Below, piece by piece: positions 1-64,000 of a stretch of DNA of 64,000 nt. The DNA comes from Pseudodesulfovibrio hydrargyri (GTDB taxonomy: Bacteria > Desulfobacterota > Desulfovibrionia > Desulfovibrionales > Desulfovibrionaceae): NCBI RefSeq assembly GCF_001874525.1, contig NZ_LKAQ01000001.1:62001-126000 (forward strand), given 5' to 3'. Made by a program: the position numbers and the translations under genes. The notes beneath the pieces are model-generated. The model saw only the letters and a program-made list of their open reading frames with translations, searched no databases and was not told the origin of the DNA. The stretch's first letter is position 1. Each line of letters starts with the position of its first letter.

Positions 1-273
1 GATTCCCCCCAGGGATGCGGCTGCAAGTCCGACATCGCCCCGGTCCTGGCCGGCCGCGGCGTCAAGGTCATGCTCGCCGGCAACATGGGCGAGGGCGCGC
101 TGAACATCCTCAGGAAGGCGGGCATCGAAGTGGTCCGGGGCTGCTCCGGCCCCATCGAGGACGTCCTCGCCAAATGGCTGTCCGGCGAGCTTGAGGACAA
201 CCGGATCACCTGCGACCACCACGACTGCGACCACCACGACGAGCCGGTCCTGACCGAACTCAAGCCGCTCTAG
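1..273 (+). CDS. NifX/NifB-type cofactor-binding domain protein, 5' end missing
   Basis: The reading frame is open from the first base and ends at a TAG, so only the C-terminal 90 residues are present. The visible part has GCGCKSD near its start, an LAGNMGEGA turn and a GCSGP motif, the layout of the dinitrogenase iron-molybdenum cofactor domain family (NifX, NafY, NifB C-terminus). Family members bind iron-sulfur or FeMo cofactors, but most stand-alone copies in anaerobes are not in nif operons and have no assigned function. The tail after the domain is rich in His, Asp and Cys (CDHHDCDHHD), which suggests metal binding. A hairpin terminator follows directly. The family call is fairly secure; a nitrogenase role is not supported. 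Confidence 0.75.
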   Translation, partial: DSPQGCGCKSDIAPVLAGRGVKVMLAGNMGEGALNILRKAGIEVVRGCSGPIEDVLAKWLSGELEDNRITCDHHDCDHHDEPVLTELKPL

Positions 274-301
274 GCCGCCCCGGCGAACACATCTGCAACG
301 C

Positions 302-331
302 AAAAGCCCCCGATCCCGTTCGGGGGCTTTT
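302..331 (+). terminator. Rho-independent terminator of the NifX-like gene
   Basis: Near-perfect inverted repeat AAAAGCCCCCG / CGGGGGCTTTT with a short loop and a T run on the plus strand. It lies 29 bases after the stop codon. Confidence 0.85.
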
Positions 332-406
332 GTCTGCGCTCCATGTCCATCCGGCCCATTCCAAGCCGGACCGCCCCCTCCATCCGCGATCAACTCCAAA
401 AGATGC

Positions 407-435
407 TTGCCACTTGCCGCGAGTCTGTTTATATA
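407..435 (+). promoter_or_regulatory. Sigma-70-like promoter of tRNA-Ser
   Basis: TTGCCA (407-412) and TATATA (430-435) are separated by exactly 17 bases. The start point would fall around 442, about 20 bases before the mature tRNA. The hexamers are near consensus in otherwise GC-rich DNA. Confidence 0.65.
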
Positions 436-464
436 CCCACTTCACATTGGCGCTAGCCACCCAA

Positions 465-560
465 GGAGAGGTAGCGAAGTCCGGCCGTAACGCGCTCGAC
501 TCGAAATCGAGTTGGCGGTGAGTAACCGTCACGTGGGTTCGAATCCCACCCTCTCCGCCA
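465..560 (+). tRNA. tRNA-Ser (anticodon CGA)
   Basis: This is a 96-base long-variable-arm tRNA. The acceptor strands GGAGAGG (465-471) and CCTCTCC (550-556) pair fully, G557 is the discriminator and CCA is encoded (558-560). The anticodon stem CTCGA/TCGAG encloses a 7-base loop with anticodon CGA at 502-504, which reads UCG serine codons. The T-arm loop is TTCGAAT. The extra-long variable arm (about 512-531) is characteristic of serine tRNAs. The gene has its own promoter and terminator. Its 3' end borders an AT-rich patch, a common integration context. Confidence 0.96.
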
Positions 561-568
561 GGACTATG

Positions 569-603
569 AAAAGCCCTTGAGCCCTAGGCTCAAGGGCTTT
601 TTT
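569..603 (+). terminator. Terminator of tRNA-Ser
   Basis: Strong inverted repeat AAGCCCTTGAGCC / GGCTCAAGGGCTT followed by a run of T, starting 9 bases after the CCA end. Confidence 0.9.
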
Positions 604-672
604 GTGCATTGAGACTTTTACACGCTGATATTTCTGATATATATGAAGGGTAAATAACCCATAGGAAGAATT

Positions 673-1302
673 ATGGGATTAGACAAAAATACGAATGCTG
701 TTATCAGCGAGCCATTTGTCGAGCTAACCATCCAAGCGATGAAAGCTCGACGCAGCCTGCTTCTTTGTAGCCTGATCGTTTGCGCCAGAATATCTGGCAT
801 ATCCATCGAAGGGCCAATAACCGTCATGCAAACAACCCTAACAGGGATTACCCCAGAAAAATTGGATTGGTTGCTCCTCGGCGGTATCCTTTATTTTTTT
901 ATCATGTTGATAGTGCATGGCTTTGAGTCGTTTCAGAAGTGGAAACTAAGATTGACAGGACCAACTCAGCAAGAATTCATTGAATCACTGGGGGATATTC
1001 TGGCTATCCCTAATGACCCACAGTATGGAGTTGCTTATAAGATCTTTAGACGACTCATAAATGATCTAGAGGAGCAAACAGCTCAGCCTGTTGAAGGGGC
1101 ATATCCTCCAACAAAGCTTAAGACACTTCACCAAACCTTTGCCACATACAGTGACAAGTTGGAACTGCTCGAAAAAAAGTTTTGGCGACACCAACTTACA
1201 TTGGTACTTCGCTTCGCAATTTTGGACTACTTTGGGCCACTCCTTTTTGCCTTGGCTACAGGAGGATATTTCCTCGTCCAAATAATACGAAGTTCAAGCT
1301 AG
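673..1302 (+). CDS. Uncharacterised membrane protein in an AT-rich patch
   Basis: I do not recognise this 209-residue protein. It starts with ATG behind an AGGAAG ribosome site. Hydrophobic stretches lie near residues 28-44, 65-83 and 184-204, the last being almost C-terminal, so it is probably an inner-membrane protein with a cytoplasmic or periplasmic middle section of about 100 residues. The middle section is charged, with repeated Glu/Lys (LELLEKKFW). Base composition is clearly richer in A and T than the surrounding genes and codon use differs, and the gene sits just behind a tRNA, all consistent with acquired DNA. It converges with the small minus-strand gene that follows. The coding call is fairly secure; function is unknown. 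Confidence 0.7.
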   Translation: MGLDKNTNAVISEPFVELTIQAMKARRSLLLCSLIVCARISGISIEGPITVMQTTLTGITPEKLDWLLLGGILYFFIMLIVHGFESFQKWKLRLTGPTQQEFIESLGDILAIPNDPQYGVAYKIFRRLINDLEEQTAQPVEGAYPPTKLKTLHQTFATYSDKLELLEKKFWRHQLTLVLRFAILDYFGPLLFALATGGYFLVQIIRSSS

Positions 1303-1308
1303 GTGAAG

Positions 1309-1521
1309 TCATTCCAGATTATAGCTCTTTTCCTTCACAATCTCCTTTAAAAGCATTCGGGCTAAAAACTCAGGAGGCATACTTCCCGTTTGGGTTGTTT
1401 TTTCTGCCCATCCATATCGAACGATGATGCAACCTTTCTCGGAAAACCACTTCCCCGCGTGGGTGTTACCATCAATATCGATTGAAACATCGAAACTGCG
1501 AGGTGGTTTTTTCCTTGACAT
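1309..1521 (-). CDS. Small hypothetical protein in the AT-rich patch
   Basis: Not recognised. From the chosen ATG the product has 70 residues, MSRKKPPRSF onward. The frame stays open upstream, so an ATG at 1566 or a TTG at 1641 would give 85 or 110 residues. No convincing ribosome site marks any of the starts. The central part (VSIDIDGNTHAGKW then IIVRYG) alternates like short beta strands, and the end (LARMLLKEIVKE) is helical, so a small soluble fold is plausible. It converges tail to tail with the membrane protein at 673-1302, only 6 bases away, and shares its low GC content. Start and even expression are uncertain. Confidence 0.5.
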   Translation of the reverse strand: MSRKKPPRSFDVSIDIDGNTHAGKWFSEKGCIIVRYGWAEKTTQTGSMPPEFLARMLLKEIVKEKSYNLE

Positions 1522-1641
1522 ATAGAAATTCATTTTTTTTAGATTGTAATAGACGTAAGCCCTCATCACAATCGCAATGTCCACCGACCCCCAAGGATGG
1601 AGAAACAAACATACTTCATACTCAATTCCTTTGCCAAACAA

Positions 1642-1852
1642 ACACTAAGCTTCAGTATCGACCATAAATTCGTTGCGTTACACAATGCTTGAAAACAATA
1701 AAAATAGCTCCCCTATTTCCTCCCTCCTTTCCAGAAATCCAAGAGAGAACCAGCATAACATCTAGCCTCTTTTTTCTTCCATTGCAGGCAGTTCGCCCCG
1801 ATTCTTTAACTCCGAACGCCCGACTGTCATTCCGAAAGAAGAATTTGCCCGG
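1642..1852. other. AT-rich intergenic DNA, no gene seen
   Basis: This stretch between the small AT-rich gene and the promoter of the histidine kinase contains no reading frame with a ribosome site or a recognisable product. It is pyrimidine-rich around 1710-1780 and returns to typical GC-rich composition only at the kinase gene. Confidence 0.5.
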
Positions 1853-1880
1853 TTGAACTATAGTGTTATTCTGGTATAAG
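1853..1880 (+). promoter_or_regulatory. Candidate promoter of the histidine kinase gene
   Basis: TTGAAC (1853-1858) and TATAAG (1875-1880) are spaced by 16 bases and lie about 50 bases before the start codon. Both hexamers match four or five consensus positions. Confidence 0.5.
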
Positions 1881-1930
1881 CTGTTTCGCTATAGGAAAAA
1901 ATAAGGCAAAACAATACAGAGGTAGGTCGG

Positions 1931-3097
1931 ATGGGCAAGGACTCCGGGACCGGGTACGTTATTTCCCGCCTGCGCAGGTTTGACGACAAGGCTGTTTACG
2001 TCGCCGCCTCGTCGCGGTCCAAGCCCGAACTTCCGGCCGAGACTAAAGAGAAGTGGCAACGGCTGGTCAATCACGTGGCCGTGGCCCTGCGCCAGCCGCA
2101 CGCGCTCATCACCAGGCTGGATCAGGACACGCTGTACGTCTTCCTGCACAACGAGACCGAGGACGCGACCTTCATCAAGTATGATCGCTTTCCCCTGGGG
2201 CTCGGCGTGTATTGCGAAACCACCCTGAGCGGCGACACGGTGAATTTCGTGCCCGATTCGCTCAGCGACGAGGCCTGGAAGGACAATCCCAGCGTGGAGT
2301 TTTCGCTGATTTCCTACATCGGCGTGCCCATCCGCTGGCCCGACGGCGAACTGTTCGGCACCCTGTGCGCCCTGGGCGACAAGCCCATGCCCGAGGACCG
2401 GGCCCTGCTCGAGGACATCGCCCTCTTCAAGTCCATCGCCGAAACCGACCTGCAGCTGCAACTGGAAAAACAAGAGACGACCAGCCACAAACGGCAGTTC
2501 GACACGGCCATCAGCGAAGTGCACCACCGCGTGAAAAACCACCTGAACATCCTGTGCAGCCTGATCCAACTGGACATGGCCTGCGATCTTTCCAAAGAGG
2601 AATTCGTGGCCTATCAAAAAAAATTGACCAGTCAGATAAAGGGCGTGGCTGAACTGCACACCCTGTTGGCCTACGAAGGCCACGAGACGGTGGAGCTCTC
2701 GGCCTACATCCGCAGGATGATGGAAAACTGGATCAAGGCCGCCCCGAACCGCCAGGTCAGGCTCGATGCCTCGCTGGAGAAACTGGAAATCTCCGGCCGC
2801 CGGGTCGTGTATTTCGGCATGCTCCTGAACGAACTCGTGACCAACTCCTTCACCCACGCCTTTGGCCCGGACCACCCGGACCCGACCATCACCCTGGCGC
2901 TCGAGGACCTGGGAGAAACCTTCCGCTTCACCTACAGGGACAACGGACCGGGATTTCGGGCGTCCCTGGACTCCTGCCCCGCGCAGTCCCTCGGTATAAC
3001 CATGCTCTTCGAGATAACCGTGGACCTGGGCGGCAGGGTGACACAGGAAGAAGGCCCGGGCGCCTCGTTCGTCTTTGTCCTGCCCAAGCTCTTGTAA
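1931..3097 (+). CDS. Soluble GAF-domain sensor histidine kinase (HisKA_2 family)
   Basis: A 388-residue kinase with no membrane segment, so it senses a cytoplasmic signal. Residues about 40-170 form a GAF domain (YIGVPIRWPDGELFGTLC). The phosphoacceptor box EVHHRVKNHLN lies near residues 197-206, with His199 the likely phosphorylation site. The H-x-x-K-N form places it in the HisKA_2/HWE-like group often linked to stress or light responses. The ATPase domain follows with N-box LLNELVTNSFTHAF near 298-311 and G1 box DNGPGF near 337. No response regulator is adjacent, so the partner is elsewhere. A GAGGT ribosome site precedes the ATG. The closest functional model is a soluble kinase acting on a stand-alone receiver; the signal is unknown. 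Confidence 0.88.
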   Translation: MGKDSGTGYVISRLRRFDDKAVYVAASSRSKPELPAETKEKWQRLVNHVAVALRQPHALITRLDQDTLYVFLHNETEDATFIKYDRFPLGLGVYCETTLSGDTVNFVPDSLSDEAWKDNPSVEFSLISYIGVPIRWPDGELFGTLCALGDKPMPEDRALLEDIALFKSIAETDLQLQLEKQETTSHKRQFDTAISEVHHRVKNHLNILCSLIQLDMACDLSKEEFVAYQKKLTSQIKGVAELHTLLAYEGHETVELSAYIRRMMENWIKAAPNRQVRLDASLEKLEISGRRVVYFGMLLNELVTNSFTHAFGPDHPDPTITLALEDLGETFRFTYRDNGPGFRASLDSCPAQSLGITMLFEITVDLGGRVTQEEGPGASFVFVLPKLL

Positions 3098-3569
3098 CGG
3101 ACGTCCTGCCCGTCCGGACAACCGACCCAAAAGCGGGGTCCCATCCGGCTTCGGCGCTGTTTGCCGACACCGGCCATTCCACGGCCCATCGGGCAATCCT
3201 CCCCTTCAACACGCCAGGCATCGCACGGATTGCCCTCCGACATCTTGGTTGAGTTTTATGCATGTTATATCCATATTCCGCTCAACTCGTTGTTGGAACC
3301 CGCCAGCTCCAACAAGATGCCAACGCCCAACATTCGTACAATCAGGCAACAATCAGGCAGGATCAATCTACCTATTTTCGTCCAGACCCGTATACCTCCC
3401 ATCAGGGCGAGCGCAGTCACGAAATGCAAAGATGCCGGCAATGCGTTGACAGGACCGCATGAAGCCGGGTACCGCCGGTTGCCCGATTGTACTCCGGCAG
3501 CCCCGGGACGGGACTCCCGGCGACCGGGCAATGAACCGCTCGTCCGGTAAGGAACGGATATTAGGAACA
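3098..3569. other. Long intergenic region, no gene supported
   Basis: These 472 bases between the kinase and the exporter contain no reading frame I can support. They hold a short hairpin straight after the kinase stop (CGGACG / CGTCCG, no T run), an inverted repeat GTTGGA / TCCAAC near 3294-3315, a perfect tandem duplication of an 11-mer (3338-3359), and a consensus TTGACA at 3446-3451 without a good partner -10. It may be the control region of the exporter gene. Confidence 0.5.
3338..3359. repeat. Perfect tandem duplication of ACAATCAGGCA
   Basis: Two adjacent identical 11-base units lie about 210 bases upstream of the exporter start. An 11-base period places both copies on the same face of the helix, as in tandem operators, but slippage is an equally simple explanation. 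Confidence 0.8.
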
Positions 3570-4772
3570 ATGAACAACAGCAAAATCACGAACAACGACG
3601 CCAAAGTCGTCACCGGCGCGCTTTTCATGTCCATTCTCGGGGCATTGATGGCGTTCACGTCACTTTCGACGGACATCTATCTTCCGGCCCTGCCCGCCAT
3701 GGCCAGGGAGCTGAACGGGGACGCCGAACTGACCATCACCGGTTTTCTGATCGGCTTCGCCTTTGCCCAGCTCATTTGGGGGCCGATCAGCGACAGCATC
3801 GGGCGCAAGGTGCCGCTCTTCATCGGCATGCTGATCTTTGCCGCCGGGGCCGCCGGATGCGCCCTGTCGCAGTCCATCGGGCAAATCGTGCTCTGGCGCG
3901 TGGTCCAGGCGTTCGGCGCATGCACCGGCCCCATGCTGGCCCGGGCGATGATCCGGGACCTGTTTTCACGCACCCAGGCCGCACAGAAGCTCTCGACCCT
4001 GATGATCATCATGGCCATAGCGCCCATCGTCGGCCCGCTGCTCGGCGGCCAGATCATCAAGGTGAGCAGTTGGCACAGCATATTCTGGCTGCTCACGGGA
4101 ATCGGCGCGGTGATGTTCGTTTCCCTCTTCCGGCTGCCCGAAACGCTGCCCGGCGAGAAAAGGGTTCCCGCCTCCCTCAAAAGGGCTTTTATCAATTACT
4201 ATCACTTGTTGCGACATAAAGTGTTCATGCGCTTCACCCTCTGCGTCACCTTCTACTATGTCGCGGTATACGCCTTTGTCGCCGGTTCCCCGAGGATCTA
4301 CATCTCCTATTTCGGAGTGGATCCCCAGCACTACGGCTGGCTGTTCGCGCTGAACATCGTCGGAGTCATGACCCTCAGTTTTTTCAACCGGTATCTGGTC
4401 CTGCGTTTTCCCCTGCGCAGACTGCTGCAGATAGCGTCCGCCATAGCCCTGCTGGCCATGGCCGCGATGACGGTCTTTGTCAGGGCGGAACTCTACGGTT
4501 TGCCCGGCATCGTGGCCATGGTTTTTCTCTTCTTCTCCATGAACGGGATCGTCGCGGCCACGTCCACGGCGGCCGCTCTGGATGAAGTGCCCCACATCGC
4601 TGGCTCCGCCTCCGCCCTGATCGGTTCGCTGCAGTACGGCAGCGGTATCATCTCCTCGCTGCTGATCGCCGTGTTCGGCAAGGGCACGCCGTGGACCATG
4701 ACCGTGATCATGCTGCTGTTTTCGGCGGCGGCCTTTCTGTCCGTCGTGGGAAAAGGGCGGAAATACGCATAG
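3570..4772 (+). CDS. Bcr/CflA-family multidrug efflux transporter (MFS)
   Basis: A 400-residue, 12-helix major facilitator antiporter expected in the inner membrane. The N-terminal half shows the drug/H+ antiporter marks: STDIYLPALPAMA in helix 1, WGPISDSIGRK (motif A) in the helix 2-3 loop, and a Gly/Pro-rich helix 5 (IAPIVGPLLGG, motif C) typical of exporters. This places it with Bcr/CflA proteins (bicyclomycin or sulfonamide export), though the substrate cannot be read from sequence. The frame is open further upstream to 3459, but the ATG at 3570 has a TAGGA ribosome site and begins a normal-length family member. The gene is monocistronic, ending at a bidirectional terminator. Confidence 0.9.
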   Translation: MNNSKITNNDAKVVTGALFMSILGALMAFTSLSTDIYLPALPAMARELNGDAELTITGFLIGFAFAQLIWGPISDSIGRKVPLFIGMLIFAAGAAGCALSQSIGQIVLWRVVQAFGACTGPMLARAMIRDLFSRTQAAQKLSTLMIIMAIAPIVGPLLGGQIIKVSSWHSIFWLLTGIGAVMFVSLFRLPETLPGEKRVPASLKRAFINYYHLLRHKVFMRFTLCVTFYYVAVYAFVAGSPRIYISYFGVDPQHYGWLFALNIVGVMTLSFFNRYLVLRFPLRRLLQIASAIALLAMAAMTVFVRAELYGLPGIVAMVFLFFSMNGIVAATSTAAALDEVPHIAGSASALIGSLQYGSGIISSLLIAVFGKGTPWTMTVIMLLFSAAAFLSVVGKGRKYA

Positions 4773-4841
4773 CGGCCAGTTGGCCGGGCGACTGCGTAAT
4801 ATTCTCTACACTCGTTAGATGCCGTGTCCGCAACGGCAGAC

Positions 4842-4873
4842 AAAAAAGCCCCGAGTCATTGACCCGGGGCTTT
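4842..4873. terminator. Bidirectional terminator between exporter and TSCPD genes
   Basis: AAAGCCCCGAGTC / GACCCGGGGCTTT with A and T runs on both sides. It serves two convergent genes. Confidence 0.85.
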
Positions 4874-4914
4874 GTCATGTTTCCGATGGAGGGAAACGGC
4901 AAAGGCGTGGCGCA

Positions 4915-5238
4915 TTAGGACTGCTGCTTCGCCTTGTAGGCCTGCAGGGCGTGACAGAACTGGTCCATGCAGGAGGTGGACTTGGAGCCGCAGGTAATGC
5001 CGCTGAAACGGTCCAGGACGAAATCGACGTTCATGCCTTCGATCATGGCGGCGATGGCCTTGAGGTTGCCTTCGCAGCCGCCGCAGAAGTTGACGTAATC
5101 GATGCTGCCGTTGTCCACGACAAAATCGATTTCCTTGGTGCAGACTCCGACGCCCTCTTCGGGGACGAAGTGCTCGACCTTGGTGCGGCCGCGCGGTGCG
5201 GAGACCATGGGGGCCACCTGATGATATGCGTTATCCAT
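4915..5238 (-). CDS. Stand-alone TSCPD-domain protein
   Basis: 107 residues if it starts at the ATG at 5238, which has an AAAGGAA ribosome site; the longer open frame upstream is not needed. It matches the short domain found at the C-terminus of class II (B12-dependent) ribonucleotide reductases and as free-standing proteins of about 80-110 residues. The marks are GSIDYVNFCGGCEGNL, a middle LDRFSGITCG, and the signature, here TSCMD instead of TSCPD. The conserved Cys residues (CGGC, TC, SC) suggest metal binding. The role of free-standing copies is not established. A long structured non-coding region lies upstream. Confidence 0.8.
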   Translation of the reverse strand: MDNAYHQVAPMVSAPRGRTKVEHFVPEEGVGVCTKEIDFVVDNGSIDYVNFCGGCEGNLKAIAAMIEGMNVDFVLDRFSGITCGSKSTSCMDQFCHALQAYKAKQQS

Positions 5239-5465
5239 TGTATTCAACCCATTTCCTTTAAGATTCAGCCGGATCAACCGGTTGTGAAACAACTCGCCTT
5301 TTCCCGCGGCATGGCGCACGAGCTTCGCGCTCTTCGGCACCGCCCGAAACACGGGCTCCGGCGAGCGTCACCCGTCTTCCCTGCGGGCAAAGACGATTCC
5401 TCAAGGCGATTACGGGAACACGCTGCAAATCGACGCAAACGATTTTGCCAAGCGGTCCGACACCG

Positions 5466-5488
5466 GGGGCCCGGCGTATTCCGGGCCC
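5466..5488. repeat. GC-rich perfect hairpin beside the candidate RNA
   Basis: GGGCCCGG and CCGGGCCC face each other across a 6-base loop. It lies directly downstream of the candidate RNA on the minus strand but lacks a T run, so it is not a classical terminator. Confidence 0.6.
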
Positions 5489-5489
5489 G

Positions 5490-5669
5490 CCGCGTTCCCG
5501 CGGTGGAGAGGGGAGGTTTCGAACCTCCAGTAAAATACCCCCCAGCAGGGCCATTCCCGCTTGCGCCATTTTTCTCAATAGGCGCATGATGCTCGCGCAG
5601 ACGGGATGGCCACATGCCTTGAACTCTCTCTACCAAACGGCGCGGGGAGGGGGATTTCCCCGTTCACCG
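5490..5669 (-). ncRNA. Candidate rod-shaped small RNA, 6S-like architecture
   Basis: No gene fits here, but base pairing is dense. A 9-bp closing stem joins 5502-5510 to 5626-5634 (one G-T pair). An internal bulge carries a 7-bp hairpin at 5512-5528, whose minus-strand loop TTCGAAA resembles a tRNA T-loop. A long distal arm pairs 5549-5559 with 5602-5611 and 5562-5567 with 5581-5586. On the minus strand the layout (closing stem, open middle with a hairpin in its 3' strand, long end hairpin, under 200 bases) resembles 6S RNA. A consensus -35 lies just upstream. No conserved 6S sequence block is recognised, and it could instead be a leader of the TSCPD gene. Ends and strand are inferred. Confidence 0.4.
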
Positions 5670-5675
5670 AGGAGT

Positions 5676-5704
5676 GACCTACAAAAACTCAAACCCCATG
5701 TCAA
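5676..5704 (-). promoter_or_regulatory. Candidate minus-strand promoter of the structured RNA
   Basis: On the minus strand, TTGACA (5704-5699) is followed after 17 bases by TAGGTC (5681-5676). The -35 is perfect and the -10 is poor. AT-rich DNA lies upstream. Transcription would begin near 5669. Confidence 0.4.
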
Positions 5705-5751
5705 ACGCCAATTGTGAAATATGGAACATTTATTCCTCCCAGTTAGGCAGG

Positions 5752-5775
5752 AAAATGTCGGGAGGCCGACATTTT
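5752..5775. repeat. Perfect 10-bp inverted repeat in AT-rich intergenic DNA
   Basis: AAAATGTCGG and CCGACATTTT are separated by four bases. It lies upstream of the candidate RNA promoter on the minus strand. There is no T run on either side, so an operator is at least as likely as a terminator. Confidence 0.6.
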
Positions 5776-5901
5776 GCCCTCTTATAACAAAATAATATTT
5801 TTATAAATCAAAGTGTTAGTTGTATTTTAACCAAAATAAAAAATTATGTGAAATTTGACGATAATTAGCCTAACCGCGCCCGTCACTCCGCCCTTTCCAA
5901 C

Positions 5902-5933
5902 AAAAAAACCGGCCGAACTTGGCGTTCGGCCGG
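5902..5933 (-). terminator. Terminator of the two small hypothetical genes
   Basis: CCGGCCGAA / TTCGGCCGG with a run of seven T on the minus strand, about 50 bases after the stop of the 62-residue gene. Confidence 0.85.
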
Positions 5934-5984
5934 CACGCGATATCGATATGCGCATATAGACGGCGACAGTCGGCGCTTCCGGGG

Positions 5985-6173
5985 TCACTCCCCGTTATCC
6001 GGCCGGAAGTTGAGCAGCCTGCCGTAGCCTTCCTCACGCATGAAGGATTCAATGGCTTTCTTGATGGCGTCGGGCGTCTTCTGGTCCGTCATGGCGATAT
6101 AGGCCTGGAACGCCCGCCACACGGCGGTGTCCATGCCACGGACGCTGATGATCTGAGTATCCTTGTCGTTCAT
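5985..6173 (-). CDS. Small hypothetical protein, second gene of a two-gene unit
   Basis: Not recognised. From the ATG at 6173, behind a GGGGGA ribosome site, it has 62 residues. After a short N-terminal strand-like segment (TQIISVRGMD) come two predicted helices (AVWRAFQAYIAMT and TPDAIKKAIESFMREEG). The strand-helix-helix pattern is reminiscent of ribbon-helix-helix DNA-binding proteins but no specific family is evident. It begins 8 bases after the stop of the upstream 83-residue gene, so the two are probably translated from one message, ended by the hairpin at 5902-5933. Confidence 0.6.
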   Translation of the reverse strand: MNDKDTQIISVRGMDTAVWRAFQAYIAMTDQKTPDAIKKAIESFMREEGYGRLLNFRPDNGE

Positions 6174-6181
6174 GATTCCCC

Positions 6182-6433
6182 CTATTTCTCGGGCGGCCAA
6201 TCCATGCCGCGTTCCTGTCCGTAGCGTTGATTCATGTGACCGATGACCTCTACCGGGATCCGGGCCAAGACATCGTCCGTGTCCTCGACCAAATCTTGCC
6301 GATCGATCCCGGCCAGCCGCTCCCGCTGGTCGAGAAGATGGCTATACAGAATGTAGAGCCATTCACTCATCCGGCAGGCCGGCTCTTCCGGCTCCTCCCC
6401 AACGCTCTTGGGGAATTCTATGACTTTTCCCAT
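6182..6433 (-). CDS. Small hypothetical protein, first gene of a two-gene unit
   Basis: Not recognised. The 83-residue product starts at an ATG preceded by a clean GGAGG site. It opens with MGKVIEFPKS, an N-terminus seen on many small cytoplasmic proteins, followed by an acidic stretch, an amphipathic helix with Trp, Tyr and Leu (SEWLYILYSHLLDQRERL) and an acidic region ending in Pro-Pro-Glu-Lys. No membrane segment or metal-binding motif is visible. Its partner at 5985-6173 lies downstream on the same strand. The tight pair of tiny genes resembles a toxin-antitoxin or plasmid-type cassette in layout only. Confidence 0.6.
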   Translation of the reverse strand: MGKVIEFPKSVGEEPEEPACRMSEWLYILYSHLLDQRERLAGIDRQDLVEDTDDVLARIPVEVIGHMNQRYGQERGMDWPPEK

Positions 6434-6915
6434 TTATTCGCCTCCAATGAGGATTTTTGCCCCCCTTGAAAGCCGCCCTACCGCCGAGAAAGCGGTCCAG
6501 GAGGTCGGAGGGAAAAGTTCTCCACATGAGAACATATTGGACTCATATATGTTTTTATATCCTCCTCGTCCACTGGTCAAGTTCTTTGACCGTCGAAGAA
6601 AAGGCACCTGTCTTGCCGACGGAGCGTTGCTCTTGGGCCGGGTGGCTATCCAGGAGTCGATCGCTCAGGCCGCTCGCTGTTCATTTGGTTAACGTAGGAA
6701 AACCGCTATCGCCGATAGGCGGCAAGCGGAGTCCGAACCACAGAGAGGAACGGGTTATGGTCTCAGAGGGCGACGCATGAGAACCGCGACAGACGGAGAT
6801 ACCGCGTTGAATTAATGCTTGTCCCATGGAGACATAGGCCTTAGGTTTTATAAGTCGGAACAGCCCCGGGCACACAGCCCGACCGGAATAGCCTCAGCCA
6901 AAGGAGTCTCCCAGC
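6434..6915. other. Long intergenic region between divergent genes
   Basis: These 482 bases separate the small minus-strand genes from the ZIP transporter. I find no supported gene. The stretch 6700-6810 contains short complementary segments (CCGCT / AGCGG) that could form a leader structure for the ZIP gene, but I cannot match it to a known riboswitch. An AAAGGAG ribosome site just before 6916 belongs to the ZIP gene. Confidence 0.4.
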
Positions 6916-7725
6916 ATGGACTGGTTCATGGAACAGAACGCCGTCTACCAGGCCTTTCTGGCCACCCTGTTCACCTGGGGCGTGACCGCCCTGGGCGCGG
7001 CCCTGGTCTTCACGGCCAGGGACATTTCCAAAAGAACGCTCGACGTCATGCTCGGCTTCGCCGGAGGGGTGATGATCGCCGCCAGCTACTGGTCGCTGCT
7101 GGCCCCGGCCATAGAGATGTCCGGCTACCTGGGCGACTTGGCCTTTGTCCCGGCGGCCGTGGGCTTCGTGCTCGGCGCTGCCTTCCTGCGGCTGGTGGAC
7201 ATGGTCCTGCCCCACCTGCACCTGAACGCGCCCCTGTCCGAAGCCGAGGGCATCAAAACCAGTTGGCGACGCAGCACCCTGCTGGTCACGGCCATCACCC
7301 TGCACAACATTCCGGAAGGGCTGGCCGTGGGCGTGGCCTTCGGGGCCGTGGCCGCCGGGCTGGACTCGGCCACCCTGGGCGGGGCCATCTCCCTGGCGCT
7401 GGGCATCGGCATCCAGAACTTCCCGGAAGGCACGGCGGTGTCCGTGCCCCTGCGGCGCGAAGGCATGTCCCGGACCAAGTCCTTCCTATACGGCCAGGCC
7501 TCGGGCATGGTCGAACCCATGGCCGCCGTGCTCGGCGCGGGGGCCGTGCTCCTGGCACGCCCCCTGCTGCCCTATGCTCTGGCCTTTGCCGCCGGGGCCA
7601 TGATCTTCGTGGTCGTGGAAGAGGTCATTCCCGAATCCCAGTCCTCGGGCAACGGAGATCTGGCCACCATGGGCGTCATCTTCGGCTTTACCGTCATGAT
7701 GGTTCTGGATGTGGCTCTGGGCTGA
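6916..7725 (+). CDS. ZIP-family divalent metal transporter (GufA-like)
   Basis: A 269-residue, eight-helix inner-membrane protein. Both ZIP metal-site motifs are present, HNIPEGLAVG in helix 4 (about residues 132-141) and QNFPEGTAVS in helix 5, together with a final-helix VVVEEVIPE segment. It has GufA-subfamily length and helix-4/5 spacing. Such proteins import zinc, iron or other divalent cations; the metal cannot be told from sequence. The ATG follows an AAAGGAG site. The gene stands alone with a long 5' region, which could carry metal-responsive control, though no operator is recognised. Confidence 0.9.
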   Translation: MDWFMEQNAVYQAFLATLFTWGVTALGAALVFTARDISKRTLDVMLGFAGGVMIAASYWSLLAPAIEMSGYLGDLAFVPAAVGFVLGAAFLRLVDMVLPHLHLNAPLSEAEGIKTSWRRSTLLVTAITLHNIPEGLAVGVAFGAVAAGLDSATLGGAISLALGIGIQNFPEGTAVSVPLRREGMSRTKSFLYGQASGMVEPMAAVLGAGAVLLARPLLPYALAFAAGAMIFVVVEEVIPESQSSGNGDLATMGVIFGFTVMMVLDVALG

Positions 7726-7937
7726 CAACTCGACTGTTTTATTCAAAAAAACACATACTATTAAACCTGGATACAAGAATATAATTCTACACAGGAAGAA
7801 ATAGTTGAGTCCCGCAACAGTCGGGTGTAACCTCTTGCCACTTGGGCGGGAGACCTTCCCCCCGGCCCGCCATGAACGATTCCCGTTCTGCCCCGGCGGA
7901 CCTGTATGCAACACATTTGTTTTTCAGGATTGATGTT

Positions 7938-8255
7938 ATGCAAGGATACTTTGTTACCTTTTTTACCCAACAGAGCCGTGAACACAACGGCCAGCCCGTG
8001 GCCTCGTGGATCGTCGAAGAGGCTCGGCGCCTCGGCGTGCGCGGTGCGACACTCTTTTCCGGCAGCGAGGGATTCGGCCATGACGGCCGCTTCCATTCGG
8101 ACAACTTCTTCGACCTCGAGGATGCGCCGGTGCAGGTCGCCCTGGCCCTGACGCAGGACGAATGCGATAAGCTCATGGCCCGGTTTGCGGAAACCGGTCT
8201 GCGCGTCTTCTACACCAAGTCCGAGATCGAATTCGGCTTCACGTCGGACAGCTGA
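7938..8255 (+). CDS. DUF190-family protein
   Basis: 105 residues from the ATG at 7938. It shows the family pattern: MQGYFVTFFT at the start, EEARRLGVRGATLF in the middle, GSEGFGHDGR, and a VFYTKSEIEFGF end. DUF190 proteins have a ferredoxin-like fold similar to PII-type regulators and often lie near fluoride exporters (CrcB), but none is seen here. Upstream in-frame ATG codons exist (7872), but the family starts at the MQGY position. The ribosome site is weak. The gene lies between ZIP and DUF554 membrane proteins on the same strand with gaps of 212 and 130 bases. Confidence 0.8.
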   Translation: MQGYFVTFFTQQSREHNGQPVASWIVEEARRLGVRGATLFSGSEGFGHDGRFHSDNFFDLEDAPVQVALALTQDECDKLMARFAETGLRVFYTKSEIEFGFTSDS

Positions 8256-8385
8256 CCCCGCCAGCCTTCCCTCCTGATTCGGCATTGCTTCCACTGCGCC
8301 CCTGACGCCGTGTGAACATCTGTTTTCTTACATCACCATCTCAACCGGACGCGCCGACACCGCGCCCGGCAGTAAGGATTTTTAT

Positions 8386-9096
8386 ATGATTGGTCCCTTA
8401 GTAAACGGAGCGGCGCTGGTAGTAGGCAGCGTCGCCGGGGCGGTTCTCGGCCCCAAACTCAGCATGAATCTTCGTCTCAAGATGCCCATGGTCTTTGGCT
8501 GCGCCTCCATGGGGCTGGGCGTGGCCATGATCGTCAAGGTCAAGTTCCTGGCCCCGGTGGTTCTGGCCCTGGTGCTCGGCTCGGTGCTCGGCGAACTCGT
8601 CCAGCTGGAATCGTTGATCCAGAAGGGCGCGGGCAAGACCCGCAGGCTCATCGACAAGGTGGCCCGGCCCAGCGGCGACCTGAGCCAGGAGGAATACCTG
8701 GACAAGTTCGTGGCCCTGCTGGTCCTCTTCTGCCTGAGCGGCACCGGCGTGTACGGGGCCATGAGCGAAGGCATGACCGGCGACCCCACCCTGCTCATCG
8801 TCAAGGCAATTCTCGACCTGTTCACCGCTCCGATCTTCGCCTCGACCATGGGATTGTCCGTTGGCATCCTGGTCATCCCGCAACTGGCCGTCCAGGCTGT
8901 ACTCTACTACGCCTCGTCCCTGATCCTGCCCCTGACCACCCCGGACATGCTGGCCGACTTCTCGGCCTGCGGCGGGCTGATCATGCTGGCCACGGGCTTC
9001 CGCATCTGCGGCATCAAGCAGTTCCCGGTGGCGAGCATGATCCCGGCCCTGCTCCTGGTCATGCCCCTGTCCGACCTCTGGGCTCGGCTGTTCTAG
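8386..9096 (+). CDS. DUF554-family membrane protein
   Basis: A 236-residue hydrophobic protein with about seven membrane segments, beginning MIGPLVNGAALVVGS as is usual for DUF554 (YdfK-like) proteins. Conserved features include VLGSVLGELVQLE in the first third, FCLSGTGVYGA, and the final FRICGIKQFPVASMIPAL. The function of the family is unknown; a transport role is only suggested by topology. The ATG follows a GTAAGGA site. It stands 47 bases before an alkyltransferase-like gene with which it may be co-transcribed. Confidence 0.85.
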   Translation: MIGPLVNGAALVVGSVAGAVLGPKLSMNLRLKMPMVFGCASMGLGVAMIVKVKFLAPVVLALVLGSVLGELVQLESLIQKGAGKTRRLIDKVARPSGDLSQEEYLDKFVALLVLFCLSGTGVYGAMSEGMTGDPTLLIVKAILDLFTAPIFASTMGLSVGILVIPQLAVQAVLYYASSLILPLTTPDMLADFSACGGLIMLATGFRICGIKQFPVASMIPALLLVMPLSDLWARLF

Positions 9097-9142
9097 AACT
9101 CCGCGGCTTGCCCTCGGGGCGCCCGGCGGTATATCAGGTCCC

Positions 9143-9475
9143 ATGGCTTCACCGTTCACCCAGAAGATCATCGAGACCATCCGGGCCATCCCCGAGGGCA
9201 GCGTGACCACTTACGGCCGGGTGGCCGCCCTTGCGGGCAACCGCAGGGGCGCGCGACAGGTGGCCCGCGTGCTGCACACCAGTTCACGCACGGAGAATCT
9301 GCCCTGGCACCGGGTCATCAACCGGGAGGGCAGGATATCCCTGGGCGAACTCCAGGGATACGACGAACAGAAACGGCTCCTCCAGGCCGAGGGCGTGCGC
9401 TTCGACGAGACGGACCGCATCGACCTCGAGCGCTTCGGGTGGCCTCCCTTCGATCCAATGGTCACGGGCGCATAG
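9143..9475 (+). CDS. Alkyltransferase-like protein (ATL), catalytic Cys replaced by Trp
   Basis: 110 residues, matching the C-terminal DNA-binding domain of O6-alkylguanine-DNA alkyltransferase. The winged-helix core (GSVTTYGRVAALAG) and the Arg-finger region (GARQVARVL) are present. The active-site motif PCHRV reads PWHRV here, so the alkyl-accepting cysteine is absent. Such ATL proteins bind O6-alkylguanine and recruit nucleotide excision repair instead of removing the alkyl group. Length and the Trp substitution match bacterial ATLs. It lies between DUF554 and a DMT exporter on the same strand. Confidence 0.9.
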   Translation: MASPFTQKIIETIRAIPEGSVTTYGRVAALAGNRRGARQVARVLHTSSRTENLPWHRVINREGRISLGELQGYDEQKRLLQAEGVRFDETDRIDLERFGWPPFDPMVTGA

Positions 9476-9514
9476 CGGTTGCCAAGCCAAGCCGCTTCGA
9501 CTATCTATCCCGCT

Positions 9515-10402
9515 ATGCCCGGCAACCGTCCCTTGGGATTCCTCTTCGCCCTGCTCGCCGTGACCATCTGGTCCGGCAACTTCCTCATCGCCAGCGGATT
9601 CGTGGACGACATCCCGCCCGTGACCCTGGCCGCCCTGCGCTGGCTCACGGCCACGGCGGTCTTCCTGCCCTTTGCCAAACGGGACATGCGGCGAGACATG
9701 CGGGCCCTGCTCGACAACCGCCTGGAACTGGCCGTGGCGGCCATAACCGGCGTGACCCTGTTCAACACCCTGGTCTACGTCAGCGCGCGGACCACGGACA
9801 CGGTGAACATGGCCCTGTTCGCCTCCACCACGCCGGTCTTCGTGGTCATCCTGGCCCGCATCTTCCTCAAGGAGCGCATTTCCCTGCTGCGCTGGACAGG
9901 GCTGGCCGTGGCCATCGCCGGGATGCTGGCCATCGCCACCCGGGGCAGCCTGGACGTACTCGTCCACCTGACCTTCCGTGCGGGGGACATCGTCATGCTC
10001 ACCGCCGGGTTCCTGTGGGCCGTGTACACCATTCTGGTCAAATGCAAGCCGCCGACCATCAGCCAGAACGCCTACCTCGGGGCGACCTTTCTCCTGGGAA
10101 CCGTCCCCCTGGTCCCGGCGGCGCTCATCGAACAATGGTTCGCCCCGGCTTGGACCTTCACCCCGGCCGTGCTCGGCGCGGTCCTGTACATCGGCGTGCT
10201 GGCCTCGCTGGTCGCTTTCTTCCTCTGGAATTCCGCGATAATGCATATCGGACCGGGCAATACGGCCCTGTTCCAGTACTTCATGCCGGTTTTCAGCGGG
10301 CTCGGAGCATGGCTCATGCTCGGCCAGCCCGTGACCGTGGTCCACGGCGTGGGGTTCGTGCTCATCTTCTCCGGCGTGGTCATGGCCACCCGCCCACGCT
10401 GA
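9515..10402 (+). CDS. EamA/DMT-family transporter
   Basis: A 295-residue inner-membrane protein with ten hydrophobic segments in two EamA repeats. The first (about residues 8-140) opens GFLFALLAVTIWSGNF and contains ALRWLTATAVF and FLKERISLLRWTGLAVAIAG. The second (about 152-290) contains TAGFLWAVYTILVK and ends GFVLIFSGVVMA. EamA exporters handle metabolites such as amino acids; the substrate is unknown. The ATG at 9515 is the only sensible start, although it lacks a strong ribosome site; a TTG at 9479, closer to the preceding stop codon, is a less likely alternative. Confidence 0.85.
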   Translation: MPGNRPLGFLFALLAVTIWSGNFLIASGFVDDIPPVTLAALRWLTATAVFLPFAKRDMRRDMRALLDNRLELAVAAITGVTLFNTLVYVSARTTDTVNMALFASTTPVFVVILARIFLKERISLLRWTGLAVAIAGMLAIATRGSLDVLVHLTFRAGDIVMLTAGFLWAVYTILVKCKPPTISQNAYLGATFLLGTVPLVPAALIEQWFAPAWTFTPAVLGAVLYIGVLASLVAFFLWNSAIMHIGPGNTALFQYFMPVFSGLGAWLMLGQPVTVVHGVGFVLIFSGVVMATRPR

Positions 10403-10467
10403 TCCCGGTCCGATTCCCGCCGGAAAATGGTTGCCTTTTTACCCGGTTTCACAATAGATTGAAGTCC

Positions 10468-10914
10468 ATGAAACAGCTACTCTTGACCACCCTCATCGCC
10501 GTCTCCCTGGCCGCTTTTTCCGCCTGCTCCACCAAAGCCCCGGACCTGGGTATGGCCGAAGGCAAATTCGCCGTCTGCCCGGCCAATGTCGACTGCGTCT
10601 CCTCGCAGGCAACGGACGCCAAGCACAGGATAGACCCGATCAAAGCCACGGGCGATCCCAACAAGGTCATGGTCGACCTGGGCAGAGCCGTGGAATCCGT
10701 TTTCGGCGGCAAGGTGCTTTTATCCGAGGGCAACTACCTGCGCGCCGAGTTCAAGAGCAGCATCCTGCGCACCATGGATGACGCGGAATTCCTCTACGAC
10801 CAGCAAGCGGGCCTGATCCAGATTCATGCCTTGTCCCGGGGCGAAGTCCTGGATTTCTCCGACAGCCGCGACCAGATTGAAGAAGTGCGGATGTTCTTTT
10901 CCAACATGCAGTAA
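10468..10914 (+). CDS. DUF1499-family lipoprotein
   Basis: 148 residues with a lipoprotein signal peptide: a Lys-starting n-region, a hydrophobic core (LLLTTLIAVSLAAF), and lipobox FSAC with the lipidated cysteine at residue 20. The mature part has the DUF1499 pattern: CPANVDCVSSQA, then a middle section ending YLRAEFKSSILR, then DDAEFLYDQQAGLIQIHALSR. The function of the family is unknown. A +2 Ser after the lipid Cys predicts outer-membrane localisation by the usual sorting rule. A terminator follows at 10932-10971. Confidence 0.85.
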   Translation: MKQLLLTTLIAVSLAAFSACSTKAPDLGMAEGKFAVCPANVDCVSSQATDAKHRIDPIKATGDPNKVMVDLGRAVESVFGGKVLLSEGNYLRAEFKSSILRTMDDAEFLYDQQAGLIQIHALSRGEVLDFSDSRDQIEEVRMFFSNMQ

Positions 10915-10931
10915 CCGTTTCCGGAAAGCGC

Positions 10932-10971
10932 AAAAAAAAAGACCGCTCCTCTCAAGGGGCGGTCTTTTTTC
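10932..10971. terminator. Bidirectional terminator between lipoprotein and ferredoxin genes
   Basis: GACCGC...GCGGTC hairpin flanked by nine A on one side and six T on the other. It serves convergent genes. Confidence 0.9.
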
Positions 10972-10986
10972 GTGCCAAGTAATGCG

Positions 10987-11172
<186 letters not shown>

Positions 11173-11330
11173 TCAACCTCCTGAGATACTGGAATTAGTT
11201 AAAACTGAATTTCCATTTGTAGATATCTATACCTTGCGAGCCAATTTTGTGGCAACTGTTTTTACGTTCAATTTGCCGGGTGGTGAATTCGCCGTTGGCA
11301 GCCGGGGGCAAATGCTGTACTCCACCGCCC

Positions 11331-12053
11331 ATGCTTGAAACACTCGCCATCGTCGCCATCGTACTCGCGGCCGCCTTCCTGCAGGGGCTGACCGGATTCG
11401 GATTCGGGCTCATCGCCTTGCCCCTGCTGGGATTCTTCATGGGCATCAAGACCAGTGTACCGTTGATGGTCCTTCTGGCCGCAATTATCAGTATCTACCT
11501 GAGCCTGCGCCTGCGCAAGAGCATTGATCTCAAATCCGCTTTCACACTGCTGGCCGCCAGTCTGATCGGCATTCCGCTCGGGGTCTACATCCTCAAACGG
11601 GTTCCCGCCCAGGGTTTGTCCATCTGTGTGGGCGTGATCATGGTCGCCTTCACCAGCTACCAGTTCCTGGCCCGGCCTAAGCCCCGGAGCTTCGGCAAAC
11701 GGCTGACCGTGCTGGCCGGATTCTTCTCCGGCGTACTCGGCGGCAGCCTGGGCGTGAGCGGTCCGCCGGTCATCGTCTACACCGCTCTCCAGCCCTGGAC
11801 CAAGGACCGCGCCAAGGCCACCCTGGCCTGCTTCTTCGCCCTGTCCAATGTGGTCATCATCGCCACCCATGCCGCGTCCGGCATGCTCACGGGCGAGGTC
11901 CTGCATCTCTACGCCCTGTGCCTGCCCGCCCTGCTGGCCGGCATCTTCCTCGGGATCAAGGCGTACGACCGCCTCTCGGACAACGGCTACCGGCAACTCG
12001 CCCTTGCCCTGGTCTTTACGCTCGGCTGCATGATGCTCTATCGAAACATATAA
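11331..12053 (+). CDS. TauE/SafE-family permease (sulfite/organosulfur exporter family)
   Basis: A 240-residue protein with about eight membrane segments, starting at the ATG at 11331. It carries the TauE/SafE repeat features LQGLTGFGFGLIALPLL in the first half and GGSLGVSGPPVIVYT in the second. Characterised members export sulfite, sulfoacetate or related anions or import small organic acids; the substrate here is not known. An in-frame upstream extension to 11247 has no hydrophobic or conserved character and is rejected. The ribosome site is weak. It ends at a good terminator. Confidence 0.88.
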   Translation: MLETLAIVAIVLAAAFLQGLTGFGFGLIALPLLGFFMGIKTSVPLMVLLAAIISIYLSLRLRKSIDLKSAFTLLAASLIGIPLGVYILKRVPAQGLSICVGVIMVAFTSYQFLARPKPRSFGKRLTVLAGFFSGVLGGSLGVSGPPVIVYTALQPWTKDRAKATLACFFALSNVVIIATHAASGMLTGEVLHLYALCLPALLAGIFLGIKAYDRLSDNGYRQLALALVFTLGCMMLYRNI

Positions 12054-12108
12054 CACACGCTCCAACCGTTCTGGATAACGCATATTTTCGAACCAGCGAA
12101 CCAGCCGA

Positions 12109-12153
12109 AGCGCCGCCCGTCATATGATTTGGCGGGTGGCGCTCCTTTTTCTT
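12109..12153 (+). terminator. Terminator of the TauE/SafE permease gene
   Basis: An 11-bp stem AGCGCCGCCCG / CGGGTGGCGCT with one G-T pair, followed by CCTTTTTCTTT. Confidence 0.85.
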
Positions 12154-12214
12154 TATATGCCGAGGTTTATCTGCAATAATAGAGAACACGCACACAAAAA
12201 CGCGGTCGGAATCT

Positions 12215-14422
12215 ATGCTCGAACGGCTGAGACGATTGTTCAAGAAAGACCAGCTGATACTCCTGGGGGCGGGCGTGTCGGTGACGGTCATCATGATCGC
12301 GCTGTACGTCAGCCAGCCGAAGTTCCTGCACCTGCTCAACCTGAAGATCTACGACGACTATCTCCGCCAATACCATCAGCCCGCCGCCACCCGGGTCCCG
12401 GTGATCATCGACCTGGACGAGAAGAGCCTGTCCGAACTGGGCCAGTGGCCCTGGCCGCGCTACCGGGTGGCCCTGCTGCTCAAGTACCTGACCGCCTACG
12501 GGGCCGTGGCCGTGGCCTCGGACATCATCTTCAGCGAACCCGACCGGACCTCGCCCGCGATCATGAAAGAGGACGTCAAACGGGAGCTGCGCATCGACAT
12601 CGGTTTCACGGGGCTGCCCGGGGACCTCATGGATTACGACCGGCTTCTGGCCTACAACCTCAAGGGCGGCCCCTACATCCTCGGCTTCGACTTCAGCCGC
12701 GAATCCGTGCCTAGCGACCATGACTGCCGGGTTCGGCCCGCCAAGGTGTCCGTGCTCTCCCCACCGGGCGCGCCATCTCCCCACGACTTCCTGCCCCGGG
12801 CCAAGGGGATGATCTGCCCCATCCCGGTCCTGGCCGAGGCGGCGCCGGAGTGCGGTTTCATCACCATCACCCCGGACCTGGATTCCGTGTACCGACGGGT
12901 GCCCCTGCTCTACAGCTTTGAGGGGCGGTACTACCCCAGCCTGGCCCTGGCCACGCTCATGCAGGCCACGGAGAAAAAGGACATCGTCCTCAAAATGTCA
13001 CCCGTGGGCATCGAGTCCATCCGGTTCAACGACATGGTCATTCCCACGGACTCCCGGGGGCAGCTGCTCATCAACTACCGGGGCCCCATGCGGACCTTCG
13101 AATACATCTCGGCCTCGGACGTGCTCGCCCGCAAGCTGCCGCCCGGCTCCCTGCGCGGCCGAATCGCCTTCATCGGCACCTCGGCCTCGGGCCTGAAGGA
13201 CATCCGGGCCACGCCCCTCGACCCCGGCTTTCCGGGCGCGGAGGCCCACGCCACCGTGGTGGACAACATCCTCTCCGGGCAGATCCTGTCGGTCCCGGAT
13301 TGGGCGCCGGGCCTGGAATTCCTCGCCATGCTCGCGGGCGGATTGGCGACCACCTTCCTGCTCATGTGGGCCCGGGCCTCCTGGATCATACTGCCCGTAT
13401 TCTGCATGGGGGGAGTGATGTGGTACGGCTCGGTGTTCTTCTACCGGGAGCAGGAGTTCTTCATTTCGCCCATGTACTCCTACCTCACCCTGGGGCTGAC
13501 CTTCATTACCCTGACGCTGATCAAGTTCTGGCGCGAGGAAATCGCCAAGCGCTACATTCACGGGGCCTTCGCCCACTACCTCGCCCCGTCGGTCATCTCC
13601 CAGATCATGGACAACCCGGAAGCCCTGACTCTGGAAGGCCAGGAAAAGGAGATCACCATCCAGTTCTCGGACGTTCGCAACTTCACCTCCCTGTCCGAGA
13701 AGCTCTCCCCCGCCCAGGTCACCAACCTGCTCCACGACTACCTGACTCCCATGACCCGGATCATCACCGAGCACGAGGGCACCCTTGACAAATTCATCGG
13801 TGACTCGGTCATGGCCTTCTGGAACGCCCCCCTGGACATCGAGAACCACCAGGAGAAGTCCCTGCGGGCCGCCCTGGCCCAGCAGCGCAGGCTCGGGGAG
13901 CTGAACGAGACCTTCCTCGACAAATACGGCTTTGCCATCGCCGTGGGCATCGGCATCCACTCGGGCCCGGTGCGCGTGGGCAACATGGGCTCGGACGATC
14001 TCTTCGACTACACCCTCATCGGCGACAACGTGAACCTGGCCTCCCGGCTGGAGGGGCTGACCAAGTTCTACGGCCAGACCCTGGTGGTCAGCCAGGCCAT
14101 CAAGGACGCTTGCGGGGACGGCTATTACTTCCGCATCCTGGACAACGTCCGGGTCAAGGGCAAGGAAGCGCCCGTGACCATCCACACCGTCTACACTCTG
14201 CAGGAGGCGCAGGCCCGCAAGGCCGAACTCGATCTGTACGAGAAGGCCCGACAGGCCTACGTGGATCGGAACTTCGACGGCGCCGGGACGCTTTTCCGCG
14301 AACTGCGCGAAACAGGGGCCGAACCGGTCCTCTACGACCTGTACCTCGAACGGTGCGAACACATGAAGGACGCCCCGCCCGACTGCGACTGGGACTGCGT
14401 GTTCACGCACAAGACGAAGTAG
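12215..14422 (+). CDS. CHASE2-domain class III adenylate/guanylate cyclase
   Basis: 735 residues. A membrane segment near residues 17-33 leads into an extracytoplasmic CHASE2 sensor domain (about 35-350; VPVIIDLDEKSLSELGQWPWPR is its hallmark start). Three closely spaced membrane segments follow (about 360-435), then the cytoplasmic cyclase domain (about 465-640). Metal-binding aspartates are in FSDVRNFTSLSE and FIGDSVMAFWN. The transition-state region DYTLIGDNVNLASRLE is complete. A Lys in DKFIGD favours ATP as substrate, so cAMP is the likely product. A helical TPR-like tail closes the protein. The sensed signal is unknown. The start has no strong ribosome site but gives the normal family N-terminus. 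Confidence 0.92.
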   Translation: MLERLRRLFKKDQLILLGAGVSVTVIMIALYVSQPKFLHLLNLKIYDDYLRQYHQPAATRVPVIIDLDEKSLSELGQWPWPRYRVALLLKYLTAYGAVAVASDIIFSEPDRTSPAIMKEDVKRELRIDIGFTGLPGDLMDYDRLLAYNLKGGPYILGFDFSRESVPSDHDCRVRPAKVSVLSPPGAPSPHDFLPRAKGMICPIPVLAEAAPECGFITITPDLDSVYRRVPLLYSFEGRYYPSLALATLMQATEKKDIVLKMSPVGIESIRFNDMVIPTDSRGQLLINYRGPMRTFEYISASDVLARKLPPGSLRGRIAFIGTSASGLKDIRATPLDPGFPGAEAHATVVDNILSGQILSVPDWAPGLEFLAMLAGGLATTFLLMWARASWIILPVFCMGGVMWYGSVFFYREQEFFISPMYSYLTLGLTFITLTLIKFWREEIAKRYIHGAFAHYLAPSVISQIMDNPEALTLEGQEKEITIQFSDVRNFTSLSEKLSPAQVTNLLHDYLTPMTRIITEHEGTLDKFIGDSVMAFWNAPLDIENHQEKSLRAALAQQRRLGELNETFLDKYGFAIAVGIGIHSGPVRVGNMGSDDLFDYTLIGDNVNLASRLEGLTKFYGQTLVVSQAIKDACGDGYYFRILDNVRVKGKEAPVTIHTVYTLQEAQARKAELDLYEKARQAYVDRNFDGAGTLFRELRETGAEPVLYDLYLERCEHMKDAPPDCDWDCVFTHKTK

Positions 14423-14424
14423 GC

Positions 14425-14540
14425 TGCCTCCGGCGGCCGGGGGAAGGGAAAAGGGAACCCCTTTGTAAAGGGCTTTCCCTTTCCCCTTCCACCGAACCCA
14501 CATCTCCCTTCCCTTCCAAAAGTTTTGTTGCTGCTTCGCA
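14425..14540. repeat. Dispersed intergenic repeat, copy A (one-ended)
   Basis: Begins TGCCTCCGGCGGCC, the same 14 bases as the left ends at 22399 and 57429. It is followed by G/A-rich and C/T-rich stretches that pair around 14440-14487, and contains AAAAGTTTTGTTGC...CTTCGC near 14516-14540, the internal block shared with the other copies. A matching right end is not visible. Confidence 0.75.
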
Positions 14541-14633
14541 GGTGAGGGACGCGGTGGGCCTTGCTTTTCTTCGCCGACTTTTCCGTAAGGCAATTAATGA
14601 GGAAAGTTCGGGGCAGCGTTGCGGCTTCCAGAG

Positions 14634-14666
14634 GAAAAAAGAAGAGCCGCTTTGAAGGCGGCTCTT
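14634..14666 (-). terminator. Terminator of the FAD oxidoreductase gene
   Basis: AGAGCCGC / GCGGCTCT hairpin with a T-rich tail on the minus strand, just after the stop codon at 14690. Confidence 0.8.
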
Positions 14667-14689
14667 TGCAATTCGTATGGATACCCGGT

Positions 14690-15952
14690 CTAGGGGTTGT
14701 TCATCATGGCCTCGATGAAGCTGTCGGGCCAGAGCGCCGGGGAGGGGTCGCCCTCCATGAGCCGCTCCTTGCCTTCCGCGTCGAGCTCGAAGCCGTTCTT
14801 GATGAAGCTGGTGTAGAACCCGGCCGCGTCGATCTCCCCGATGAGGATGCATCCGGCCAGGACGTTGTTCTTGAAGATGAGCTTGCGGTAGACCGAGTTC
14901 TCGCGGTCCAGGAACACGGCGGTCTCGAACCGGTCGTCGTCGGCCAGGTTGGTCTCGCCCACAGAGATGGTCGGCAGCCCGTAATAGGTGATGGAGTTCA
15001 TGGACAGGCCGCCGGAGTACGGCGTCCGGGCTCCGGCCATGTTCCGGCCGGCGTTGAGTCCCTGGGAATAGGCGTTGGGCCAGATCGGGCGGACGGTGTA
15101 CTCCCCGGTCAGCAGGTCTTTGGCCTCAGCCACGTCGCCCGCGGCAAAGACGTCCGGATCACTGGTGGTCATGTAGTCGTCCACACGGATGCCCTGATCC
15201 GTGGCCAGCCCGGCCTGGATGGCCAGCCCCATGTTCGGGCGCACGCCCGCGGCCACGATGACCACGTCCGCCGGGACCAGGCCCTGGTCGGTCTCCACGC
15301 CCTTGATGGTGCCGTCCTCGTAACGGATGATCTCCTTGGTGGCCGTGCCCTGCATGAAACGGATGCCGTTCTTCTCCAGGTGCTCCACGATGAGTTCGCC
15401 CGCGGTCTCGTCGAAGTAGGCGCGCATGATCCGGGAGCGGACCACGATGGTCACGTCCACGCCCTTCTCGGCGAACCCTTCGGCGGCCTTGAGCGCGATG
15501 AGCCCAGCGCCGATGACCACGACATGCTTGACCTTGTCGACCAGTTCCTTGAGGGTCTCGGCATGGGCCACGGTGGTGAAGTTGTGCACCCCCGGTCCTT
15601 CGATGCCGGGCAGTGACGGCTTGACCGGAGTGCCGCCCGTGGCCAGCAGCAGTTTGTCAAACTTGACCTTGTCGCCGCAGTCGAGAACCAGGACCTTCTC
15701 CTTCGCGTCCACGGACAGGACGCGCGAGCCGAGCCGCATGGCCACCTGGTTGCGCTCGTAAAATTCCTCGGGGCGGAACGGCAGGGTATCGAACTTGATC
15801 TTGTCCGACAGGTAATAGGAAATAAGCGGACGGCCATAGGTCGGCACGGCCTCGTCACTGATAATCGTGATGGAGCCGGTCTTGTCGTGCTGGCGGATGC
15901 CCTCAATGGCGCCGATGGCCGAAACGCCGTTTCCCACAATAACGTAATCCAT
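14690..15952 (-). CDS. NAD(P)H-dependent FAD oxidoreductase (NirB/rubredoxin-reductase type)
   Basis: 420 residues in the pyridine nucleotide-disulfide oxidoreductase fold without the redox CXXXXC pair. The N-terminal FAD-binding segment is YVIVGNGVSAIGAIEGI, the NAD(P)H-binding segment is VVVIGAGLIALKAAEGF (about residues 147-163), and the FAD-contacting motif is DPDVFAAGDVAEA near 268. The last 100 residues form a family-specific C-terminal domain. Relatives pass electrons to rubredoxin, nitrite reductase or CoA-disulfide; the partner is not evident. The ATG at 15952 has GGAGGGA at the right distance, so the longer frame to 16000 is not used. The gene is divergent from the acetyl-CoA carboxylase genes across 248 AT-rich bases. 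Confidence 0.87.
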   Translation of the reverse strand: MDYVIVGNGVSAIGAIEGIRQHDKTGSITIISDEAVPTYGRPLISYYLSDKIKFDTLPFRPEEFYERNQVAMRLGSRVLSVDAKEKVLVLDCGDKVKFDKLLLATGGTPVKPSLPGIEGPGVHNFTTVAHAETLKELVDKVKHVVVIGAGLIALKAAEGFAEKGVDVTIVVRSRIMRAYFDETAGELIVEHLEKNGIRFMQGTATKEIIRYEDGTIKGVETDQGLVPADVVIVAAGVRPNMGLAIQAGLATDQGIRVDDYMTTSDPDVFAAGDVAEAKDLLTGEYTVRPIWPNAYSQGLNAGRNMAGARTPYSGGLSMNSITYYGLPTISVGETNLADDDRFETAVFLDRENSVYRKLIFKNNVLAGCILIGEIDAAGFYTSFIKNGFELDAEGKERLMEGDPSPALWPDSFIEAMMNNP

Positions 15953-16200
15953 GCGAAATCCCTCCATGTCCGTTCCCCGGCTCGTTGACAATTCCAGCAA
16001 AACAGGGCCTCCAGAATTTGCCGGACCGATTTTCTACACATTTTTTAGTAAAAAATCCACAGATAATAATTAAAACGGCTGTTTCATAATAACAATCTGA
16101 TTTTATTAATTAAACACCATTTTAAAAAATTTGCAAGATAGAGGAAGAAACGCTATTTAGGGCACCGCTAAAACCACACCAGAAAACGAGAATATCCAAC
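15953..16200. other. AT-rich divergent intergenic region
   Basis: This 248-base spacer should hold promoters for both the FAD oxidoreductase (minus) and biotin carboxylase (plus). It is strongly AT-rich from 16020 to 16140. No operator matching a known fatty-acid regulator is recognised. Confidence 0.5.
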
Positions 16201-17619
16201 GTGAGCATAGACGGACACAAGATACTCATTGCCAACAGGGGCGAGATCGCCGTGCGGATCATGGAGGCATGCTCCGACCTCGGCCTGCCCTTCGCGGCCC
16301 TGTATACCGAAGAGGACTCCCAGTCCGGCCACCTGGACGTGGCCCGCAGGCTGGGCGGAGAGAAATCCCTGTACCGCATCCACAACTACCTCGACGCCGG
16401 GGACATCCTGTCCGTGGCCGACGAGGCCGGGGCCACGGCCATCCATCCCGGATACGGCTTCTTTTCCGAGAACTACCGCTTCGCCCGGCGCGTGGTCCAG
16501 CGTGACCGCCCCATGACCTTCATCGGCCCCTCCTGGGAAGTTATCCGCGACCTGGGCGATAAGATCAACACCAAACGCATCGCCCGCGCCCTGGGCGTGC
16601 CCACCGTGCCCGGCTCGGACCGGGCCATATACGACGAACTGGAGGCCGAGGCCATTGCCGAGAGCCTTTTCGAGTTCCAGGCCAAGATGGGCATAAAAAG
16701 GCCCGTGGTCCTGGTCAAGGCCTCGGCGGGCGGCGGCGGCATGGGCATCGACGAATGCGAGGACATGGCCCGCTTCCGCCAGACCTACCGACGCATCCGC
16801 AACTACTCCCTGCGCACCTTCAACGACGAGGGCGTGCTCATCGAGCAGCGCGTGTTCAATTTCAACCACCTGGAAGTGCAGATCGTGTCCGACCGGTCCG
16901 GGATCAACCCGGTCCATTTCGGCACCCGCAACTGCTCGGTCCAGTCGCCCGGCCTGCAGAAGCGCATCGAGGTGGCCCCCGGCTTCTGGCCCCAGGGACT
17001 CTCCTACTCCTTCGACGCGGCCAAGCTGCTGGACGACATCACCGGCTACTCCCTGTCCATCGCCAAGGAGATCAAGTACGACAACGTGGGCACCTGGGAG
17101 TGGATCGTCACCCCGAACGGCGAGCCGTTCCTCATGGAGGTGAACACCCGCATCCAGGTGGAGAACGGCGTGTCGGCCCGCATCAGCTCCATCAGGGGCG
17201 ACCGGGACGTGAACCTGGTCCGTGAGCAGATCCGCATCGGCCTGGGCGATCCCCTGGGCTACACCCAGGACGACGTGTCCTTTGACGGCGTGGGCATCGA
17301 ATACCGGCTCATCGCCGAGGACACCGAAAGCGGCTTCGCCCCCTGGGTGGGCAGGATAGAGGAACTCAAATGGCCCGAACACGACTGGGTGAGAATGCAC
17401 ACCCACGTGCCCACGGACCGCACCTACCAGATTCCCACCGAGTACGACCCCAACCTGGCCCTGGCCATCATCTGGGGCAAGGACCTGGAGGAAGCCAAGG
17501 CGCGCGGCCTCCGGTTCCTGGAAGAGCTCAGGCTGAACGGCTCGGACTCCGCCGGAGGAAACATGAAGTCGAACATCCCCTTCCTCATCGCAAAAACCGC
17601 CAACCTCCTCGAATTCTAA
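16201..17619 (+). CDS. accC: Biotin carboxylase subunit of acetyl-CoA carboxylase
   Basis: 472 residues, GTG start. ATP-grasp biotin carboxylase: it carboxylates biotin on a carrier protein using ATP and bicarbonate. The N-terminal domain starts KILIANRGEIAVRIM and contains HPGYGFFSEN. The ATP lid has ASAGGGGMGI. The catalytic HLE (FNHLEVQIV) and the EVNTRIQVEN loop keep the Glu, Asn, Arg, Gln, Val and Glu positions of E. coli AccC, and Arg in EYRLIAED is conserved. After QVE the usual His-Pro is replaced by Asn-Gly, so it is a divergent subgroup. Four bases separate it from the carboxyltransferase gene, which makes an operon certain. No biotin carrier gene is in this window. Confidence 0.88.
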   Translation: MSIDGHKILIANRGEIAVRIMEACSDLGLPFAALYTEEDSQSGHLDVARRLGGEKSLYRIHNYLDAGDILSVADEAGATAIHPGYGFFSENYRFARRVVQRDRPMTFIGPSWEVIRDLGDKINTKRIARALGVPTVPGSDRAIYDELEAEAIAESLFEFQAKMGIKRPVVLVKASAGGGGMGIDECEDMARFRQTYRRIRNYSLRTFNDEGVLIEQRVFNFNHLEVQIVSDRSGINPVHFGTRNCSVQSPGLQKRIEVAPGFWPQGLSYSFDAAKLLDDITGYSLSIAKEIKYDNVGTWEWIVTPNGEPFLMEVNTRIQVENGVSARISSIRGDRDVNLVREQIRIGLGDPLGYTQDDVSFDGVGIEYRLIAEDTESGFAPWVGRIEELKWPEHDWVRMHTHVPTDRTYQIPTEYDPNLALAIIWGKDLEEAKARGLRFLEELRLNGSDSAGGNMKSNIPFLIAKTANLLEF

Positions 17620-17623
17620 GCCT

Positions 17624-19870
17624 ATGAACATAGAAAAAACCCTGCAGGCCCTCCTGGGCCGGGTCAACTACGCCCGCGAGATCCTGGGCAACAAGTCCCG
17701 CCCCGAGTTGGAAGCGTTCGCCACGGAGATCGGCGCGTTCCCGGAAAAGAACGCCGATCTTTCCGAGGAACAGGCCATCCGGGCAGTGGAATCCCTGGAA
17801 AAACGGCTGTCCGCCATGGAAGCCGCCATCGACGCCCAGCTGACCGCCATGGACAAAGTACGTATCGTCCGCCATCCCCAGCGGGCCAGCCTCAAGGACA
17901 TCCTCGAGAACGTCTACGACAACTACGCCGAGATGGGCGGCCAGGACGAGCACTCCATCGACCCCGGCATGCTCATCGCCCGGGCCTACATCACCAGGCG
18001 GCGCGGCAAGAAGATCATCAACCAGCCGGTCATGGTCGTGGGCCAGGAAAAGGGCCACGGAGAGGAGTTCCGCAACGGCGGTTCCATCAAGCCGTGGGGC
18101 AACTCCAAGGCGCTCAAGTACATGAAGGTCGCGGCCAGGGAGCAGATTCCCATCCACGCCTACGTGAACACGCCGGGCTCCTACCCCATCGAGGACTTCC
18201 CGGGAGCCGCCCAGCAGATCGCCGAGAACATTTATGAAATGGCCGGGCTGGACGTGCCCATCGTGGCCATCTTCTCCGAGGGCGGCTCGGGCGGAGCCGA
18301 GGCCATCGGCATGGCCGACAAGCGCCTCATGCTCTCCCACGGCTACTATTCGGTCATCTCGCCCGAGGGCGCGGCAGCCATCGAGGGCCATATCAGAGGT
18401 TCCGAACGCGCCCCGGCCGAGCTCATCGAATCCTGTGCCATGGCCCAGAAGATCACCGCCCAGGACAACCTGGCGAACGGCTACATTGACGAGATCATCC
18501 AGGAGCCGCCGCTGGGTGCGCGGGCCGACCACTTCGACTTCTTCAAGCAAGTTCGCGAGCAGGTCATCCGGGCCACGGACGAGGTCGCCCTGAACGTACG
18601 CGGCGTACGCCTGTTCCGCGCCCTGGCCTTGCGCCACTTCAAGAAGAACACCGACATCATCGTGCGCTGGTCCCTGAACGAGAAGGCCCGCGAACGCCTG
18701 GTGGCCAAGCGATTCCGCAAATACCGCCGCCTGGCCCAGAGCGCCTTTCAGGACAACCGCTCCCTGCTGGAAAAACTCAGCGCCACCAGCTCCGGGCTGG
18801 TCTCCAACACGGCCAGCCTGATCCTGTACGGGCTGATCAAGCCGTTCAAGCACCGCGTGGAGCGCATCGTTGAGGAGGCCTCGGACGAGATCCACGTGAT
18901 TACGGCCAAGTTCACCGGCGTGTTCCGCGGCCTGCTCAAGAAGGTCGGTGTGAAACCGGGCATGGACAAGCAGAAGGAGATGGAGCTGACCGGCCTGTCC
19001 CAGGCCGAGCCCGAAGCGCCCGCCCTTGTCAACGATAGCGACTACGTCAGCCCCCAGGCCCGTCAGGACCGCGAAATATCCTGCCCCCACTCAAGCAAGC
19101 GGGGCTGCCTGGACATCTGGGCCAGGGACCTGTTCACCGACTACGCCGGAGTCTGTCCCAACTGCGGCTACAACTTCCCCATGGAATACCAGTGGGTTCT
19201 CCACAACGTCTTCGACCGGGGCTCGGTGCGTGAGTTCAACCACGACATAGCCTCGGGCAACCCGACCGGCTTCCCCAACTTCGATGCCCGGATAGAGGCC
19301 GCCAAGAAGAAGACCGGCCTGGAATCCAGCTGCCTGACCTTCAACGCCAGCCTCGAGGGGCTGCGCGTCACCTGCGCCACCCTGGTGGCCAACTTCCGGG
19401 GCGGCTCCGTGGGCTCGGCCGAGGGCGAGAAGTTCATCCGCGCCCTGGAACTGGCCCAGACCAAGCACCAGCCCTTCCTGGCCTACATCCACGGCACGGC
19501 GGGCATCCGCATCCAGGAAGGCGTCAACGGACTGATCCAGATGCCCAGGGTGACCATGGCCGTGCGCCGCTACATCGAGGAAGGCGGCCTGTATATCGTC
19601 CTGTACGACACCAACTCCTACGCCGGTCCCGTGGCCTCGTTCCTGGGCTGCTCGCCCTACCAGTACGCGGTGCGCTCCTCGCGTATCGGGTTCGCCGGTC
19701 CCGGAGTCATCAAGGAGACCACCGGACTGGAGATTCCGCCCAACTACCACAACTGCTACAAGGCCCTGTCCAGGGGCCACATCCAGGGCGTGTGGAGCCG
19801 CAAGGACATCCGCAAGAACCTGCATCAGGCTTTCCTGACCATCGGCGGACGGAACCTGTACTACCGCTAA
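17624..19870 (+). CDS. Fused acetyl-CoA carboxylase carboxyltransferase (alpha then beta)
   Basis: 748 residues combining both carboxyltransferase halves that are separate AccA and AccD in E. coli. Residues about 80-345 are AccA-like (RARAYITRRRG-like region, IFSEGGSGGAEAIG, SPEGAAAIEG). A helical linker of about 140 residues follows. A zinc ribbon with Cys487, Cys495 and a CPNC pair near 511-514 then opens the AccD-like half, which contains LTFNASLEGLRVTCATLV and GPGVIKETTGLEIP. The order alpha-beta is the reverse of the plant and archaeal-type fusions that run beta-alpha. With biotin carboxylase upstream this makes malonyl-CoA for fatty-acid synthesis. A terminator follows. Confidence 0.9.
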   Translation: MNIEKTLQALLGRVNYAREILGNKSRPELEAFATEIGAFPEKNADLSEEQAIRAVESLEKRLSAMEAAIDAQLTAMDKVRIVRHPQRASLKDILENVYDNYAEMGGQDEHSIDPGMLIARAYITRRRGKKIINQPVMVVGQEKGHGEEFRNGGSIKPWGNSKALKYMKVAAREQIPIHAYVNTPGSYPIEDFPGAAQQIAENIYEMAGLDVPIVAIFSEGGSGGAEAIGMADKRLMLSHGYYSVISPEGAAAIEGHIRGSERAPAELIESCAMAQKITAQDNLANGYIDEIIQEPPLGARADHFDFFKQVREQVIRATDEVALNVRGVRLFRALALRHFKKNTDIIVRWSLNEKARERLVAKRFRKYRRLAQSAFQDNRSLLEKLSATSSGLVSNTASLILYGLIKPFKHRVERIVEEASDEIHVITAKFTGVFRGLLKKVGVKPGMDKQKEMELTGLSQAEPEAPALVNDSDYVSPQARQDREISCPHSSKRGCLDIWARDLFTDYAGVCPNCGYNFPMEYQWVLHNVFDRGSVREFNHDIASGNPTGFPNFDARIEAAKKKTGLESSCLTFNASLEGLRVTCATLVANFRGGSVGSAEGEKFIRALELAQTKHQPFLAYIHGTAGIRIQEGVNGLIQMPRVTMAVRRYIEEGGLYIVLYDTNSYAGPVASFLGCSPYQYAVRSSRIGFAGPGVIKETTGLEIPPNYHNCYKALSRGHIQGVWSRKDIRKNLHQAFLTIGGRNLYYR

Positions 19871-19895
19871 CCCCTTCCCACGGTTCGACAAAACG

Positions 19896-19922
19896 AGGCA
19901 GCCCCCGCAGCTGCCTTTTTTT
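19896..19922 (+). terminator. Terminator of the acetyl-CoA carboxylase operon
   Basis: AGGCAGC / GCTGCCT hairpin followed by seven T. Confidence 0.88.
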
Positions 19923-20112
19923 GTGCCTGAAACAAAAGATTCGGGAACCTGTCACCAACCGGTAACAACCGAACCTGCAACCCATGTATCAGATTCGGAG
20001 CGCTTGTCACCTGGCGGTGCCTGCATTGCCGCGCGAGCGGCGAAACGGCGATGACATTCCATCATGCAACTTCGTCAACCTACTCGATTCGCCTCCCGGC
20101 CACAGGGGAACG

Positions 20113-22347
20113 ATGATGCACAAGGGACTTTCCGCAGATATGCTGATCAATCTTCCCACAGGATCCATGGTGACCAGAACACTCGTCCTGATCACCATCC
20201 GGGACTACGCAAAGCTCAGGGAGATGTACGGACAGAGTTTCGTCGATCTCCTGGAAAAGGAGCTCGGCGATTCGCTGGCCGCCACCGCGGCCGGAAACAA
20301 CACCCACCATCTCCGCGTCATCCGCCCGGCCTCGGGCAAGGCCGCGTTCGTCGTTCCCCAGGACAATAACCCGGCCGACATCGCCTATGAATACAAGACC
20401 CAGGCCCAGAAGGACCTGGAGCCGACCATGCTCCGCCACACCGGCCTGGGCATCGATCTCGGCATGGGCTTCGCTCCGGTCTCCTGCCAGGAGGACGACC
20501 ACGAATGGGACGCGGCCCTGAGCAAGGCCCTGGGCATCGCCCGGCGCATGGAGAGCCGCCCCCTGGACATGAACGAGCTGTCCATCACCAGCCGGTTCAA
20601 CACCATCCTGGTCCAGGGCTGGGTTTCGGCCCACTATCAGCCCATCCTCGATTTCCGCACGGACACCATCCTGGGCTGGGAAGCCCTGGCGCGCGGCCCC
20701 GAGGGGTCCACCTTCCGCTCCCCGGTCATGCTCTTTCAGACCGCCGAGGAGCTCGGCCGCCTGTTCGCTCTGGAAAAGCTCTGCCGCGAGGCGGCCATCC
20801 GCAACGTGGGCGAACTCAAGGACGGCCAGAAACTCTTCCTGAACATCCACCCCAAGACCATGGCCGACCCGGCCTTTTCTCCCGGCCAGACCCTGGAGCT
20901 GATGGACAAGTACGGGCTGACCCCGGACAACGTGGTCTTCGAGATCACCGAGCAGCACTCGGTCCAGGACTTCGACCTCTTCTACCGAACCCTGGCCCAC
21001 TACCGCAGCCAGGGGTTCCAGATCGCGGTGGACGACGCGGGCGCGGGCTACGCTGGCCTGACCCTCATCGCCGAACTGCAGCCCGACTACATCAAGCTCG
21101 ACAAGTCGCTCATCGACGACATCCACAAGGACCCGGTCAAACGCGCCCTGGTCGAGACCACGGCCGTCTTCGCGGACAAGATCGGCTCCCGGATCATCGG
21201 CGAGGGCATCGAGACCCGCGACCAGGCCGTCTGCCTCAAGGACATCGGCGTGCACTGCGGCCAGGGCTATTTCCTGGCCCGACCCGCCGCGCCCAAGCCG
21301 GACGTCAACGAGGAGTGCCGCCACCTCAAGACCGTGGGCGACATCGCCAACAACATCATCTGCTCCCCGCCCGTGGGCGACCTGGCCAAGGCCCCCCACG
21401 CCGTGGAACTGTCCTGCCTGGTCTCCACGGCCCACGACTTCTTCCGCAAGAACGACACCTTCACCAACATCGTGGTCGTCCGCGACAACGTGCCCAAGGG
21501 GCTGGTCATGGAGTACCACCTCAACCGCCAGCTCTCCTCCCAGTTCGGCATCGCCCTGTACCACAAGCGGTCCATCGACGCGGTCATGGACAAGAGCCCG
21601 CTCATCGTGGACCTGGACATGCCCGTGGAACAGGTCGCGCGCACGGCCATGAAGCGCGAGCACATCAAGGCCTACGACGACATCATCGTGACCAAGAAGG
21701 GGCTGCTCTACGGCGTGGTCACGGTCCAGGACATGCTCAACGTCCTGGCCAAGATACAGGTGGAGATGGCCAAGGGCACCAACCCCCTGACCGGCCTGCC
21801 CGGCAACGTGGCCATCGAGCAGGAGGTCGAGTCGCGCATCAAGCAGAAACGTCCCTTCTCGATCATCTACGGCGACCTGGACCACTTCAAGGTCTACAAC
21901 GACACCTACGGGTTCAAGAACGGTGACCGGATCATCAAGCTGGCCGCGGACATCATGTCCTGGGCTACGCGCAAGCATGGTCCCAGCGACGCCCGGCTGT
22001 GCCACATCGGCGGCGACGATTTCGTGCTCATCACCCCGCCCGACGCGGTCCAGCGGCTGTGCCAGTCCATCACCCGCTGCTTCGGCCGCCTGGTCAAGAA
22101 CTGCTACTGCCTCGAAGACCAGCAACGCGGCTGGATACAGGCCAAGGGCCGGGACGACAAGGAACGCAAATACCCCCTGGTGACCATCTCGCTCGGGGTC
22201 ATCGAAATCGACGGCCCCTGCTCCCTCATGGAGATCGGCGAACGCGCCGCGCACATCAAGAAATACGCCAAATCCATCCCCGGCAACTCCGTGGCCATCG
22301 ACCGCAGGCCCGCCATCGGCAAGATCGACAACACCGTGTGCAAGTGA
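20113..22347 (+). CDS. EAL-CBS-GGDEF cyclic-di-GMP signalling protein
   Basis: 744 residues from tandem ATGs at 20113, behind a GGGGA site. Residues about 15-155 look like a degenerate GGDEF domain (RDYAKLREMYG start, AALSKALGIARRM end) without the signature. The EAL domain (about 175-410) has every catalytic residue: EALARGPEG, NIHPKTM, EITEQ, VDDAGAGYAG, KLDKSL, GEGIET, GQGYFLARP, so phosphodiesterase activity is likely. A CBS pair (about 440-565) should bind an adenine nucleotide. The C-terminal GGDEF domain has GGDDF at about 632. No membrane segment is visible, so it is cytosolic and possibly nucleotide-controlled. Monocistronic. Confidence 0.9.
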   Translation: MMHKGLSADMLINLPTGSMVTRTLVLITIRDYAKLREMYGQSFVDLLEKELGDSLAATAAGNNTHHLRVIRPASGKAAFVVPQDNNPADIAYEYKTQAQKDLEPTMLRHTGLGIDLGMGFAPVSCQEDDHEWDAALSKALGIARRMESRPLDMNELSITSRFNTILVQGWVSAHYQPILDFRTDTILGWEALARGPEGSTFRSPVMLFQTAEELGRLFALEKLCREAAIRNVGELKDGQKLFLNIHPKTMADPAFSPGQTLELMDKYGLTPDNVVFEITEQHSVQDFDLFYRTLAHYRSQGFQIAVDDAGAGYAGLTLIAELQPDYIKLDKSLIDDIHKDPVKRALVETTAVFADKIGSRIIGEGIETRDQAVCLKDIGVHCGQGYFLARPAAPKPDVNEECRHLKTVGDIANNIICSPPVGDLAKAPHAVELSCLVSTAHDFFRKNDTFTNIVVVRDNVPKGLVMEYHLNRQLSSQFGIALYHKRSIDAVMDKSPLIVDLDMPVEQVARTAMKREHIKAYDDIIVTKKGLLYGVVTVQDMLNVLAKIQVEMAKGTNPLTGLPGNVAIEQEVESRIKQKRPFSIIYGDLDHFKVYNDTYGFKNGDRIIKLAADIMSWATRKHGPSDARLCHIGGDDFVLITPPDAVQRLCQSITRCFGRLVKNCYCLEDQQRGWIQAKGRDDKERKYPLVTISLGVIEIDGPCSLMEIGERAAHIKKYAKSIPGNSVAIDRRPAIGKIDNTVCK

Positions 22348-22398
22348 ATTTATTAAAGCAGGACTTGAAGACTGCCGCTTGACGATGACAGGCGTATA

Positions 22399-22654
22399 TG
22401 CCTCCGGCGGCCGGGGCGCTGCCCCGGACCCCGCTTAAGAACCTCTTGAAAGAGGTTCTTAAAAATCTCCAGAACTTTTTGTTGCCGCTTCGCGAAATGC
22501 ACACGAAGCCGGCCTGCCCTGCCTCTCCTCCTTTCTCTTAAGTAACCACGCATATCCGAAGGCGAAATCGCACAACTCCCCCGCATCCTGCCCCACGCGA
22601 ATGCGTATACAAAAAGTTTACGAAAGGAGGAGGGGAGTGGGGGCCGGGGCAATA
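22399..22654. repeat. Dispersed intergenic repeat, copy B
   Basis: Left end TGCCTCCGGCGGCC at 22399-22412. Then a 12-bp hairpin TTAAGAACCTCT / AGAGGTTCTTAA (22435-22462), the block AACTTTTTGTTGCCGCTTCG at 22473-22492, and the opposing block ATACAAAAAGTTT near 22607-22619. The right terminal repeat is eroded to a G/C-rich stretch. Fills almost the entire spacer between the cyclic-di-GMP gene and ettA. Confidence 0.8.
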
Positions 22655-22655
22655 A

Positions 22656-22689
22656 ACAAAAAGGGCCGGTAACACCGGCCCTTTTTTTG
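22656..22689 (-). terminator. Terminator of ettA
   Basis: AAAAGGGCCGGT / ACCGGCCCTTTT hairpin with T runs on both strands. It also bounds repeat copy B. Confidence 0.88.
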
Positions 22690-22694
22690 TTTTC

Positions 22695-24377
<1,683 letters not shown>

Positions 24378-24417
24378 GCATGGACCTCGTTGAAAGTGGA
24401 TTTCGTAAGCAGCCGTT

Positions 24418-25248
24418 TTAGGTATACGACTGCAAGACCGCTTTCAAGTCGTTTTTGTCGTAGGCATGTTCCGCGAGCCTGCCGCCGAGTCCGAAGACCG
24501 GCTTATCCTCACGGTAGATGACGCCCAGCGGAATACGGTCGCCGAACTCCTCGCTCAGGGTCATGGCCGCGGCCCAGTCCGTGGGGTCGTGATCCTCGAG
24601 GATGTGCACGCGCTCCTTGTACCAGGCGTAGGTGTTGACCTTGTTGAAGGAGACGCAGGGCTGGAGGATGTCCACCAGGGAGAAGCCCCTGTGGGTCATG
24701 GCCTCCTTGATGGTCGCGACCAGATGTCCGGGCTCGCCGGTAAAGGCGCGGGCCACGAAGCTGGCGCGCATGGCCACGGTGGTGGCCACGGGGTTGAACC
24801 CGTCGGACCGGTTGCCCTCGGGCTGGGCCTTGGTCACGTGGCCGCGCGCCGTGGTCGGGCTGGCCTGGCCCTTGGTCAGGCCGTATATCTGGTTGTCGTG
24901 GACAAGTACGGTCAGATCCATGTTACGCCGCAGGGCGGCCAGAAAGTGGTTGCCGCCCTCGCCGTAGCTGCATCCGTCGCCGGAGGTGACGATCACGGGA
25001 ATTTCCGGATTGGCCATCTTGATGCCCTGGGCCACGGGCAGGGATCGGCCGTGCAGCCCGTTGAACATGTTGCAGCGCATGTAGTGCGGCAGTTTGGCCG
25101 CCTGGCCGATGCCGGAGGAGATGATGATGTCGTGAGGCGCGAGGTCCTGTTCGGCCAGGGCCTGCTTGAGGCACTTGATGATGGAGAAGTTGCCGCAGCC
25201 CGGGCACCACGCGGTCTCGTATTCGCCGTATTCTTCGATGGAAACCAT
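24418..25248 (-). CDS. korB: 2-oxoacid:ferredoxin oxidoreductase, beta subunit
   Basis: 276 residues, the thiamine-diphosphate-binding subunit. CPGCGNFSI near residue 15 supplies cysteines for the iron-sulfur cluster. GDGCSYGEGGNH followed by NQIYGLTKGQ is the TPP/Mg motif of KorB/PorB-type proteins. It oxidatively decarboxylates a 2-oxoacid (2-oxoglutarate is the commonest for this length and architecture) to the acyl-CoA, reducing ferredoxin. It follows the alpha-gamma gene by 15 bases. No separate delta (ferredoxin-like) subunit is present, as in two-gene Kor enzymes. The exact 2-oxoacid is not provable from sequence. Confidence 0.88.
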   Translation of the reverse strand: MVSIEEYGEYETAWCPGCGNFSIIKCLKQALAEQDLAPHDIIISSGIGQAAKLPHYMRCNMFNGLHGRSLPVAQGIKMANPEIPVIVTSGDGCSYGEGGNHFLAALRRNMDLTVLVHDNQIYGLTKGQASPTTARGHVTKAQPEGNRSDGFNPVATTVAMRASFVARAFTGEPGHLVATIKEAMTHRGFSLVDILQPCVSFNKVNTYAWYKERVHILEDHDPTDWAAAMTLSEEFGDRIPLGVIYREDKPVFGLGGRLAEHAYDKNDLKAVLQSYT

Positions 25249-25263
25249 AATTCGCTCCCTGGT

Positions 25264-26949
25264 CTAGAGGATGTCGGTGAGGCCCTTGAGGACGTATTCC
25301 CAGGTCATGGCCCGGCCGTCGAACCGCAGAATGCGGTCGGACGTCATGAACCCGGTCTCGCGGGCGATGAGCTGGGCGAACTGGGCCGTGGCGTTGCCCT
25401 CCACGGCGATGACCCGGCCGGCTCCTTCGAGGTGGTCCATGAACTGCTCCTCGCGCAGGGGGTAGACCTGCTTGAAGTGCAGGACGGCCAGGGACTTGCC
25501 GCCGTCGTAGCGGTCCATGGCCTCCAGGCAGGCGCCCAGGTTGGCCCCCCAGCAGACCAGCAGCGCATCGGGGTTGTCCGCGCCGTAGTAGTCGGGACCG
25601 ATGACCTCCTCGAACAACCCGGCGCCCTTGCGCAACAGTTTGGAGTTCATGGCCACGCTGAGGGACTTTTCCTCGGTGATGGAGGAGTCCTCCGCGTGGA
25701 TGTGGGAGTCCGCCCGGACCAGCGTCTCGGAGAAGCCGGGCACCACCCTCGGAGAGATGCCGTCGTCGGTAAGGACGTAGCGCTTGTAGTCGCCTTCCTT
25801 CCACTCGAGCAGCGGCGCGGCGACCTCGGGAAGATCGTCCAGATCGAACGGCTCCACGTCGCGGTAGCTGTCGGCCAGGTACTGCTCGGACAGGATGAAG
25901 ATCGGGGTCTGGTAGGTCTCGGCCAGGTCGAAGGCCCGGTGGGTCAGATAGAAGCAGTCCTCGGGCGTGGCCGGGGCGAAGATGGCCCGGGGGAACTCGC
26001 CGTGTCCTGAATGGAGCACCAGATTGAGGTCCGCCTGCTCTGTGCGGGTGGGCAGACCGGTGGCCGGGCCGGGCCGCTGGACCACCACGCAGACCAGCGG
26101 GGTCTCGGACACGCCCGCCAGGCTGACTCCCTCCTCCATGAGGGCAAAGCCGCCGCCCGAGGTGGTCACCAAGGCCTTGGCCCCGGCATAGGAAGCGCCG
26201 ATCGCCATGTTCATGGCCGCGATCTCGTCCTCGACCTGCTCATACTGCAGCCCCAGAGGCGCGCCCTTGGCGACGAGAGCCATGGCCACCCCGGTGGCCG
26301 GGGTCATGGGATAGAAGGAGACGAAGTTGCAGCCAGCGGCCAGTGCGCCCAGGCCGATGGCCTCGTTGCCGTTGACCATCATCCGCCCCTTGGGTCCGCC
26401 GGGCTTGATGTCGCAGAAGAAATCGTGGTCCTGGTCCGAGACCCAGGCATAGGCCTTGCGCAGGACGTCGAGGTTGGCCCCGACCACCTCGTCACCCTTC
26501 TTGGCGAAGGTCTGCCGGAGCAGTTCCTCGAGGATGCCGAGATCGAGGTTCACGGCCCGGCCGAGCACGCCGAGCATGGCGGTGTTGTGGAAGAGCGGTT
26601 TGGACGCGAGCTTCTCGTAGGGGATGCGCAGCGCGTTGAGCCCCTTGGTGTCGAGATCGTCTCCGGCCACGACGAGCGCGCCTGCACTCATGGCGTCCAG
26701 ATGTTTGTCCAGGGTCTCCGCGTTCAGGGCGGCCAGGATGTCGATGGTCTCGGTACCGCCGAGCATCTCCTCCTCGCCCATGCGGATGGCATAGGTATTG
26801 TGCCCGCCGCGAATCCTGGACATGTATCGCTGGGTCACCAACAGATGGTGCCCTGCCCTTGTTATGGCTTTGGAAAGCAGTTGGCCGATGGTTACCAGAC
26901 CTTGGCCCGCCGCGCCGCCGATGACGATGTTCACGCTTTTTTCAGGCAT
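25264..26949 (-). CDS. korA: 2-oxoacid:ferredoxin oxidoreductase, fused gamma-alpha subunit
   Basis: 561 residues from the ATG at 26949, which follows GGGGACGG. The gamma domain comes first (residues about 5-190; GGAAGQGLVTIGQLL, RYMSRIRGGHNT). The alpha (pyrimidine-binding) domain follows (GNEAIGLGALAAGC near 200, then FYPMTPATGVA, GGGFALMEEG) and a C-terminal domain (about 440-561) that binds CoA in relatives. Gamma-alpha fusion is typical of two-subunit Kor enzymes in sulfate reducers and acetogens. It lies between ferritin (74-base gap with a terminator) and korB. Electrons probably go to the single-cluster ferredoxin at 10987-11169 or a homologue. Confidence 0.9.
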   Translation of the reverse strand: MPEKSVNIVIGGAAGQGLVTIGQLLSKAITRAGHHLLVTQRYMSRIRGGHNTYAIRMGEEEMLGGTETIDILAALNAETLDKHLDAMSAGALVVAGDDLDTKGLNALRIPYEKLASKPLFHNTAMLGVLGRAVNLDLGILEELLRQTFAKKGDEVVGANLDVLRKAYAWVSDQDHDFFCDIKPGGPKGRMMVNGNEAIGLGALAAGCNFVSFYPMTPATGVAMALVAKGAPLGLQYEQVEDEIAAMNMAIGASYAGAKALVTTSGGGFALMEEGVSLAGVSETPLVCVVVQRPGPATGLPTRTEQADLNLVLHSGHGEFPRAIFAPATPEDCFYLTHRAFDLAETYQTPIFILSEQYLADSYRDVEPFDLDDLPEVAAPLLEWKEGDYKRYVLTDDGISPRVVPGFSETLVRADSHIHAEDSSITEEKSLSVAMNSKLLRKGAGLFEEVIGPDYYGADNPDALLVCWGANLGACLEAMDRYDGGKSLAVLHFKQVYPLREEQFMDHLEGAGRVIAVEGNATAQFAQLIARETGFMTSDRILRFDGRAMTWEYVLKGLTDIL

Positions 26950-26970
26950 ACCGTCCCCTGGTTGAGAGTG

Positions 26971-27008
26971 AAAAAAGGCCGGGGGAAACGGTTGGCTCCC
27001 CCGGCCGG
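26971..27008 (-). terminator. Terminator of ferritin
   Basis: GGCCGGGGG / CCCCCGGCC hairpin with six T on the minus strand, between ferritin and korA. It suggests korAB is transcribed separately or by readthrough. Confidence 0.85.
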
Positions 27009-27022
27009 ACATATTCGGCTGA

Positions 27023-27529
27023 TTATGCGTTGGTCGGCGGGGTGAAGACCCTGGTGCCGAGGTCGCGGTCGAGCATGAACAGCCCGCCGCCGTCGCCCAC
27101 GAGTTTGAGCTTGCCGACCGCATCGCTGACGGAGTCCTCTTCCTCGACCTGCTCGGAGATGAACCACTGCAGGAAGATGCCCACCGCGTGGTTGCGTTCC
27201 TCCACGGCCAGGTCGGCGATCTTGTTGATGCGCGCGGTCACGCCCTTCTCGTGCTCCAGGGCGTCCTCGAAGGCGGCCAGAGGCGTCTTCCAGGTGTGTT
27301 GCGGCGCGTCGATGGCCCCGAGCTTGGCGTGGCCTCCGGCGTTGTTGATGTAGTTGAAGAAACGCATGGCGTGGAACATCTCCTCCTGGTACTGGGCGTT
27401 CATCCAGGCGGCGAACCCGGCCAGCCCCTCGTGGGCGAAGTGGGAGGACATGGAAAGATACAGATTGGCGGAAAAGATTTCCCAATTCATCTGTTCATTG
27501 AGCGCATCTTCCAGTTTCTCGCTGAGCAT
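27023..27529 (-). CDS. ftnA: Ferritin (non-haem iron storage)
   Basis: 168 residues. The start at 27529 is chosen because AGGAGA lies 8 bases upstream and because it sets the ferroxidase residues at their standard numbers: Glu17, Glu50, His53, Glu94, Gln127 and Glu130 are all present. The four-helix bundle of 24-mer ferritins is complete. It stores iron as ferric mineral in the cytoplasm and limits oxidative damage. Residues after 150 (GLFMLDRDLGTRVF) form the C-terminal helix. The gene is upstream of korAB on the same strand but separated by a terminator. No iron-box operator was identified with confidence. Confidence 0.95.
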   Translation of the reverse strand: MLSEKLEDALNEQMNWEIFSANLYLSMSSHFAHEGLAGFAAWMNAQYQEEMFHAMRFFNYINNAGGHAKLGAIDAPQHTWKTPLAAFEDALEHEKGVTARINKIADLAVEERNHAVGIFLQWFISEQVEEEDSVSDAVGKLKLVGDGGGLFMLDRDLGTRVFTPPTNA

Positions 27530-27720
27530 AACGGACATCTCCTTGAATTTGTTGTTCTCATATATGCGGACCAGGCGTGCTCCCGCCCTTGTCCCAAGAA
27601 ATGACAATAATCATCACAAGCGAAAAGGCCAGTGCATTTTACACCATTTTTTCGGAGGTTTTGCAACCACCGAACCGTGTCGAAGAGGGAATCCATCCCG
27701 GGGCTGGACCGGGACGGCGG

Positions 27721-29931
27721 CTAATAGAGGCGGTTCTCGGCGAAGATGGCCCGCAGCCGGTAGGCGAGGTGGGTGTTGCGGTTGCCCGAGGTCGCGTTGT
27801 TCAGGCCGATCCTGAAGGCCCGGTCCGAGCCGATGAGCACGGCCAGTTCGCGGGCGCGGGTCAGGCCGGTGTAGAGCAAATTGCGCTGCAGCAGCAGGAA
27901 GTGCTGGGTGACGATGGGCATGACCACGGCCGGGTATTCGCTGCCCTGGGACTTGTGCACGCTGACCGCGTAGGCCAGGCCGAGCTCGTCCAGGTCAGAG
28001 GACTCGAAGTGGACGTGGTTGCCGTCGAACTCGACCATGAGCTCGTGGCTGTCGGAGTCGACCTCCACGATCCAGCCCAGGTCGCCGTTGAAGACTTCCT
28101 TGTCGTAGTTGTTCTTGAGCTGGATGACCCGGTCGCCCTCGCGGAAGGTGGCGAACTTGCGCTTGAGTTCGCGCACGCCCGGCCCCTTCGGGTTGAGCCG
28201 GGCCTGGAGGGCCGAGTTCAGGGCCTGGGTGCCCACGTCGCCCTTGTGCATGGGGGTGAGCACCTGGATGTCGCGCAACGGGTCGAGCCCGTACCGCTCG
28301 GGGATGCGTTCGCAGACCGAATCCAGGATGAGTTTCTGGACCTTGACCGGGTCCTCCTGGGGAATCCAGTAGAAATCGGCCTCGGGCGGCGGGCACGGGT
28401 GCTGGCGCGGAAACTTGCCCTCGTTGATGCGGTGGGCGTTGACCACGATGAAGCTCTCCTGGGCCTGGCGAAAGATGTGCGTCAGCACGGCGCACGGTAC
28501 CTTCCGGGAGTCGATCAGGTCGCCCAGAACATTGCCGGGGCCCACGCTGGGCAGCTGGTTGACGTCGCCGACCAGGATCAGGCGGCAGGTGTGCGGCAGG
28601 GCCCGCAGGATGGAGACGAAGAGCTGGGCGTCGACCATGGAGGCCTCATCCACCACCAGGACGTCCGCCTTGAGCTTCTGGTCCTCGCAGTAATGGAACC
28701 CGCCCTCGGGCTGAAACTGGAGCATGCGGTGCACGGTCTTGGCCGGATGCCCGGTGGCCTCGGCCATGCGCTTGGCCGCCCGCCCGGTGGGCGCGGCCTG
28801 CTTGATCTTGAGGCCCAGTTCCTTGAGGGTCAGCAGGATCGCCTTGGTGATGGTCGTCTTGCCGGTGCCGGGCCCGCCGGTAATGATGAAGACCTTGTTG
28901 GAGCACGCCTCGAAGACCGCCTCGCGCTGCTCGTCGGACAAATTGAAGCCGAGCTTGTCCTCGACCTTGGGCAGGGTCTTGTCGATCTTCTTGCGCGAGA
29001 TGGGCGTGGGATGGCTGATGAGCTGGTACAGGCGCTGGGTGGTCTCGTTCTCGTAGTGGAAGAAGTACATGAGATAGACCGCCTCGGAGATGCCCTGCTC
29101 GGACAGATTCTCGATGCGGATGCGCTTCTTCTCCTCCAGCCCGAACAGGGCCAGCTCCAGCTTGTCGTAGTCCGTGGTGTCGAGCATGCGGGCCACGTCC
29201 TCGAGCAGCTTGGGCTTGGGGATGAACAGGTGCCCGTTGCGCTCGCAGGAGGTCAGCATGGTGTAGGCGATGGCCGCCTCCAGCCGTTGCGCGCAGTCCG
29301 GGGCGAAGCCGAGCTTCATGGCCATGTGGTCGGCGGTCTTGAAGCCCACGCCCCGAATCTCGTAGGCCAGGTCGTACGGGTTCTCCCGCAGCTTGGCCTC
29401 GGCCTGGGCTCCGTAGAGATGAAAGATCTTGCCCGCGAAGGTGGTCGGCACCTGATGGGACTGGAGAAAGACCAGCAGGTTCTTGATTTCCCGCTGGCGG
29501 CCCCAGGATTCAATTATATCCTTGAGCTTGTTCTTGGAGATGCCCTTGATCTTCAGGAGCTGGTCCGGGTCCTCGTCCAACAGGTCCAGGACGCCTATGC
29601 CGAACTCCTCCACGATGAGGGTGGCGGTCTTCTCCCCCACCCCCTTGATGGACGACTGCAAGAAGCGGATGACCCCGTTCTCGGTGGCGGGCCGGGCCTG
29701 CTCGAAGGTGGCCACCTCGAACTGGCGGCCGAATTTGGGGTGCACGATCCACCGGCCGGCGAGGTTCAGGGTCGCGCCCCCGGCCAGTTCGCCCAGGGTA
29801 CCGACGATGGTGATCTGGCCCGGCTCGTCCTTGGCCCTGACCCGGACGATGGCGTAGCCGTTTTCCTTGTTGTAATAGACGGTGCTGACGACTTCGACGT
29901 CATTCAACTGGCTGAGATTTTCGTCGCTCAT
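27721..29931 (-). CDS. recD2: RecD2-type ATP-dependent DNA helicase
   Basis: 736 residues from the ATG at 29931. The N-terminal third has an OB-like segment and helix-hairpin-helix repeats ([17 protein letters not shown]). Superfamily 1B helicase motifs follow: Walker [12 protein letters not shown] near residue 353, [11 protein letters not shown] (motif II), [13 protein letters not shown] (motif III) and [15 protein letters not shown] with [10 protein letters not shown] near the end. RecD2 is a 5'-3' helicase found in organisms where RecD is not part of RecBCD, with roles in repair and replication-fork progress. It starts 11 bases after recR, so it belongs to the dnaX-ybaB-recR operon. Confidence 0.92.
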
Positions 29932-29942
29932 GGGGTTCCCGG

Positions 29943-30548
29943 TTACATCTTCTGCCGATGAACCAGGGACTGCTTGAGGGTCTCCTTGTCCATAAACTTG
30001 ACTTCGGCCCCGATGGGAATGCCCTGGGCCAGGCGGGTCACCGAGACGCCGGGGAACTCGGACTCCACCAGATTCTTGACATAGGAGGCCGTGGCCTCGG
30101 CGTCCAGGGTAGCCCCCAGGGCGAGGATCATCTCGTCGAAATCGCCTGTGGCCAGCCTGCGCCGCAAACGGTCGATCTCCAACTGGCCCGGGTCCACGCC
30201 GTCCAGGGGGGACAGGAGCCCGCCCAGGACCAGGTACTTGCCCCGGTAGATGCCCATCTCCTCCATGGCCAGGAGCGCGTCCCACTCGGGCACCAGACAT
30301 ATCTGCCCGGTGTCGCGGGAGGCGTCTGCGCAGATGGCGCACGGGCTGGACTCGGCCAGGCAGGCGCAGTCCTCGCACAGGCAGAGGCGCTCGCGCAGCT
30401 CGATGATGGACTGCCCCACCCCGGAGGCCCGCTCGCGCGGCATCTTGAGCAGGGTCAGAGCGATGCGCAGGGCTGATTTGGGGCCGATGCCAGGCAGGCT
30501 CGACAGTTGCTCGACCACTTCCTTGAGCGGTCCGGGAAGATTCTGCAA
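29943..30548 (-). CDS. recR: Recombination mediator RecR
   Basis: 201 residues if translation starts at a TTG at 30548, which has AGGAG 7 bases upstream. This gives the usual RecR N-terminus (QNLPGPLKEVVEQLSSLPGIG). The helix-hairpin-helix is LPGIGPKSALRIAL. The zinc finger is CLCEDCACLAE...CAIC and the Toprim domain has YLVLGGLLSPLDG. With RecO and RecF it loads RecA on gapped DNA. A longer frame to 30605 is open but has no ribosome site. It lies 93 bases downstream of ybaB and 11 bases upstream of recD2. The TTG start is an inference. Confidence 0.93.
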   Translation of the reverse strand: MQNLPGPLKEVVEQLSSLPGIGPKSALRIALTLLKMPRERASGVGQSIIELRERLCLCEDCACLAESSPCAICADASRDTGQICLVPEWDALLAMEEMGIYRGKYLVLGGLLSPLDGVDPGQLEIDRLRRRLATGDFDEMILALGATLDAEATASYVKNLVESEFPGVSVTRLAQGIPIGAEVKFMDKETLKQSLVHRQKM

Positions 30549-30641
30549 TGCGACTCCTTGAAGAAAGCGGCCGTCCAGGGGCGAGCGAGCGGCACGGACG
30601 GACATCCGGGCCGCCGCAATACGCCGGACGGCGGACGGGAA

Positions 30642-30953
30642 TTAGAACATGCCGGGGATGGACAGACCGCCGGTCACGCCCTTCATGGCCTCTTCCATCA
30701 TTTCCTTGGATTTCTTGAGGGCCTCGTTGGCCGCGGTCATGACCAGGTCCTGGAGCATCTCCACGTCGCCCGCCTCCATGACCGACGGCTCGATGCGCAC
30801 CTCGGTCACCTCCTGGGCGCCGGTGACCTTGACGGTGACCATGCCGCCGCCGCTGGACGCCTCGACCTCTTTGGTCTTGAGCGCGTCCTGGGCCTCGGTC
30901 ATCTTACGCTGCATGATCTGGGCCTGACGGAGCATTTCGTTCATGCCTTTCAT
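30642..30953 (-). CDS. ybaB: Nucleoid-associated protein YbaB/EbfC
   Basis: 103 residues with the family pattern: a Met-rich helical N-terminus (MNEMLRQAQIMQRKM), a central strand segment (VEASSGGGMVTVKVTGAQEV) and a helical C-terminus (LQDLVMTAANEALKKSKE). It forms a tweezer-shaped dimer that binds DNA. It is the middle gene of the conserved dnaX-ybaB-recR cluster and lies 23 bases after dnaX. Confidence 0.95.
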   Translation of the reverse strand: MKGMNEMLRQAQIMQRKMTEAQDALKTKEVEASSGGGMVTVKVTGAQEVTEVRIEPSVMEAGDVEMLQDLVMTAANEALKKSKEMMEEAMKGVTGGLSIPGMF

Positions 30954-30976
30954 TATATTCTCCTCGAGTCGTATGC

Positions 30977-32824
30977 TTATTGTTTTCTATGACTTACCGA
31001 AAGCATCTGGGCGTTGAAGGCCTCCATGACCCTGATCACGCCGGGATGGTTTTCCGCCTCATCCATGAGTTGCCTGTCGGATTTGGGCTCGGCAATATCG
31101 CCTGTTTCCACGCGAACCTCAACCGTTGGGCCGAAAAATTCCCTGGTCAGCCCGTCCAGAGCCGCCAGCGTGGACTTCTCCTTGAGTTGCGAGCACATGG
31201 TCCGGGTGCGGCAGACGATCTTGAGTCCGTTCTTGTCCCGCTCCCCCTTGGTCAGGTGGAGCATGGACACCTTGACTCCGGCCTCGCCGTTGCGCGCCTC
31301 CACGAACTTGAGGAAGCCGTCCCAGTCCCGGGGGCCGGGAATGGACGCGGCCGTGACGCGCTGCGTCGCGGACTCGGACAGGGGCGTGGCGTCGGACGGG
31401 CCGACGGGCTCGGGTTCCGGCTCAGGCCGGGCCGGGGGCGCGGACTGCGCCCTGGGCTGCGCAAAGCCGGCCCCGCCGGGTTCGCGCGTCTCGTAGTGCG
31501 GTGGTTGGCCCGAGCGCGTGGGCGGCGCGGTCTGCGGCTGCACGGGTTTGGGAGGCGCGGGTTGCCTTGGCGCGGCCTGGGGCGGGGCGAACTGCCTGCC
31601 GCCCGGGGGCATGCCCCCCTGCCCGCCCGGCATGCCGGGGCCGCCCTGCGCCGGACCGGACCGCCCGCCGCCTCCCATGGGGGGCTTGGGCGCGCCGCCG
31701 CTGCGCGGGCCCATGGATTCCAGGTTGATCAGGTCCGGCAGGCTGGTCAGGTTGAGGAGCAGAAGCTCGAGCGCCAGGGCCGGTTCCAGGCTGGTCATGA
31801 CCTTCCGCTGGCCGTCCAGGGTCATCTGCCAGCAGGCGTGGATGTGCGCGGGCTCGAACTTGTTCGCCCAGCCCATCCAGTTGGACGCCTCCTCGCCGGA
31901 CAGGCCGAGCAGGGGCAGCGCCTCCTCACCCGCCTGCCGGAGCAGGAACATGTTGCGCCAGCAGTTGGTCAGCTCGCGCAGAAAGAAGCCGAGGTCGAGC
32001 CCCTGGTCCAGGACCTGGCGCAGGACGTGGCCCACGGCCACCAGGTCGCGGGCGTGCATGGACTCCATGAGCCCGAAGAAGACGTCCTGGCCCGCCAGAC
32101 CGAGGAAGCCGCGCACGTCGGCCTCTTTCAACACGTCCTCGCCCATGGCCAGGGCCTGGCCGAGCAGGGACATGGAGTCGCGGACCGACCCCGCGCCGCG
32201 CTTGGCGATGATGGACAGCGCGCCGGGCTCGTACTTGAGCCCCTCGAGATTCATGATCTTTTCCAGGTGGGTCACCAGCTCCGCCTGGGGCAGCATCTTG
32301 AAGGTATAATGCTGGCAGCGGCTGACGATGGTCGCCGGAAACTTGTGGTGCTCGGTGGTGGCCATGATGAAGGTCGCGCGCGGCGGCGGTTCCTCCAGTG
32401 TCTTGAGCAACGCGTTGAAGGCCTCCTTGGTGAGCATGTGCGCCTCGTCGATGATGAACACCTTGTAGCGGCCGTCGATGGGCGCGTATCCGATGTCCTC
32501 CTTGAGACGGCGGGCGTCGTCGATGCCCCGGTTGGACGCGCCGTCGATTTCGATGACGTCCGGGGCCACGCCCGCGGTGATCTGACGGCAGTGGTCGCAC
32601 TCGTTGCACGGCTCGCCCGTGGGCGCGTTCACGCAGTTCAGCGCCTTGGCGAAGATGCGGGCGATGGTCGTCTTGCCCACGCCCCGGGTGCCGGAAAAGA
32701 GATAGGCGGGAGCGATCTTGTCCTGGGCGGCAGCCCGGGACAGGATGGATTTGACCGCCTGCTGCCCCGCCACTTCCTCGAAGGTCTGGGGGCGATACTT
32801 GGCCGTGAGGTTCGATGTGCTCAT
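30977..32824 (-). CDS. dnaX: DNA polymerase III subunit gamma/tau
   Basis: 615 residues. The clamp-loader AAA+ core starts NLTAKYRPQTFEEVAGQ. It has Walker A FSGTRGVGKTT, a four-Cys zinc site (C..GEPCNECDHC), Walker B IIDEAHML, a sensor-1 Thr (FIMATTEHHKF) and the SRC motif (VSRCQHYTF). Residues about 395-510 are a Pro/Gly/Gln-rich linker, followed by a C-terminal domain (about 510-615) that would bind polymerase alpha in tau. No obvious A-rich frameshift heptamer is seen in the linker, so a short gamma form is not evident. Start chosen at MSTSNLT; the frame continues to 32899. Confidence 0.95.
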   Translation of the reverse strand: MSTSNLTAKYRPQTFEEVAGQQAVKSILSRAAAQDKIAPAYLFSGTRGVGKTTIARIFAKALNCVNAPTGEPCNECDHCRQITAGVAPDVIEIDGASNRGIDDARRLKEDIGYAPIDGRYKVFIIDEAHMLTKEAFNALLKTLEEPPPRATFIMATTEHHKFPATIVSRCQHYTFKMLPQAELVTHLEKIMNLEGLKYEPGALSIIAKRGAGSVRDSMSLLGQALAMGEDVLKEADVRGFLGLAGQDVFFGLMESMHARDLVAVGHVLRQVLDQGLDLGFFLRELTNCWRNMFLLRQAGEEALPLLGLSGEEASNWMGWANKFEPAHIHACWQMTLDGQRKVMTSLEPALALELLLLNLTSLPDLINLESMGPRSGGAPKPPMGGGGRSGPAQGGPGMPGGQGGMPPGGRQFAPPQAAPRQPAPPKPVQPQTAPPTRSGQPPHYETREPGGAGFAQPRAQSAPPARPEPEPEPVGPSDATPLSESATQRVTAASIPGPRDWDGFLKFVEARNGEAGVKVSMLHLTKGERDKNGLKIVCRTRTMCSQLKEKSTLAALDGLTREFFGPTVEVRVETGDIAEPKSDRQLMDEAENHPGVIRVMEAFNAQMLSVSHRKQ

Positions 32825-32879
32825 GGGTGTGCCTGGGGCTGTGGCGCGGAATCGGCAATCGCCTGAAATGATGGGATGA

Positions 32880-32917
32880 AAAACGGGGAAACCCGACAAT
32901 CCGCGCCGGATTTCCCC
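32880..32917 (-). terminator. Terminator of ilvE
   Basis: On the minus strand GGGGAAA / TTTCCCC with an inner GG/CC pair and a GTTTTT tail, located between ilvE and dnaX. Confidence 0.75.
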
Positions 32918-32956
32918 TTACTTACCAGATGATGGACCGGTTTTCTAGACTTTCTA

Positions 32957-33880
32957 TCAAGCCTGGTAGCGGTGCAGCCAGTGCTCGTAGTCCGGGTTCT
33001 CGCCTTTGACGATCTTGAAGAATTCGGTCTGGAGCAGCTTGGCCACCGGACCGGCCGTGCCGGTGCCGACCGTGCGGCGGTCCACGGAGCTGATCGGGGT
33101 CAGTTCGGCCGCGGTGCCCGTGAAGAAAACCTCGTCGGCCACGTAGAGCATGTCGCGGGCGATGGGTTCCTCGCGGACCTCGTAGCCCAGGTCGTTCGCG
33201 AGGCTGATGATGGAGTCGCGGGTCAGGCCGCCGAGCACGCCGTCCAGGTGCGGGGTGTAGATGATGTCGTCGCGGACCAGAAAGATGTTTTCCCCGGTGC
33301 CCTCGGATACGTGGCCCGTGGTGTCGAGCAGGATGGCCTCGTCATAACCGTCGGCCAGGGCCTCGTTCTTGGCCAGCACGGAGTTGACGTAGTTGCCGGA
33401 GGCCTTGGCCTTGACCATCATGACGTTGATGTGGTGGCGGCTGAAGCTGCTGCAGCGGACATTGATACCCTTTTCCAGGGCGTCTTCGCCCAGGTAAGCG
33501 CCCCACGGCCAGCAGGCGACGATTACGCGGGTCGGGTTGTCGCCGGGGTACACGCCCATGGCTCCCTCGCCGACAAAGGCCAGCGGACGGACATAGGCCC
33601 CGGCCAGCTTGTTGCGCTTGAGGGTCTCGATGGCGGCCTCGGTCATCTCATCGGCGGTATAGGGCATCTTGATGCCCAGAATCTTGGCCGAATTGACGAA
33701 ACGGATCATGTGGTCCCGAAGGCGAAAGACCTCGGACGAGCCGTCCGCACACTCGTAGGCGCGGATGCCCTCGAATACCGCCGTGGCGTAGTGCAGGGCG
33801 TGGGTCAGGACGTGGACGTTGGCCTCGTCCCAAGGGACCTGTTTGCCGTCGAACCAGATGGTTTCGGATTTCTGAACCAT
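32957..33880 (-). CDS. ilvE: Branched-chain amino acid aminotransferase
   Basis: 307 residues, class IV PLP enzyme. It transfers amino groups between glutamate and the 2-oxoacids of valine, leucine and isoleucine. The PLP lysine is Lys159 in KAKASGNYVNS. The substrate-loop motif HALHYATAVFEGIRAY near 27-42 and the ENIFLV and FFTGTAAELTPI motifs complete the active site. The gene is transcribed away from the aminotransferase at 34099 across a 218-base divergent region and is separated from dnaX by a terminator. Confidence 0.95.
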   Translation of the reverse strand: MVQKSETIWFDGKQVPWDEANVHVLTHALHYATAVFEGIRAYECADGSSEVFRLRDHMIRFVNSAKILGIKMPYTADEMTEAAIETLKRNKLAGAYVRPLAFVGEGAMGVYPGDNPTRVIVACWPWGAYLGEDALEKGINVRCSSFSRHHINVMMVKAKASGNYVNSVLAKNEALADGYDEAILLDTTGHVSEGTGENIFLVRDDIIYTPHLDGVLGGLTRDSIISLANDLGYEVREEPIARDMLYVADEVFFTGTAAELTPISSVDRRTVGTGTAGPVAKLLQTEFFKIVKGENPDYEHWLHRYQA

Positions 33881-34030
33881 GAAATATCTCCTTATGTATT
33901 TCGGCCCCCGGCCGGATATATTCCAGATGAAAAATGGACGCTAAAAAAAACCGGCAGTGAGGTCAAGACACAACCGCGAACTCGCTGGTTGCGCCGCTTT
34001 GTCCGGCAGACAATATCGGTCATTTTCATT

Positions 34031-34059
34031 TTGACAGTGCACACCGCGCAGAGTAAGAA
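34031..34059 (+). promoter_or_regulatory. Candidate promoter of the amino-acid operon
   Basis: Consensus TTGACA (34031-34036) is followed 17 bases later by TAAGAA (34054-34059), 40 bases before the aminotransferase start. The -10 match is weak. Confidence 0.45.
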
Positions 34060-34098
34060 AATTCCCTTGTACTAATACATTTTGAGGAGTTTTTCGCC

Positions 34099-35310
34099 AT
34101 GTCCAAGTTTGCGAGAGTCGATCGACTGCCCCCCTATGTGTTCGCCCAGGTCAACGAGCTCAAGATGAAGCTGCGCCACGCGGGCGCGGACATCATCGAC
34201 CTGGGTATGGGCAACCCCGATGTGCCCACCCCCAAGCCCATTCTCGACAAGCTGGCAGAGGCGGCATACAAGCCCGGAAACTCCAAGTATTCGGCATCCA
34301 AGGGAATCAAGGGTCTGCGTAAGGCCGTGCAGGACTGGTACTACCGCCGCTTCGACGTCACCCTCGACCGCGACAACGAGATCTGCGTGACCATGGGCGC
34401 CAAAGAGGGACTGGCCCACCTGGCCTTGGCCATGCTCTCCCCCGGCGACGTGGTCCTGGCCCCGGACCCGGCCTACCCGATCCACCCGTACGCCTCGATC
34501 ATCGCGGGCGCGGACGTGCGCCGCGTGCCCATCGGGCCGGGCCAGGATTTCTTCGAGAACCTGGAGACGGCCATCCGGCACACCTGGCCCAAGCCCAAGG
34601 TGCTGATCATCAATTTCCCGCACAACCCGACCACGCAGTGCGTCGAACTGCCCTTCTTCCAGCGCATCGTCGACTTCGCCAAGGAGAACGGGCTGTACGT
34701 CATCCACGACCTGGCCTACGCGGACTTCGTCTTTGACGGCTACGTGGCCCCGAGCATCATGCAGGCCGACGGCGCCAAGGACGTGGCCGTGGAGTTCTTC
34801 TCCATGACCAAGAGCTATTCCATGGCCGGCATGCGCGTGGGCTACTGCGTGGGCAACCCGGAAATGGTCAACGCCCTGACCCGCATAAAGAGCTACCTCG
34901 ACTACGGCATCTATCAGCCCATCCAGATCGCGGCCGCCTGCGCCCTGAACGGCGACCTCGACGACTGCCCCAAGTTCACCCGCGAGGAGATGGACCAGGC
35001 CGTCAAGGAGATCATGGCCGTGTACCAGGACCGGCGCGACGCCCTGTGCGAGGGCCTCAACCGCGTCGGCTGGTGCGTCACCCCGCCCAAGGCGACTATG
35101 TTCCTGTGGGCGCAGATTCCGGAGGAGTTCCGGCCCATGGGGTCCGTGGAGTTCTCCAAAATGCTCCTGCAGGAAGCTGAAGTGGCCGTCTCTCCCGGCC
35201 TCGGTTTTGGACAGTACGGCGACGACCACGTGCGTTTCAGCTTCGTGGAAAACCGCCACCGGACGAACCAGGCCGTGCGCAACTTGCGCAAATTCTTCTC
35301 AAAGGGGTAA
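34099..35310 (+). CDS. alaC: Class I/II aminotransferase, AlaC type
   Basis: 403 residues. PLP fold-type I aminotransferase. Lys238 in [15 protein letters not shown] is the PLP lysine; NFPHNPTTQ holds the PLP asparagine and [12 protein letters not shown] the aspartate. Overall it resembles AlaC (glutamate-pyruvate aminotransferase), and related proteins act on methionine or aspartate-family amino acids. In this operon it precedes hom by 2 bases, so it probably serves alanine or aspartate-family metabolism. The GAGGAG site precedes the ATG. Confidence 0.82.
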
Positions 35311-35312
35311 TC

Positions 35313-36611
35313 ATGGATGTAATCAGACTCGGTCTCGGCGGATTCGGAACGGTCGGCTCGGGCCTGGCGAAGATATTGGATATGAATGCCGGACGCATAG
35401 AAAGGCGGCTCGGCAAAAAGGTTGTGATCTCCAAGATCCTGGTCAGGGACCTGACCAAGAAGCGGGCCTTCGATCCCGGCCCGGACGTGGTCTTCACCGA
35501 CGACCCGGACGCGCTGGTCAACGACCCGTCCGTGGACATCGTGGTGGAGCTCATGGGCGGCCTGGACACGGCCAGGGATCTCATGCTCAAGGCATTCGCC
35601 GCAGGCAAGCACGTGGTCACGGCCAACAAGCACCTGCTCGCCGAGCACGGCCTGGAACTCTTCCAGGCCGCGGCCGACAACGCGGTCGGGCTCCTGTTCG
35701 AAGCCAGCTGCGCGGGCGGCATCCCCATCGTCCAGACCCTCAAGGAGAGCCTGGCGGGCGACGAGATCGTCAAGCTGCTCGGGATCATGAACGGCACGGC
35801 CAACTACATCCTGTCCGAGATGACCACCCGGGGCATGGACTTTTCGACCGCCCTGGCCGACGCCCAGGACCTGGGCTACGCCGAGGCGGACCCGACCTTC
35901 GACATCGAGGGGTTCGATACGGCCCACAAGCTGTGCGTGCTCATCCGCATGGCCTACGGCGTGGACTACCCGCTGGCCGAGCTGCCCGTGCAGGGCATCA
36001 CCAGCGTGACGCCCATGGACATCGAGTTCGCCCGCGAGTTCGGCTACCGCATCAAGCTGCTGGCCCACGTCATGGACGTGCACGGCCGCCTGGAGGCGGG
36101 CGTGCACCCCGCCCTGGTGCCCTACACCTATCTGCTGGCCCGGGTGGGCGGCAACTACAACGCCGTGCGCCTGGAAGGCAACGCGGTGGGCCCGATCATG
36201 CTCCACGGCCAGGGCGCGGGCGACCTGCCCACGGGCTCGGCCGTATTGGCGGACATCATGAACCTGGTGCGCAAGATCAGCGACGGCTGCACCGGCCCGG
36301 ACAACACCGGCTTCCACAACCAGCCGATCCCCAGGGCCAGAATCCTGCCGCCCGAGGAATCCGAGTCCAAGTACTATTTCCGCTTCACCGTGGCCGACCG
36401 CACCGGCGTCATGGCCGCCATCACCCGGTCCATGGCCGACCACAACGTGTCCATCGCCCAGGCGGTGCAGAAAGGCGAATCCGGGGCAGAGGGCATCCCG
36501 TTGGTGATCATCACCCACGAGACCTCGGCCCGCGACGCGGACGCGGTCCTGGCCGAGATCGACGCCATGGACTTCTCGGTGGAGCCCTGCGTCAAATTCC
36601 GAATCCTGTAA
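35313..36611 (+). CDS. hom: Homoserine dehydrogenase
   Basis: 432 residues. It reduces aspartate-semialdehyde to homoserine, the branch point to threonine and methionine. The N-terminal NAD(P) fold has GLGGFGTVGSGLA; the catalytic domain has GIMNGTANYILSEMT and LGYAEADPTFDIEGFDTAHK. A C-terminal ACT domain (about residues 350-430; FRFTVADRTGVMAAITRSM) is the usual threonine-feedback site. It is a stand-alone enzyme with no aspartate kinase fused. The gene starts 2 bases after the aminotransferase and 11 bases before the proposed homoserine kinase. Confidence 0.95.
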   Translation: MDVIRLGLGGFGTVGSGLAKILDMNAGRIERRLGKKVVISKILVRDLTKKRAFDPGPDVVFTDDPDALVNDPSVDIVVELMGGLDTARDLMLKAFAAGKHVVTANKHLLAEHGLELFQAAADNAVGLLFEASCAGGIPIVQTLKESLAGDEIVKLLGIMNGTANYILSEMTTRGMDFSTALADAQDLGYAEADPTFDIEGFDTAHKLCVLIRMAYGVDYPLAELPVQGITSVTPMDIEFAREFGYRIKLLAHVMDVHGRLEAGVHPALVPYTYLLARVGGNYNAVRLEGNAVGPIMLHGQGAGDLPTGSAVLADIMNLVRKISDGCTGPDNTGFHNQPIPRARILPPEESESKYYFRFTVADRTGVMAAITRSMADHNVSIAQAVQKGESGAEGIPLVIITHETSARDADAVLAEIDAMDFSVEPCVKFRIL

Positions 36612-36622
36612 CCGGACCTTAC

Positions 36623-37816
36623 ATGAAACTCCTCTATCTCATAGCGGACGGCATGGGCGGCTGGCCCATGGACGAACTGGGCGGCAAGACCACCATGGAG
36701 GCCGCCGTCACGCCGAACATGGACGAACTGGCCGCCACCGGCGCGGTCGGCCTGGCCCAAACCGTGCCCGAGGGCATGGCCCCGGGCTCGGACGTGGCCA
36801 ACATGGCCCTGCTCGGCTTCGATCCGGCCGTCTACCACACCGGACGCGGCCCCATCGAGGCTGCCGCCCAGGGACTTGAACTCGGCCCGGACGACCTGGT
36901 CTGGCGGCTCAACCTGGTCACAGTCTCCAAGCTGACCATCGACGGGATCATGCGCGACTACTCGTCGGGTCACATCGCTTCGGAGATTTCCCGTCCCCTG
37001 GTGGAGAAACTCCAGGAAAAGCTCGGTAACGAGACCTATACCTTTTATCCGGGCATCCAGTACCGCCACTTGCTGGTCCAGAAGGACGGGGCGCTGACCG
37101 ACGACGCGGGGCTGTTCATCAACCCGCCCCACGACATCACGGACAAGCCGGTCAAGTTCGACCTGCGCGCCTTTTCGCGCAGCCCGGACCTGTGGGACCT
37201 GCTCTTCGAGGCACACGAGCTGCTGGCCGACCGGAGCGTGAACCGCTCGGCGGCCAACTCCATCTGGCCGTGGGGCCAGGGCCGTCCCCTGAACCTCCCG
37301 GACTTCAAGGAGACCTTCGGGCTCGACGGCGCGGTCATCTCGGCCGTGGACCTGATCAAGGGGCTCGGCTTCGCCTCCAACATGGCGGTCGTGGACGTGC
37401 CCGGCGCCACCGGCCTGCTCGACACCAACTACGAGGGCAAGGTGGAGGCGGCGATCAATTTCCTCAAGGACCACGACTTCGTCTTCGTGCACCTGGAAGG
37501 CCCGGACGAGTGCGGCCACGGCGGCAGCGCCAAGGACAAGGTAGAAGCCATCTCCCGGTTCGACGCGCGCATCGTCGCCCCACTGCGCGAGGCCCTCAAG
37601 GACGAGGAGACCGCCTGGATCGTGACCTGCGACCACTTCACGCCCATTGCGGAAAAGACCCACACCACCGACCCGGTGCCCTTCATCCTCAACGGGCCGG
37701 GCTGCGCCCCCTCGGGTGTGGACGGCTTCAGTGAGAAAAACGCCGCCTCGGGCCTGAAACTGGACAAGGGATACGAACTGCTGTCCCACGCCCTCAAGAC
37801 CTTCGGGATGAAGTGA
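36623..37816 (+). CDS. ApgM-like phosphotransferase, proposed homoserine kinase
   Basis: 397 residues of the alkaline-phosphatase superfamily, closest to archaeal-type cofactor-independent phosphoglycerate mutase. The nucleophilic Ser is in MAPGSDVANMALLGFDP near residue 55; metal ligands are in LIADGMGG, EGPDECGHGG and WIVTCDHFTP. A subgroup found beside hom is predicted to supply the homoserine kinase step of threonine synthesis in genomes lacking ThrB. Its position 11 bases after hom fits that. The family is certain; the kinase role rests on context. It overlaps the thioesterase start by one base. Confidence 0.85.
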   Translation: MKLLYLIADGMGGWPMDELGGKTTMEAAVTPNMDELAATGAVGLAQTVPEGMAPGSDVANMALLGFDPAVYHTGRGPIEAAAQGLELGPDDLVWRLNLVTVSKLTIDGIMRDYSSGHIASEISRPLVEKLQEKLGNETYTFYPGIQYRHLLVQKDGALTDDAGLFINPPHDITDKPVKFDLRAFSRSPDLWDLLFEAHELLADRSVNRSAANSIWPWGQGRPLNLPDFKETFGLDGAVISAVDLIKGLGFASNMAVVDVPGATGLLDTNYEGKVEAAINFLKDHDFVFVHLEGPDECGHGGSAKDKVEAISRFDARIVAPLREALKDEETAWIVTCDHFTPIAEKTHTTDPVPFILNGPGCAPSGVDGFSEKNAASGLKLDKGYELLSHALKTFGMK

Positions 37817-38235
37817 TGGCACCCAGGGCGCCCTTTCCCGAACGCGACGGCTGGTACACGCACTACGTGTCCTACGGTGAGACCGACGCCATGGCCGTGG
37901 TCTACCACGCCGAGTACCTGCACCTTTTCGAGCGCTCGCGCAGCGCGTTCATGCGCGAGACCGGCATCAGCTACCGGGTGGCCGAGGAGCGCGGAGTCAT
38001 GCTCCCGGTGCGCGAGGCCAACTGCCGTTACCGCACCCCCATCCGCTACGACGAACGCATCCACGTGCGCTGCGGCATCTCCAAGTGGGGCCGCGCCTCG
38101 GTGGAGTTCGTCTACGAGATCTGGAACGACGACAAGACCGTGCTCCACGCCACGGGCATGACCGGCCACGCCTGCGTCGACCTCACCGGAAAGCCGGTGG
38201 CCATTCCGGGATGGCTGAAGGAGCTGTTTCAATAA
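37816..38235 (+). CDS. YbgC/4HBT-type acyl-CoA thioesterase
   Basis: 139 residues in the hot-dog fold. The catalytic segment reads YGETDAMAVVYHAEYLHLFE, with Asp followed by a Tyr-His turn as in 4-hydroxybenzoyl-CoA and YbgC thioesterases. It hydrolyses acyl-CoAs in the cytoplasm; YbgC relatives are often near tol-pal genes, but here it is linked to the amino-acid operon. The ATG overlaps the stop of the preceding gene (TGATG), so translation is coupled. The substrate is unknown. Confidence 0.88.
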   Translation: MAPRAPFPERDGWYTHYVSYGETDAMAVVYHAEYLHLFERSRSAFMRETGISYRVAEERGVMLPVREANCRYRTPIRYDERIHVRCGISKWGRASVEFVYEIWNDDKTVLHATGMTGHACVDLTGKPVAIPGWLKELFQ

Positions 38236-38320
38236 CGCATCGGGATTGTAACTTATTTTTTTGTTTTTGAATTCAAACAACCGTTTGCTTTCCCGAACCA
38301 CCGGGGGTAGGCTTTTCGCC

Positions 38321-39106
38321 ATGCGAATAGACATACACACCCACGCCTTCCACAATAAGATCGCCGCCAAGGCGGTGGACCATCTGGTGGACCACTACGG
38401 CATCACCCCGGTGGGAACGGGCAGAGCCGACGACCTCATCGCGCGCCTGGACCGGGCGGGCCTGGACAAGGCCGTGGTGCTCGCCGCCGCCACCTCCCCC
38501 CATCAGGTCGTCCCGGCCAACAACTGGGCCATCGAACTACAGAAGACCGCGCCCCGGCTGATCCCCTTCGGCACCCTGCATCCCGGCTACGACCATAACG
38601 CCGAGGAACTGGAACGGCTGGCTGAGAACGGCATCCGCGGGCTGAAATTCCATCCCGACTTCCAGGGCTTCCGCATGGACGATCCCGCGTTCTACGATCT
38701 CATGGAGCTGGTGGACGAACGGTTCATCTGCATGTTCCACGTGGGCGACGACCTGCCGCCCGACCTGAATCCGTCCTGCCCCAGGAAGATGGCCGCCCTG
38801 CGCCGGGCCTTCCCCAAACCGGTCATGATCGCGGCCCACATGGGCGGACTCAAGCAGTGGGAATACGCCATGGAGCACCTGGCGGGGCTGGACGTGTACG
38901 TGGACTGCTCCAGCGTCATGGACTTCGTGGACGACGACCTGCTGAAACGGCTGGTCAAGGCATTCACCCCGGACCGCATCCTGTTCGGCAGCGACTATCC
39001 CCTGTACGACGCCGGGGACGAGATCAAGCGCATCACCAAACGGTTGAACCTGTCCGAGGAGCGTCTGGACGCCTTTTTGAACCGCGCGGACAACCTTTTC
39101 AGCTAG
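38321..39106 (+). CDS. Amidohydrolase-2 family metal-dependent hydrolase
   Basis: 261 residues, a TIM-barrel amidohydrolase related to ACMSD-type decarboxylases. Metal ligands: HTHAFH at the N-terminus (residues 6-11), His in GLKFHPDFQGF (about 112), His in MIAAHMGG, and Asp in FGSDYPLYDAG near the end. No signal peptide. The substrate is unknown; such proteins range from decarboxylases to hydrolases. It starts 85 bases after the thioesterase and may be expressed separately. Confidence 0.85.
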   Translation: MRIDIHTHAFHNKIAAKAVDHLVDHYGITPVGTGRADDLIARLDRAGLDKAVVLAAATSPHQVVPANNWAIELQKTAPRLIPFGTLHPGYDHNAEELERLAENGIRGLKFHPDFQGFRMDDPAFYDLMELVDERFICMFHVGDDLPPDLNPSCPRKMAALRRAFPKPVMIAAHMGGLKQWEYAMEHLAGLDVYVDCSSVMDFVDDDLLKRLVKAFTPDRILFGSDYPLYDAGDEIKRITKRLNLSEERLDAFLNRADNLFS

Positions 39107-39200
39107 AAAAAGTCCTGTTTTCCCATTTTTGCGTTGATAAACGAGTCGATTCAGGGCTAGATTAGGCCAATTGCTTCACCAACGTTTTCCGGAGTTCAGC

Positions 39201-39422
39201 ATGTCCGCATTGTCGAGACTGCTCGCCGCCTGCATCCTGGTTATCGGCCTGGCGGCCTGCATGACCACCAGCTACAAGATCACCACCACGAGCGGGCAGA
39301 TTTACATCGCCCAGGACCACCCCGTCTACGACGTGAGCACGGACACCTACGCCTTCACCGACGAAAATGGGCAGCAGGTGACCCTTGGCAAACAGGAAAT
39401 CAGGCTCATCAAGGAGCAGTAA
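39201..39422 (+). CDS. YgdI/YgdR-type small lipoprotein
   Basis: 73 residues starting at the ATG at 39201 behind a CCGGAG site. The signal peptide ends in lipobox GLAAC (lipidated Cys near residue 20). The mature part is a short SH3-like beta domain (YKITTTSGQIYIAQD, TYAFTDENGQQVTLGKQE) typical of YgdI/YgdR (DUF903) proteins. Function unknown. Ends with a terminator at 39466. Confidence 0.85.
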   Translation: MSALSRLLAACILVIGLAACMTTSYKITTTSGQIYIAQDHPVYDVSTDTYAFTDENGQQVTLGKQEIRLIKEQ

Positions 39423-39465
39423 GTCTTTCACATCAAATTGGCATTCACGAGGCTCTTTCTGCAAT

Positions 39466-39502
39466 AAGCCATGCCCCCGCTCCAGACGGGGCATGGCTTT
39501 TT
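39466..39502 (+). terminator. Terminator of the YgdI/YgdR-type gene
   Basis: AAGCCATGCCCC / GGGGCATGGCTT hairpin followed by TTTT. Confidence 0.85.
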
Positions 39503-39712
39503 CGACGTACTGCGGTTCAGGTCGGTAAAAACACACGATCGGGCAAATAGTCGTGGGCGCTGAAGCAGCCGCCCTTTGTGCCGAAGCGTGCTCTATCGAC
39601 ACCATCAGTGGACCGAGCTAGGATTATTTCAAGATACATGGTGAAAGTATGGGCAATGATTCCCCCTTCGCAACCGGCTTTTTCGAACCTCATACAACGG
39701 AGAATCCTTACC

Positions 39713-40759
39713 ATGAGCAAAATCATTCACGCTTTGTGCGTGCTGGCCGTGCTATCCATTGCCGGTTGCGCCCACGATAAGACGTATAACCCGCATCTTA
39801 CGACGTCGCCTCTGAGCAACAGCTACCCGTGCAAGATGACAGTCTCCATTACGGCGGAAGGCAAGCCCGTGACCATTACCCGTACGGTGCGCATGCACGA
39901 GTATCTGACGGGAGGAATAGGGGATACCCATGAGCAGTGGACGCAGGGGGTGGTGTGGGTCCAGCATCGCCTGCCATCAGGCGCGGACATCTATCTCAGG
40001 GTTCCGCAGAAGAGAAGGCCAACACAGTTCAAGACCGATAGATGGGAGCTTGGCAAGGCATATTATATCGAGGATCCCGGTAAAATGGATGTCATCGAGG
40101 ATTATTCGGCGTCTTATAACCCGGATCGATTTGCTGAAGACGCCAACATAACCCGGTCTTCATGCGTAGCGAAATATGAGCGCATCAAAGGCCGTATTTC
40201 CGGCTATGACACGAACGACGAATATCTGATTGAAGGGAGTTCATACTACTACGAAAAGAACAATATCCCCTTTCATTCGGCGAGATATCGGGTTTCGTGG
40301 TTTTGGGAAATCGATCCCTCATACCATGCGGGACTCGCAGCATTCCTTTCCACCATCAAGGAAAAGACATTGTTTACTCGCGAGCAACTCTTCGCCGGTG
40401 CGAAGGATCATTTTGCGATTGCGCCTGGGGCCGGTCCTGCCGGAGATGTATGGCCTATGACGCCACTGAAATTACAGGAGCGCAATTTTACCACGCAAGC
40501 AAACAAGTCCGGCATAACTGTCATGACCAGGGACGACTCCATCGCGCCACCGGACAAGGGAGGCATTCTGTTTCCCCGCGATCAAGCGGTACTTGACTGG
40601 CTTGCGGACAAGACAATCACCATATTCGACGCAACGTATCCCGCAGTGCAGCTTTTTGAAAGGGATACCTACCTGTTCAATCCCGAAACGGAAAAGCTTT
40701 ACAGTTTCCATTTCCATGCCGAGGTATTGCACATTGTGGACACCCCGCCACGAATCTGA
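39713..40759 (+). CDS. Uncharacterised lipoprotein
   Basis: Not recognised. 348 residues from the ATG at 39713 behind GGAGA. The signal peptide ends at lipobox SIAGC near residue 19, so the protein is probably membrane anchored. The mature part is rich in beta-strand-like segments and aromatic residues (SGADIYLRV, GSSYYYEKNN, YRVSWFWEID) without a known domain. Base composition is less GC-rich than that of its neighbours, which suggests recent acquisition. It has its own 290-base upstream spacer and ends at a bidirectional terminator, so it is a single-gene unit. Confidence 0.75.
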   Translation: MSKIIHALCVLAVLSIAGCAHDKTYNPHLTTSPLSNSYPCKMTVSITAEGKPVTITRTVRMHEYLTGGIGDTHEQWTQGVVWVQHRLPSGADIYLRVPQKRRPTQFKTDRWELGKAYYIEDPGKMDVIEDYSASYNPDRFAEDANITRSSCVAKYERIKGRISGYDTNDEYLIEGSSYYYEKNNIPFHSARYRVSWFWEIDPSYHAGLAAFLSTIKEKTLFTREQLFAGAKDHFAIAPGAGPAGDVWPMTPLKLQERNFTTQANKSGITVMTRDDSIAPPDKGGILFPRDQAVLDWLADKTITIFDATYPAVQLFERDTYLFNPETEKLYSFHFHAEVLHIVDTPPRI

Positions 40760-40849
40760 AGACACTGCCGTCTAAAGCGTAAACACGGCGTACGGTCCAC
40801 GTGTCCTGTAATGCGCTTGAAGACGGCCAAAAACCGTTGCCCGGACATC

Positions 40850-40886
40850 AAAAAAGCCTCTCCCCGCCAAAGTGGGGAGAGGCTTT
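40850..40886. terminator. Bidirectional terminator, lipoprotein versus ABC permease
   Basis: AAAGCCTCTCCCC / GGGGAGAGGCTTT hairpin between convergent genes. Confidence 0.88.
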
Positions 40887-40907
40887 CATGGGCTTGCGCT
40901 GCGGAAG

Positions 40908-41618
40908 TCATCCCAGATCAGGGACGGCCCCTTTATCCTCACGGGCCCCGCTGCCCGCGGACAGCTTGCGCTCCAGGACGTTGAACAGACGGGAAAAGCC
41001 GAAGGTCAGCACCAGGTAGATGCAGCCCACGCCCAGCAAAAACGGCACGTAGGTGTAGTATCGCGCGCCCAGCACCTTGGCGGTGAACATCAGTTCGGCC
41101 ACGCCGATGGTCGAGATGAGCGACGAGTCCTTGAGCAGGACGATGAGCTCGTTGCCCAGCGGCGGAATCATCCGCTTCAGGGCCTGGGGCAGGATGACGT
41201 GGAACATGGCCTGGGTGTGGGACAGCCCGGTGCCGCGCGCGGCTTCCATCTGCCCCTTGTTGATGGACTGGATACCCGCGCGGATGATCTCGGCGTTGTA
41301 CGCCCCGCTGTTGATGCCCAGCGCCACGATGCCGGTGATCAAAGGGTCCGGGGTGAACCCGTCGCCGGTAGCCAGCATGTAGAGCTGCGGAAAGCCGAGG
41401 TAGAAGAAGAATATCTGGAGCAGCATGGGGGTGCCACGGATGACCTGGATGTAGGCATCGGCGAGCACCCGTATCTGGACGCGGCGGCTGATCCGCCCGG
41501 TCCCGGCCAGAATGCCGAGGACAAGCCCCAGGGCCAGGGCCCCGAAAGTCACCTGCAGGGTGATCCAGGCTCCGTTCAGAAGCATGTCCTGGTGTTTGAA
41601 AAGAAGGGAAAAATCCAT
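40908..41618 (-). CDS. Polar amino-acid ABC transporter permease
   Basis: 236 residues with five membrane segments. The HisM/GlnP-type inner-membrane signature is present (LLNGAWITLQVTFGALALGLVLG at the start, IRAGIQSINKGQMEAARGTGLSH for coupling to the ATPase). The start at 41618 has CAGGAG upstream. It follows the binding-protein gene by 60 bases, which include an attenuator-type hairpin. No cognate ATPase gene lies beside it. Confidence 0.9.
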   Translation of the reverse strand: MDFSLLFKHQDMLLNGAWITLQVTFGALALGLVLGILAGTGRISRRVQIRVLADAYIQVIRGTPMLLQIFFFYLGFPQLYMLATGDGFTPDPLITGIVALGINSGAYNAEIIRAGIQSINKGQMEAARGTGLSHTQAMFHVILPQALKRMIPPLGNELIVLLKDSSLISTIGVAELMFTAKVLGARYYTYVPFLLGVGCIYLVLTFGFSRLFNVLERKLSAGSGAREDKGAVPDLG

Positions 41619-41633
41619 CGCCAAAACTCCTGG

Positions 41634-41665
41634 AAAAAAGGGCCGGGGACGCACGCCCCCGGCCC
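41634..41665 (-). terminator. Intra-operon attenuator between binding protein and permease
   Basis: GGGCCGGGG / CCCCCGGCCC hairpin with a T run on the minus strand. Such sites in ABC operons let the binding protein be made in excess over the permease. Confidence 0.75.
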
Positions 41666-41678
41666 GGTTGCGGCTAAA

Positions 41679-42440
41679 CTAGAGATTCCACTTCTTGACG
41701 ATGGCGGCGTAGGCTCCGTCCGCCTTCACTTCTTCCAGCGCCTTGTTCAGGGCCTGCAGCAGGCCGTCGTTGCCCTTGCGGGTAATCATGGCGAATTCCT
41801 CGTAGGACAGAGGCTCGCCCGCACGCTTGAACTTGCCCTGCTTGACGAACTCGTCGGCCACGGAGATGTCGGCGATGACCGCGTCCGCGACCTTGTTGTT
41901 GAGCATCATGAAGGCGATGTTGTAGCTCTCGGGCTTGACCACTTCCGCGCCCTCGATCTTGTCGGCCTCCTGCTCGCCGGTGGTGCCCAGCTGGACCGCG
42001 ATCTTTTTGCCCTTGAGGTCGGCGGCGGACTGGATGTCCGAGTCGTTGCGGACCACGATGACCTGGCCGCTGGCGATGTAGGGGGCGGAGAAGCTGACCT
42101 GTTCGGCGCGCTCGGGAGAAATGGAGAAGCCGGACATGCCCATGTCCACCTGGCCGCTCTGAGTGGCGGTGACGATGGCCGCGAAGTCCATGGTCACCCA
42201 CTTGACCTTGACGCCCATCTTGGCGGCGATGGCGTTCAGGAGGTCCACGTCGAAGCCGACGCGCTCACCGCTGTCGCCGATGGCTTCGAACGGGGGATAG
42301 TCCGGGGAGTTGCCCACGGTGATGACGCCCGCGTCCTTGATCTTGTCCAGGGTGGTTGCGGCCTGGGCCAAGGTGGAAAAGGCGCACAGGGAAACGAGCG
42401 CGACGAGCGCGAGCAGCATGCGCATTTTGTTGAACTTCAT
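41679..42440 (-). CDS. Polar amino-acid ABC transporter substrate-binding protein
   Basis: 253 residues with a cleavable signal peptide (cleavage likely after LAQA near residue 27). Family-3 solute-binding protein: DAGVITVGNSPDYPPFEAI, the DMGMSGFSISPERA hinge region and LKGKKIAVQLGTTGE are characteristic. It binds an amino acid (specificity unknown) in the periplasm and delivers it to the permease at 40908. An inverted repeat GATTAAT / ATTAATC at 42460-42476 lies just upstream of its ribosome site and could be an operator. Confidence 0.92.
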   Translation of the reverse strand: MKFNKMRMLLALVALVSLCAFSTLAQAATTLDKIKDAGVITVGNSPDYPPFEAIGDSGERVGFDVDLLNAIAAKMGVKVKWVTMDFAAIVTATQSGQVDMGMSGFSISPERAEQVSFSAPYIASGQVIVVRNDSDIQSAADLKGKKIAVQLGTTGEQEADKIEGAEVVKPESYNIAFMMLNNKVADAVIADISVADEFVKQGKFKRAGEPLSYEEFAMITRKGNDGLLQALNKALEEVKADGAYAAIVKKWNL

Positions 42441-42459
42441 ATTTTTCTCCTTGCTGAAC

Positions 42460-42476
42460 GATTAATGGGATTAATC
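42460..42476. promoter_or_regulatory. Inverted repeat upstream of the amino-acid binding protein gene
   Basis: GATTAAT ggg ATTAATC, a perfect 7-bp dyad 20 bases before the start codon. An operator role is only suggested by position and symmetry. Confidence 0.35.
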
Positions 42477-42520
42477 CGGTCGGGGAACCGGGAAATATGT
42501 TTCATCGGCGGGAAGCCGAC

Positions 42521-44056
42521 TTAGTCGACGATGCCTGCCATGAGCGGGCCGACCTTGCGGGCGATGTCCTTGTCCGTGTTGTCCAGGACGCCCAGAATCC
42601 GACCCCGGTAGATGACCGCCACGCGGTCGGCCAGTTGCAGGGCCTCGTTGAGGTCGCCGGTGACCAGGAGCACCCCGGCCATTGCCCGGGTCTCGAGCAG
42701 CCGGTTCCAGACCTCCTCGGTGGCGGACACGTCCAGCCCCTGGGTGGGCTGCTCGGCCACGATAAGCTTGGGCTCGCGATAGAGTTCGCGGGCCAGCACG
42801 GCCTTCTGCAGGTTGCCGCCGGACAGCTGCCAGGCCAGGGCGTGGATGCGGCCGGGCCGGATGTCGAACTTCTCGATGAGCCGGGTGGTGTGCTTGGCGG
42901 CCTTCTTCTTGTCCAGCCAAGGCCCTTTGGCGAACCCCTTGCGCGTTGTCAGGAGCAGGTTGTCCACCAGATTCTGGTTGGGCAGCGTGGCCAGGCCGAG
43001 CCGGTCCTCGGGGATGTAGCACATGGACCGGTTCCAGGTGGATTCGGCGAAGAACTTGCGCCACGGCTTGCCCATGATGAAGACCGTGTCCTGCGGCGGC
43101 CGGATCAGGCCGGTGACGGCCTCGACCAGCGCCTTCTGGCCGTTGCCCGCCACGCCCACCAGGGCCACGATCTCGCCCCGGCGCACGTCCAGGTCCACCC
43201 CGGTCAGGCCGAGCCCGGTGAGATTCTTGACCTCCAGGACCTTGTCGCCGATCTCGGCGGGTTGGCGGTCCACCTCGAGCAGGACCTCCTTGCCGACCAT
43301 GCGCGAGGCCAGGTCCGCCTTGGACTCGATGGACGCCGGATCCAGCTCGCCCTCGATGCGGCCGCGCCGCAGGATGGCGATCTCATCGGCCAGGGCGATG
43401 ACCTCCTCCAGCTTGTGGGAGATGAAGATGATCGCCTTGCCCTGTTCGGTCATGCGCCACAGCGCTTCGAAAAGATTGCGGGTCTCCTCCGGGGTGAGGA
43501 CCGCCGTGGGCTCGTCGAAGATGAGGATACGGCTCTCGCGGTAGAGCAGCTTGAGGATCTCCACCAGCTGCCGCTCGCCCATGGACAGATCGCAAATGTG
43601 CGCGTCCGGGGCGATGTTCAGCCCGTACCGTTCGGCCAGCTCACCCACGCGATGTTCCATCTCGCGCGGGGAGACGAAAAAGCTCCCTTCCTGGCCGAGC
43701 AGGACGTTTTCGGCCACGGTCATGGAATCCACGAGCATGAAGTGCTGGTAGACCATGCCGATGCCCGCCCGGATGGCGTCCTTGGAGGAGGTGAAGCGCA
43801 CCGGTTCGCCGTCCACCTCTATCCATCCCTCGTCCGGCTTGTAGCGGCCCGCCAGCATGGACATCATGGTCGACTTGCCCGCCCCGTTCTCGCCGAGCAG
43901 CGCCTTGATTCGGCCCGGGTAGACGTCCAGGGTGATGGCGTCGTTGGCCAGAACCTTGCCGAACCGCTTGGTCAGCCCCTTGAGGCTGACCAAGGGCCGC
44001 GCGCCCTCGGGGATGGGCCGGGTGCGCACCGGCCGGACGAACATCTGGTCGGTCAC
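42521..44056 (-). CDS. Nucleoside-type ABC transporter, tandem ATPase
   Basis: 511 residues with two ABC domains. The first (about 25-250) has a full Walker A LGENGAGKST, signature LSMGERQLVEIL and Walker B LIFDEPTAVLT. The second (about 275-500) has a degenerate Walker A (GVAGNGQKAL), as is usual in this family. The arrangement is that of the BMP-linked transporters (B. subtilis YufO/NupO) that import nucleosides. GTG start at 44056 behind GGGGTAGGGCG. Last gene of the bmp-permease-permease-ATPase operon. The substrate is inferred from the binding protein family. Confidence 0.9.
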   Translation of the reverse strand: MTDQMFVRPVRTRPIPEGARPLVSLKGLTKRFGKVLANDAITLDVYPGRIKALLGENGAGKSTMMSMLAGRYKPDEGWIEVDGEPVRFTSSKDAIRAGIGMVYQHFMLVDSMTVAENVLLGQEGSFFVSPREMEHRVGELAERYGLNIAPDAHICDLSMGERQLVEILKLLYRESRILIFDEPTAVLTPEETRNLFEALWRMTEQGKAIIFISHKLEEVIALADEIAILRRGRIEGELDPASIESKADLASRMVGKEVLLEVDRQPAEIGDKVLEVKNLTGLGLTGVDLDVRRGEIVALVGVAGNGQKALVEAVTGLIRPPQDTVFIMGKPWRKFFAESTWNRSMCYIPEDRLGLATLPNQNLVDNLLLTTRKGFAKGPWLDKKKAAKHTTRLIEKFDIRPGRIHALAWQLSGGNLQKAVLARELYREPKLIVAEQPTQGLDVSATEEVWNRLLETRAMAGVLLVTGDLNEALQLADRVAVIYRGRILGVLDNTDKDIARKVGPLMAGIVD

Positions 44057-44060
44057 CGCC

Positions 44061-44978
44061 CTACCCCTCCGGCTCGATGTTGGTGCCGAGCGCGGCGGGC
44101 GCGTCGATGCGGCGGCCCCGCCAGGCGGACAGGATCAGGACCAGAATGGTCAGCAGATACGGAAGCATGAGCAGCAGAGAGGACGGCAGGTGCGTGCCCG
44201 CTGCCTGGAGCCGCAGCTGGAAGGCCATGACACCGCCGAAGAGGTACGCGCCGACCACGGCCCGGCCCGGACGCCAGAAGGCGAAGATGACCAGGGCCAC
44301 CGCGATCCAGCCGCGTCCGCCGGACAACCCGTTGGTCCACAGGTGGGTGTAGGCGAGCGACAGGTACGCCCCGCCGAGCCCGACCAGGAACCCGCCCGCG
44401 ATGACCGCGAGGTAGCGCAGCCGGATGGGCTTGAGCCCCGCCGCCGCGGCTGCGGCGGGCATCTCGCCCGTGGCGGCCACGTGCAGGCCGAGGCTGGTCC
44501 GCCTGAAGAAAAACCAGAACAGGACCGGGATCACGAAGGAGACGTAGACCAGCATGTCGTGCTTGAAGAAGATGTCGCCCAGGAACGGAATTTGCGAGAG
44601 CAGCGGGAAATTGAACGGATCGAAACCGGGCGCGGCCAGGCCGACGTACGGCACGCCGAGAAAATGGGTCAGTCCGCCGCCCAGGATGGTCAGGGCCAGG
44701 CCGGAGACCACCTGGTTGCCCAGGCAGGAGACGCAGACGAACGCGTGCAGGGAGGCCATGACCATTCCGGCGAAGCCGCCCGCCAGAAACCCGAGCCACG
44801 GCGAGCCGGTCACGAAGCTGGCCCAGAAGGCGGCCAGGGCGGACACGGCCATTATGCCTTCCACGCCGAGATTGAGCACTCCGCCCTTCTCGGTCATCAT
44901 CTCGCCCAGGGTGGCGTACAGGATGGGGGTGCCGGACTGCACCGTGGCCGCGAACAGCGGTATGAGGAAATCCCACAT
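44061..44978 (-). CDS. Nucleoside-type ABC transporter permease (YufQ type)
   Basis: 305 residues with eight to ten membrane segments, of the BPD_transp_2 family. The conserved segment GEMMTEKGGVLNLGVEGIM and the coupling region TGEMPAAAAAAGLKPIRLRY are present. It starts 3 bases after the other permease ends and 4 bases before the ATPase gene, so the operon is tight. It forms the second half of a heterodimeric inner-membrane channel. Confidence 0.9.
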   Translation of the reverse strand: MWDFLIPLFAATVQSGTPILYATLGEMMTEKGGVLNLGVEGIMAVSALAAFWASFVTGSPWLGFLAGGFAGMVMASLHAFVCVSCLGNQVVSGLALTILGGGLTHFLGVPYVGLAAPGFDPFNFPLLSQIPFLGDIFFKHDMLVYVSFVIPVLFWFFFRRTSLGLHVAATGEMPAAAAAAGLKPIRLRYLAVIAGGFLVGLGGAYLSLAYTHLWTNGLSGGRGWIAVALVIFAFWRPGRAVVGAYLFGGVMAFQLRLQAAGTHLPSSLLLMLPYLLTILVLILSAWRGRRIDAPAALGTNIEPEG

Positions 44979-44981
44979 GGC

Positions 44982-46043
44982 CTACTCCTGCCTCGGCTTG
45001 CGGACCAGTTTGTAGGTCAGGAAGAACTGCCCGGCCAGCACGGTGAGCAGGATGATGCCCTCCATGATCGTCCCGAAGGCCGCCGGGATCTGCAGTTTAA
45101 GCTGCATGTTCTCCACCCCGACCCTGAGCGCGGCCAACAGGAAGGAGGCGAAGGCGATGTTCAGCGGCTCCAACCGGGCCAGCCAGGCGACCACGATGGC
45201 GGTGTAGCCGTAGCCGACCATGAGGGAGGGCTGCAAACGGTTGAGCACGGCCGAGGTCTCCACGCATCCGGCCCAGCCCGCGAACCCGCCGGACAGTCCC
45301 ATGACCAGCAGGACGAGCATGCCGTAGCGGATCTTGGCGTACCGGGCCACGCGCGCGCCCTCGCCGCTGGCCGTCAGCTCGAAGCCGAGCCGGGTGAAAC
45401 GCATGAAGGCCCACAACCCGATGCCCACGACCACGCAGAAGACGATGCCCCAGTGCACGCGGCTGCCCGCGATGCCCGGGATGATCGCCCCTTCGGTAAA
45501 CTCGGGGGTCATGGGGAAGCCGTAGCTCGCCGGGTCCTTCCATACCCCGAAAACCAGAAAATCCAGAAGCAGGATGGCGATGTAGTTGAGCATCAGGGTC
45601 GAGATGATCTCGTTGACCCGCAGCTTCAGCCGGAGCACGGCCGGGATCAGCGCCCAGACGCCGCCCAGGATGAAGGCCATGACGAACATGAGCGGCAGGA
45701 GCACGAATCGGGGCAGTCCGGGGAAGGCCAGGGCCATCCAGGTGGCCCCGATGGCCCCCAGTGCGAACTGACCTTCGGCCCCGATGTTCCATATCTGCAT
45801 GCGGAAGGCCACGGCCACGCCCAGCGAACAGAGGAACAGCGGGATAGCCTTGAGGAGCACGTCCTCAAGCGACCAGACGTTGCCGAAACTCCCCTGCCAG
45901 AGCACGGTCAGGCCGTACAGGGCGTCCTTGCCCTGGCCCTTGAGCAACAGGGCGCTGAGCACGAGGGAAAAGAGCAGGGCGCCCAGGAAAACAACCAGGG
46001 CGCCCCACTTCCAGGGTTCATCTCTTTTTCTGATCTTCAGCAC
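44982..46043 (-). CDS. Nucleoside-type ABC transporter permease (YufP type)
   Basis: 353 residues with about nine membrane segments, BPD_transp_2 family. IWNIGAEGQFALGAIGATWMA and the coupling segment ELTASGEGARVARYAKIRYG mark it. No ATG gives a full-length start; a GTG at 46043 does, and lies 11 bases after the BMP lipoprotein stop. It pairs with the permease at 44061. Confidence 0.88.
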   Translation of the reverse strand: MLKIRKRDEPWKWGALVVFLGALLFSLVLSALLLKGQGKDALYGLTVLWQGSFGNVWSLEDVLLKAIPLFLCSLGVAVAFRMQIWNIGAEGQFALGAIGATWMALAFPGLPRFVLLPLMFVMAFILGGVWALIPAVLRLKLRVNEIISTLMLNYIAILLLDFLVFGVWKDPASYGFPMTPEFTEGAIIPGIAGSRVHWGIVFCVVVGIGLWAFMRFTRLGFELTASGEGARVARYAKIRYGMLVLLVMGLSGGFAGWAGCVETSAVLNRLQPSLMVGYGYTAIVVAWLARLEPLNIAFASFLLAALRVGVENMQLKLQIPAAFGTIMEGIILLTVLAGQFFLTYKLVRKPRQE

Positions 46044-46053
46044 GGTACCCGAT

Positions 46054-47202
46054 CTAGTTGGTGGTGCCGACCACGCCTTCCACGAACCAATCCATGCCGA
46101 GCAGCGCGCCGTCGTCCGGGGTGGTGCCCTCGGCAATGGCCACTTCTCCGGCCTGGTTCTTGACCGGCCCCATGAACACGGTGTCCTTGCCGGCCATGAG
46201 CTCGGCCTTCTTGGCGTTGACCATGGACTTGACGTCGTCCGGGACCATGGAGCCCATGGGCGCAATGTCGACCACGCCGTCCTGCATGGACCACCACATG
46301 GATTGGTCGCCCTTCCATGTGCCGTCGCGAACTTCCTCGACGGTCTTCACATACATGGGGCCCCAATTCCAGATGGCCGAGGTCAGGTTGGCCTTGGGCG
46401 CGAAGGAGGCCATGTCGGAATTGTAGCCGATGGCGTAGGCCCCGGCCTCCTGGGCCGCCTCCTGGGCCGCCGGAGAATCCTGATGCTGGGTGATGACGTC
46501 GCAACCGGCGTCCAGCAGGGACTTGGCGGCGTCCTTTTCCAGCGCCGGGTCATACCAGGTCTTGGTCCAGACCACGTGGACCTTGACGTCCGGGTTCACT
46601 TCGCGCGCGCCGAGGGTGAAGGCGTTGATGCCGCGAATAACCTCGGGGATGGGGAAGGCGGCCACGTAGCCGAGCTTGTTGCTCTTGGTCATGGAGCCGG
46701 CGATCAGGCCGGTCAGGTAACGGGCCTGGTAGATGCGGCCGAAATAATTGCTGACGTTGGGTCCCTTCTTGAAGCCGGAGCAGTGCATGAACTTGGTGTC
46801 AGGAAATTCCTTGGCGACCTTCATGACCGGGTCCATGTAGCCGAAGCTGGTGGCGAAGATGACGTCCATTCCCTCGCGGGCCATGTTCCGCAGCACGCGC
46901 TCTGAGTCCGCGCCCTCGGGCACCGACTCGGCGTACTTGGTGGTGGCGTAAGGCAGGGCGTCCACAGCCTGGCGGCCGAGGTCATGGGCGTAGGAGTAAC
47001 CGGCGTCGCCCACCGGGGAGACGTAGATGAACCCGGTCTTGACGACCTTGGCCTCTCCCGCGGGCGCGGGGGCCTGGGCCTCTTCGGTCTTGGCCGGTTC
47101 CTCGGCCTTTTTCTCCTCCTGCGGGGCTTCACCGCAGGCGAAAAGGGACAGCGCCAGCAGCAAGGCCGCGGGCAGACCAATCAGTTTGAGCAGTTTCTTC
47201 AT
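46054..47202 (-). CDS. BMP-family substrate-binding lipoprotein
   Basis: 382 residues with a lipoprotein signal (LALSLFAC; lipidated Cys near residue 23) and a Glu/Pro/Ala-rich linker. The Bmp domain follows (KTGFIYVSPVGDAGYSYAHD, MDVIFATSFGYMDP). Family members bind purine or pyrimidine nucleosides; Trp and aromatic residues in WNWGPMY fit base stacking. First gene of the four-gene importer operon. The phosphoribosyltransferase gene immediately upstream on the same strand supports purine salvage. Confidence 0.92.
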   Translation of the reverse strand: MKKLLKLIGLPAALLLALSLFACGEAPQEEKKAEEPAKTEEAQAPAPAGEAKVVKTGFIYVSPVGDAGYSYAHDLGRQAVDALPYATTKYAESVPEGADSERVLRNMAREGMDVIFATSFGYMDPVMKVAKEFPDTKFMHCSGFKKGPNVSNYFGRIYQARYLTGLIAGSMTKSNKLGYVAAFPIPEVIRGINAFTLGAREVNPDVKVHVVWTKTWYDPALEKDAAKSLLDAGCDVITQHQDSPAAQEAAQEAGAYAIGYNSDMASFAPKANLTSAIWNWGPMYVKTVEEVRDGTWKGDQSMWWSMQDGVVDIAPMGSMVPDDVKSMVNAKKAELMAGKDTVFMGPVKNQAGEVAIAEGTTPDDGALLGMDWFVEGVVGTTN

Positions 47203-47329
47203 GAAGACCTCTCCGTTAGCGGTTGAATATCAAAAACGCATATCCCAGCTCCCAGTATCGGGCAAGACCCAATTTCGCTGGGGCGACCCCAGTGAGCCGC
47301 AATATAAGGATATGTATTTTGCCCGAAGC

Positions 47330-47812
47330 CTAGTCGGAGACCTGGGCGATAGGTTCCACGAACTGGGAACCGGCGTCCCAGGGGAAGAGTATCCAGGTGT
47401 CCTGGCTGACCTCGGTGATGAAGGTGTCGACCGTGGGCCGACCCGCCGGCTTGGCGTAGACCGTGGCGAAGTGCGCCTTGGGGACCATGTCGCGGGCGAT
47501 CTTGGCTGTCTTGCCCGTGTCCACGAGGTCGTCGATGAGCAGCCAGCCCTCGCCCTCGCAGTCCACGCCCTTGAGGATGTTGGCCTCGCCCTGGTCCTTC
47601 CAATTGTAGGAGGACAGGCAGATGGTGTCGATGAGATGGATGTCCAGTTCTCGGGCAATGATCGCGGCGGGCACCAGTCCGCCCCGGGTGATGGCCAGAA
47701 TGCCCTTCCACGGGCCGCTCTCCACCAGCCGCCAGGACAGGGCTCGGCAGTCACGGTGCAACTGTTCCCAGGAAACCGGAAACATCTTCTGATATCGGCT
47801 CTTGTCAACCAT
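47330..47812 (-). CDS. gpt: Xanthine/guanine phosphoribosyltransferase
   Basis: 160 residues from the ATG at 47812 behind GGAGAAT. The PRPP-binding loop is [13 protein letters not shown], preceded by [16 protein letters not shown] as in E. coli Gpt. It converts xanthine, guanine or hypoxanthine with PRPP to the nucleoside monophosphate. It lies between the lipoamide dehydrogenase-like gene (57 bases) and the BMP importer (127 bases), so import of nucleosides and base salvage are linked. Which base is preferred is not certain. Confidence 0.88.
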
Positions 47813-47869
47813 GGGGAATTCTCCTTGCGGGATGTCGGAACGACGGGCTTCGTACCCGTGTCCGGACAA

Positions 47870-49321
47870 TTAATCAAGGGTGCAGGCCCTGCCTTTGTAA
47901 TCAAAGAGGAAAGAGAGCGTCTTACGGACCTTGGGCGAGAACAGTTTGGCGGACAGGACCCGCCCCGCCACACGCTTGTTGATCTCGGCCAGGGTGGGGT
48001 ACGGCATGACTGTCGAGGCCAGGGCGGACAGCTTCACCCCGCCGCCCAGGGCGGTGGTCCACTGCCCGGCCAGTTCCCCCGCGTGGAGCCCTGCGACCTG
48101 CGCGCCCAGCGGCCTCTCCCGGTGGTCGAGAATCAGCTTGACCTTGCCGTCGATTCCTCCTTCCGCCCGGGCGCGGTCGTTGTCCGCAAAGGACTCCTCG
48201 AAGACCTTGTACTCCACGCCCGCAGCCGCGGCGCGCTTCTCGTTCATGCCCACGCTGGCCAGCTCCGGGTCGGTGTAGGTGCACCAGGGAAGCCGCGTGT
48301 AGTCCGCCTTGCGCGGCAGCCGGAAGACGGCGTTGGACAGGACGATGGATCCTTCGTAGCCGGCGGCGTGGGTAAACAGGTAGCGGCCGAGCACGTCGCC
48401 GCAGGCGAAAATGTGTTTTCGGGTGGTGCGCAGGCGGGCGTCCACCTTGACCCCGCGCCCGGCCAGCTCCACCCCGCAGTTCTCAAGCCCCAGTCCGGCC
48501 ACGCGCGGCATGCGCCCGGCGGCCACGAGCAGCTTTTCGGCCCGGACCGTGTGCGGCCTGCCGTTGCGGGTGAAGACGACCTCCACCTCACCGTTGATCC
48601 GGCGCACCCCGGAGGTGGCCGCGCACAGCTCCACGGTCACACCCTCGGCCATGAGCGCGCCCCGGACCACCTCGGCCATGTCCTCGTCCTCCACCGGAAG
48701 CAGCTGGCAGTTGCGCTGCACGACGGTCACCCTGGTCCCGAGCCGAGCGAAGGCCTGGGCCATCTCGCAACCGATGGGCCCGCCGCCGATGACGGCCAGG
48801 GAGCCGGGCAGCCTGTCCAGGCTGAAGAGGTCCTCGTTGGTCAGGTAGTCCACGCCGTCAAGCCCGTCGATGGGCGGCGCGGCCGGAGCCGAGCCCGTGG
48901 CCAGGACCCAAAATCGGGCGGACAGCCGTTTCCCCGAGCAGTCAACCACGTGATCGTCCTCGAAGCGCGCCTCTCCGAACAGGACCTTGACGCCCAGCCC
49001 GCAGAACCGCTCCTCGGAATCATGCTTCTGGATCGCGGCGATAACCTCCCGGATGCGGCCGTTGACCGAGAGCATGTCCACGGGCGGCAGGTCCACCTCG
49101 GGCAGGCCGTAGCGGGTTGCGCGGCGCATGTCGTGATAGACCGCCGCCGTGCGGATGAGGGTCTTGCTCGGCACGCAGCCGGTATGCAGGCAGTCCCCGC
49201 CGAGACTGGGCCCGCGCTCGATGAGCACGGTCTTCACCCCGAGCTGGGCGGCCCCGGAGGCCACGGTCAGCCCGGCAGCACCGCCGCCGATGACGCCGAT
49301 GTCATAGTCGTATTCAGCCAT
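47870..49321 (-). CDS. Dihydrolipoamide dehydrogenase-like flavoprotein
   Basis: 483 residues, class I pyridine nucleotide-disulfide oxidoreductase. The redox cysteines are in GGDCLHTGCVPSK near residues 42-54, FAD binds at GVIGGGAAGLTVASGA, NAD at AVIGGGPIGCEMAQAF, and the dimer domain has the HAGELAGQW motif instead of the usual His-Pro. No 2-oxoacid dehydrogenase genes are near. It overlaps the TVP38 gene by 8 bases, a pairing found in many proteobacteria where the two may act in thiol or mercuric-type reduction; it lacks a MerA-type C-terminal Cys pair. Its natural substrate is unknown. Confidence 0.85.
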   Translation of the reverse strand: MAEYDYDIGVIGGGAAGLTVASGAAQLGVKTVLIERGPSLGGDCLHTGCVPSKTLIRTAAVYHDMRRATRYGLPEVDLPPVDMLSVNGRIREVIAAIQKHDSEERFCGLGVKVLFGEARFEDDHVVDCSGKRLSARFWVLATGSAPAAPPIDGLDGVDYLTNEDLFSLDRLPGSLAVIGGGPIGCEMAQAFARLGTRVTVVQRNCQLLPVEDEDMAEVVRGALMAEGVTVELCAATSGVRRINGEVEVVFTRNGRPHTVRAEKLLVAAGRMPRVAGLGLENCGVELAGRGVKVDARLRTTRKHIFACGDVLGRYLFTHAAGYEGSIVLSNAVFRLPRKADYTRLPWCTYTDPELASVGMNEKRAAAAGVEYKVFEESFADNDRARAEGGIDGKVKLILDHRERPLGAQVAGLHAGELAGQWTTALGGGVKLSALASTVMPYPTLAEINKRVAGRVLSAKLFSPKVRKTLSFLFDYKGRACTLD

Positions 49322-50009
49322 TGTTCCTCCGCTTCCGGTACCAGCCGAGCGCCTTCTTCACCGCCAGGGGAAAGAGCCCCAGCACGGCGAAGGACAGGAT
49401 CAGGCTCGGCGAGAGCAGCCCGGACAGGGAGTCGAGCCGTCCGAGTTCCTTGCCCGCGTTGACGTAAACCGCCGTGCCCGGCAGCATGCCCACCTGGGAG
49501 ACCCAGGCGTAGGTGAACAGACGCATGGGCGTCAGGCCCATGAGCGCGTTGATCACGAAAAAGGGGAAAATCGGAATGAGCCGCAGGGTAAACAGATAAA
49601 ACGGCCCTTCCTCCTCCACGCCCCGGTCGATACGCGCGAGCTTGTCGCCGAACCGGCGACGGACCGAGTCGCGCAGCACGTAGCGCGACAGCAGGAAGGC
49701 CAGGCACGCCCCCAGGGTGCTGGCCACCGAGACCACGGCCAGGCCGACCCACAACCCGAAGAGTCCTCCGCCCGCCAGGGTCACCACGGTGGCCGCGGGC
49801 AGCCCCAGGGCGGCCACGGCCACATATATGAGGAAATACGCGCCGAGCACCAGGAAGGTGTGCGCCTCATAGAGGTTCTGAAACTGTTCGCGGGACTGCT
49901 TGAGGTAGTCCAGGGAGAAAAAACGGCCGAGATCGAACAGGAAATAGGCGGCCACCAGCCCGGCCAGACAGGCCGCGACAAGGATCTTCCTGGCCGCCCC
50001 CCGGCTCAT
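49314..50009 (-). CDS. TVP38/TMEM64 (DedA-related) membrane protein
   Basis: 231 residues with about six membrane segments. SNARE-associated/DedA-type motifs: GLPAATVVTLAGGGLFG and FYLFTLRLIPIFPFFVINAL. DedA-superfamily proteins include lipid scramblases or flippases; the role of this one is not known. The ATG overlaps the glucokinase stop (ATGA) and its end overlaps the next flavoprotein gene, so three genes are translationally coupled. Confidence 0.85.
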   Translation of the reverse strand: MSRGAARKILVAACLAGLVAAYFLFDLGRFFSLDYLKQSREQFQNLYEAHTFLVLGAYFLIYVAVAALGLPAATVVTLAGGGLFGLWVGLAVVSVASTLGACLAFLLSRYVLRDSVRRRFGDKLARIDRGVEEEGPFYLFTLRLIPIFPFFVINALMGLTPMRLFTYAWVSQVGMLPGTAVYVNAGKELGRLDSLSGLLSPSLILSFAVLGLFPLAVKKALGWYRKRRNNG

Positions 50010-50968
50010 GCGCCCTCGCCGTTCCCTGCGAGCATCTGCGCACCGTAAAAGGCCGCGCCAAACAGCCCGCTCGCCTGGTTGGCATTGAGCTTGACCGGAA
50101 CGGTGTGCAGGAAATCCCCGTACACGTGCGAGTTGTGGAATTCCTCCAAGAACTCGGGAATCCGCACGAGCATGGGATTCCTGGCCGCCACCCCGCCCGC
50201 GATGAACAGGCCGCCGGTGGTCATCAGCCCGATGGCCCAGTTGCGGCACGCCCTGGCGTAAAAGCGGGCATACCACCGGGCGGTCTCGCTCTCCGGGGTC
50301 AGCCTGGCGGAAACCTCCTTGGGGGTGAGGTCCTCGCCGGTCAGGAAGCGGTGCACGAGCTGGAGCCCCAGCCCGGTGACCACGGAGTCGCCCTCGGGCC
50401 AGTTGCGCCCGCTCTCCGTGCGGTTGAACTCGGCGTATTCGGCCTCCTCCCGGCCGACAAAGGGAAATGCCATGTGTCCGCCCTCGGACGGCAGGGCCGT
50501 CCATCGGGCGCCGGTCTTGAGCAGCGCGGAATAACCGAGCCCGGTCCCGGCCCCGATGACGCCGATGGTCTCGCCCTCCACCGGCTCCCCGGCCTGGATG
50601 ACCAGGGCGTCGTCCACCGCCGAGGTGCGGCAGGCGTAGGCCTGGGCCGAGAAATCGTTGATCAGGCGCACGGCGGGCGTGCCGAAGTCCACCTCGCGCA
50701 GGTCGATGCCCCACGGCGCGTTGGGCAGGTTCGGGCAGGTCACCCCGTGGTACACGGCCCCGGCCGGAGCCAGGACCGCGGCCTCGAACGAGCCCGGCCG
50801 CACCGGAAAATCGCTGTCCCAGAGCTGTTCGACCAGCTCCGGGAAGGTCCGCGCCCCGTGGGTTTCGAGCCAGACGGAATCCAGCATCTCGAGCCCGCCG
50901 CCCCGCGCCTCGAACAAGGCGAACCGACTGTTGGTGCCGCCGATGTCGGCGGCCAGAATCTTGGCCAT
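50006..50968 (-). CDS. glk: Glucokinase
   Basis: 320 residues, E. coli Glk type. ATP-binding phosphate loop ADIGGTNSRFALFE at the N-terminus; glucose and catalytic Asp region in RLINDFSAQAYA; second phosphate loop GAGTGLGYS near residue 138; PSEGGHMAF with the glucose-binding Glu and His. It phosphorylates glucose with ATP in the cytoplasm. First of the coupled genes glk, TVP38 and flavoprotein. Confidence 0.93.
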   Translation of the reverse strand: MAKILAADIGGTNSRFALFEARGGGLEMLDSVWLETHGARTFPELVEQLWDSDFPVRPGSFEAAVLAPAGAVYHGVTCPNLPNAPWGIDLREVDFGTPAVRLINDFSAQAYACRTSAVDDALVIQAGEPVEGETIGVIGAGTGLGYSALLKTGARWTALPSEGGHMAFPFVGREEAEYAEFNRTESGRNWPEGDSVVTGLGLQLVHRFLTGEDLTPKEVSARLTPESETARWYARFYARACRNWAIGLMTTGGLFIAGGVAARNPMLVRIPEFLEEFHNSHVYGDFLHTVPVKLNANQASGLFGAAFYGAQMLAGNGEGA

Positions 50969-51011
50969 GCGCCCTTCTCCTCCGTGGAACGCACCCTATC
51001 ACAATCGGGCG

Positions 51012-51038
51012 AAAAAAAAAGGAGCCCGAAGGCCCCTT
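51012..51038 (-). terminator. Terminator of the motA-motB pair
   Basis: On the minus strand GGGGCC TTCG GGCTCC followed by nine T. TTCG is a stable tetraloop. Confidence 0.88.
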
Positions 51039-51075
51039 TCCCAGCTGAATCGACCGCTTCGACGGCCCGTTCCGG

Positions 51076-51963
51076 TCAGGCCGCCTCACTGGCCTTGTCC
51101 AGGCCGCCCTCTCCGGGCTTCTCCAACGAATCCGCCATGTCCGCAAGTTCCACAGGCTGACGCTTGCGCTGCACGTATTTACGGGTGATGCGCCGCAGGG
51201 TCTCGGTCTTGCCTTCGCGCTCGGCCGGGGACAGGAACGAGGCCAGCTTGCGCTCGAGCTTGTAGGAATTCTGCTCCTTGCTGATGGCCACGATGCCTTC
51301 CATGACCAGCTTCTGGTTGAGCAGTTCGGCCCTGGTGGAATAGTTGATGTTTTCAGCAATGGGCGAGAACACCAGATGGGACAGGATCAGCCCGTAGAGA
51401 GTGGAGATGAAGGCCACCGGGATGTTCTTGAGGATCACGGCGGTGTCGTTGATGCCCATGAGCAGGCCAATGAGCCCGATGACCGAACCGGCCACGCCGA
51501 AGGCCGGGGCCGTGCGGGCCAGGGTCTGGAAAAACCGCTCGCTCTGCTGGCGGCGCAGGTTGAAGAAGGCCATCTCCGCGCTCAGGCACTCGCGGATCTC
51601 GTCCTCCTTGTAGTTGTCCACCAGCAGGCACAATCCGCTTTTCAGGAAGGAACCGGTCGCCTTGTTGGCCGAGCGTTCCAGGGAGAGCACGCCGTCCACC
51701 TTGGACTTGACCGACAGATCGAGCAGGGTATTGACGATCTCCTCGGCCGTGGTCCGGCCGTTGGAGTAGACGTTTCTGGCCACGGAAAAGGCGTTTTTGA
51801 CGTGCCCCACCGGGTAGCTGATGAGCATGGCCGCGCTCAGGCCGGAGATGACCACCAGAAAGGCCGCCAGGTTGAAGTACGCCCCGGCCGCTCCGGTGAG
51901 CATGAAGCTGCCCGCGAAAATGGTCAGGCTCAGGCCGATGCCGATGAAATTTTTTCTACCCAT
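51076..51963 (-). CDS. motA: Flagellar motor stator protein MotA
   Basis: 295 residues with four membrane segments. The MotA family pattern is present: GIGLSLTIFAGSFMLTG at the start, a cytoplasmic charged loop (about 70-160), then APAFGVAGSVIGLIGLLMG and STLYGLILSHLVFSPIAE, the helices that line the ion path. It forms the 5:2 stator complex with MotB, which couples H+ or Na+ flow to flagellar rotation. The C-terminal tail after 240 is highly charged. It is adjacent to motB (17-base gap). Stator copies outside flagellar loci are common. Confidence 0.88.
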   Translation of the reverse strand: MGRKNFIGIGLSLTIFAGSFMLTGAAGAYFNLAAFLVVISGLSAAMLISYPVGHVKNAFSVARNVYSNGRTTAEEIVNTLLDLSVKSKVDGVLSLERSANKATGSFLKSGLCLLVDNYKEDEIRECLSAEMAFFNLRRQQSERFFQTLARTAPAFGVAGSVIGLIGLLMGINDTAVILKNIPVAFISTLYGLILSHLVFSPIAENINYSTRAELLNQKLVMEGIVAISKEQNSYKLERKLASFLSPAEREGKTETLRRITRKYVQRKRQPVELADMADSLEKPGEGGLDKASEAA

Positions 51964-51979
51964 GAATGCCTCCGATCGA

Positions 51980-52702
51980 TCAGCTGTTGTTGGAAATGAC
52001 GATTTCTACCCGCCGGTTCAGGGCCTGGTTGGCCGCCGAGGTGTCGGGCAGTTCGGGCTGGTACGCCCCCCGGCCGGTAACCATCAGCCGCTTGGGATCG
52101 ATGCCGATGCGGTTGATGAGCTGGTCGGCCACGCCCGCCGCGCGCTCGGACGACAGGGTGAAGCTCTGCGCCCCCTGCGCCTCGCTCTGGTCCGCGAACC
52201 CGATGACGTGGACCTGCCCCACGCTCAGCCGGACCAGGTCCCCGATCTCGTCGAGGTAGGCCGCGGACTCGGGCTTGAGCTGCCCGGAATTGCCGTCAAA
52301 GAACAGGTCGCCGCGCAGGGTCACGCGCACACGCCCCCTGGCCTCGCGGACCACGGTGATACCGTTGGTCCGGGAACGGTACAGGACCTCGCTCTCGGCC
52401 ACGCGGACCACGTCCTGCGACCCGCCGGTGGCGGTCCGGCTGGCGATCTGCCCGATGAGCCCGATGAGCGGATCGAGCGCGCTGGCCGACTGGGCCTTCT
52501 CCGCAGTCTGCCTGCTGAACAGGACCTTCACGTCCTGCCGCGTGCTGGCGTAGATGAACAGCACGGCGAAGAGCACGAACATGACCATCATCAGGTCGGA
52601 CCACGGCACGGCCCAGTCATTGGCCCCTCGAGCCGGGTCCTCCCCTTCCATCTGGTGAAACGAGGTGAATCCCGAATCCATCTTTGTATCCATCTTCTGC
52701 AT
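51980..52702 (-). CDS. motB: Flagellar motor stator protein MotB, OmpA-like domain
   Basis: 240 residues. A cytoplasmic N-terminus leads to one membrane helix (WSDLMMVMFVLFAVLFIYA) holding the ion-carrying Asp. A periplasmic OmpA-like peptidoglycan-binding domain follows (HVIGFADQSEAQG, LSSERAAGVADQLI, ANQALNRRVEI). It anchors the stator in the cell wall. The start at 52702 has GGGAG. First of the pair, divergent from maf across 204 bases. Confidence 0.88.
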   Translation of the reverse strand: MQKMDTKMDSGFTSFHQMEGEDPARGANDWAVPWSDLMMVMFVLFAVLFIYASTRQDVKVLFSRQTAEKAQSASALDPLIGLIGQIASRTATGGSQDVVRVAESEVLYRSRTNGITVVREARGRVRVTLRGDLFFDGNSGQLKPESAAYLDEIGDLVRLSVGQVHVIGFADQSEAQGAQSFTLSSERAAGVADQLINRIGIDPKRLMVTGRGAYQPELPDTSAANQALNRRVEIVISNNS

Positions 52703-52906
52703 TGTCGCTCCCGCGTTCTCGAACGCACGGCTGCATTCCCGCGCGCACGATATAAAGCAAAAAACCTGCCAGGGTGATAATCGACCGGAATGACCGGAAA
52801 AGTTACGATACATGTCAGTTCGTGAACGGTCTCCCCGACGGGGATGCGGACCCGGCGTCAAGAGTCCGTCGTTGACGCGGGCCGGGATATGGGGAACATT
52901 CCGGGC

Positions 52907-53524
52907 ATGCAAAAAGGCCCCTTCCGCAATCGTTCCCCCCTTGTCCTGGCCTCGGGCTCGCCCCGCAGGCGCGAACTGCTGTCCGACCTCGGCCTGACCT
53001 TCGACGTGCACCCGAGCCCGCTTGAAGAGCCCTTGCCCGGACCGGGCGAGTCGCCCGCCAGCTACGTCCTGCGCATGGCCGAACTCAAAACATTGGACGT
53101 GGCCGCCCGCTTCCGGGGCGCGACGATCATCGGCGCGGACACCGCCGTGGTCCTGGGCGACCGGATCATGGGCAAGCCGAGGTCCAGGCTTGACGCCCTG
53201 GAGATGCTGACCACCCTGTCCGGCGCCACTCACCAGGTGGTCAGCGGATTCTGCGTGGTCCTGCCCGACGGCAAGACCGTGTCCGAGGCCGTGAGCACGG
53301 ACGTGGACATGCGCGTGTCCACCGAGGGCGAGTTGATGAGCTACATCGAAACCGGCGAGCCCATGGACAAGGCCGGGGCCTACGCCATCCAGGGTGTGGG
53401 CACCTTCCTGGTCACGGCCATACGCGGCTCCTACACCAACGTGGTCGGGTTGCCCGTGGCGCGAGTCCTGGAGGTGCTGACCGCCACGGGCTGCGTCGAG
53501 CCCCGGATGCCGTCCGATGGGTAA
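52907..53524 (+). CDS. maf: Maf-family nucleotide pyrophosphatase
   Basis: 205 residues. Maf signature LVLASGSPRRRELLSDLGL at the N-terminus, then GADTAVVLGDRIMGKP and the end GSYTNVVGLPVARVLEVL. Maf proteins hydrolyse non-canonical nucleoside triphosphates (dTTP/UTP or m7GTP groups) and influence septum formation. The ATG at 52907 starts close to the conserved motif; ATG at 52889 is an alternative. Its stop overlaps the start of the next gene by 8 bases. Confidence 0.92.
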   Translation: MQKGPFRNRSPLVLASGSPRRRELLSDLGLTFDVHPSPLEEPLPGPGESPASYVLRMAELKTLDVAARFRGATIIGADTAVVLGDRIMGKPRSRLDALEMLTTLSGATHQVVSGFCVVLPDGKTVSEAVSTDVDMRVSTEGELMSYIETGEPMDKAGAYAIQGVGTFLVTAIRGSYTNVVGLPVARVLEVLTATGCVEPRMPSDG

Positions 53525-54410
53525 TCCCCGAGGCGATTCCCCGCTCTTTTCCGTGCTCATGAGCACGTACAATCGGGCCGACAGGCTCCCGCTGGCCATA
53601 CGTTCCATCGTGAAGCAGCAATATCCCCATTGGGAGCTGATCCTGGTCAACGACGGCGGCGAGGATGTCTCACGGATCGCCAACTCATTCCTATCAAAAC
53701 GCATTACCCTGCTGAACTTCGAAGACAACAAGGGGAAATCCGCAGCCATAAACGAGGCGTTCCGCCACGCGAAAGGCGAATTCATCGCCTACCTGGATGA
53801 CGACGACCAGTGGCTGCCCAACCATCTGCGGACGCATTTCGAGCGGTACGATCTGAATCCGGAAGCGATGTTCCACCATTCCGACACGCACCGAATCGTC
53901 CTTGAGCGGGACCGGCGCGGCAACGAGAAAGAGGCCTCGCGAAATCTCCTCTACGACGCACCGGTAGGATTCCGGGACTTCATTGCTCGCAACAGGATCA
54001 CCTGGCTGTCCGTCACGCACAGACGGGAATGCTTCGCCGCGGTGGGCGGCCTGGACGAGCGGCTGCGGATACTGGTGGACTTTGATCTCTGGCGCCGGAT
54101 GGCGGCCCGATACGAATTTCATCACATCCCCGAACACACCGGCGACTATTTCATCCATCGGCAGATCGACGGCCAGATGACGGGACTGGTCAGAAAGGAC
54201 CCGCTCGCCTTCCTCTACGCCAACGCGCTTATCCAGCGCAAAGCCGTGCCCCCCGATCTCGCAAGGCTCCACAGTGAAGAGCTGTCCGCCGCGCGGCAAA
54301 AGGCCTATGTCGACTTCCTGACCGCAAGGGCCGAGGAGTTTCATTCCAGGGGGAATGAGAGACGGCGGAATGCGGCCCTCTCCCTGGCGGCAAAGATCCG
54401 GGGCCGGTAG
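53517..54410 (+). CDS. Family 2 glycosyltransferase
   Basis: 297 residues, GT-A fold. Nucleotide-sugar binding in FSVLMSTYNRADRLPLAIRS, the metal-binding DxD-type motif in YLDDDDQWLP near residue 94, and the acceptor region GGLDERLRILVDFDLWRRM. It transfers a sugar from a nucleotide donor to an unknown acceptor. Its start overlaps maf by 8 bases, so it is probably co-translated. GC content is slightly below neighbours. No other polysaccharide genes are adjacent, so the pathway is unknown. Confidence 0.85.
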   Translation: MGNPRGDSPLFSVLMSTYNRADRLPLAIRSIVKQQYPHWELILVNDGGEDVSRIANSFLSKRITLLNFEDNKGKSAAINEAFRHAKGEFIAYLDDDDQWLPNHLRTHFERYDLNPEAMFHHSDTHRIVLERDRRGNEKEASRNLLYDAPVGFRDFIARNRITWLSVTHRRECFAAVGGLDERLRILVDFDLWRRMAARYEFHHIPEHTGDYFIHRQIDGQMTGLVRKDPLAFLYANALIQRKAVPPDLARLHSEELSAARQKAYVDFLTARAEEFHSRGNERRRNAALSLAAKIRGR

Positions 54411-54599
54411 CCGGGATTTCCCGATCCCCCCTTCGGCTTAACGGACCAGCCCCACCGGAATAAATGATGGCCCACCGTGACCAAGAAGGTTGAAGTCCTG
54501 CTCCGTTCGGGTATCATCGTTCACTACTTGGAACTGCTGCCGGGCCTCCTTCTGGCACGCCTCGCCAGCTCCTCCTCAATCCCCAAAATGGAGACCGCC

Positions 54600-55100
54600 A
54601 TGACCGATACACCGGAAAAAACCATCACCGCAATCCTCGACGCCCTGGAAGGGGCGATCGCGATATTCGACGACCTGCTTCGGTCCATCCCGGCCGAGGC
54701 GTTGGACATCAAGCGCGGGGAAGGGTTCTGGACCCTGCGCGAGCACGCCGCCCACCTGGCCGATGTCCAGCCCATGGGACTGGAGCGGATGCGGCGTATC
54801 CTGACCGAGGACGTGCCCCAGTTCGTGCCGTTCTCCCCGGACCAGGAGAAGGAAACCGAAAAGCCGCCCCTGATCCCGGTGGATGAAATCATCGCCAACT
54901 TCAGGGCAGGACGGAAAAAACAGCTCGAACTACTGAAAAACGCCTCTGCCGACGACTGGAAACGGACCGCGATCCATCCCGAATACGAGCAGTACGGGCT
55001 GTTCATCTTCACCCGTCACATTCTCATGCACGACCACTGGCACATGTACCGGATGGAGGAACTGTGGCTGACCAGGGACGAATATCTGTCTAAACTCTAA
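54600..55100 (+). CDS. DinB-family protein
   Basis: 166 residues forming a four-helix bundle. The start at 54600 follows GGAGA; the longer frame upstream is ignored. The metal-binding histidines are visible in REHAAHLADVQ near residue 46 and in HILMHDHWHMYR. DinB/YfiT proteins are putative metal-dependent thiol transferases (bacillithiol or mycothiol related); the thiol and substrate here are unknown. It is followed 48 bases later by a GNAT acetyltransferase gene. Confidence 0.85.
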   Translation: MTDTPEKTITAILDALEGAIAIFDDLLRSIPAEALDIKRGEGFWTLREHAAHLADVQPMGLERMRRILTEDVPQFVPFSPDQEKETEKPPLIPVDEIIANFRAGRKKQLELLKNASADDWKRTAIHPEYEQYGLFIFTRHILMHDHWHMYRMEELWLTRDEYLSKL

Positions 55101-55148
55101 TGATGAAACCGCGCCCTTGCCGGGCGAGGCGGGCAAAAAGGATACACA

Positions 55149-55571
55149 ATGGATTTACGGATAGAGAACGATTGCGCGGGCGTGGACTGGCAGGCCGTGG
55201 CCGACATCCTGAAAGAGGTCGGCATGGCCCACCATGCGCCCGGGGTGCACGCCAAAGCGTTCAAGGCCAGCCACACCACAGTGTTCGTCTACGACGGGGA
55301 CAGGCTGATCGGCTTCGGCCGGGCCCTCTCGGACGGCGCGTACCAGGCGGCGATTTATGACTGCGCGGTACTCCCGGAGTATCAAGGGCACCGGCTCGGG
55401 ACCAGGATCATGGACGCCGTCCTGGCCGGCGTGGGCGACTGCAACGTCATCCTGTACGCCGCGCCCGGCAAGGAAGGATTCTACCGGAAGCAGGGCTTCA
55501 GCAGGATGAAGACGGGCATGGCGCGGTTCGCCAATCCCGACGCCATGCGGGACAAGGGCTTCATCGAATAA
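55149..55571 (+). CDS. GNAT-family N-acetyltransferase
   Basis: 140 residues. Acetyl-CoA-binding motif A reads AVLPEYQGHRLGTRIMDAVL (about residues 74-93), and the C-terminal GKEGFYRKQGFSRM motif B is present. The acceptor is unknown. Downstream on the opposite strand is a SAM methyltransferase gene, convergent by 22 bases. Confidence 0.88.
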   Translation: MDLRIENDCAGVDWQAVADILKEVGMAHHAPGVHAKAFKASHTTVFVYDGDRLIGFGRALSDGAYQAAIYDCAVLPEYQGHRLGTRIMDAVLAGVGDCNVILYAAPGKEGFYRKQGFSRMKTGMARFANPDAMRDKGFIE

Positions 55572-55593
55572 CCGCCCCTCCAGACACCGCGCA

Positions 55594-56163
55594 CTACTTC
55601 TTGATGTACCGCGCCAGGTAGGTGAACTCGCCCAGGTCGACCACCGTGTCGCGGACGAACCCGTGGGGCGCGGTCAGCCGATCGGCGTCTTCCGGGCCGA
55701 TGCGCTTGTCCGGAGACGACGGCCCCGGGCCCTGGGCGAACTTCTTGAACTCAATAAGCGCAAAGATGCCGCCGGGCACCAGCACCCGGCAGAGTTCCTC
55801 CATGAGTCCGGGCCGGGCCGATTCCGGCAGGTCGTGCAGCACCGTGGCCATGAACGCGGCGTCCACCGAGCCGGTGGGCAGATGGAGCGGCTGTGACAGG
55901 TCGGCCACCTTGGGCTCGACATTGCCCAGCCCCTCCTCGCGCGCGCTCTCGGCCAGGGCGGCGATGCCGTCCTCCCAGAGATCCAGGGCGTAGACCAGGG
56001 AGCCCGCGCCCAGCCGACGGGCCAGAGCCAGGGTGTAGTTCCCCGCGCCGCAGCCGAGATCGAGGTACGTGGCCCGCGAGCCGACCATGATGTTTTCGAA
56101 AGCGAGGTCCTGGTCGATGTGGTTGATGCTGCTTTTTCCGGCGGCCTTGGGCTTCACGTCCAT
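55594..56163 (-). CDS. SAM-dependent methyltransferase
   Basis: 189 residues, Rossmann methyltransferase class I. Motif I YLDLGCGAGNYTLALA near residue 33 and post-I DLWEDG; motif IV AFMATVLHDLPE. It resembles small UbiE-like methyltransferases. ATG at 56163 with GGAG upstream. The substrate is not predictable. It lies just after the divergent GNAT gene at 56240, on the same strand. Confidence 0.85.
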   Translation of the reverse strand: MDVKPKAAGKSSINHIDQDLAFENIMVGSRATYLDLGCGAGNYTLALARRLGAGSLVYALDLWEDGIAALAESAREEGLGNVEPKVADLSQPLHLPTGSVDAAFMATVLHDLPESARPGLMEELCRVLVPGGIFALIEFKKFAQGPGPSSPDKRIGPEDADRLTAPHGFVRDTVVDLGEFTYLARYIKK

Positions 56164-56239
56164 GGGTGCTCCAGGTAAAGAAGTTGATTTCGTGTCAGGA
56201 TACGCGCCGGGACCGGCGGCGTCAAAACCGCCGGTCGGA

Positions 56240-56728
56240 CTATGGATTGACGTGTTTGCCCAGGATGGACAGGCTGTAGCGCTTGCCGTCCATCTCGGCA
56301 ATGTCAGGCAGCTTGCCCCAGGTCACGAACCCGAAGGAACCGAACAGCCGCATGGACCCCTCGTTGTGGGAAAAGATATAGGCCACCACGGTCCGGATGC
56401 CCAGTTCCGGGGTCATGTCCAGGGACTCCTTGAGCAGCCTCCTGCCCAGCCCCTGCCGCCGGTATTCGGGAGCGATGTAGATGCTGATCTCGGCGGTACG
56501 GGCATAGGCCGGGCGGCCGTAGAAAGATTCGAAACTGACCCAGGCCGCCACCTCGCCGTCGATGCGCTCGACCATGATGGGCCGCTTGCCGGGCACGTGA
56601 TTGTCGAACCAGGCCCGCTTTGACTCCACGCTGACCGGTTCGGTGTCGGCGGTGGCAAGCCGCGTGGGCACCGTGGAGTTGTAGATGTCGACGATTCTCG
56701 GGAGGTCTCTGTCGGTGGCGGGTTGCAT
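56240..56728 (-). CDS. Phosphinothricin-type GNAT acetyltransferase
   Basis: 162 residues from the ATG at 56728 behind a strong AAGGAG site. N-terminus RDLPRIVDIYNSTVPTRLAT and middle GEVAAWVSFESFYGRPAYARTAE match the Pat/YncA (methionine sulfoxide/sulfoximine or phosphinothricin) acetyltransferase group; acetyl-CoA motif YRRQGLGRRLL is intact. Physiological substrates in this group are L-methionine sulfoximine-like amino acids. It stands alone. Confidence 0.87.
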   Translation of the reverse strand: MQPATDRDLPRIVDIYNSTVPTRLATADTEPVSVESKRAWFDNHVPGKRPIMVERIDGEVAAWVSFESFYGRPAYARTAEISIYIAPEYRRQGLGRRLLKESLDMTPELGIRTVVAYIFSHNEGSMRLFGSFGFVTWGKLPDIAEMDGKRYSLSILGKHVNP

Positions 56729-56936
56729 GGGTTTACTCCTTGGATTCCCGGGTGTTGCCGATCTCGATATCGGTTGGCGAAGCAGACAATAAACGCCCTT
56801 TGCCCGGCATGCAAGATTTGATGAACGGCCGCCCCGATGGTTGCCAACGGACCAACTACAGGGGTTCCTTTTCGACCATTGCCTGCGGCCGCGTTTCCGA
56901 TTATCAAGGCCGTAAACCGCAGCCCGGAGTCCGTCC

Positions 56937-57422
56937 ATGTCCGCATCGCATCCCCTCGACAAGCTGGCCCTCGCCGTGGCCACCCTCGGCCCGGTGGGCC
57001 ATTTTCCCAAAGCCCCCGGCACATGGGGCTCCCTGGCCGCCACCGTGGCCGCGCCCTCGCTATTCCTGACCCTGCCCCTGCCCTGGCGTGCCGCCGTGCT
57101 CGTGGGCGTCTTCCTCCTCGGCACCTGGGCCTGTGACCGGGCCGAAACCGTCATGGGCGAAAAGGACCCCGGCTGCGTGGTCGTGGACGAACTCTTCGGC
57201 CAATGGCTCACCCTGTTGTTCTACCAAGCCATGCCCCTATGGTATCTGGCCGCCGCCTTCGCCCTGTTCCGCGTCTTCGACATCCTCAAGCCCTGGCCCG
57301 TCAAATGGGCCGAAACAGCCTTTCCCGGCGGCTTCGGCGTCATGATCGACGACGGCGTGGCCGGACTCTACGCCATGGGCTGCCTGCATCTCCTTGCCTA
57401 CCTCGTTTCCGTAATCGGGTAA
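56937..57422 (+). CDS. pgpA: Phosphatidylglycerophosphatase A
   Basis: 161 residues with four hydrophobic segments. Family motifs: GHFPKAPGTWGSL at the start, DPGCVVVDELFGQW near residue 76 (with the catalytic acidic residues) and FDILKPWPVKWAE. It dephosphorylates phosphatidylglycerophosphate to phosphatidylglycerol in the inner membrane. Repeat copy C begins just after its stop. Confidence 0.93.
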   Translation: MSASHPLDKLALAVATLGPVGHFPKAPGTWGSLAATVAAPSLFLTLPLPWRAAVLVGVFLLGTWACDRAETVMGEKDPGCVVVDELFGQWLTLLFYQAMPLWYLAAAFALFRVFDILKPWPVKWAETAFPGGFGVMIDDGVAGLYAMGCLHLLAYLVSVIG

Positions 57423-57428
57423 AAGAAA

Positions 57429-57696
57429 TGCCTCCGGCGGCCGGGCGTCTCCGACGGCCAGAGAACCTTTTGTTGCCGCTTCGCGGGGAGCGCACACTAC
57501 TGTCCGCCGCGCTTCTCCGCTCACCGAGGTTTCGATTCCGCGCATGTAGGGGAAAAGCAATACTTCGTTCCTCCTAACGCCTCACGCGCATATGCGCATA
57601 CAAAAAGTTTCGGAAGGAAAAGGGGATGAGGGGCCAGGGGAAGGAAAGCCCTTTTCAAAGGTTTTCCTTTCCCCCTTCCCCTGGCCGCCGGAGGCA
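57429..57696. repeat. Dispersed intergenic repeat, copy C, with perfect 14-bp terminal inverted repeats
   Basis: TGCCTCCGGCGGCC (57429-57442) and its exact complement GGCCGCCGGAGGCA (57683-57696) bound a 268-bp unit without coding potential. Inside are ACCTTTTGTTGCCGCTTCGC (57466-57485), the opposing ATACAAAAAGTTTC (57598-57611), and a strong purine/pyrimidine hairpin near the right end. It fills the gap between pgpA and the tol-pal terminator. Two relatives are at 14425 and 22399. Confidence 0.85.
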
Positions 57697-57700
57697 AAAT

Positions 57701-57732
57701 AAAAACGCCGCTCATATGAGCGGCGTTTTTTT
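57701..57732. terminator. Bidirectional terminator between pgpA and pal
   Basis: AAAAACGCCGCTC / GAGCGGCGTTTTT, a 12-bp or longer stem with a 4-base loop. Confidence 0.9.
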
Positions 57733-57755
57733 ACTTTGGCTATATTCTCGCCAGG

Positions 57756-58313
57756 CTATTTGACCACGAATTCGTCGCGGCGGTTCTTGGCCCAGGCGGT
57801 CTCGTTGTGGCCGGGGTCCACGGGATATTCTTCGCCGAAGCTGACGATCTTCATGCGTTCCGGTTCCACGCCGAGGATGACCAGGTGCTCGTAGGCGGCG
57901 CGGGCACGGCGCTCGCCGAGGGCGAGGTTGTATTCCTCAGTACCGCGCTCGTCGCAATGGCCTTCGATGACCACGTTGACGCCGTCGAACTTGCGCAGGA
58001 TGGTGGCCTTCTGGGCCAGGACGGAACGGGCTTCGTCACTGAGTTCATAGGAATTGAAGGCGAAGTGGATGGTCACGCTGGTCAGTTCCTGGACGGCCTC
58101 GGCCTTGGCCCGGGCCTGCGCCTCGGCGGCCAAGGTGGCTTCATCTACACCAGACTCCTGCTGCGGCGGAGTCCACTTGGTGTTGCTATCGTCCTGGACT
58201 CCGACCGAACCTTCGGTCGGCTCCGTGGTTGTGGATTTCTTTGCACAGCCGGCAAAGAGAAGAAGGGACACGGCCATGAGGGCCACCATTCCAACATACC
58301 ATTTGATTTTCAT
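57756..58313 (-). CDS. pal: Peptidoglycan-associated lipoprotein Pal
   Basis: 185 residues with lipoprotein signal (LLLFAGC; Cys near residue 23). A linker is followed by the OmpA-like domain (TIHFAFNSYELSDEARSVL, VVIEGHCDERGTEEYNLALG, RRARAAYEHLV). It links the outer membrane to peptidoglycan and interacts with TolB during constriction. The ATG at 58313 follows AAGGAG. Last gene of the tol-pal cluster. Confidence 0.95.
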   Translation of the reverse strand: MKIKWYVGMVALMAVSLLLFAGCAKKSTTTEPTEGSVGVQDDSNTKWTPPQQESGVDEATLAAEAQARAKAEAVQELTSVTIHFAFNSYELSDEARSVLAQKATILRKFDGVNVVIEGHCDERGTEEYNLALGERRARAAYEHLVILGVEPERMKIVSFGEEYPVDPGHNETAWAKNRRDEFVVK

Positions 58314-58433
58314 GCTCACTCCTTGATAGAGCCGTCGCTCGGCTTTATTTACAGTAACCCGAGAGCGCTCGGTTTTCGCACATTTTACGGTGTACCTTTT
58401 CCCAGATAAAAATCAACCCTGATTATATGTCAA

Positions 58434-59741
58434 TTACCACTGCAGGGACGTATCCCAAGCGGGCGCGAAGGCCGCCCCCTTACCAGTGGATATCTTGCGC
58501 GGCGCGTCTCCGTGCCGGGTGGTCAGGTACAGCTGGTACTGACCGGTCCGGCTGGACGCGAAGGCCACGAAGTAGCCATCCGGGCCGAAGGCCGGATATT
58601 CGTCGTTGCCCGGACCGAAGGTCAGCTGCCTTTCGCGCCCGGTCTCAAGGTCGTGCAGATAGATACGATGCCCGTCCGAGGTCTGGTGAGTGTAGGCCAC
58701 GTACCGCCCGTCCGGGCTCAGGCACGGATGGGTGTTGTATTTGCCCGTGGAAGTCACGCGTTGGACCCGGCCGGACTTCATGTCCAGAAGGTAGATATGC
58801 GGATTCCCCGCCCTGCCCGAGGTGAAGGCCATCTTGGAACCGGTGCGGTCGAAGCTCGGCGAGACGTCGATGTACGGGCTTGCGGCCAGCCGCTTGCCGA
58901 CCTTCAAGGTCTTGCTCAATTCGTAGATGTTGGTCGTCCCGTTCAGGTTCAGCGAGGCGTAAAGCACATCGTTCGGTCCGTAGACCGGGCTGATGACCGT
59001 GTCACCCAGCCCCTTGGCGATACGCCGGATCTTCTGCGTCTTGTGATCGTAAATGCACAGCTCGTGGCGCTCGTTGCCGATATGGGTGAAGGCCAGTTGG
59101 TCGCCGTTGGCGGACCAGGCCGGGCTGAGATTGAATCCGCCCAGGTCGGTGATCTGCGTAAGCCCCCTGCCTTGCGGCAGGACGGTGTAGATCTCCTTGG
59201 TCTTGCCCACCTGTTTGACGAAGGCGATGGGCGAATCAAAGAATCCTTTCTTGCCGGTCAGAGCCTCCAGGAAGGCGGAACAGAACCGGTCGGCCACCAT
59301 GGGCAGCTTGTCGGCCACGTCGCGGTAGGCCTTGCCCACGACCCGGCGGCCGCTGAAGGTCTCGTACACGCGGGCCTCAAGATACTGGCCGTTCCATCCC
59401 GTGGTCATGCACAGGTCAACGCGGGCCAGCTGGAATGGCTTGAAATCGATGTCCTCTGCGGTCACGCCGTGGCTCGGGTCGCCGCCAAGCAGCGTGCTAG
59501 GCGAAACCAGCTTGAGGAACGGAATATACGTGAGGTCGGTAGCCACCAGTTCCGCAAACGCCTTGGCCTCGGCAGCGGGCACGGGCTGACCGTCGAGCCC
59601 CTTGGGCGGAAGCAGGGTTATGTTGACAATCCGCTGGCCCGGGCCATGGATGTCTACGGTCGGGATGCCCTGGGCCGAGGCGAGCGCGGCCGTGAGACAC
59701 ATGAGGACAAATGAGGCAAAAAATGTAGTTATCTGTTTCAT
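58434..59741 (-). CDS. tolB: Tol-Pal system periplasmic protein TolB
   Basis: 435 residues with a signal peptide (cleavage after LASA near residue 23). N-terminal alpha/beta domain (about 25-180), then a beta propeller of PD40 repeats (LSPAWSANGDQLAF, VSPSFDRTGSKMAFTS, THPCLSPDGRYVAYTH, EYPAFGPDGYFVAF). It binds Pal and is released by TolA pulling. It lies 5 bases after tolA and 120 before pal. Confidence 0.95.
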   Translation of the reverse strand: MKQITTFFASFVLMCLTAALASAQGIPTVDIHGPGQRIVNITLLPPKGLDGQPVPAAEAKAFAELVATDLTYIPFLKLVSPSTLLGGDPSHGVTAEDIDFKPFQLARVDLCMTTGWNGQYLEARVYETFSGRRVVGKAYRDVADKLPMVADRFCSAFLEALTGKKGFFDSPIAFVKQVGKTKEIYTVLPQGRGLTQITDLGGFNLSPAWSANGDQLAFTHIGNERHELCIYDHKTQKIRRIAKGLGDTVISPVYGPNDVLYASLNLNGTTNIYELSKTLKVGKRLAASPYIDVSPSFDRTGSKMAFTSGRAGNPHIYLLDMKSGRVQRVTSTGKYNTHPCLSPDGRYVAYTHQTSDGHRIYLHDLETGRERQLTFGPGNDEYPAFGPDGYFVAFASSRTGQYQLYLTTRHGDAPRKISTGKGAAFAPAWDTSLQW

Positions 59742-59746
59742 ACTGT

Positions 59747-60670
59747 CTACTCTGGTAGGTCCTGACTGTTAAAAACGACCTTGATACGCCGCTCACGCTC
59801 GGTAGGCGGTTTCTCCACATACTCGGTATACTTGATCGCTCGTAATGCAGAAGTATCAAATAATGAGTTATTCGAGGATTCCACGATCTTCGAAGAAAGA
59901 ATCTTGCCATCTTCCGCAATGGATATCTCAACGACAGCCCTGAGGTTCACATCCCTAGTTACTGAAAATGTCCAATTTCTCCTGATGGTAAAACTGACTT
60001 TTGTTGTATACATATCAGTCACACCGGATCCTATGCCTCCCACTGTCCCGCCTTCCCGGCCGCCCTCCTGGCCGCCGTGCTCGTAGACGCCGCTACCCTC
60101 CTGCCTCCTCAGGTTGTCCAGAGCGCTGGACAGGGCGCTCTGCTTGGCCGCTTCCTCGCGCTTGGCCTGGGCCTTGGCCGCGGCCATGCCCTCGGCCAGC
60201 AGTTGCTGTGCCGTCTTCTGCGGCTTGGGCTTCGGTTTAGGCTCCGGTTTGGGTTCGGGCTTCGGCTTGGGTTTGGGCTCGGGTTTCGGCTTTGGGTCAT
60301 CTTTCTTTTTGACCACGGTCTTCTTCTCGACCTTCTTGGGGCTGATGTCCTTGACCTCGGGCTCCGGCTCGGGTTTCGGTTCAGGCTTGGGCTCAGGCTT
60401 GGCCTCAACCACGGGCACGGGCTTGGCCTCGGCCTGCTCGGGCTTGGCCTCCACCACAGGCACGTTCGGGGCCTGGGCCGGAGCCTCGGCCTTGGCCTGC
60501 ACCTTGACGGGCGGGCCGGATGGAGGCGGCGCCAGGGAGATCAGGTCCACGTTGTACACGGGCCGGTCCATGTTCACGCGCGTGGCCGTATAGTTCACGC
60601 CGTACAGCGCGAAGACGAATATGCCCGCGTGGAACAATAGGGAGAGGAGAAAACCGAGGCCCTGCCGCAT
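59747..60670 (-). CDS. tolA: TolA/TonB C-terminal protein
   Basis: 307 residues. An N-terminal membrane helix (about 7-26) is followed by a long Pro/Lys/Glu-rich domain (about 55-165, with PKPEPKPEPKP-type repeats) and a C-terminal TonB/TolA-like domain (about 210-305; VSFTIRRNWTFSVTRDVNLR, SALRAIKYTEYVEKPP). The position between tolR and tolB makes TolA the best call. It spans the periplasm and transmits force from TolQR to Pal/TolB. The repeat tract is encoded by short near-identical codon runs. Confidence 0.88.
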   Translation of the reverse strand: MRQGLGFLLSLLFHAGIFVFALYGVNYTATRVNMDRPVYNVDLISLAPPPSGPPVKVQAKAEAPAQAPNVPVVEAKPEQAEAKPVPVVEAKPEPKPEPKPEPEPEVKDISPKKVEKKTVVKKKDDPKPKPEPKPKPKPEPKPEPKPKPKPQKTAQQLLAEGMAAAKAQAKREEAAKQSALSSALDNLRRQEGSGVYEHGGQEGGREGGTVGGIGSGVTDMYTTKVSFTIRRNWTFSVTRDVNLRAVVEISIAEDGKILSSKIVESSNNSLFDTSALRAIKYTEYVEKPPTERERRIKVVFNSQDLPE

Positions 60671-60691
60671 ATCTATAGCAACTCTGGAGAT

Positions 60692-61108
60692 TTACTTGTT
60701 TTTGTCTTGCTTGGGCTGTTCGGCCACGATGCCGAGCCTGTCGATGCCCGCGGCCTTGATCTCGCCCATGACCTGGACCACGGTGCCGTAGGGGACTTCC
60801 TTGTCCGCGCGCAGGAAGAGCTGTTTCTTCTGCTTGGCCACCAGCCGCTGGATGTATGCCTGCAGCTCGTCCAGGGCCACCTGGTACTCGTCCAGGAAGA
60901 TCGTGCCGTCCTTCTTCACGGACAGGACCAGGTGCTCGGAATCCTGGGGCAGGTTGCGGACCGTGCGCGTGGTCGGCAGGTCCACCTCCACCCCCTGGGT
61001 CATGAGCGGGGCCGTGACCATGAAGATGATCAGCAGGACCAGCATCACGTCCACAAAGGGCGTGACGTTGATCTCGTTGAGGAACCCGCCGCCGGTCTTG
61101 ATCGCCAT
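60692..61108 (-). CDS. tolR: Tol-Pal proton channel subunit TolR
   Basis: 138 residues of the ExbD/TolR family. One N-terminal helix contains the conserved proton-carrying Asp in [18 protein letters not shown], and a periplasmic domain follows ([20 protein letters not shown]). With TolQ it turns the proton motive force into motion of TolA. It lies 9 bases after tolQ and 21 before tolA. Confidence 0.95.
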
Positions 61109-61117
61109 GGCTCGCTC

Positions 61118-61822
<705 letters not shown>

Positions 61823-61870
61823 GGTTGCACCTTTTCGGGTCTATGGGCCGTCGGGCCCGCTTCATGCGAA

Positions 61871-61902
61871 GAAAGCCGGGCCTCAAGCAAGCCTCGGCTT
61901 TC
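61871..61902 (-). terminator. Weak hairpin between PHP gene and tolQ
   Basis: GAAAGCCG / CGGCTTTC stem of 8 bp without a clear T run. It may partly separate the two transcription units. Confidence 0.3.
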
Positions 61903-61961
61903 CTGTTGTACTGTACGTGTCTACGCCTTCATGGTCACGGATTTGCGACGAACCGGAAACA

Positions 61962-62612
61962 TCATTTCATGCACCGCTGCACGATTTCCCACGCATTGGC
62001 CTCGGTCTGCCGGTATTCGTCCACCGTCAGCCCCGCGCCCAGGGCGATGGTCCTGCGCAGATCCTCGCCCACCAGGTCGCGCGGGGCGTGGGCGTCGTTG
62101 TTGACCACGAGTTTCGCCCCGTGTTTGCGGGCCATGGCGGCCACGTGGCCGTTGGTGTAGCTGTGTCCGCCGCGCGTGGTGATCTCCAGGGCGACTCCCT
62201 TTTCCACGGCGAGCTTGACCTCCTCGTCGGTGATCAGGCCGGGATGGGCCAGGATGTCCACCCCCGCCTCGATGGCCGCCAGGTTGGTGCCGGGGGCCAC
62301 GGGCTCCACCGGCGTCTCGCCGTGCATGACCACCACCTGCGCTCCGGCGTCACGCGCGCTCTTGACCATCTCGGCGATGAGCGCGGGCGGCACGTGGGTC
62401 AGTTCGACCCCGGCCAGGACGTTGATGTCGAAGAAGTGCCCGTGTTTCTTGACGAAGCGAAGCACGTTTTCGAGGATGTGGTAGGTGGTCGCCTCGTCCG
62501 CGTGGTCGGTCATGCAGAGGGCCTTGTAGCCCAGCACTTCGGCCCGGCGGACGAGTTCGGCGGGGATCAGTTCCCCGTCGCTGAAAATGGTATGGGTGTG
62601 CAGATCGATCAT
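61962..62612 (-). CDS. PHP-domain metal-dependent phosphoesterase
   Basis: 216 residues from the ATG at 62612. The PHP motif HTHTIFSDG at residues 5-13 supplies metal ligands; CMTDHAD (about 37), VELTH, VMHGETP, LAHPGLIT and NNDAHAPRD provide the remaining His/Asp set. It resembles the histidinol-phosphatase-like PHP group (YcdX type). The substrate is not predictable. It starts 7 bases after the bifunctional-nuclease stop. Confidence 0.87.
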   Translation of the reverse strand: MIDLHTHTIFSDGELIPAELVRRAEVLGYKALCMTDHADEATTYHILENVLRFVKKHGHFFDINVLAGVELTHVPPALIAEMVKSARDAGAQVVVMHGETPVEPVAPGTNLAAIEAGVDILAHPGLITDEEVKLAVEKGVALEITTRGGHSYTNGHVAAMARKHGAKLVVNNDAHAPRDLVGEDLRRTIALGAGLTVDEYRQTEANAWEIVQRCMK

Positions 62613-62619
62613 GCGGGGC

Positions 62620-63107
62620 CTACATCTTGTATTTGATGTCGTCTTCTGAGAGCTTGTCCAATTCTTCCTGCCACTTGTCGGCGTTTTCCGTCTTGATGAC
62701 CGTTTCGGGATGATCCGGGAACGCGCCCCCGGCCTCATTGAGGACCGCCTCGCCCGCGAAGATGGGGCATTCGGCGCGCACGGCCAGGGCAATGGCGTCC
62801 GACGGGCGGCTGTCCAGGCGCAGGGTCTCCTCCTTGGCCGAGACCACGATCTCGGCGAAGAAGGTCCCGTTCTCGATGTCGGTGATCTCCACGCGATTGA
62901 CGGTGCCGCCCAGGGAGCGGACGGCGTTGAGCAGCAGATCGTGGGTCATGGGCCGGGGGAACGGCACCTTGTTGATGGCCATGGATATGGCCATGGCCTC
63001 CATGGCCCCGATCCAGATGGGCAGGACCCTGGTCTCTTCCTCGTCCTTGAGGACGATGATCGGAGACTTGCCCGCCTCGTCCACCGCCAGTCCGAAAATT
63101 TCGACCT

Positions 63108-63114
<7 letters not shown>
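62620..63114 (-). CDS. Bifunctional nuclease-family (DUF151) protein
   Basis: 164 residues from a GTG at 63114 that overlaps the miaB stop by 7 bases, so translation is coupled. Family marks: VEIFGLAVDEAGKSPIIVLKD, LPIWIGAMEAMAI and LDSRPSDAIALAVRAECPIF, followed by a variable C-terminal acidic tail. BFN proteins are reported to have RNase and DNase activity in plants and thermophiles; the bacterial role is unclear. Located between miaB and PHP. Confidence 0.9.

Positions 63115-64000
<886 letters not shown>

What the first reader, a model, noticed from the sequence alone, without database searches (positions are those of the whole stretch)
57429..57696. Intergenic element bounded by perfect 14-bp inverted repeats, related to two others in the window
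Three intergenic gaps (starting 14425, 22399 and 57429) begin with the same 14 bases TGCCTCCGGCGGCC and share an internal block around TTTTGTTGCCGCTTCGC or close variants. Copies B and C also share the opposed ACAAAAAGTTT block. Copy C is closed by the exact reverse complement of its left end, giving a 268-bp unit without coding capacity. All three sit just downstream of a gene, before a terminator. This fits a non-autonomous mobile element or a structured palindromic repeat family. I see no target duplication and no transposase.
Basis: partly seen in the sequence, partly recalled or inferred. Interest (0 to 1): 0.7.

Follow-up and report, generated by a model that had tools for sequence, protein, structure and literature searches.

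The report
Repeat family encoding DNA triple helices
The element is one copy of a large, mobile-looking, non-coding repeat family that sits just after genes and their terminators in Pseudodesulfovibrio, and its copies keep a three-strand match that fits a triple-helical DNA hairpin even as their sequences change.

Summary
TGCCTCCGGCGGCC starts three gaps of the window, copy C closes with its reverse complement, and the inner blocks are real. The genome (Pseudodesulfovibrio-like) has 188 such ends at <=1 mismatch, against 5 for the reversed pattern. All three window copies lie in convergent gaps. Orthologous gaps in relatives mostly lack the element, so these look like insertions; copy A was found in this genome only among 30 loci. 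They lack target duplications, and copy number does not follow Y1 transposases.

Each end starts a module: end motif, long hairpin (purine 5' arm, pyrimidine 3' arm), a short GGA-type turn, then a tract that is the PARALLEL complement of the 5' arm (mirror of the 3' arm). On the other strand this reads third strand-TCC-purine arm-pyrimidine arm, the layout of an intrastrand purine-motif DNA triplex. The tract follows the arm from copy to copy: 37 distinct distal arms match their own tract at 0.89 versus 0.58 permuted (0 of 5000); the antiparallel alternative is at chance.

Closest known: E. coli BoxC/PIT/TM triplex repeats. New variant: class I order, longer stems, inverted pairs, gene-end insertion, covariation. 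Triplex formation and the mobilising enzyme are untested.

The parts
57429..57696 (.). copy C: two inverted modules, 268 bp, between the pgpA stop (57422) and the terminator on the pal side
57429..57442 (+). left end motif TGCCTCCGGCGGCC
57460..57472 (+). left module: remaining 5' arm AGAGAACCTTTTG; the 3' arm and third strand present in the G002 copy (L224) are absent here
57476..57486 (+). left mini-hairpin CCGCTTCGCGG, end of the shared inner block
57487..57585 (.). central part, little recovered in matches to other copies
   Evidence: listed matches cover mainly query 150-268, 36-67 and 1-44
57586..57597 (-). right mini-hairpin GCGCATATGCGC
57600..57610 (-). opposed box ACAAAAAGTTT (AAACTTTTTGT on the module strand)
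57612..57633 (-). right module: purine tract on the + strand = proposed third (reverse-Hoogsteen) strand
   Evidence: sequence; rule
57636..57682 (-). right module hairpin: on the + strand purine arm, loop, pyrimidine arm (purine arm shortened in this copy)
57683..57696 (-). right end motif (reverse complement of the left end)
57701..57730 (.). bidirectional terminator-like hairpin of the pgpA/pal gap, also at empty sites; the element abuts its T-run
22399..22650 (.). copy B: left module with two hairpins (22413-22425, 22435-22462), box 22475-22493; right box 22609-22619 and purine tract, right end motif not found
14425..14542 (+). copy A: one G-rich module (end 14425-14438, hairpin 14439-14493, third-strand tract 14497-14517, box and mini-hairpin to about 14542); no second end motif found
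56937..57422 (+). pgpA-like gene (name by recall), upstream neighbour of copy C
57756..58319 (-). pal-like lipoprotein gene (name by recall), convergent neighbour of copy C

Best explanation
The finding is one copy of a large family of non-coding, non-autonomous intergenic elements found in this genus and in other genera of its family (f1; Desulfovibrionaceae by recall). Each element consists of one module or two inverted modules. A module carries a fixed end (GCCTCCGGCGGCC), a long R/Y hairpin, and next to it a third tract that mirrors the hairpin. On the strand reading third strand-TCC-R-Y, a single DNA strand can fold into a hairpin whose purine arm is bound in the major groove by the adjacent antiparallel purine tract (G.GC, A.AT, T.AT): a class I intrastrand purine-motif triplex. 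Shown: copy number, modular anatomy, position at gene 3' ends and directly after terminator T-runs, gaps without the element in relatives, and arm/third-strand covariation. Inferred: that the strand really folds as a triplex when single-stranded (replication, or supercoiling between convergent genes); that this fold is what selection keeps; and that an unidentified trans-acting enzyme moves the element, with the structured end as its substrate. Accumulation downstream of genes reflects targeting of, or tolerance at, 3' ends and terminators.
For: Copies: 188 ends vs 5 control; inner box 77 vs 1. Insertion: of 30 loci at the pgpA-pal site (C), 3 hold full elements (own, G002, G032), 3 module-like or decayed sequence (L223, L226, L227; L223 and L227 judged by eye), 21 a 53-125 bp gap with a terminator and no end motif, 3 are otherwise (L225, L230, L242). 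Copy A site: 1 of 30 loci with an end motif (L430 cut off, not assessable; those without the partner gene read for 450 nt only); G002 has a 79-bp gap. Copy B site: 6 of 30 with an end motif. Position: 109 element gaps are 47 convergent/56 tandem/6 divergent versus 25/101/36 element-free gaps in the same loci (p = 6e-7 convergent, 1e-4 divergent). Of 127 ends, 32 lie <=15 nt from a terminator T-run (21 at 0-1 nt) versus 8 of 1425 random positions in the same loci; 73 lie <=40 nt after a stop codon of a frame of 60 or more codons reading toward them, without a control. Third strand: 102 own modules score 24.5 as parallel complement, 17.3 as direct copy, 16.8 shuffled; parallel > direct in 90, equal in 10, less in 2. 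59 distinct combinations: 0.882 vs 0.727 permuted, 0/5000. 97 modules of other genus genomes: 25.1 vs 17.2 direct, 14.0 shuffled, 17.9 swapped; parallel > direct in 85, equal in 6, less in 6. 270 pairs differing by one arm base: tract differs at that column in 57% vs 22% at other columns; 28 of 43 arm pairs have a matched change. Distal part: 0.888 vs 0.581 permuted, antiparallel 0.526 vs 0.515.
Against: No triplex was measured, and the tools cannot model one. About 13-15% of tract positions do not follow the code, and single arm substitutions are sometimes not followed (L180, L141). Module by module the signal is moderate: 53 of 102 own scores exceed all 50 shuffles, and 1468 of 10002 swapped comparisons score better than the own tract. 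The A-for-T degeneracy favouring the purine over the pyrimidine motif rests on few positions outside the shared AT (20 A vs 59 C; at G positions 3 A vs 69 T). Loop-side parts of the arms contain C/T, where no canonical triplet is possible. Holder et al. report a stable triplex for the E. coli motif in vitro but no support for stable formation in vivo, and cite no in vivo effect of PIT elements. Modules are related, so permutation numbers overstate independence. Random control positions for the terminator test were not restricted to gaps. No transposase was found; loss could explain some empty sites.
Confidence: 0.6

Rival explanations
1. An ordinary MITE/REP-like palindromic repeat; the mirror tract is a by-product of a G/A-rich composition and has no function.
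For: Multi-copy, inverted ends, hairpins, intergenic, sites without the element.
Against: Composition alone gives the permuted and shuffled values; own tracts exceed them in the own genome and in other genomes, and one-base neighbours show matched changes. No TSD, and no link with Y1_Tnp.
Confidence: 0.2
2. The tract competes by Watson-Crick pairing with the hairpin (an attenuator-like RNA switch in 3' UTRs).
For: GGGGGAAGGGG is itself nearly mirror-symmetric, so its first part can pair antiparallel with the tract; the minimum-energy DNA fold of the copy C minus strand appears to use this. Many ends follow stop codons.
Against: In the distal, non-symmetric part antiparallel pairing is at chance (0.526 vs 0.515) while parallel is 0.846 vs 0.543.
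Confidence: 0.07
3. A G-quadruplex/i-motif element.
For: G-rich modules have several runs of three or more G on the R strand.
Against: Short AGAGGGGAAACTTTT modules have too few G-runs yet show the mirror relation; a quadruplex needs neither the pyrimidine arm nor mirror covariation.
Confidence: 0.06
4. A functional 3' processing or transcription-blocking element between genes, vertically maintained rather than mobile.
For: Strong 3'-end location, convergent enrichment; element at the B and C sites in G002 too.
Against: Most orthologous gaps read lack it and copy A was found in this genome only; exact 13-nt ends range from 0 to 137 within the genus; the gaps have their own terminator.
Confidence: 0.1

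Closest known systems
BoxC / PIT elements / TM_ECO intrastrand triplex repeats of E. coli and other bacteria (Holder et al. 2015, PMC4666352; Hoyne and Maher as cited there)
   Same: Multi-copy intergenic repeat able, by sequence, to form an intrastrand purine-motif triplex with a 3-nt turn next to the third strand; palindromic pairs occur; no known mobile carrier (passages and sections).
   Different: TM_ECO is 37 nt, class II (Y-R-RH), of very high identity, 23 copies in MG1655; here RH-R-Y (class I), arms of about 11-28 nt, variable arms with matched third strands, conserved 14-nt ends, inverted pairs of 171-584 bp, positions at stop codons and terminators.
MITEs
   Same: Inverted ends, short, no coding capacity, many copies, sites without the element.
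   Different: No target duplication, no parent transposase found, copies with one recognised end common.
REP/BIME repeats with RAYT (Y1) transposases (recalled)
   Same: Singlets and inverted doublets in 3' intergenic regions, no target duplication.
   Different: Third strand; long stems; no association with Y1_Tnp.
Group IIC introns (recalled: insert just after terminators)
   Same: Position next to a terminator T-run.
   Different: Far too small; own genome has no RVT_1 hit.

Membership tests
Intrastrand triplex repeats (BoxC/PIT/TM kind) | three adjacent blocks R, Y and third strand in a class I-IV order | tested here: met
   RH-TCC-R-Y on one strand, covarying
Intrastrand triplex repeats (BoxC/PIT/TM kind) | intergenic, multi-copy | tested here: met
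   150 of 160 end sites in gaps, the other 10 in genes or at locus edges
BoxC/TM_ECO proper | pattern CCCTCNCCC-N3-6-GGGNGAGGG-N3-GGGNGAGGG (class II) | tested here: not met
   order and stems differ by direct reading of the modules; pattern from a passage of PMC4666352; no pattern search was run
Intrastrand triplex repeats (BoxC/PIT/TM kind) | triplex formation measured | not testable with these tools
   needs CD/NMR/footprinting
MITE | terminal inverted repeats | tested here: met
   36 doublets listed
MITE | target site duplication | tested here: not met
   1 of 36 with >=3 nt at the junction (0.2 expected), none of 5 or 6 nt within 3 nt
MITE | related autonomous element in the genome | tested here: inconclusive
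   no inverted pair of ends at transposase distance seen in the listed positions (list cut at 100 of 188)
REP/RAYT | Y1 transposase partner | tested here: not met
   one match in a 78-aa frame; no association across 36 genomes
REP/RAYT | GTAG-type tetranucleotide at the hairpin foot | not tested
   not examined

The most novel reading that the evidence does not exclude
Selection on these elements preserves an intrastrand purine-motif DNA triplex: third strand and hairpin arms co-evolve in many sub-types and in several genomes of one bacterial genus, and the triplex-capped end is the structure by which a mobile element replicates or transposes and settles next to terminators. That would be comparative-genomic (compensatory-change) evidence for a natural DNA triplex and a new kind of mobile-element end.
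Probability: 0.4. Interest if true: 0.85.

Novelty: new variant of a known kind. Interest (0 to 1): 0.63.

Why it matters
Whether natural DNA triplexes are formed and selected in cells is, to my knowledge (recall), an old open question. The E. coli motif is of very high identity (PMC4666352) and so can give little covariation. This family offers dozens of sequence variants in which the third strand can be compared with the stem, as compensatory changes are used for RNA helices. It also gives a set of sites with and without the element in related species, so that mobility, terminator targeting and polymerase arrest become testable in an environmental sulfate reducer.

Tried and rejected
RAYT/Y1 partner: not supported. 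Reverse transcriptase partner, suggested by the terminator-adjacent junctions: no RVT_1 hit in the own genome, 10 of 36 genus genomes have one, and G017, G007 and G027, rich in the end motif, have none; rejected. Target duplications: none beyond chance. Rfam: no hit on the elements (gathering threshold; the only window hit is a tRNA). Carriage on plasmids or phages: no match in either collection (query the 107-bp right part of copy C only). A direct-copy origin of the tract: rejected. Antiparallel switch: rejected for the distal part. An apparent + strand excess of ends on contig C4 in the list was discarded, because the list is cut at 100 of 188 places and lacks reverse-strand copies known from other calls. 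Literature: searches joining Desulfovibrio or Pseudodesulfovibrio with intergenic repeat, repetitive extragenic palindromic, transposable, triplex DNA listed 0, 3, 1 and 0 papers, none about this family by title and abstract start; three further searches were on triplex or terminator-adjacent repeats in general. The library lacks most subscription journals. Only PMC4666352 was opened (abstract and outline, passages, section 15 and the first part of section 20); its main text does not hold the word Desulfovibrio.

Rows dropped before counts: one search kept 107 of 157 end sites (masked bases or hairpin score <10 dropped) and one search used 102 of these; could anchor 71 of 102; one search kept 97 modules, including a few evidently unrelated hairpins (for example L283, L285, L288) left in; one search anchored 128 of the 199 modules (81 distinct combinations of sufficient length); one search used 76 distal combinations. 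One search used the 127 ends with an inner box and enough unique flank. The own-genome loci are a sample (window, 30 best-scoring BLAST hits, positions listed), not all 188 ends.

Full report
OBSERVATION. The window (G000:C1:62001-126000 of a 4.08-Mb, 5-contig assembly) comes from a Pseudodesulfovibrio-like bacterium: the three best named relatives of its Pal protein are Pseudodesulfovibrio MAGs. Genome-wide, TGCCTCCGGCGGCC with at most 1 mismatch occurs 188 times (103 forward, 85 reverse) against 5 for the reversed pattern; CTTTTTGTTGCCGCTTCGC with at most 3 mismatches 77 times against 1. Nucleotide search with copy C gave 132 matches with 40 of 190 candidates scored.

ANATOMY. Listing end sites (157, the middle of the printout cut) shows a recurring module: end TGCCTCCGGCGGCC; a hairpin with a long, often perfect stem (G-rich GGGGGAAGGGGAGAGGGAAA..., short AGAGGGGAAACTTTT..., GGGGCGC, TAAGAACC types); GGA or similar; a tract; AAACTTTTTG; a mini-hairpin such as CCGCTTCGCGG, TGCCTTCGGCA or GCGCATGCGC. 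Among 109 gaps with ends, 38 have an inverted pair and in 71 no second end was recognised; 36 listed doublets are 171-584 bp long; in 23 of 37 classified doublets a G-rich module faces a different type. Copy C is a doublet whose left module has lost its 3' arm and tract compared with the copy at the same place in genome G002 (L224), and whose right purine arm is shortened. Copy B and copy A have no second end motif.

A THIRD STRAND. The tract is not a copy of the 3' arm but its mirror image, that is, the parallel complement of the 5' arm: GGGGGAAGGGGAGGAAAAA goes with CCCCCATCCCCTCCTTTT, GGGGGAAGGGGAAGGAAAA with CCCCCATCCCCATCCTTT, and L334's rare AAGAGGAGAGGG with ATCTCCTCTCCC. Over 102 own modules (59 distinct 22-nt arms) the mean local score is 24.5 for parallel complement, 17.3 for a direct copy and 16.8 for shuffled tracts; parallel beats direct in 90, ties in 10, loses in 2; 53 of 102 exceed all 50 shuffles; against other arms the own arm wins 7599, ties 935, loses 1468. 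Ungapped and anchored, 59 distinct arm/tract combinations match at 0.882 against a permuted mean of 0.727 and maximum of 0.780 (0 of 5000); one per distinct arm (39) gives 0.871 against 0.713. In 97 modules from other genomes of the genus the scores are 25.1, 17.2 (direct), 14.0 (shuffled) and 17.9 (swapped); parallel is better than direct in 85, equal in 6, worse in 6. Among 270 pairs of combinations differing by one A/G change in the arm, the tract differs at that column in 57% and at other columns in 22%; 28 of 43 distinct arm pairs include a matched change. Because GGGGGAAGGGG is itself nearly mirror-symmetric, the distal part was tested alone: 37 distinct arms give 0.888 against 0.581 (sd 0.033) when permuted, while antiparallel complementarity is 0.526 against 0.515. 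A polymerase cannot copy in parallel orientation (established knowledge), so repeated mirror matching points to selection for it. Over 170 distinct modules of all types, the first 12 positions from the turn match the purine code at 9.67 against 8.12 swapped and 7.59 shuffled.

WHICH TRIPLEX. On the module strand the order is R, Y, Y (pyrimidine motif, class III in the naming of PMC4666352); on the other strand it is third strand-TCC-R-Y (purine motif, class I). Opposite arm G the tract is C 514, T 69, A 3, G 0; opposite arm A it is T 361, A 105, C 68, G 1. Much of the A comes from one shared AT; without it A is 20 and C 59, still relatively more A than at G positions (3 A, 69 T; p = 2e-4). A or T opposite A.T is what the purine motif permits, so this leans to class I DNA; it is not proof. 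PMC4666352 states that purine-motif triplexes do not form in RNA (passage), which would place the structure in DNA.

INSERTION SITES. Copy C lies between pgpA and pal. In 30 loci of the genus full elements are in this genome, G002 and G032; L223 (G027), L226 (G007) and L227 (G033) hold module-like or decayed sequence (L223 and L227 by eye); 21 have a 53-125 bp gap with a terminator and no end motif; L225 has a 225-bp gap without ends, L242 904 bp of other sequence, and L230 could not be measured (a stop inside the frame). Of nine named loci printed, L033, L034, L035, L037, L039 and L043 have a short gap, L032 and L042 longer gaps in which I saw no end motif, and L036 has no pgpA hit. Copy A: 1 of 30 loci has an end motif (L430 was cut off and could not be judged); G002 has a 79-bp gap with the terminator. 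Copy B: 6 of 30 with end motifs, including a full doublet in G002. In the own loci, gaps with elements are 47 convergent, 56 tandem and 6 divergent; gaps without are 25, 101 and 36 (Fisher p = 6e-7 and 1e-4). Of 127 ends, 32 have a terminator T-run within 15 nt (21 at 0-1 nt), against 8 of 1425 random positions of the same loci, which were not restricted to gaps; 73 lie within 40 nt of a stop codon of a long frame reading toward them, for which no control was made. The gene caller was a home-made codon-usage script. There is no target duplication beyond chance.

DISTRIBUTION. In the genus 35 of 36 genomes have exact GCCTCCGGCGGCC (4 to 137 hits where present; G030 has none), while 24 genomes of other families in the order have 0-4, controls 0-2. 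With the hairpin start added and 1 mismatch allowed, 128 of 297 genomes of the order match, in 35 of 55 genera, up to 282 per genome in genus g19, with controls of 0 or 1. Of 30 loci from other genera, by eye roughly 18 carry a shorter form, end + GC hairpin + GGA/GCA + C-run; the rest are cut off or unrelated. Those short tracts are compatible with the same layout but too uniform to test it, so the covariation is shown for one genus only. Plasmid and phage collections had no match.

WHAT IT IS. Best reading: a non-autonomous intergenic mobile element family whose modules encode an intrastrand DNA triplex. The kind is known: BoxC/PIT/TM repeats (PMC4666352; section 15 and part of section 20 read; passages). 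By that paper PIT elements block DNA polymerase in vitro but showed no effect in vivo and no promoter or terminator activity, and TM loci are unusually variable between E. coli strains. What differs here is the class, length, modular inverted architecture, junctions at gene ends, and the covariation. Not shown: triplex formation, effect on replication or transcription, and the enzyme. Y1 and reverse-transcriptase partners were looked for and not supported.

CHECK.

Noticed in passing
L003, L011, L014, L117, L167, L169, L183, L184, L185, L190: A second repeat family with core CACCGCAGCGTAGCCGTCTACGTGAGG or close, flanked in several copies by inverted arms that vary together (GGGCTTTCA/TGAAAGCCC, GGGCGCTGA/TCAGCGCCC); 10 hits at <=4 mismatches in the own loci read.
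   Followed up: partly
L133 (module at 2279, minus strand), L183, also L135, L139, L145: A smaller repeat starting ATCGCTGCTGTCG lies between hairpin arms of some modules (clear in L133), as if nested insertions use the hairpin; the pattern had 20 hits at <=2 mismatches, many of them probably chance.
   Followed up: partly
window 62104-62620: The fourth convergent gap over 150 bp in the window (515 bp by the script) carries no end motif at <=2 mismatches.
   Followed up: no
G000:C4:72301-72450 (L031): Single Y1_Tnp match in a 78-aa open frame, covering part of the family profile, perhaps a remnant.
   Followed up: no
G003:C16:12411-12504: Four GCCTCCGGCGGCC hits every 27 bp in another genome of the genus.
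   Followed up: no
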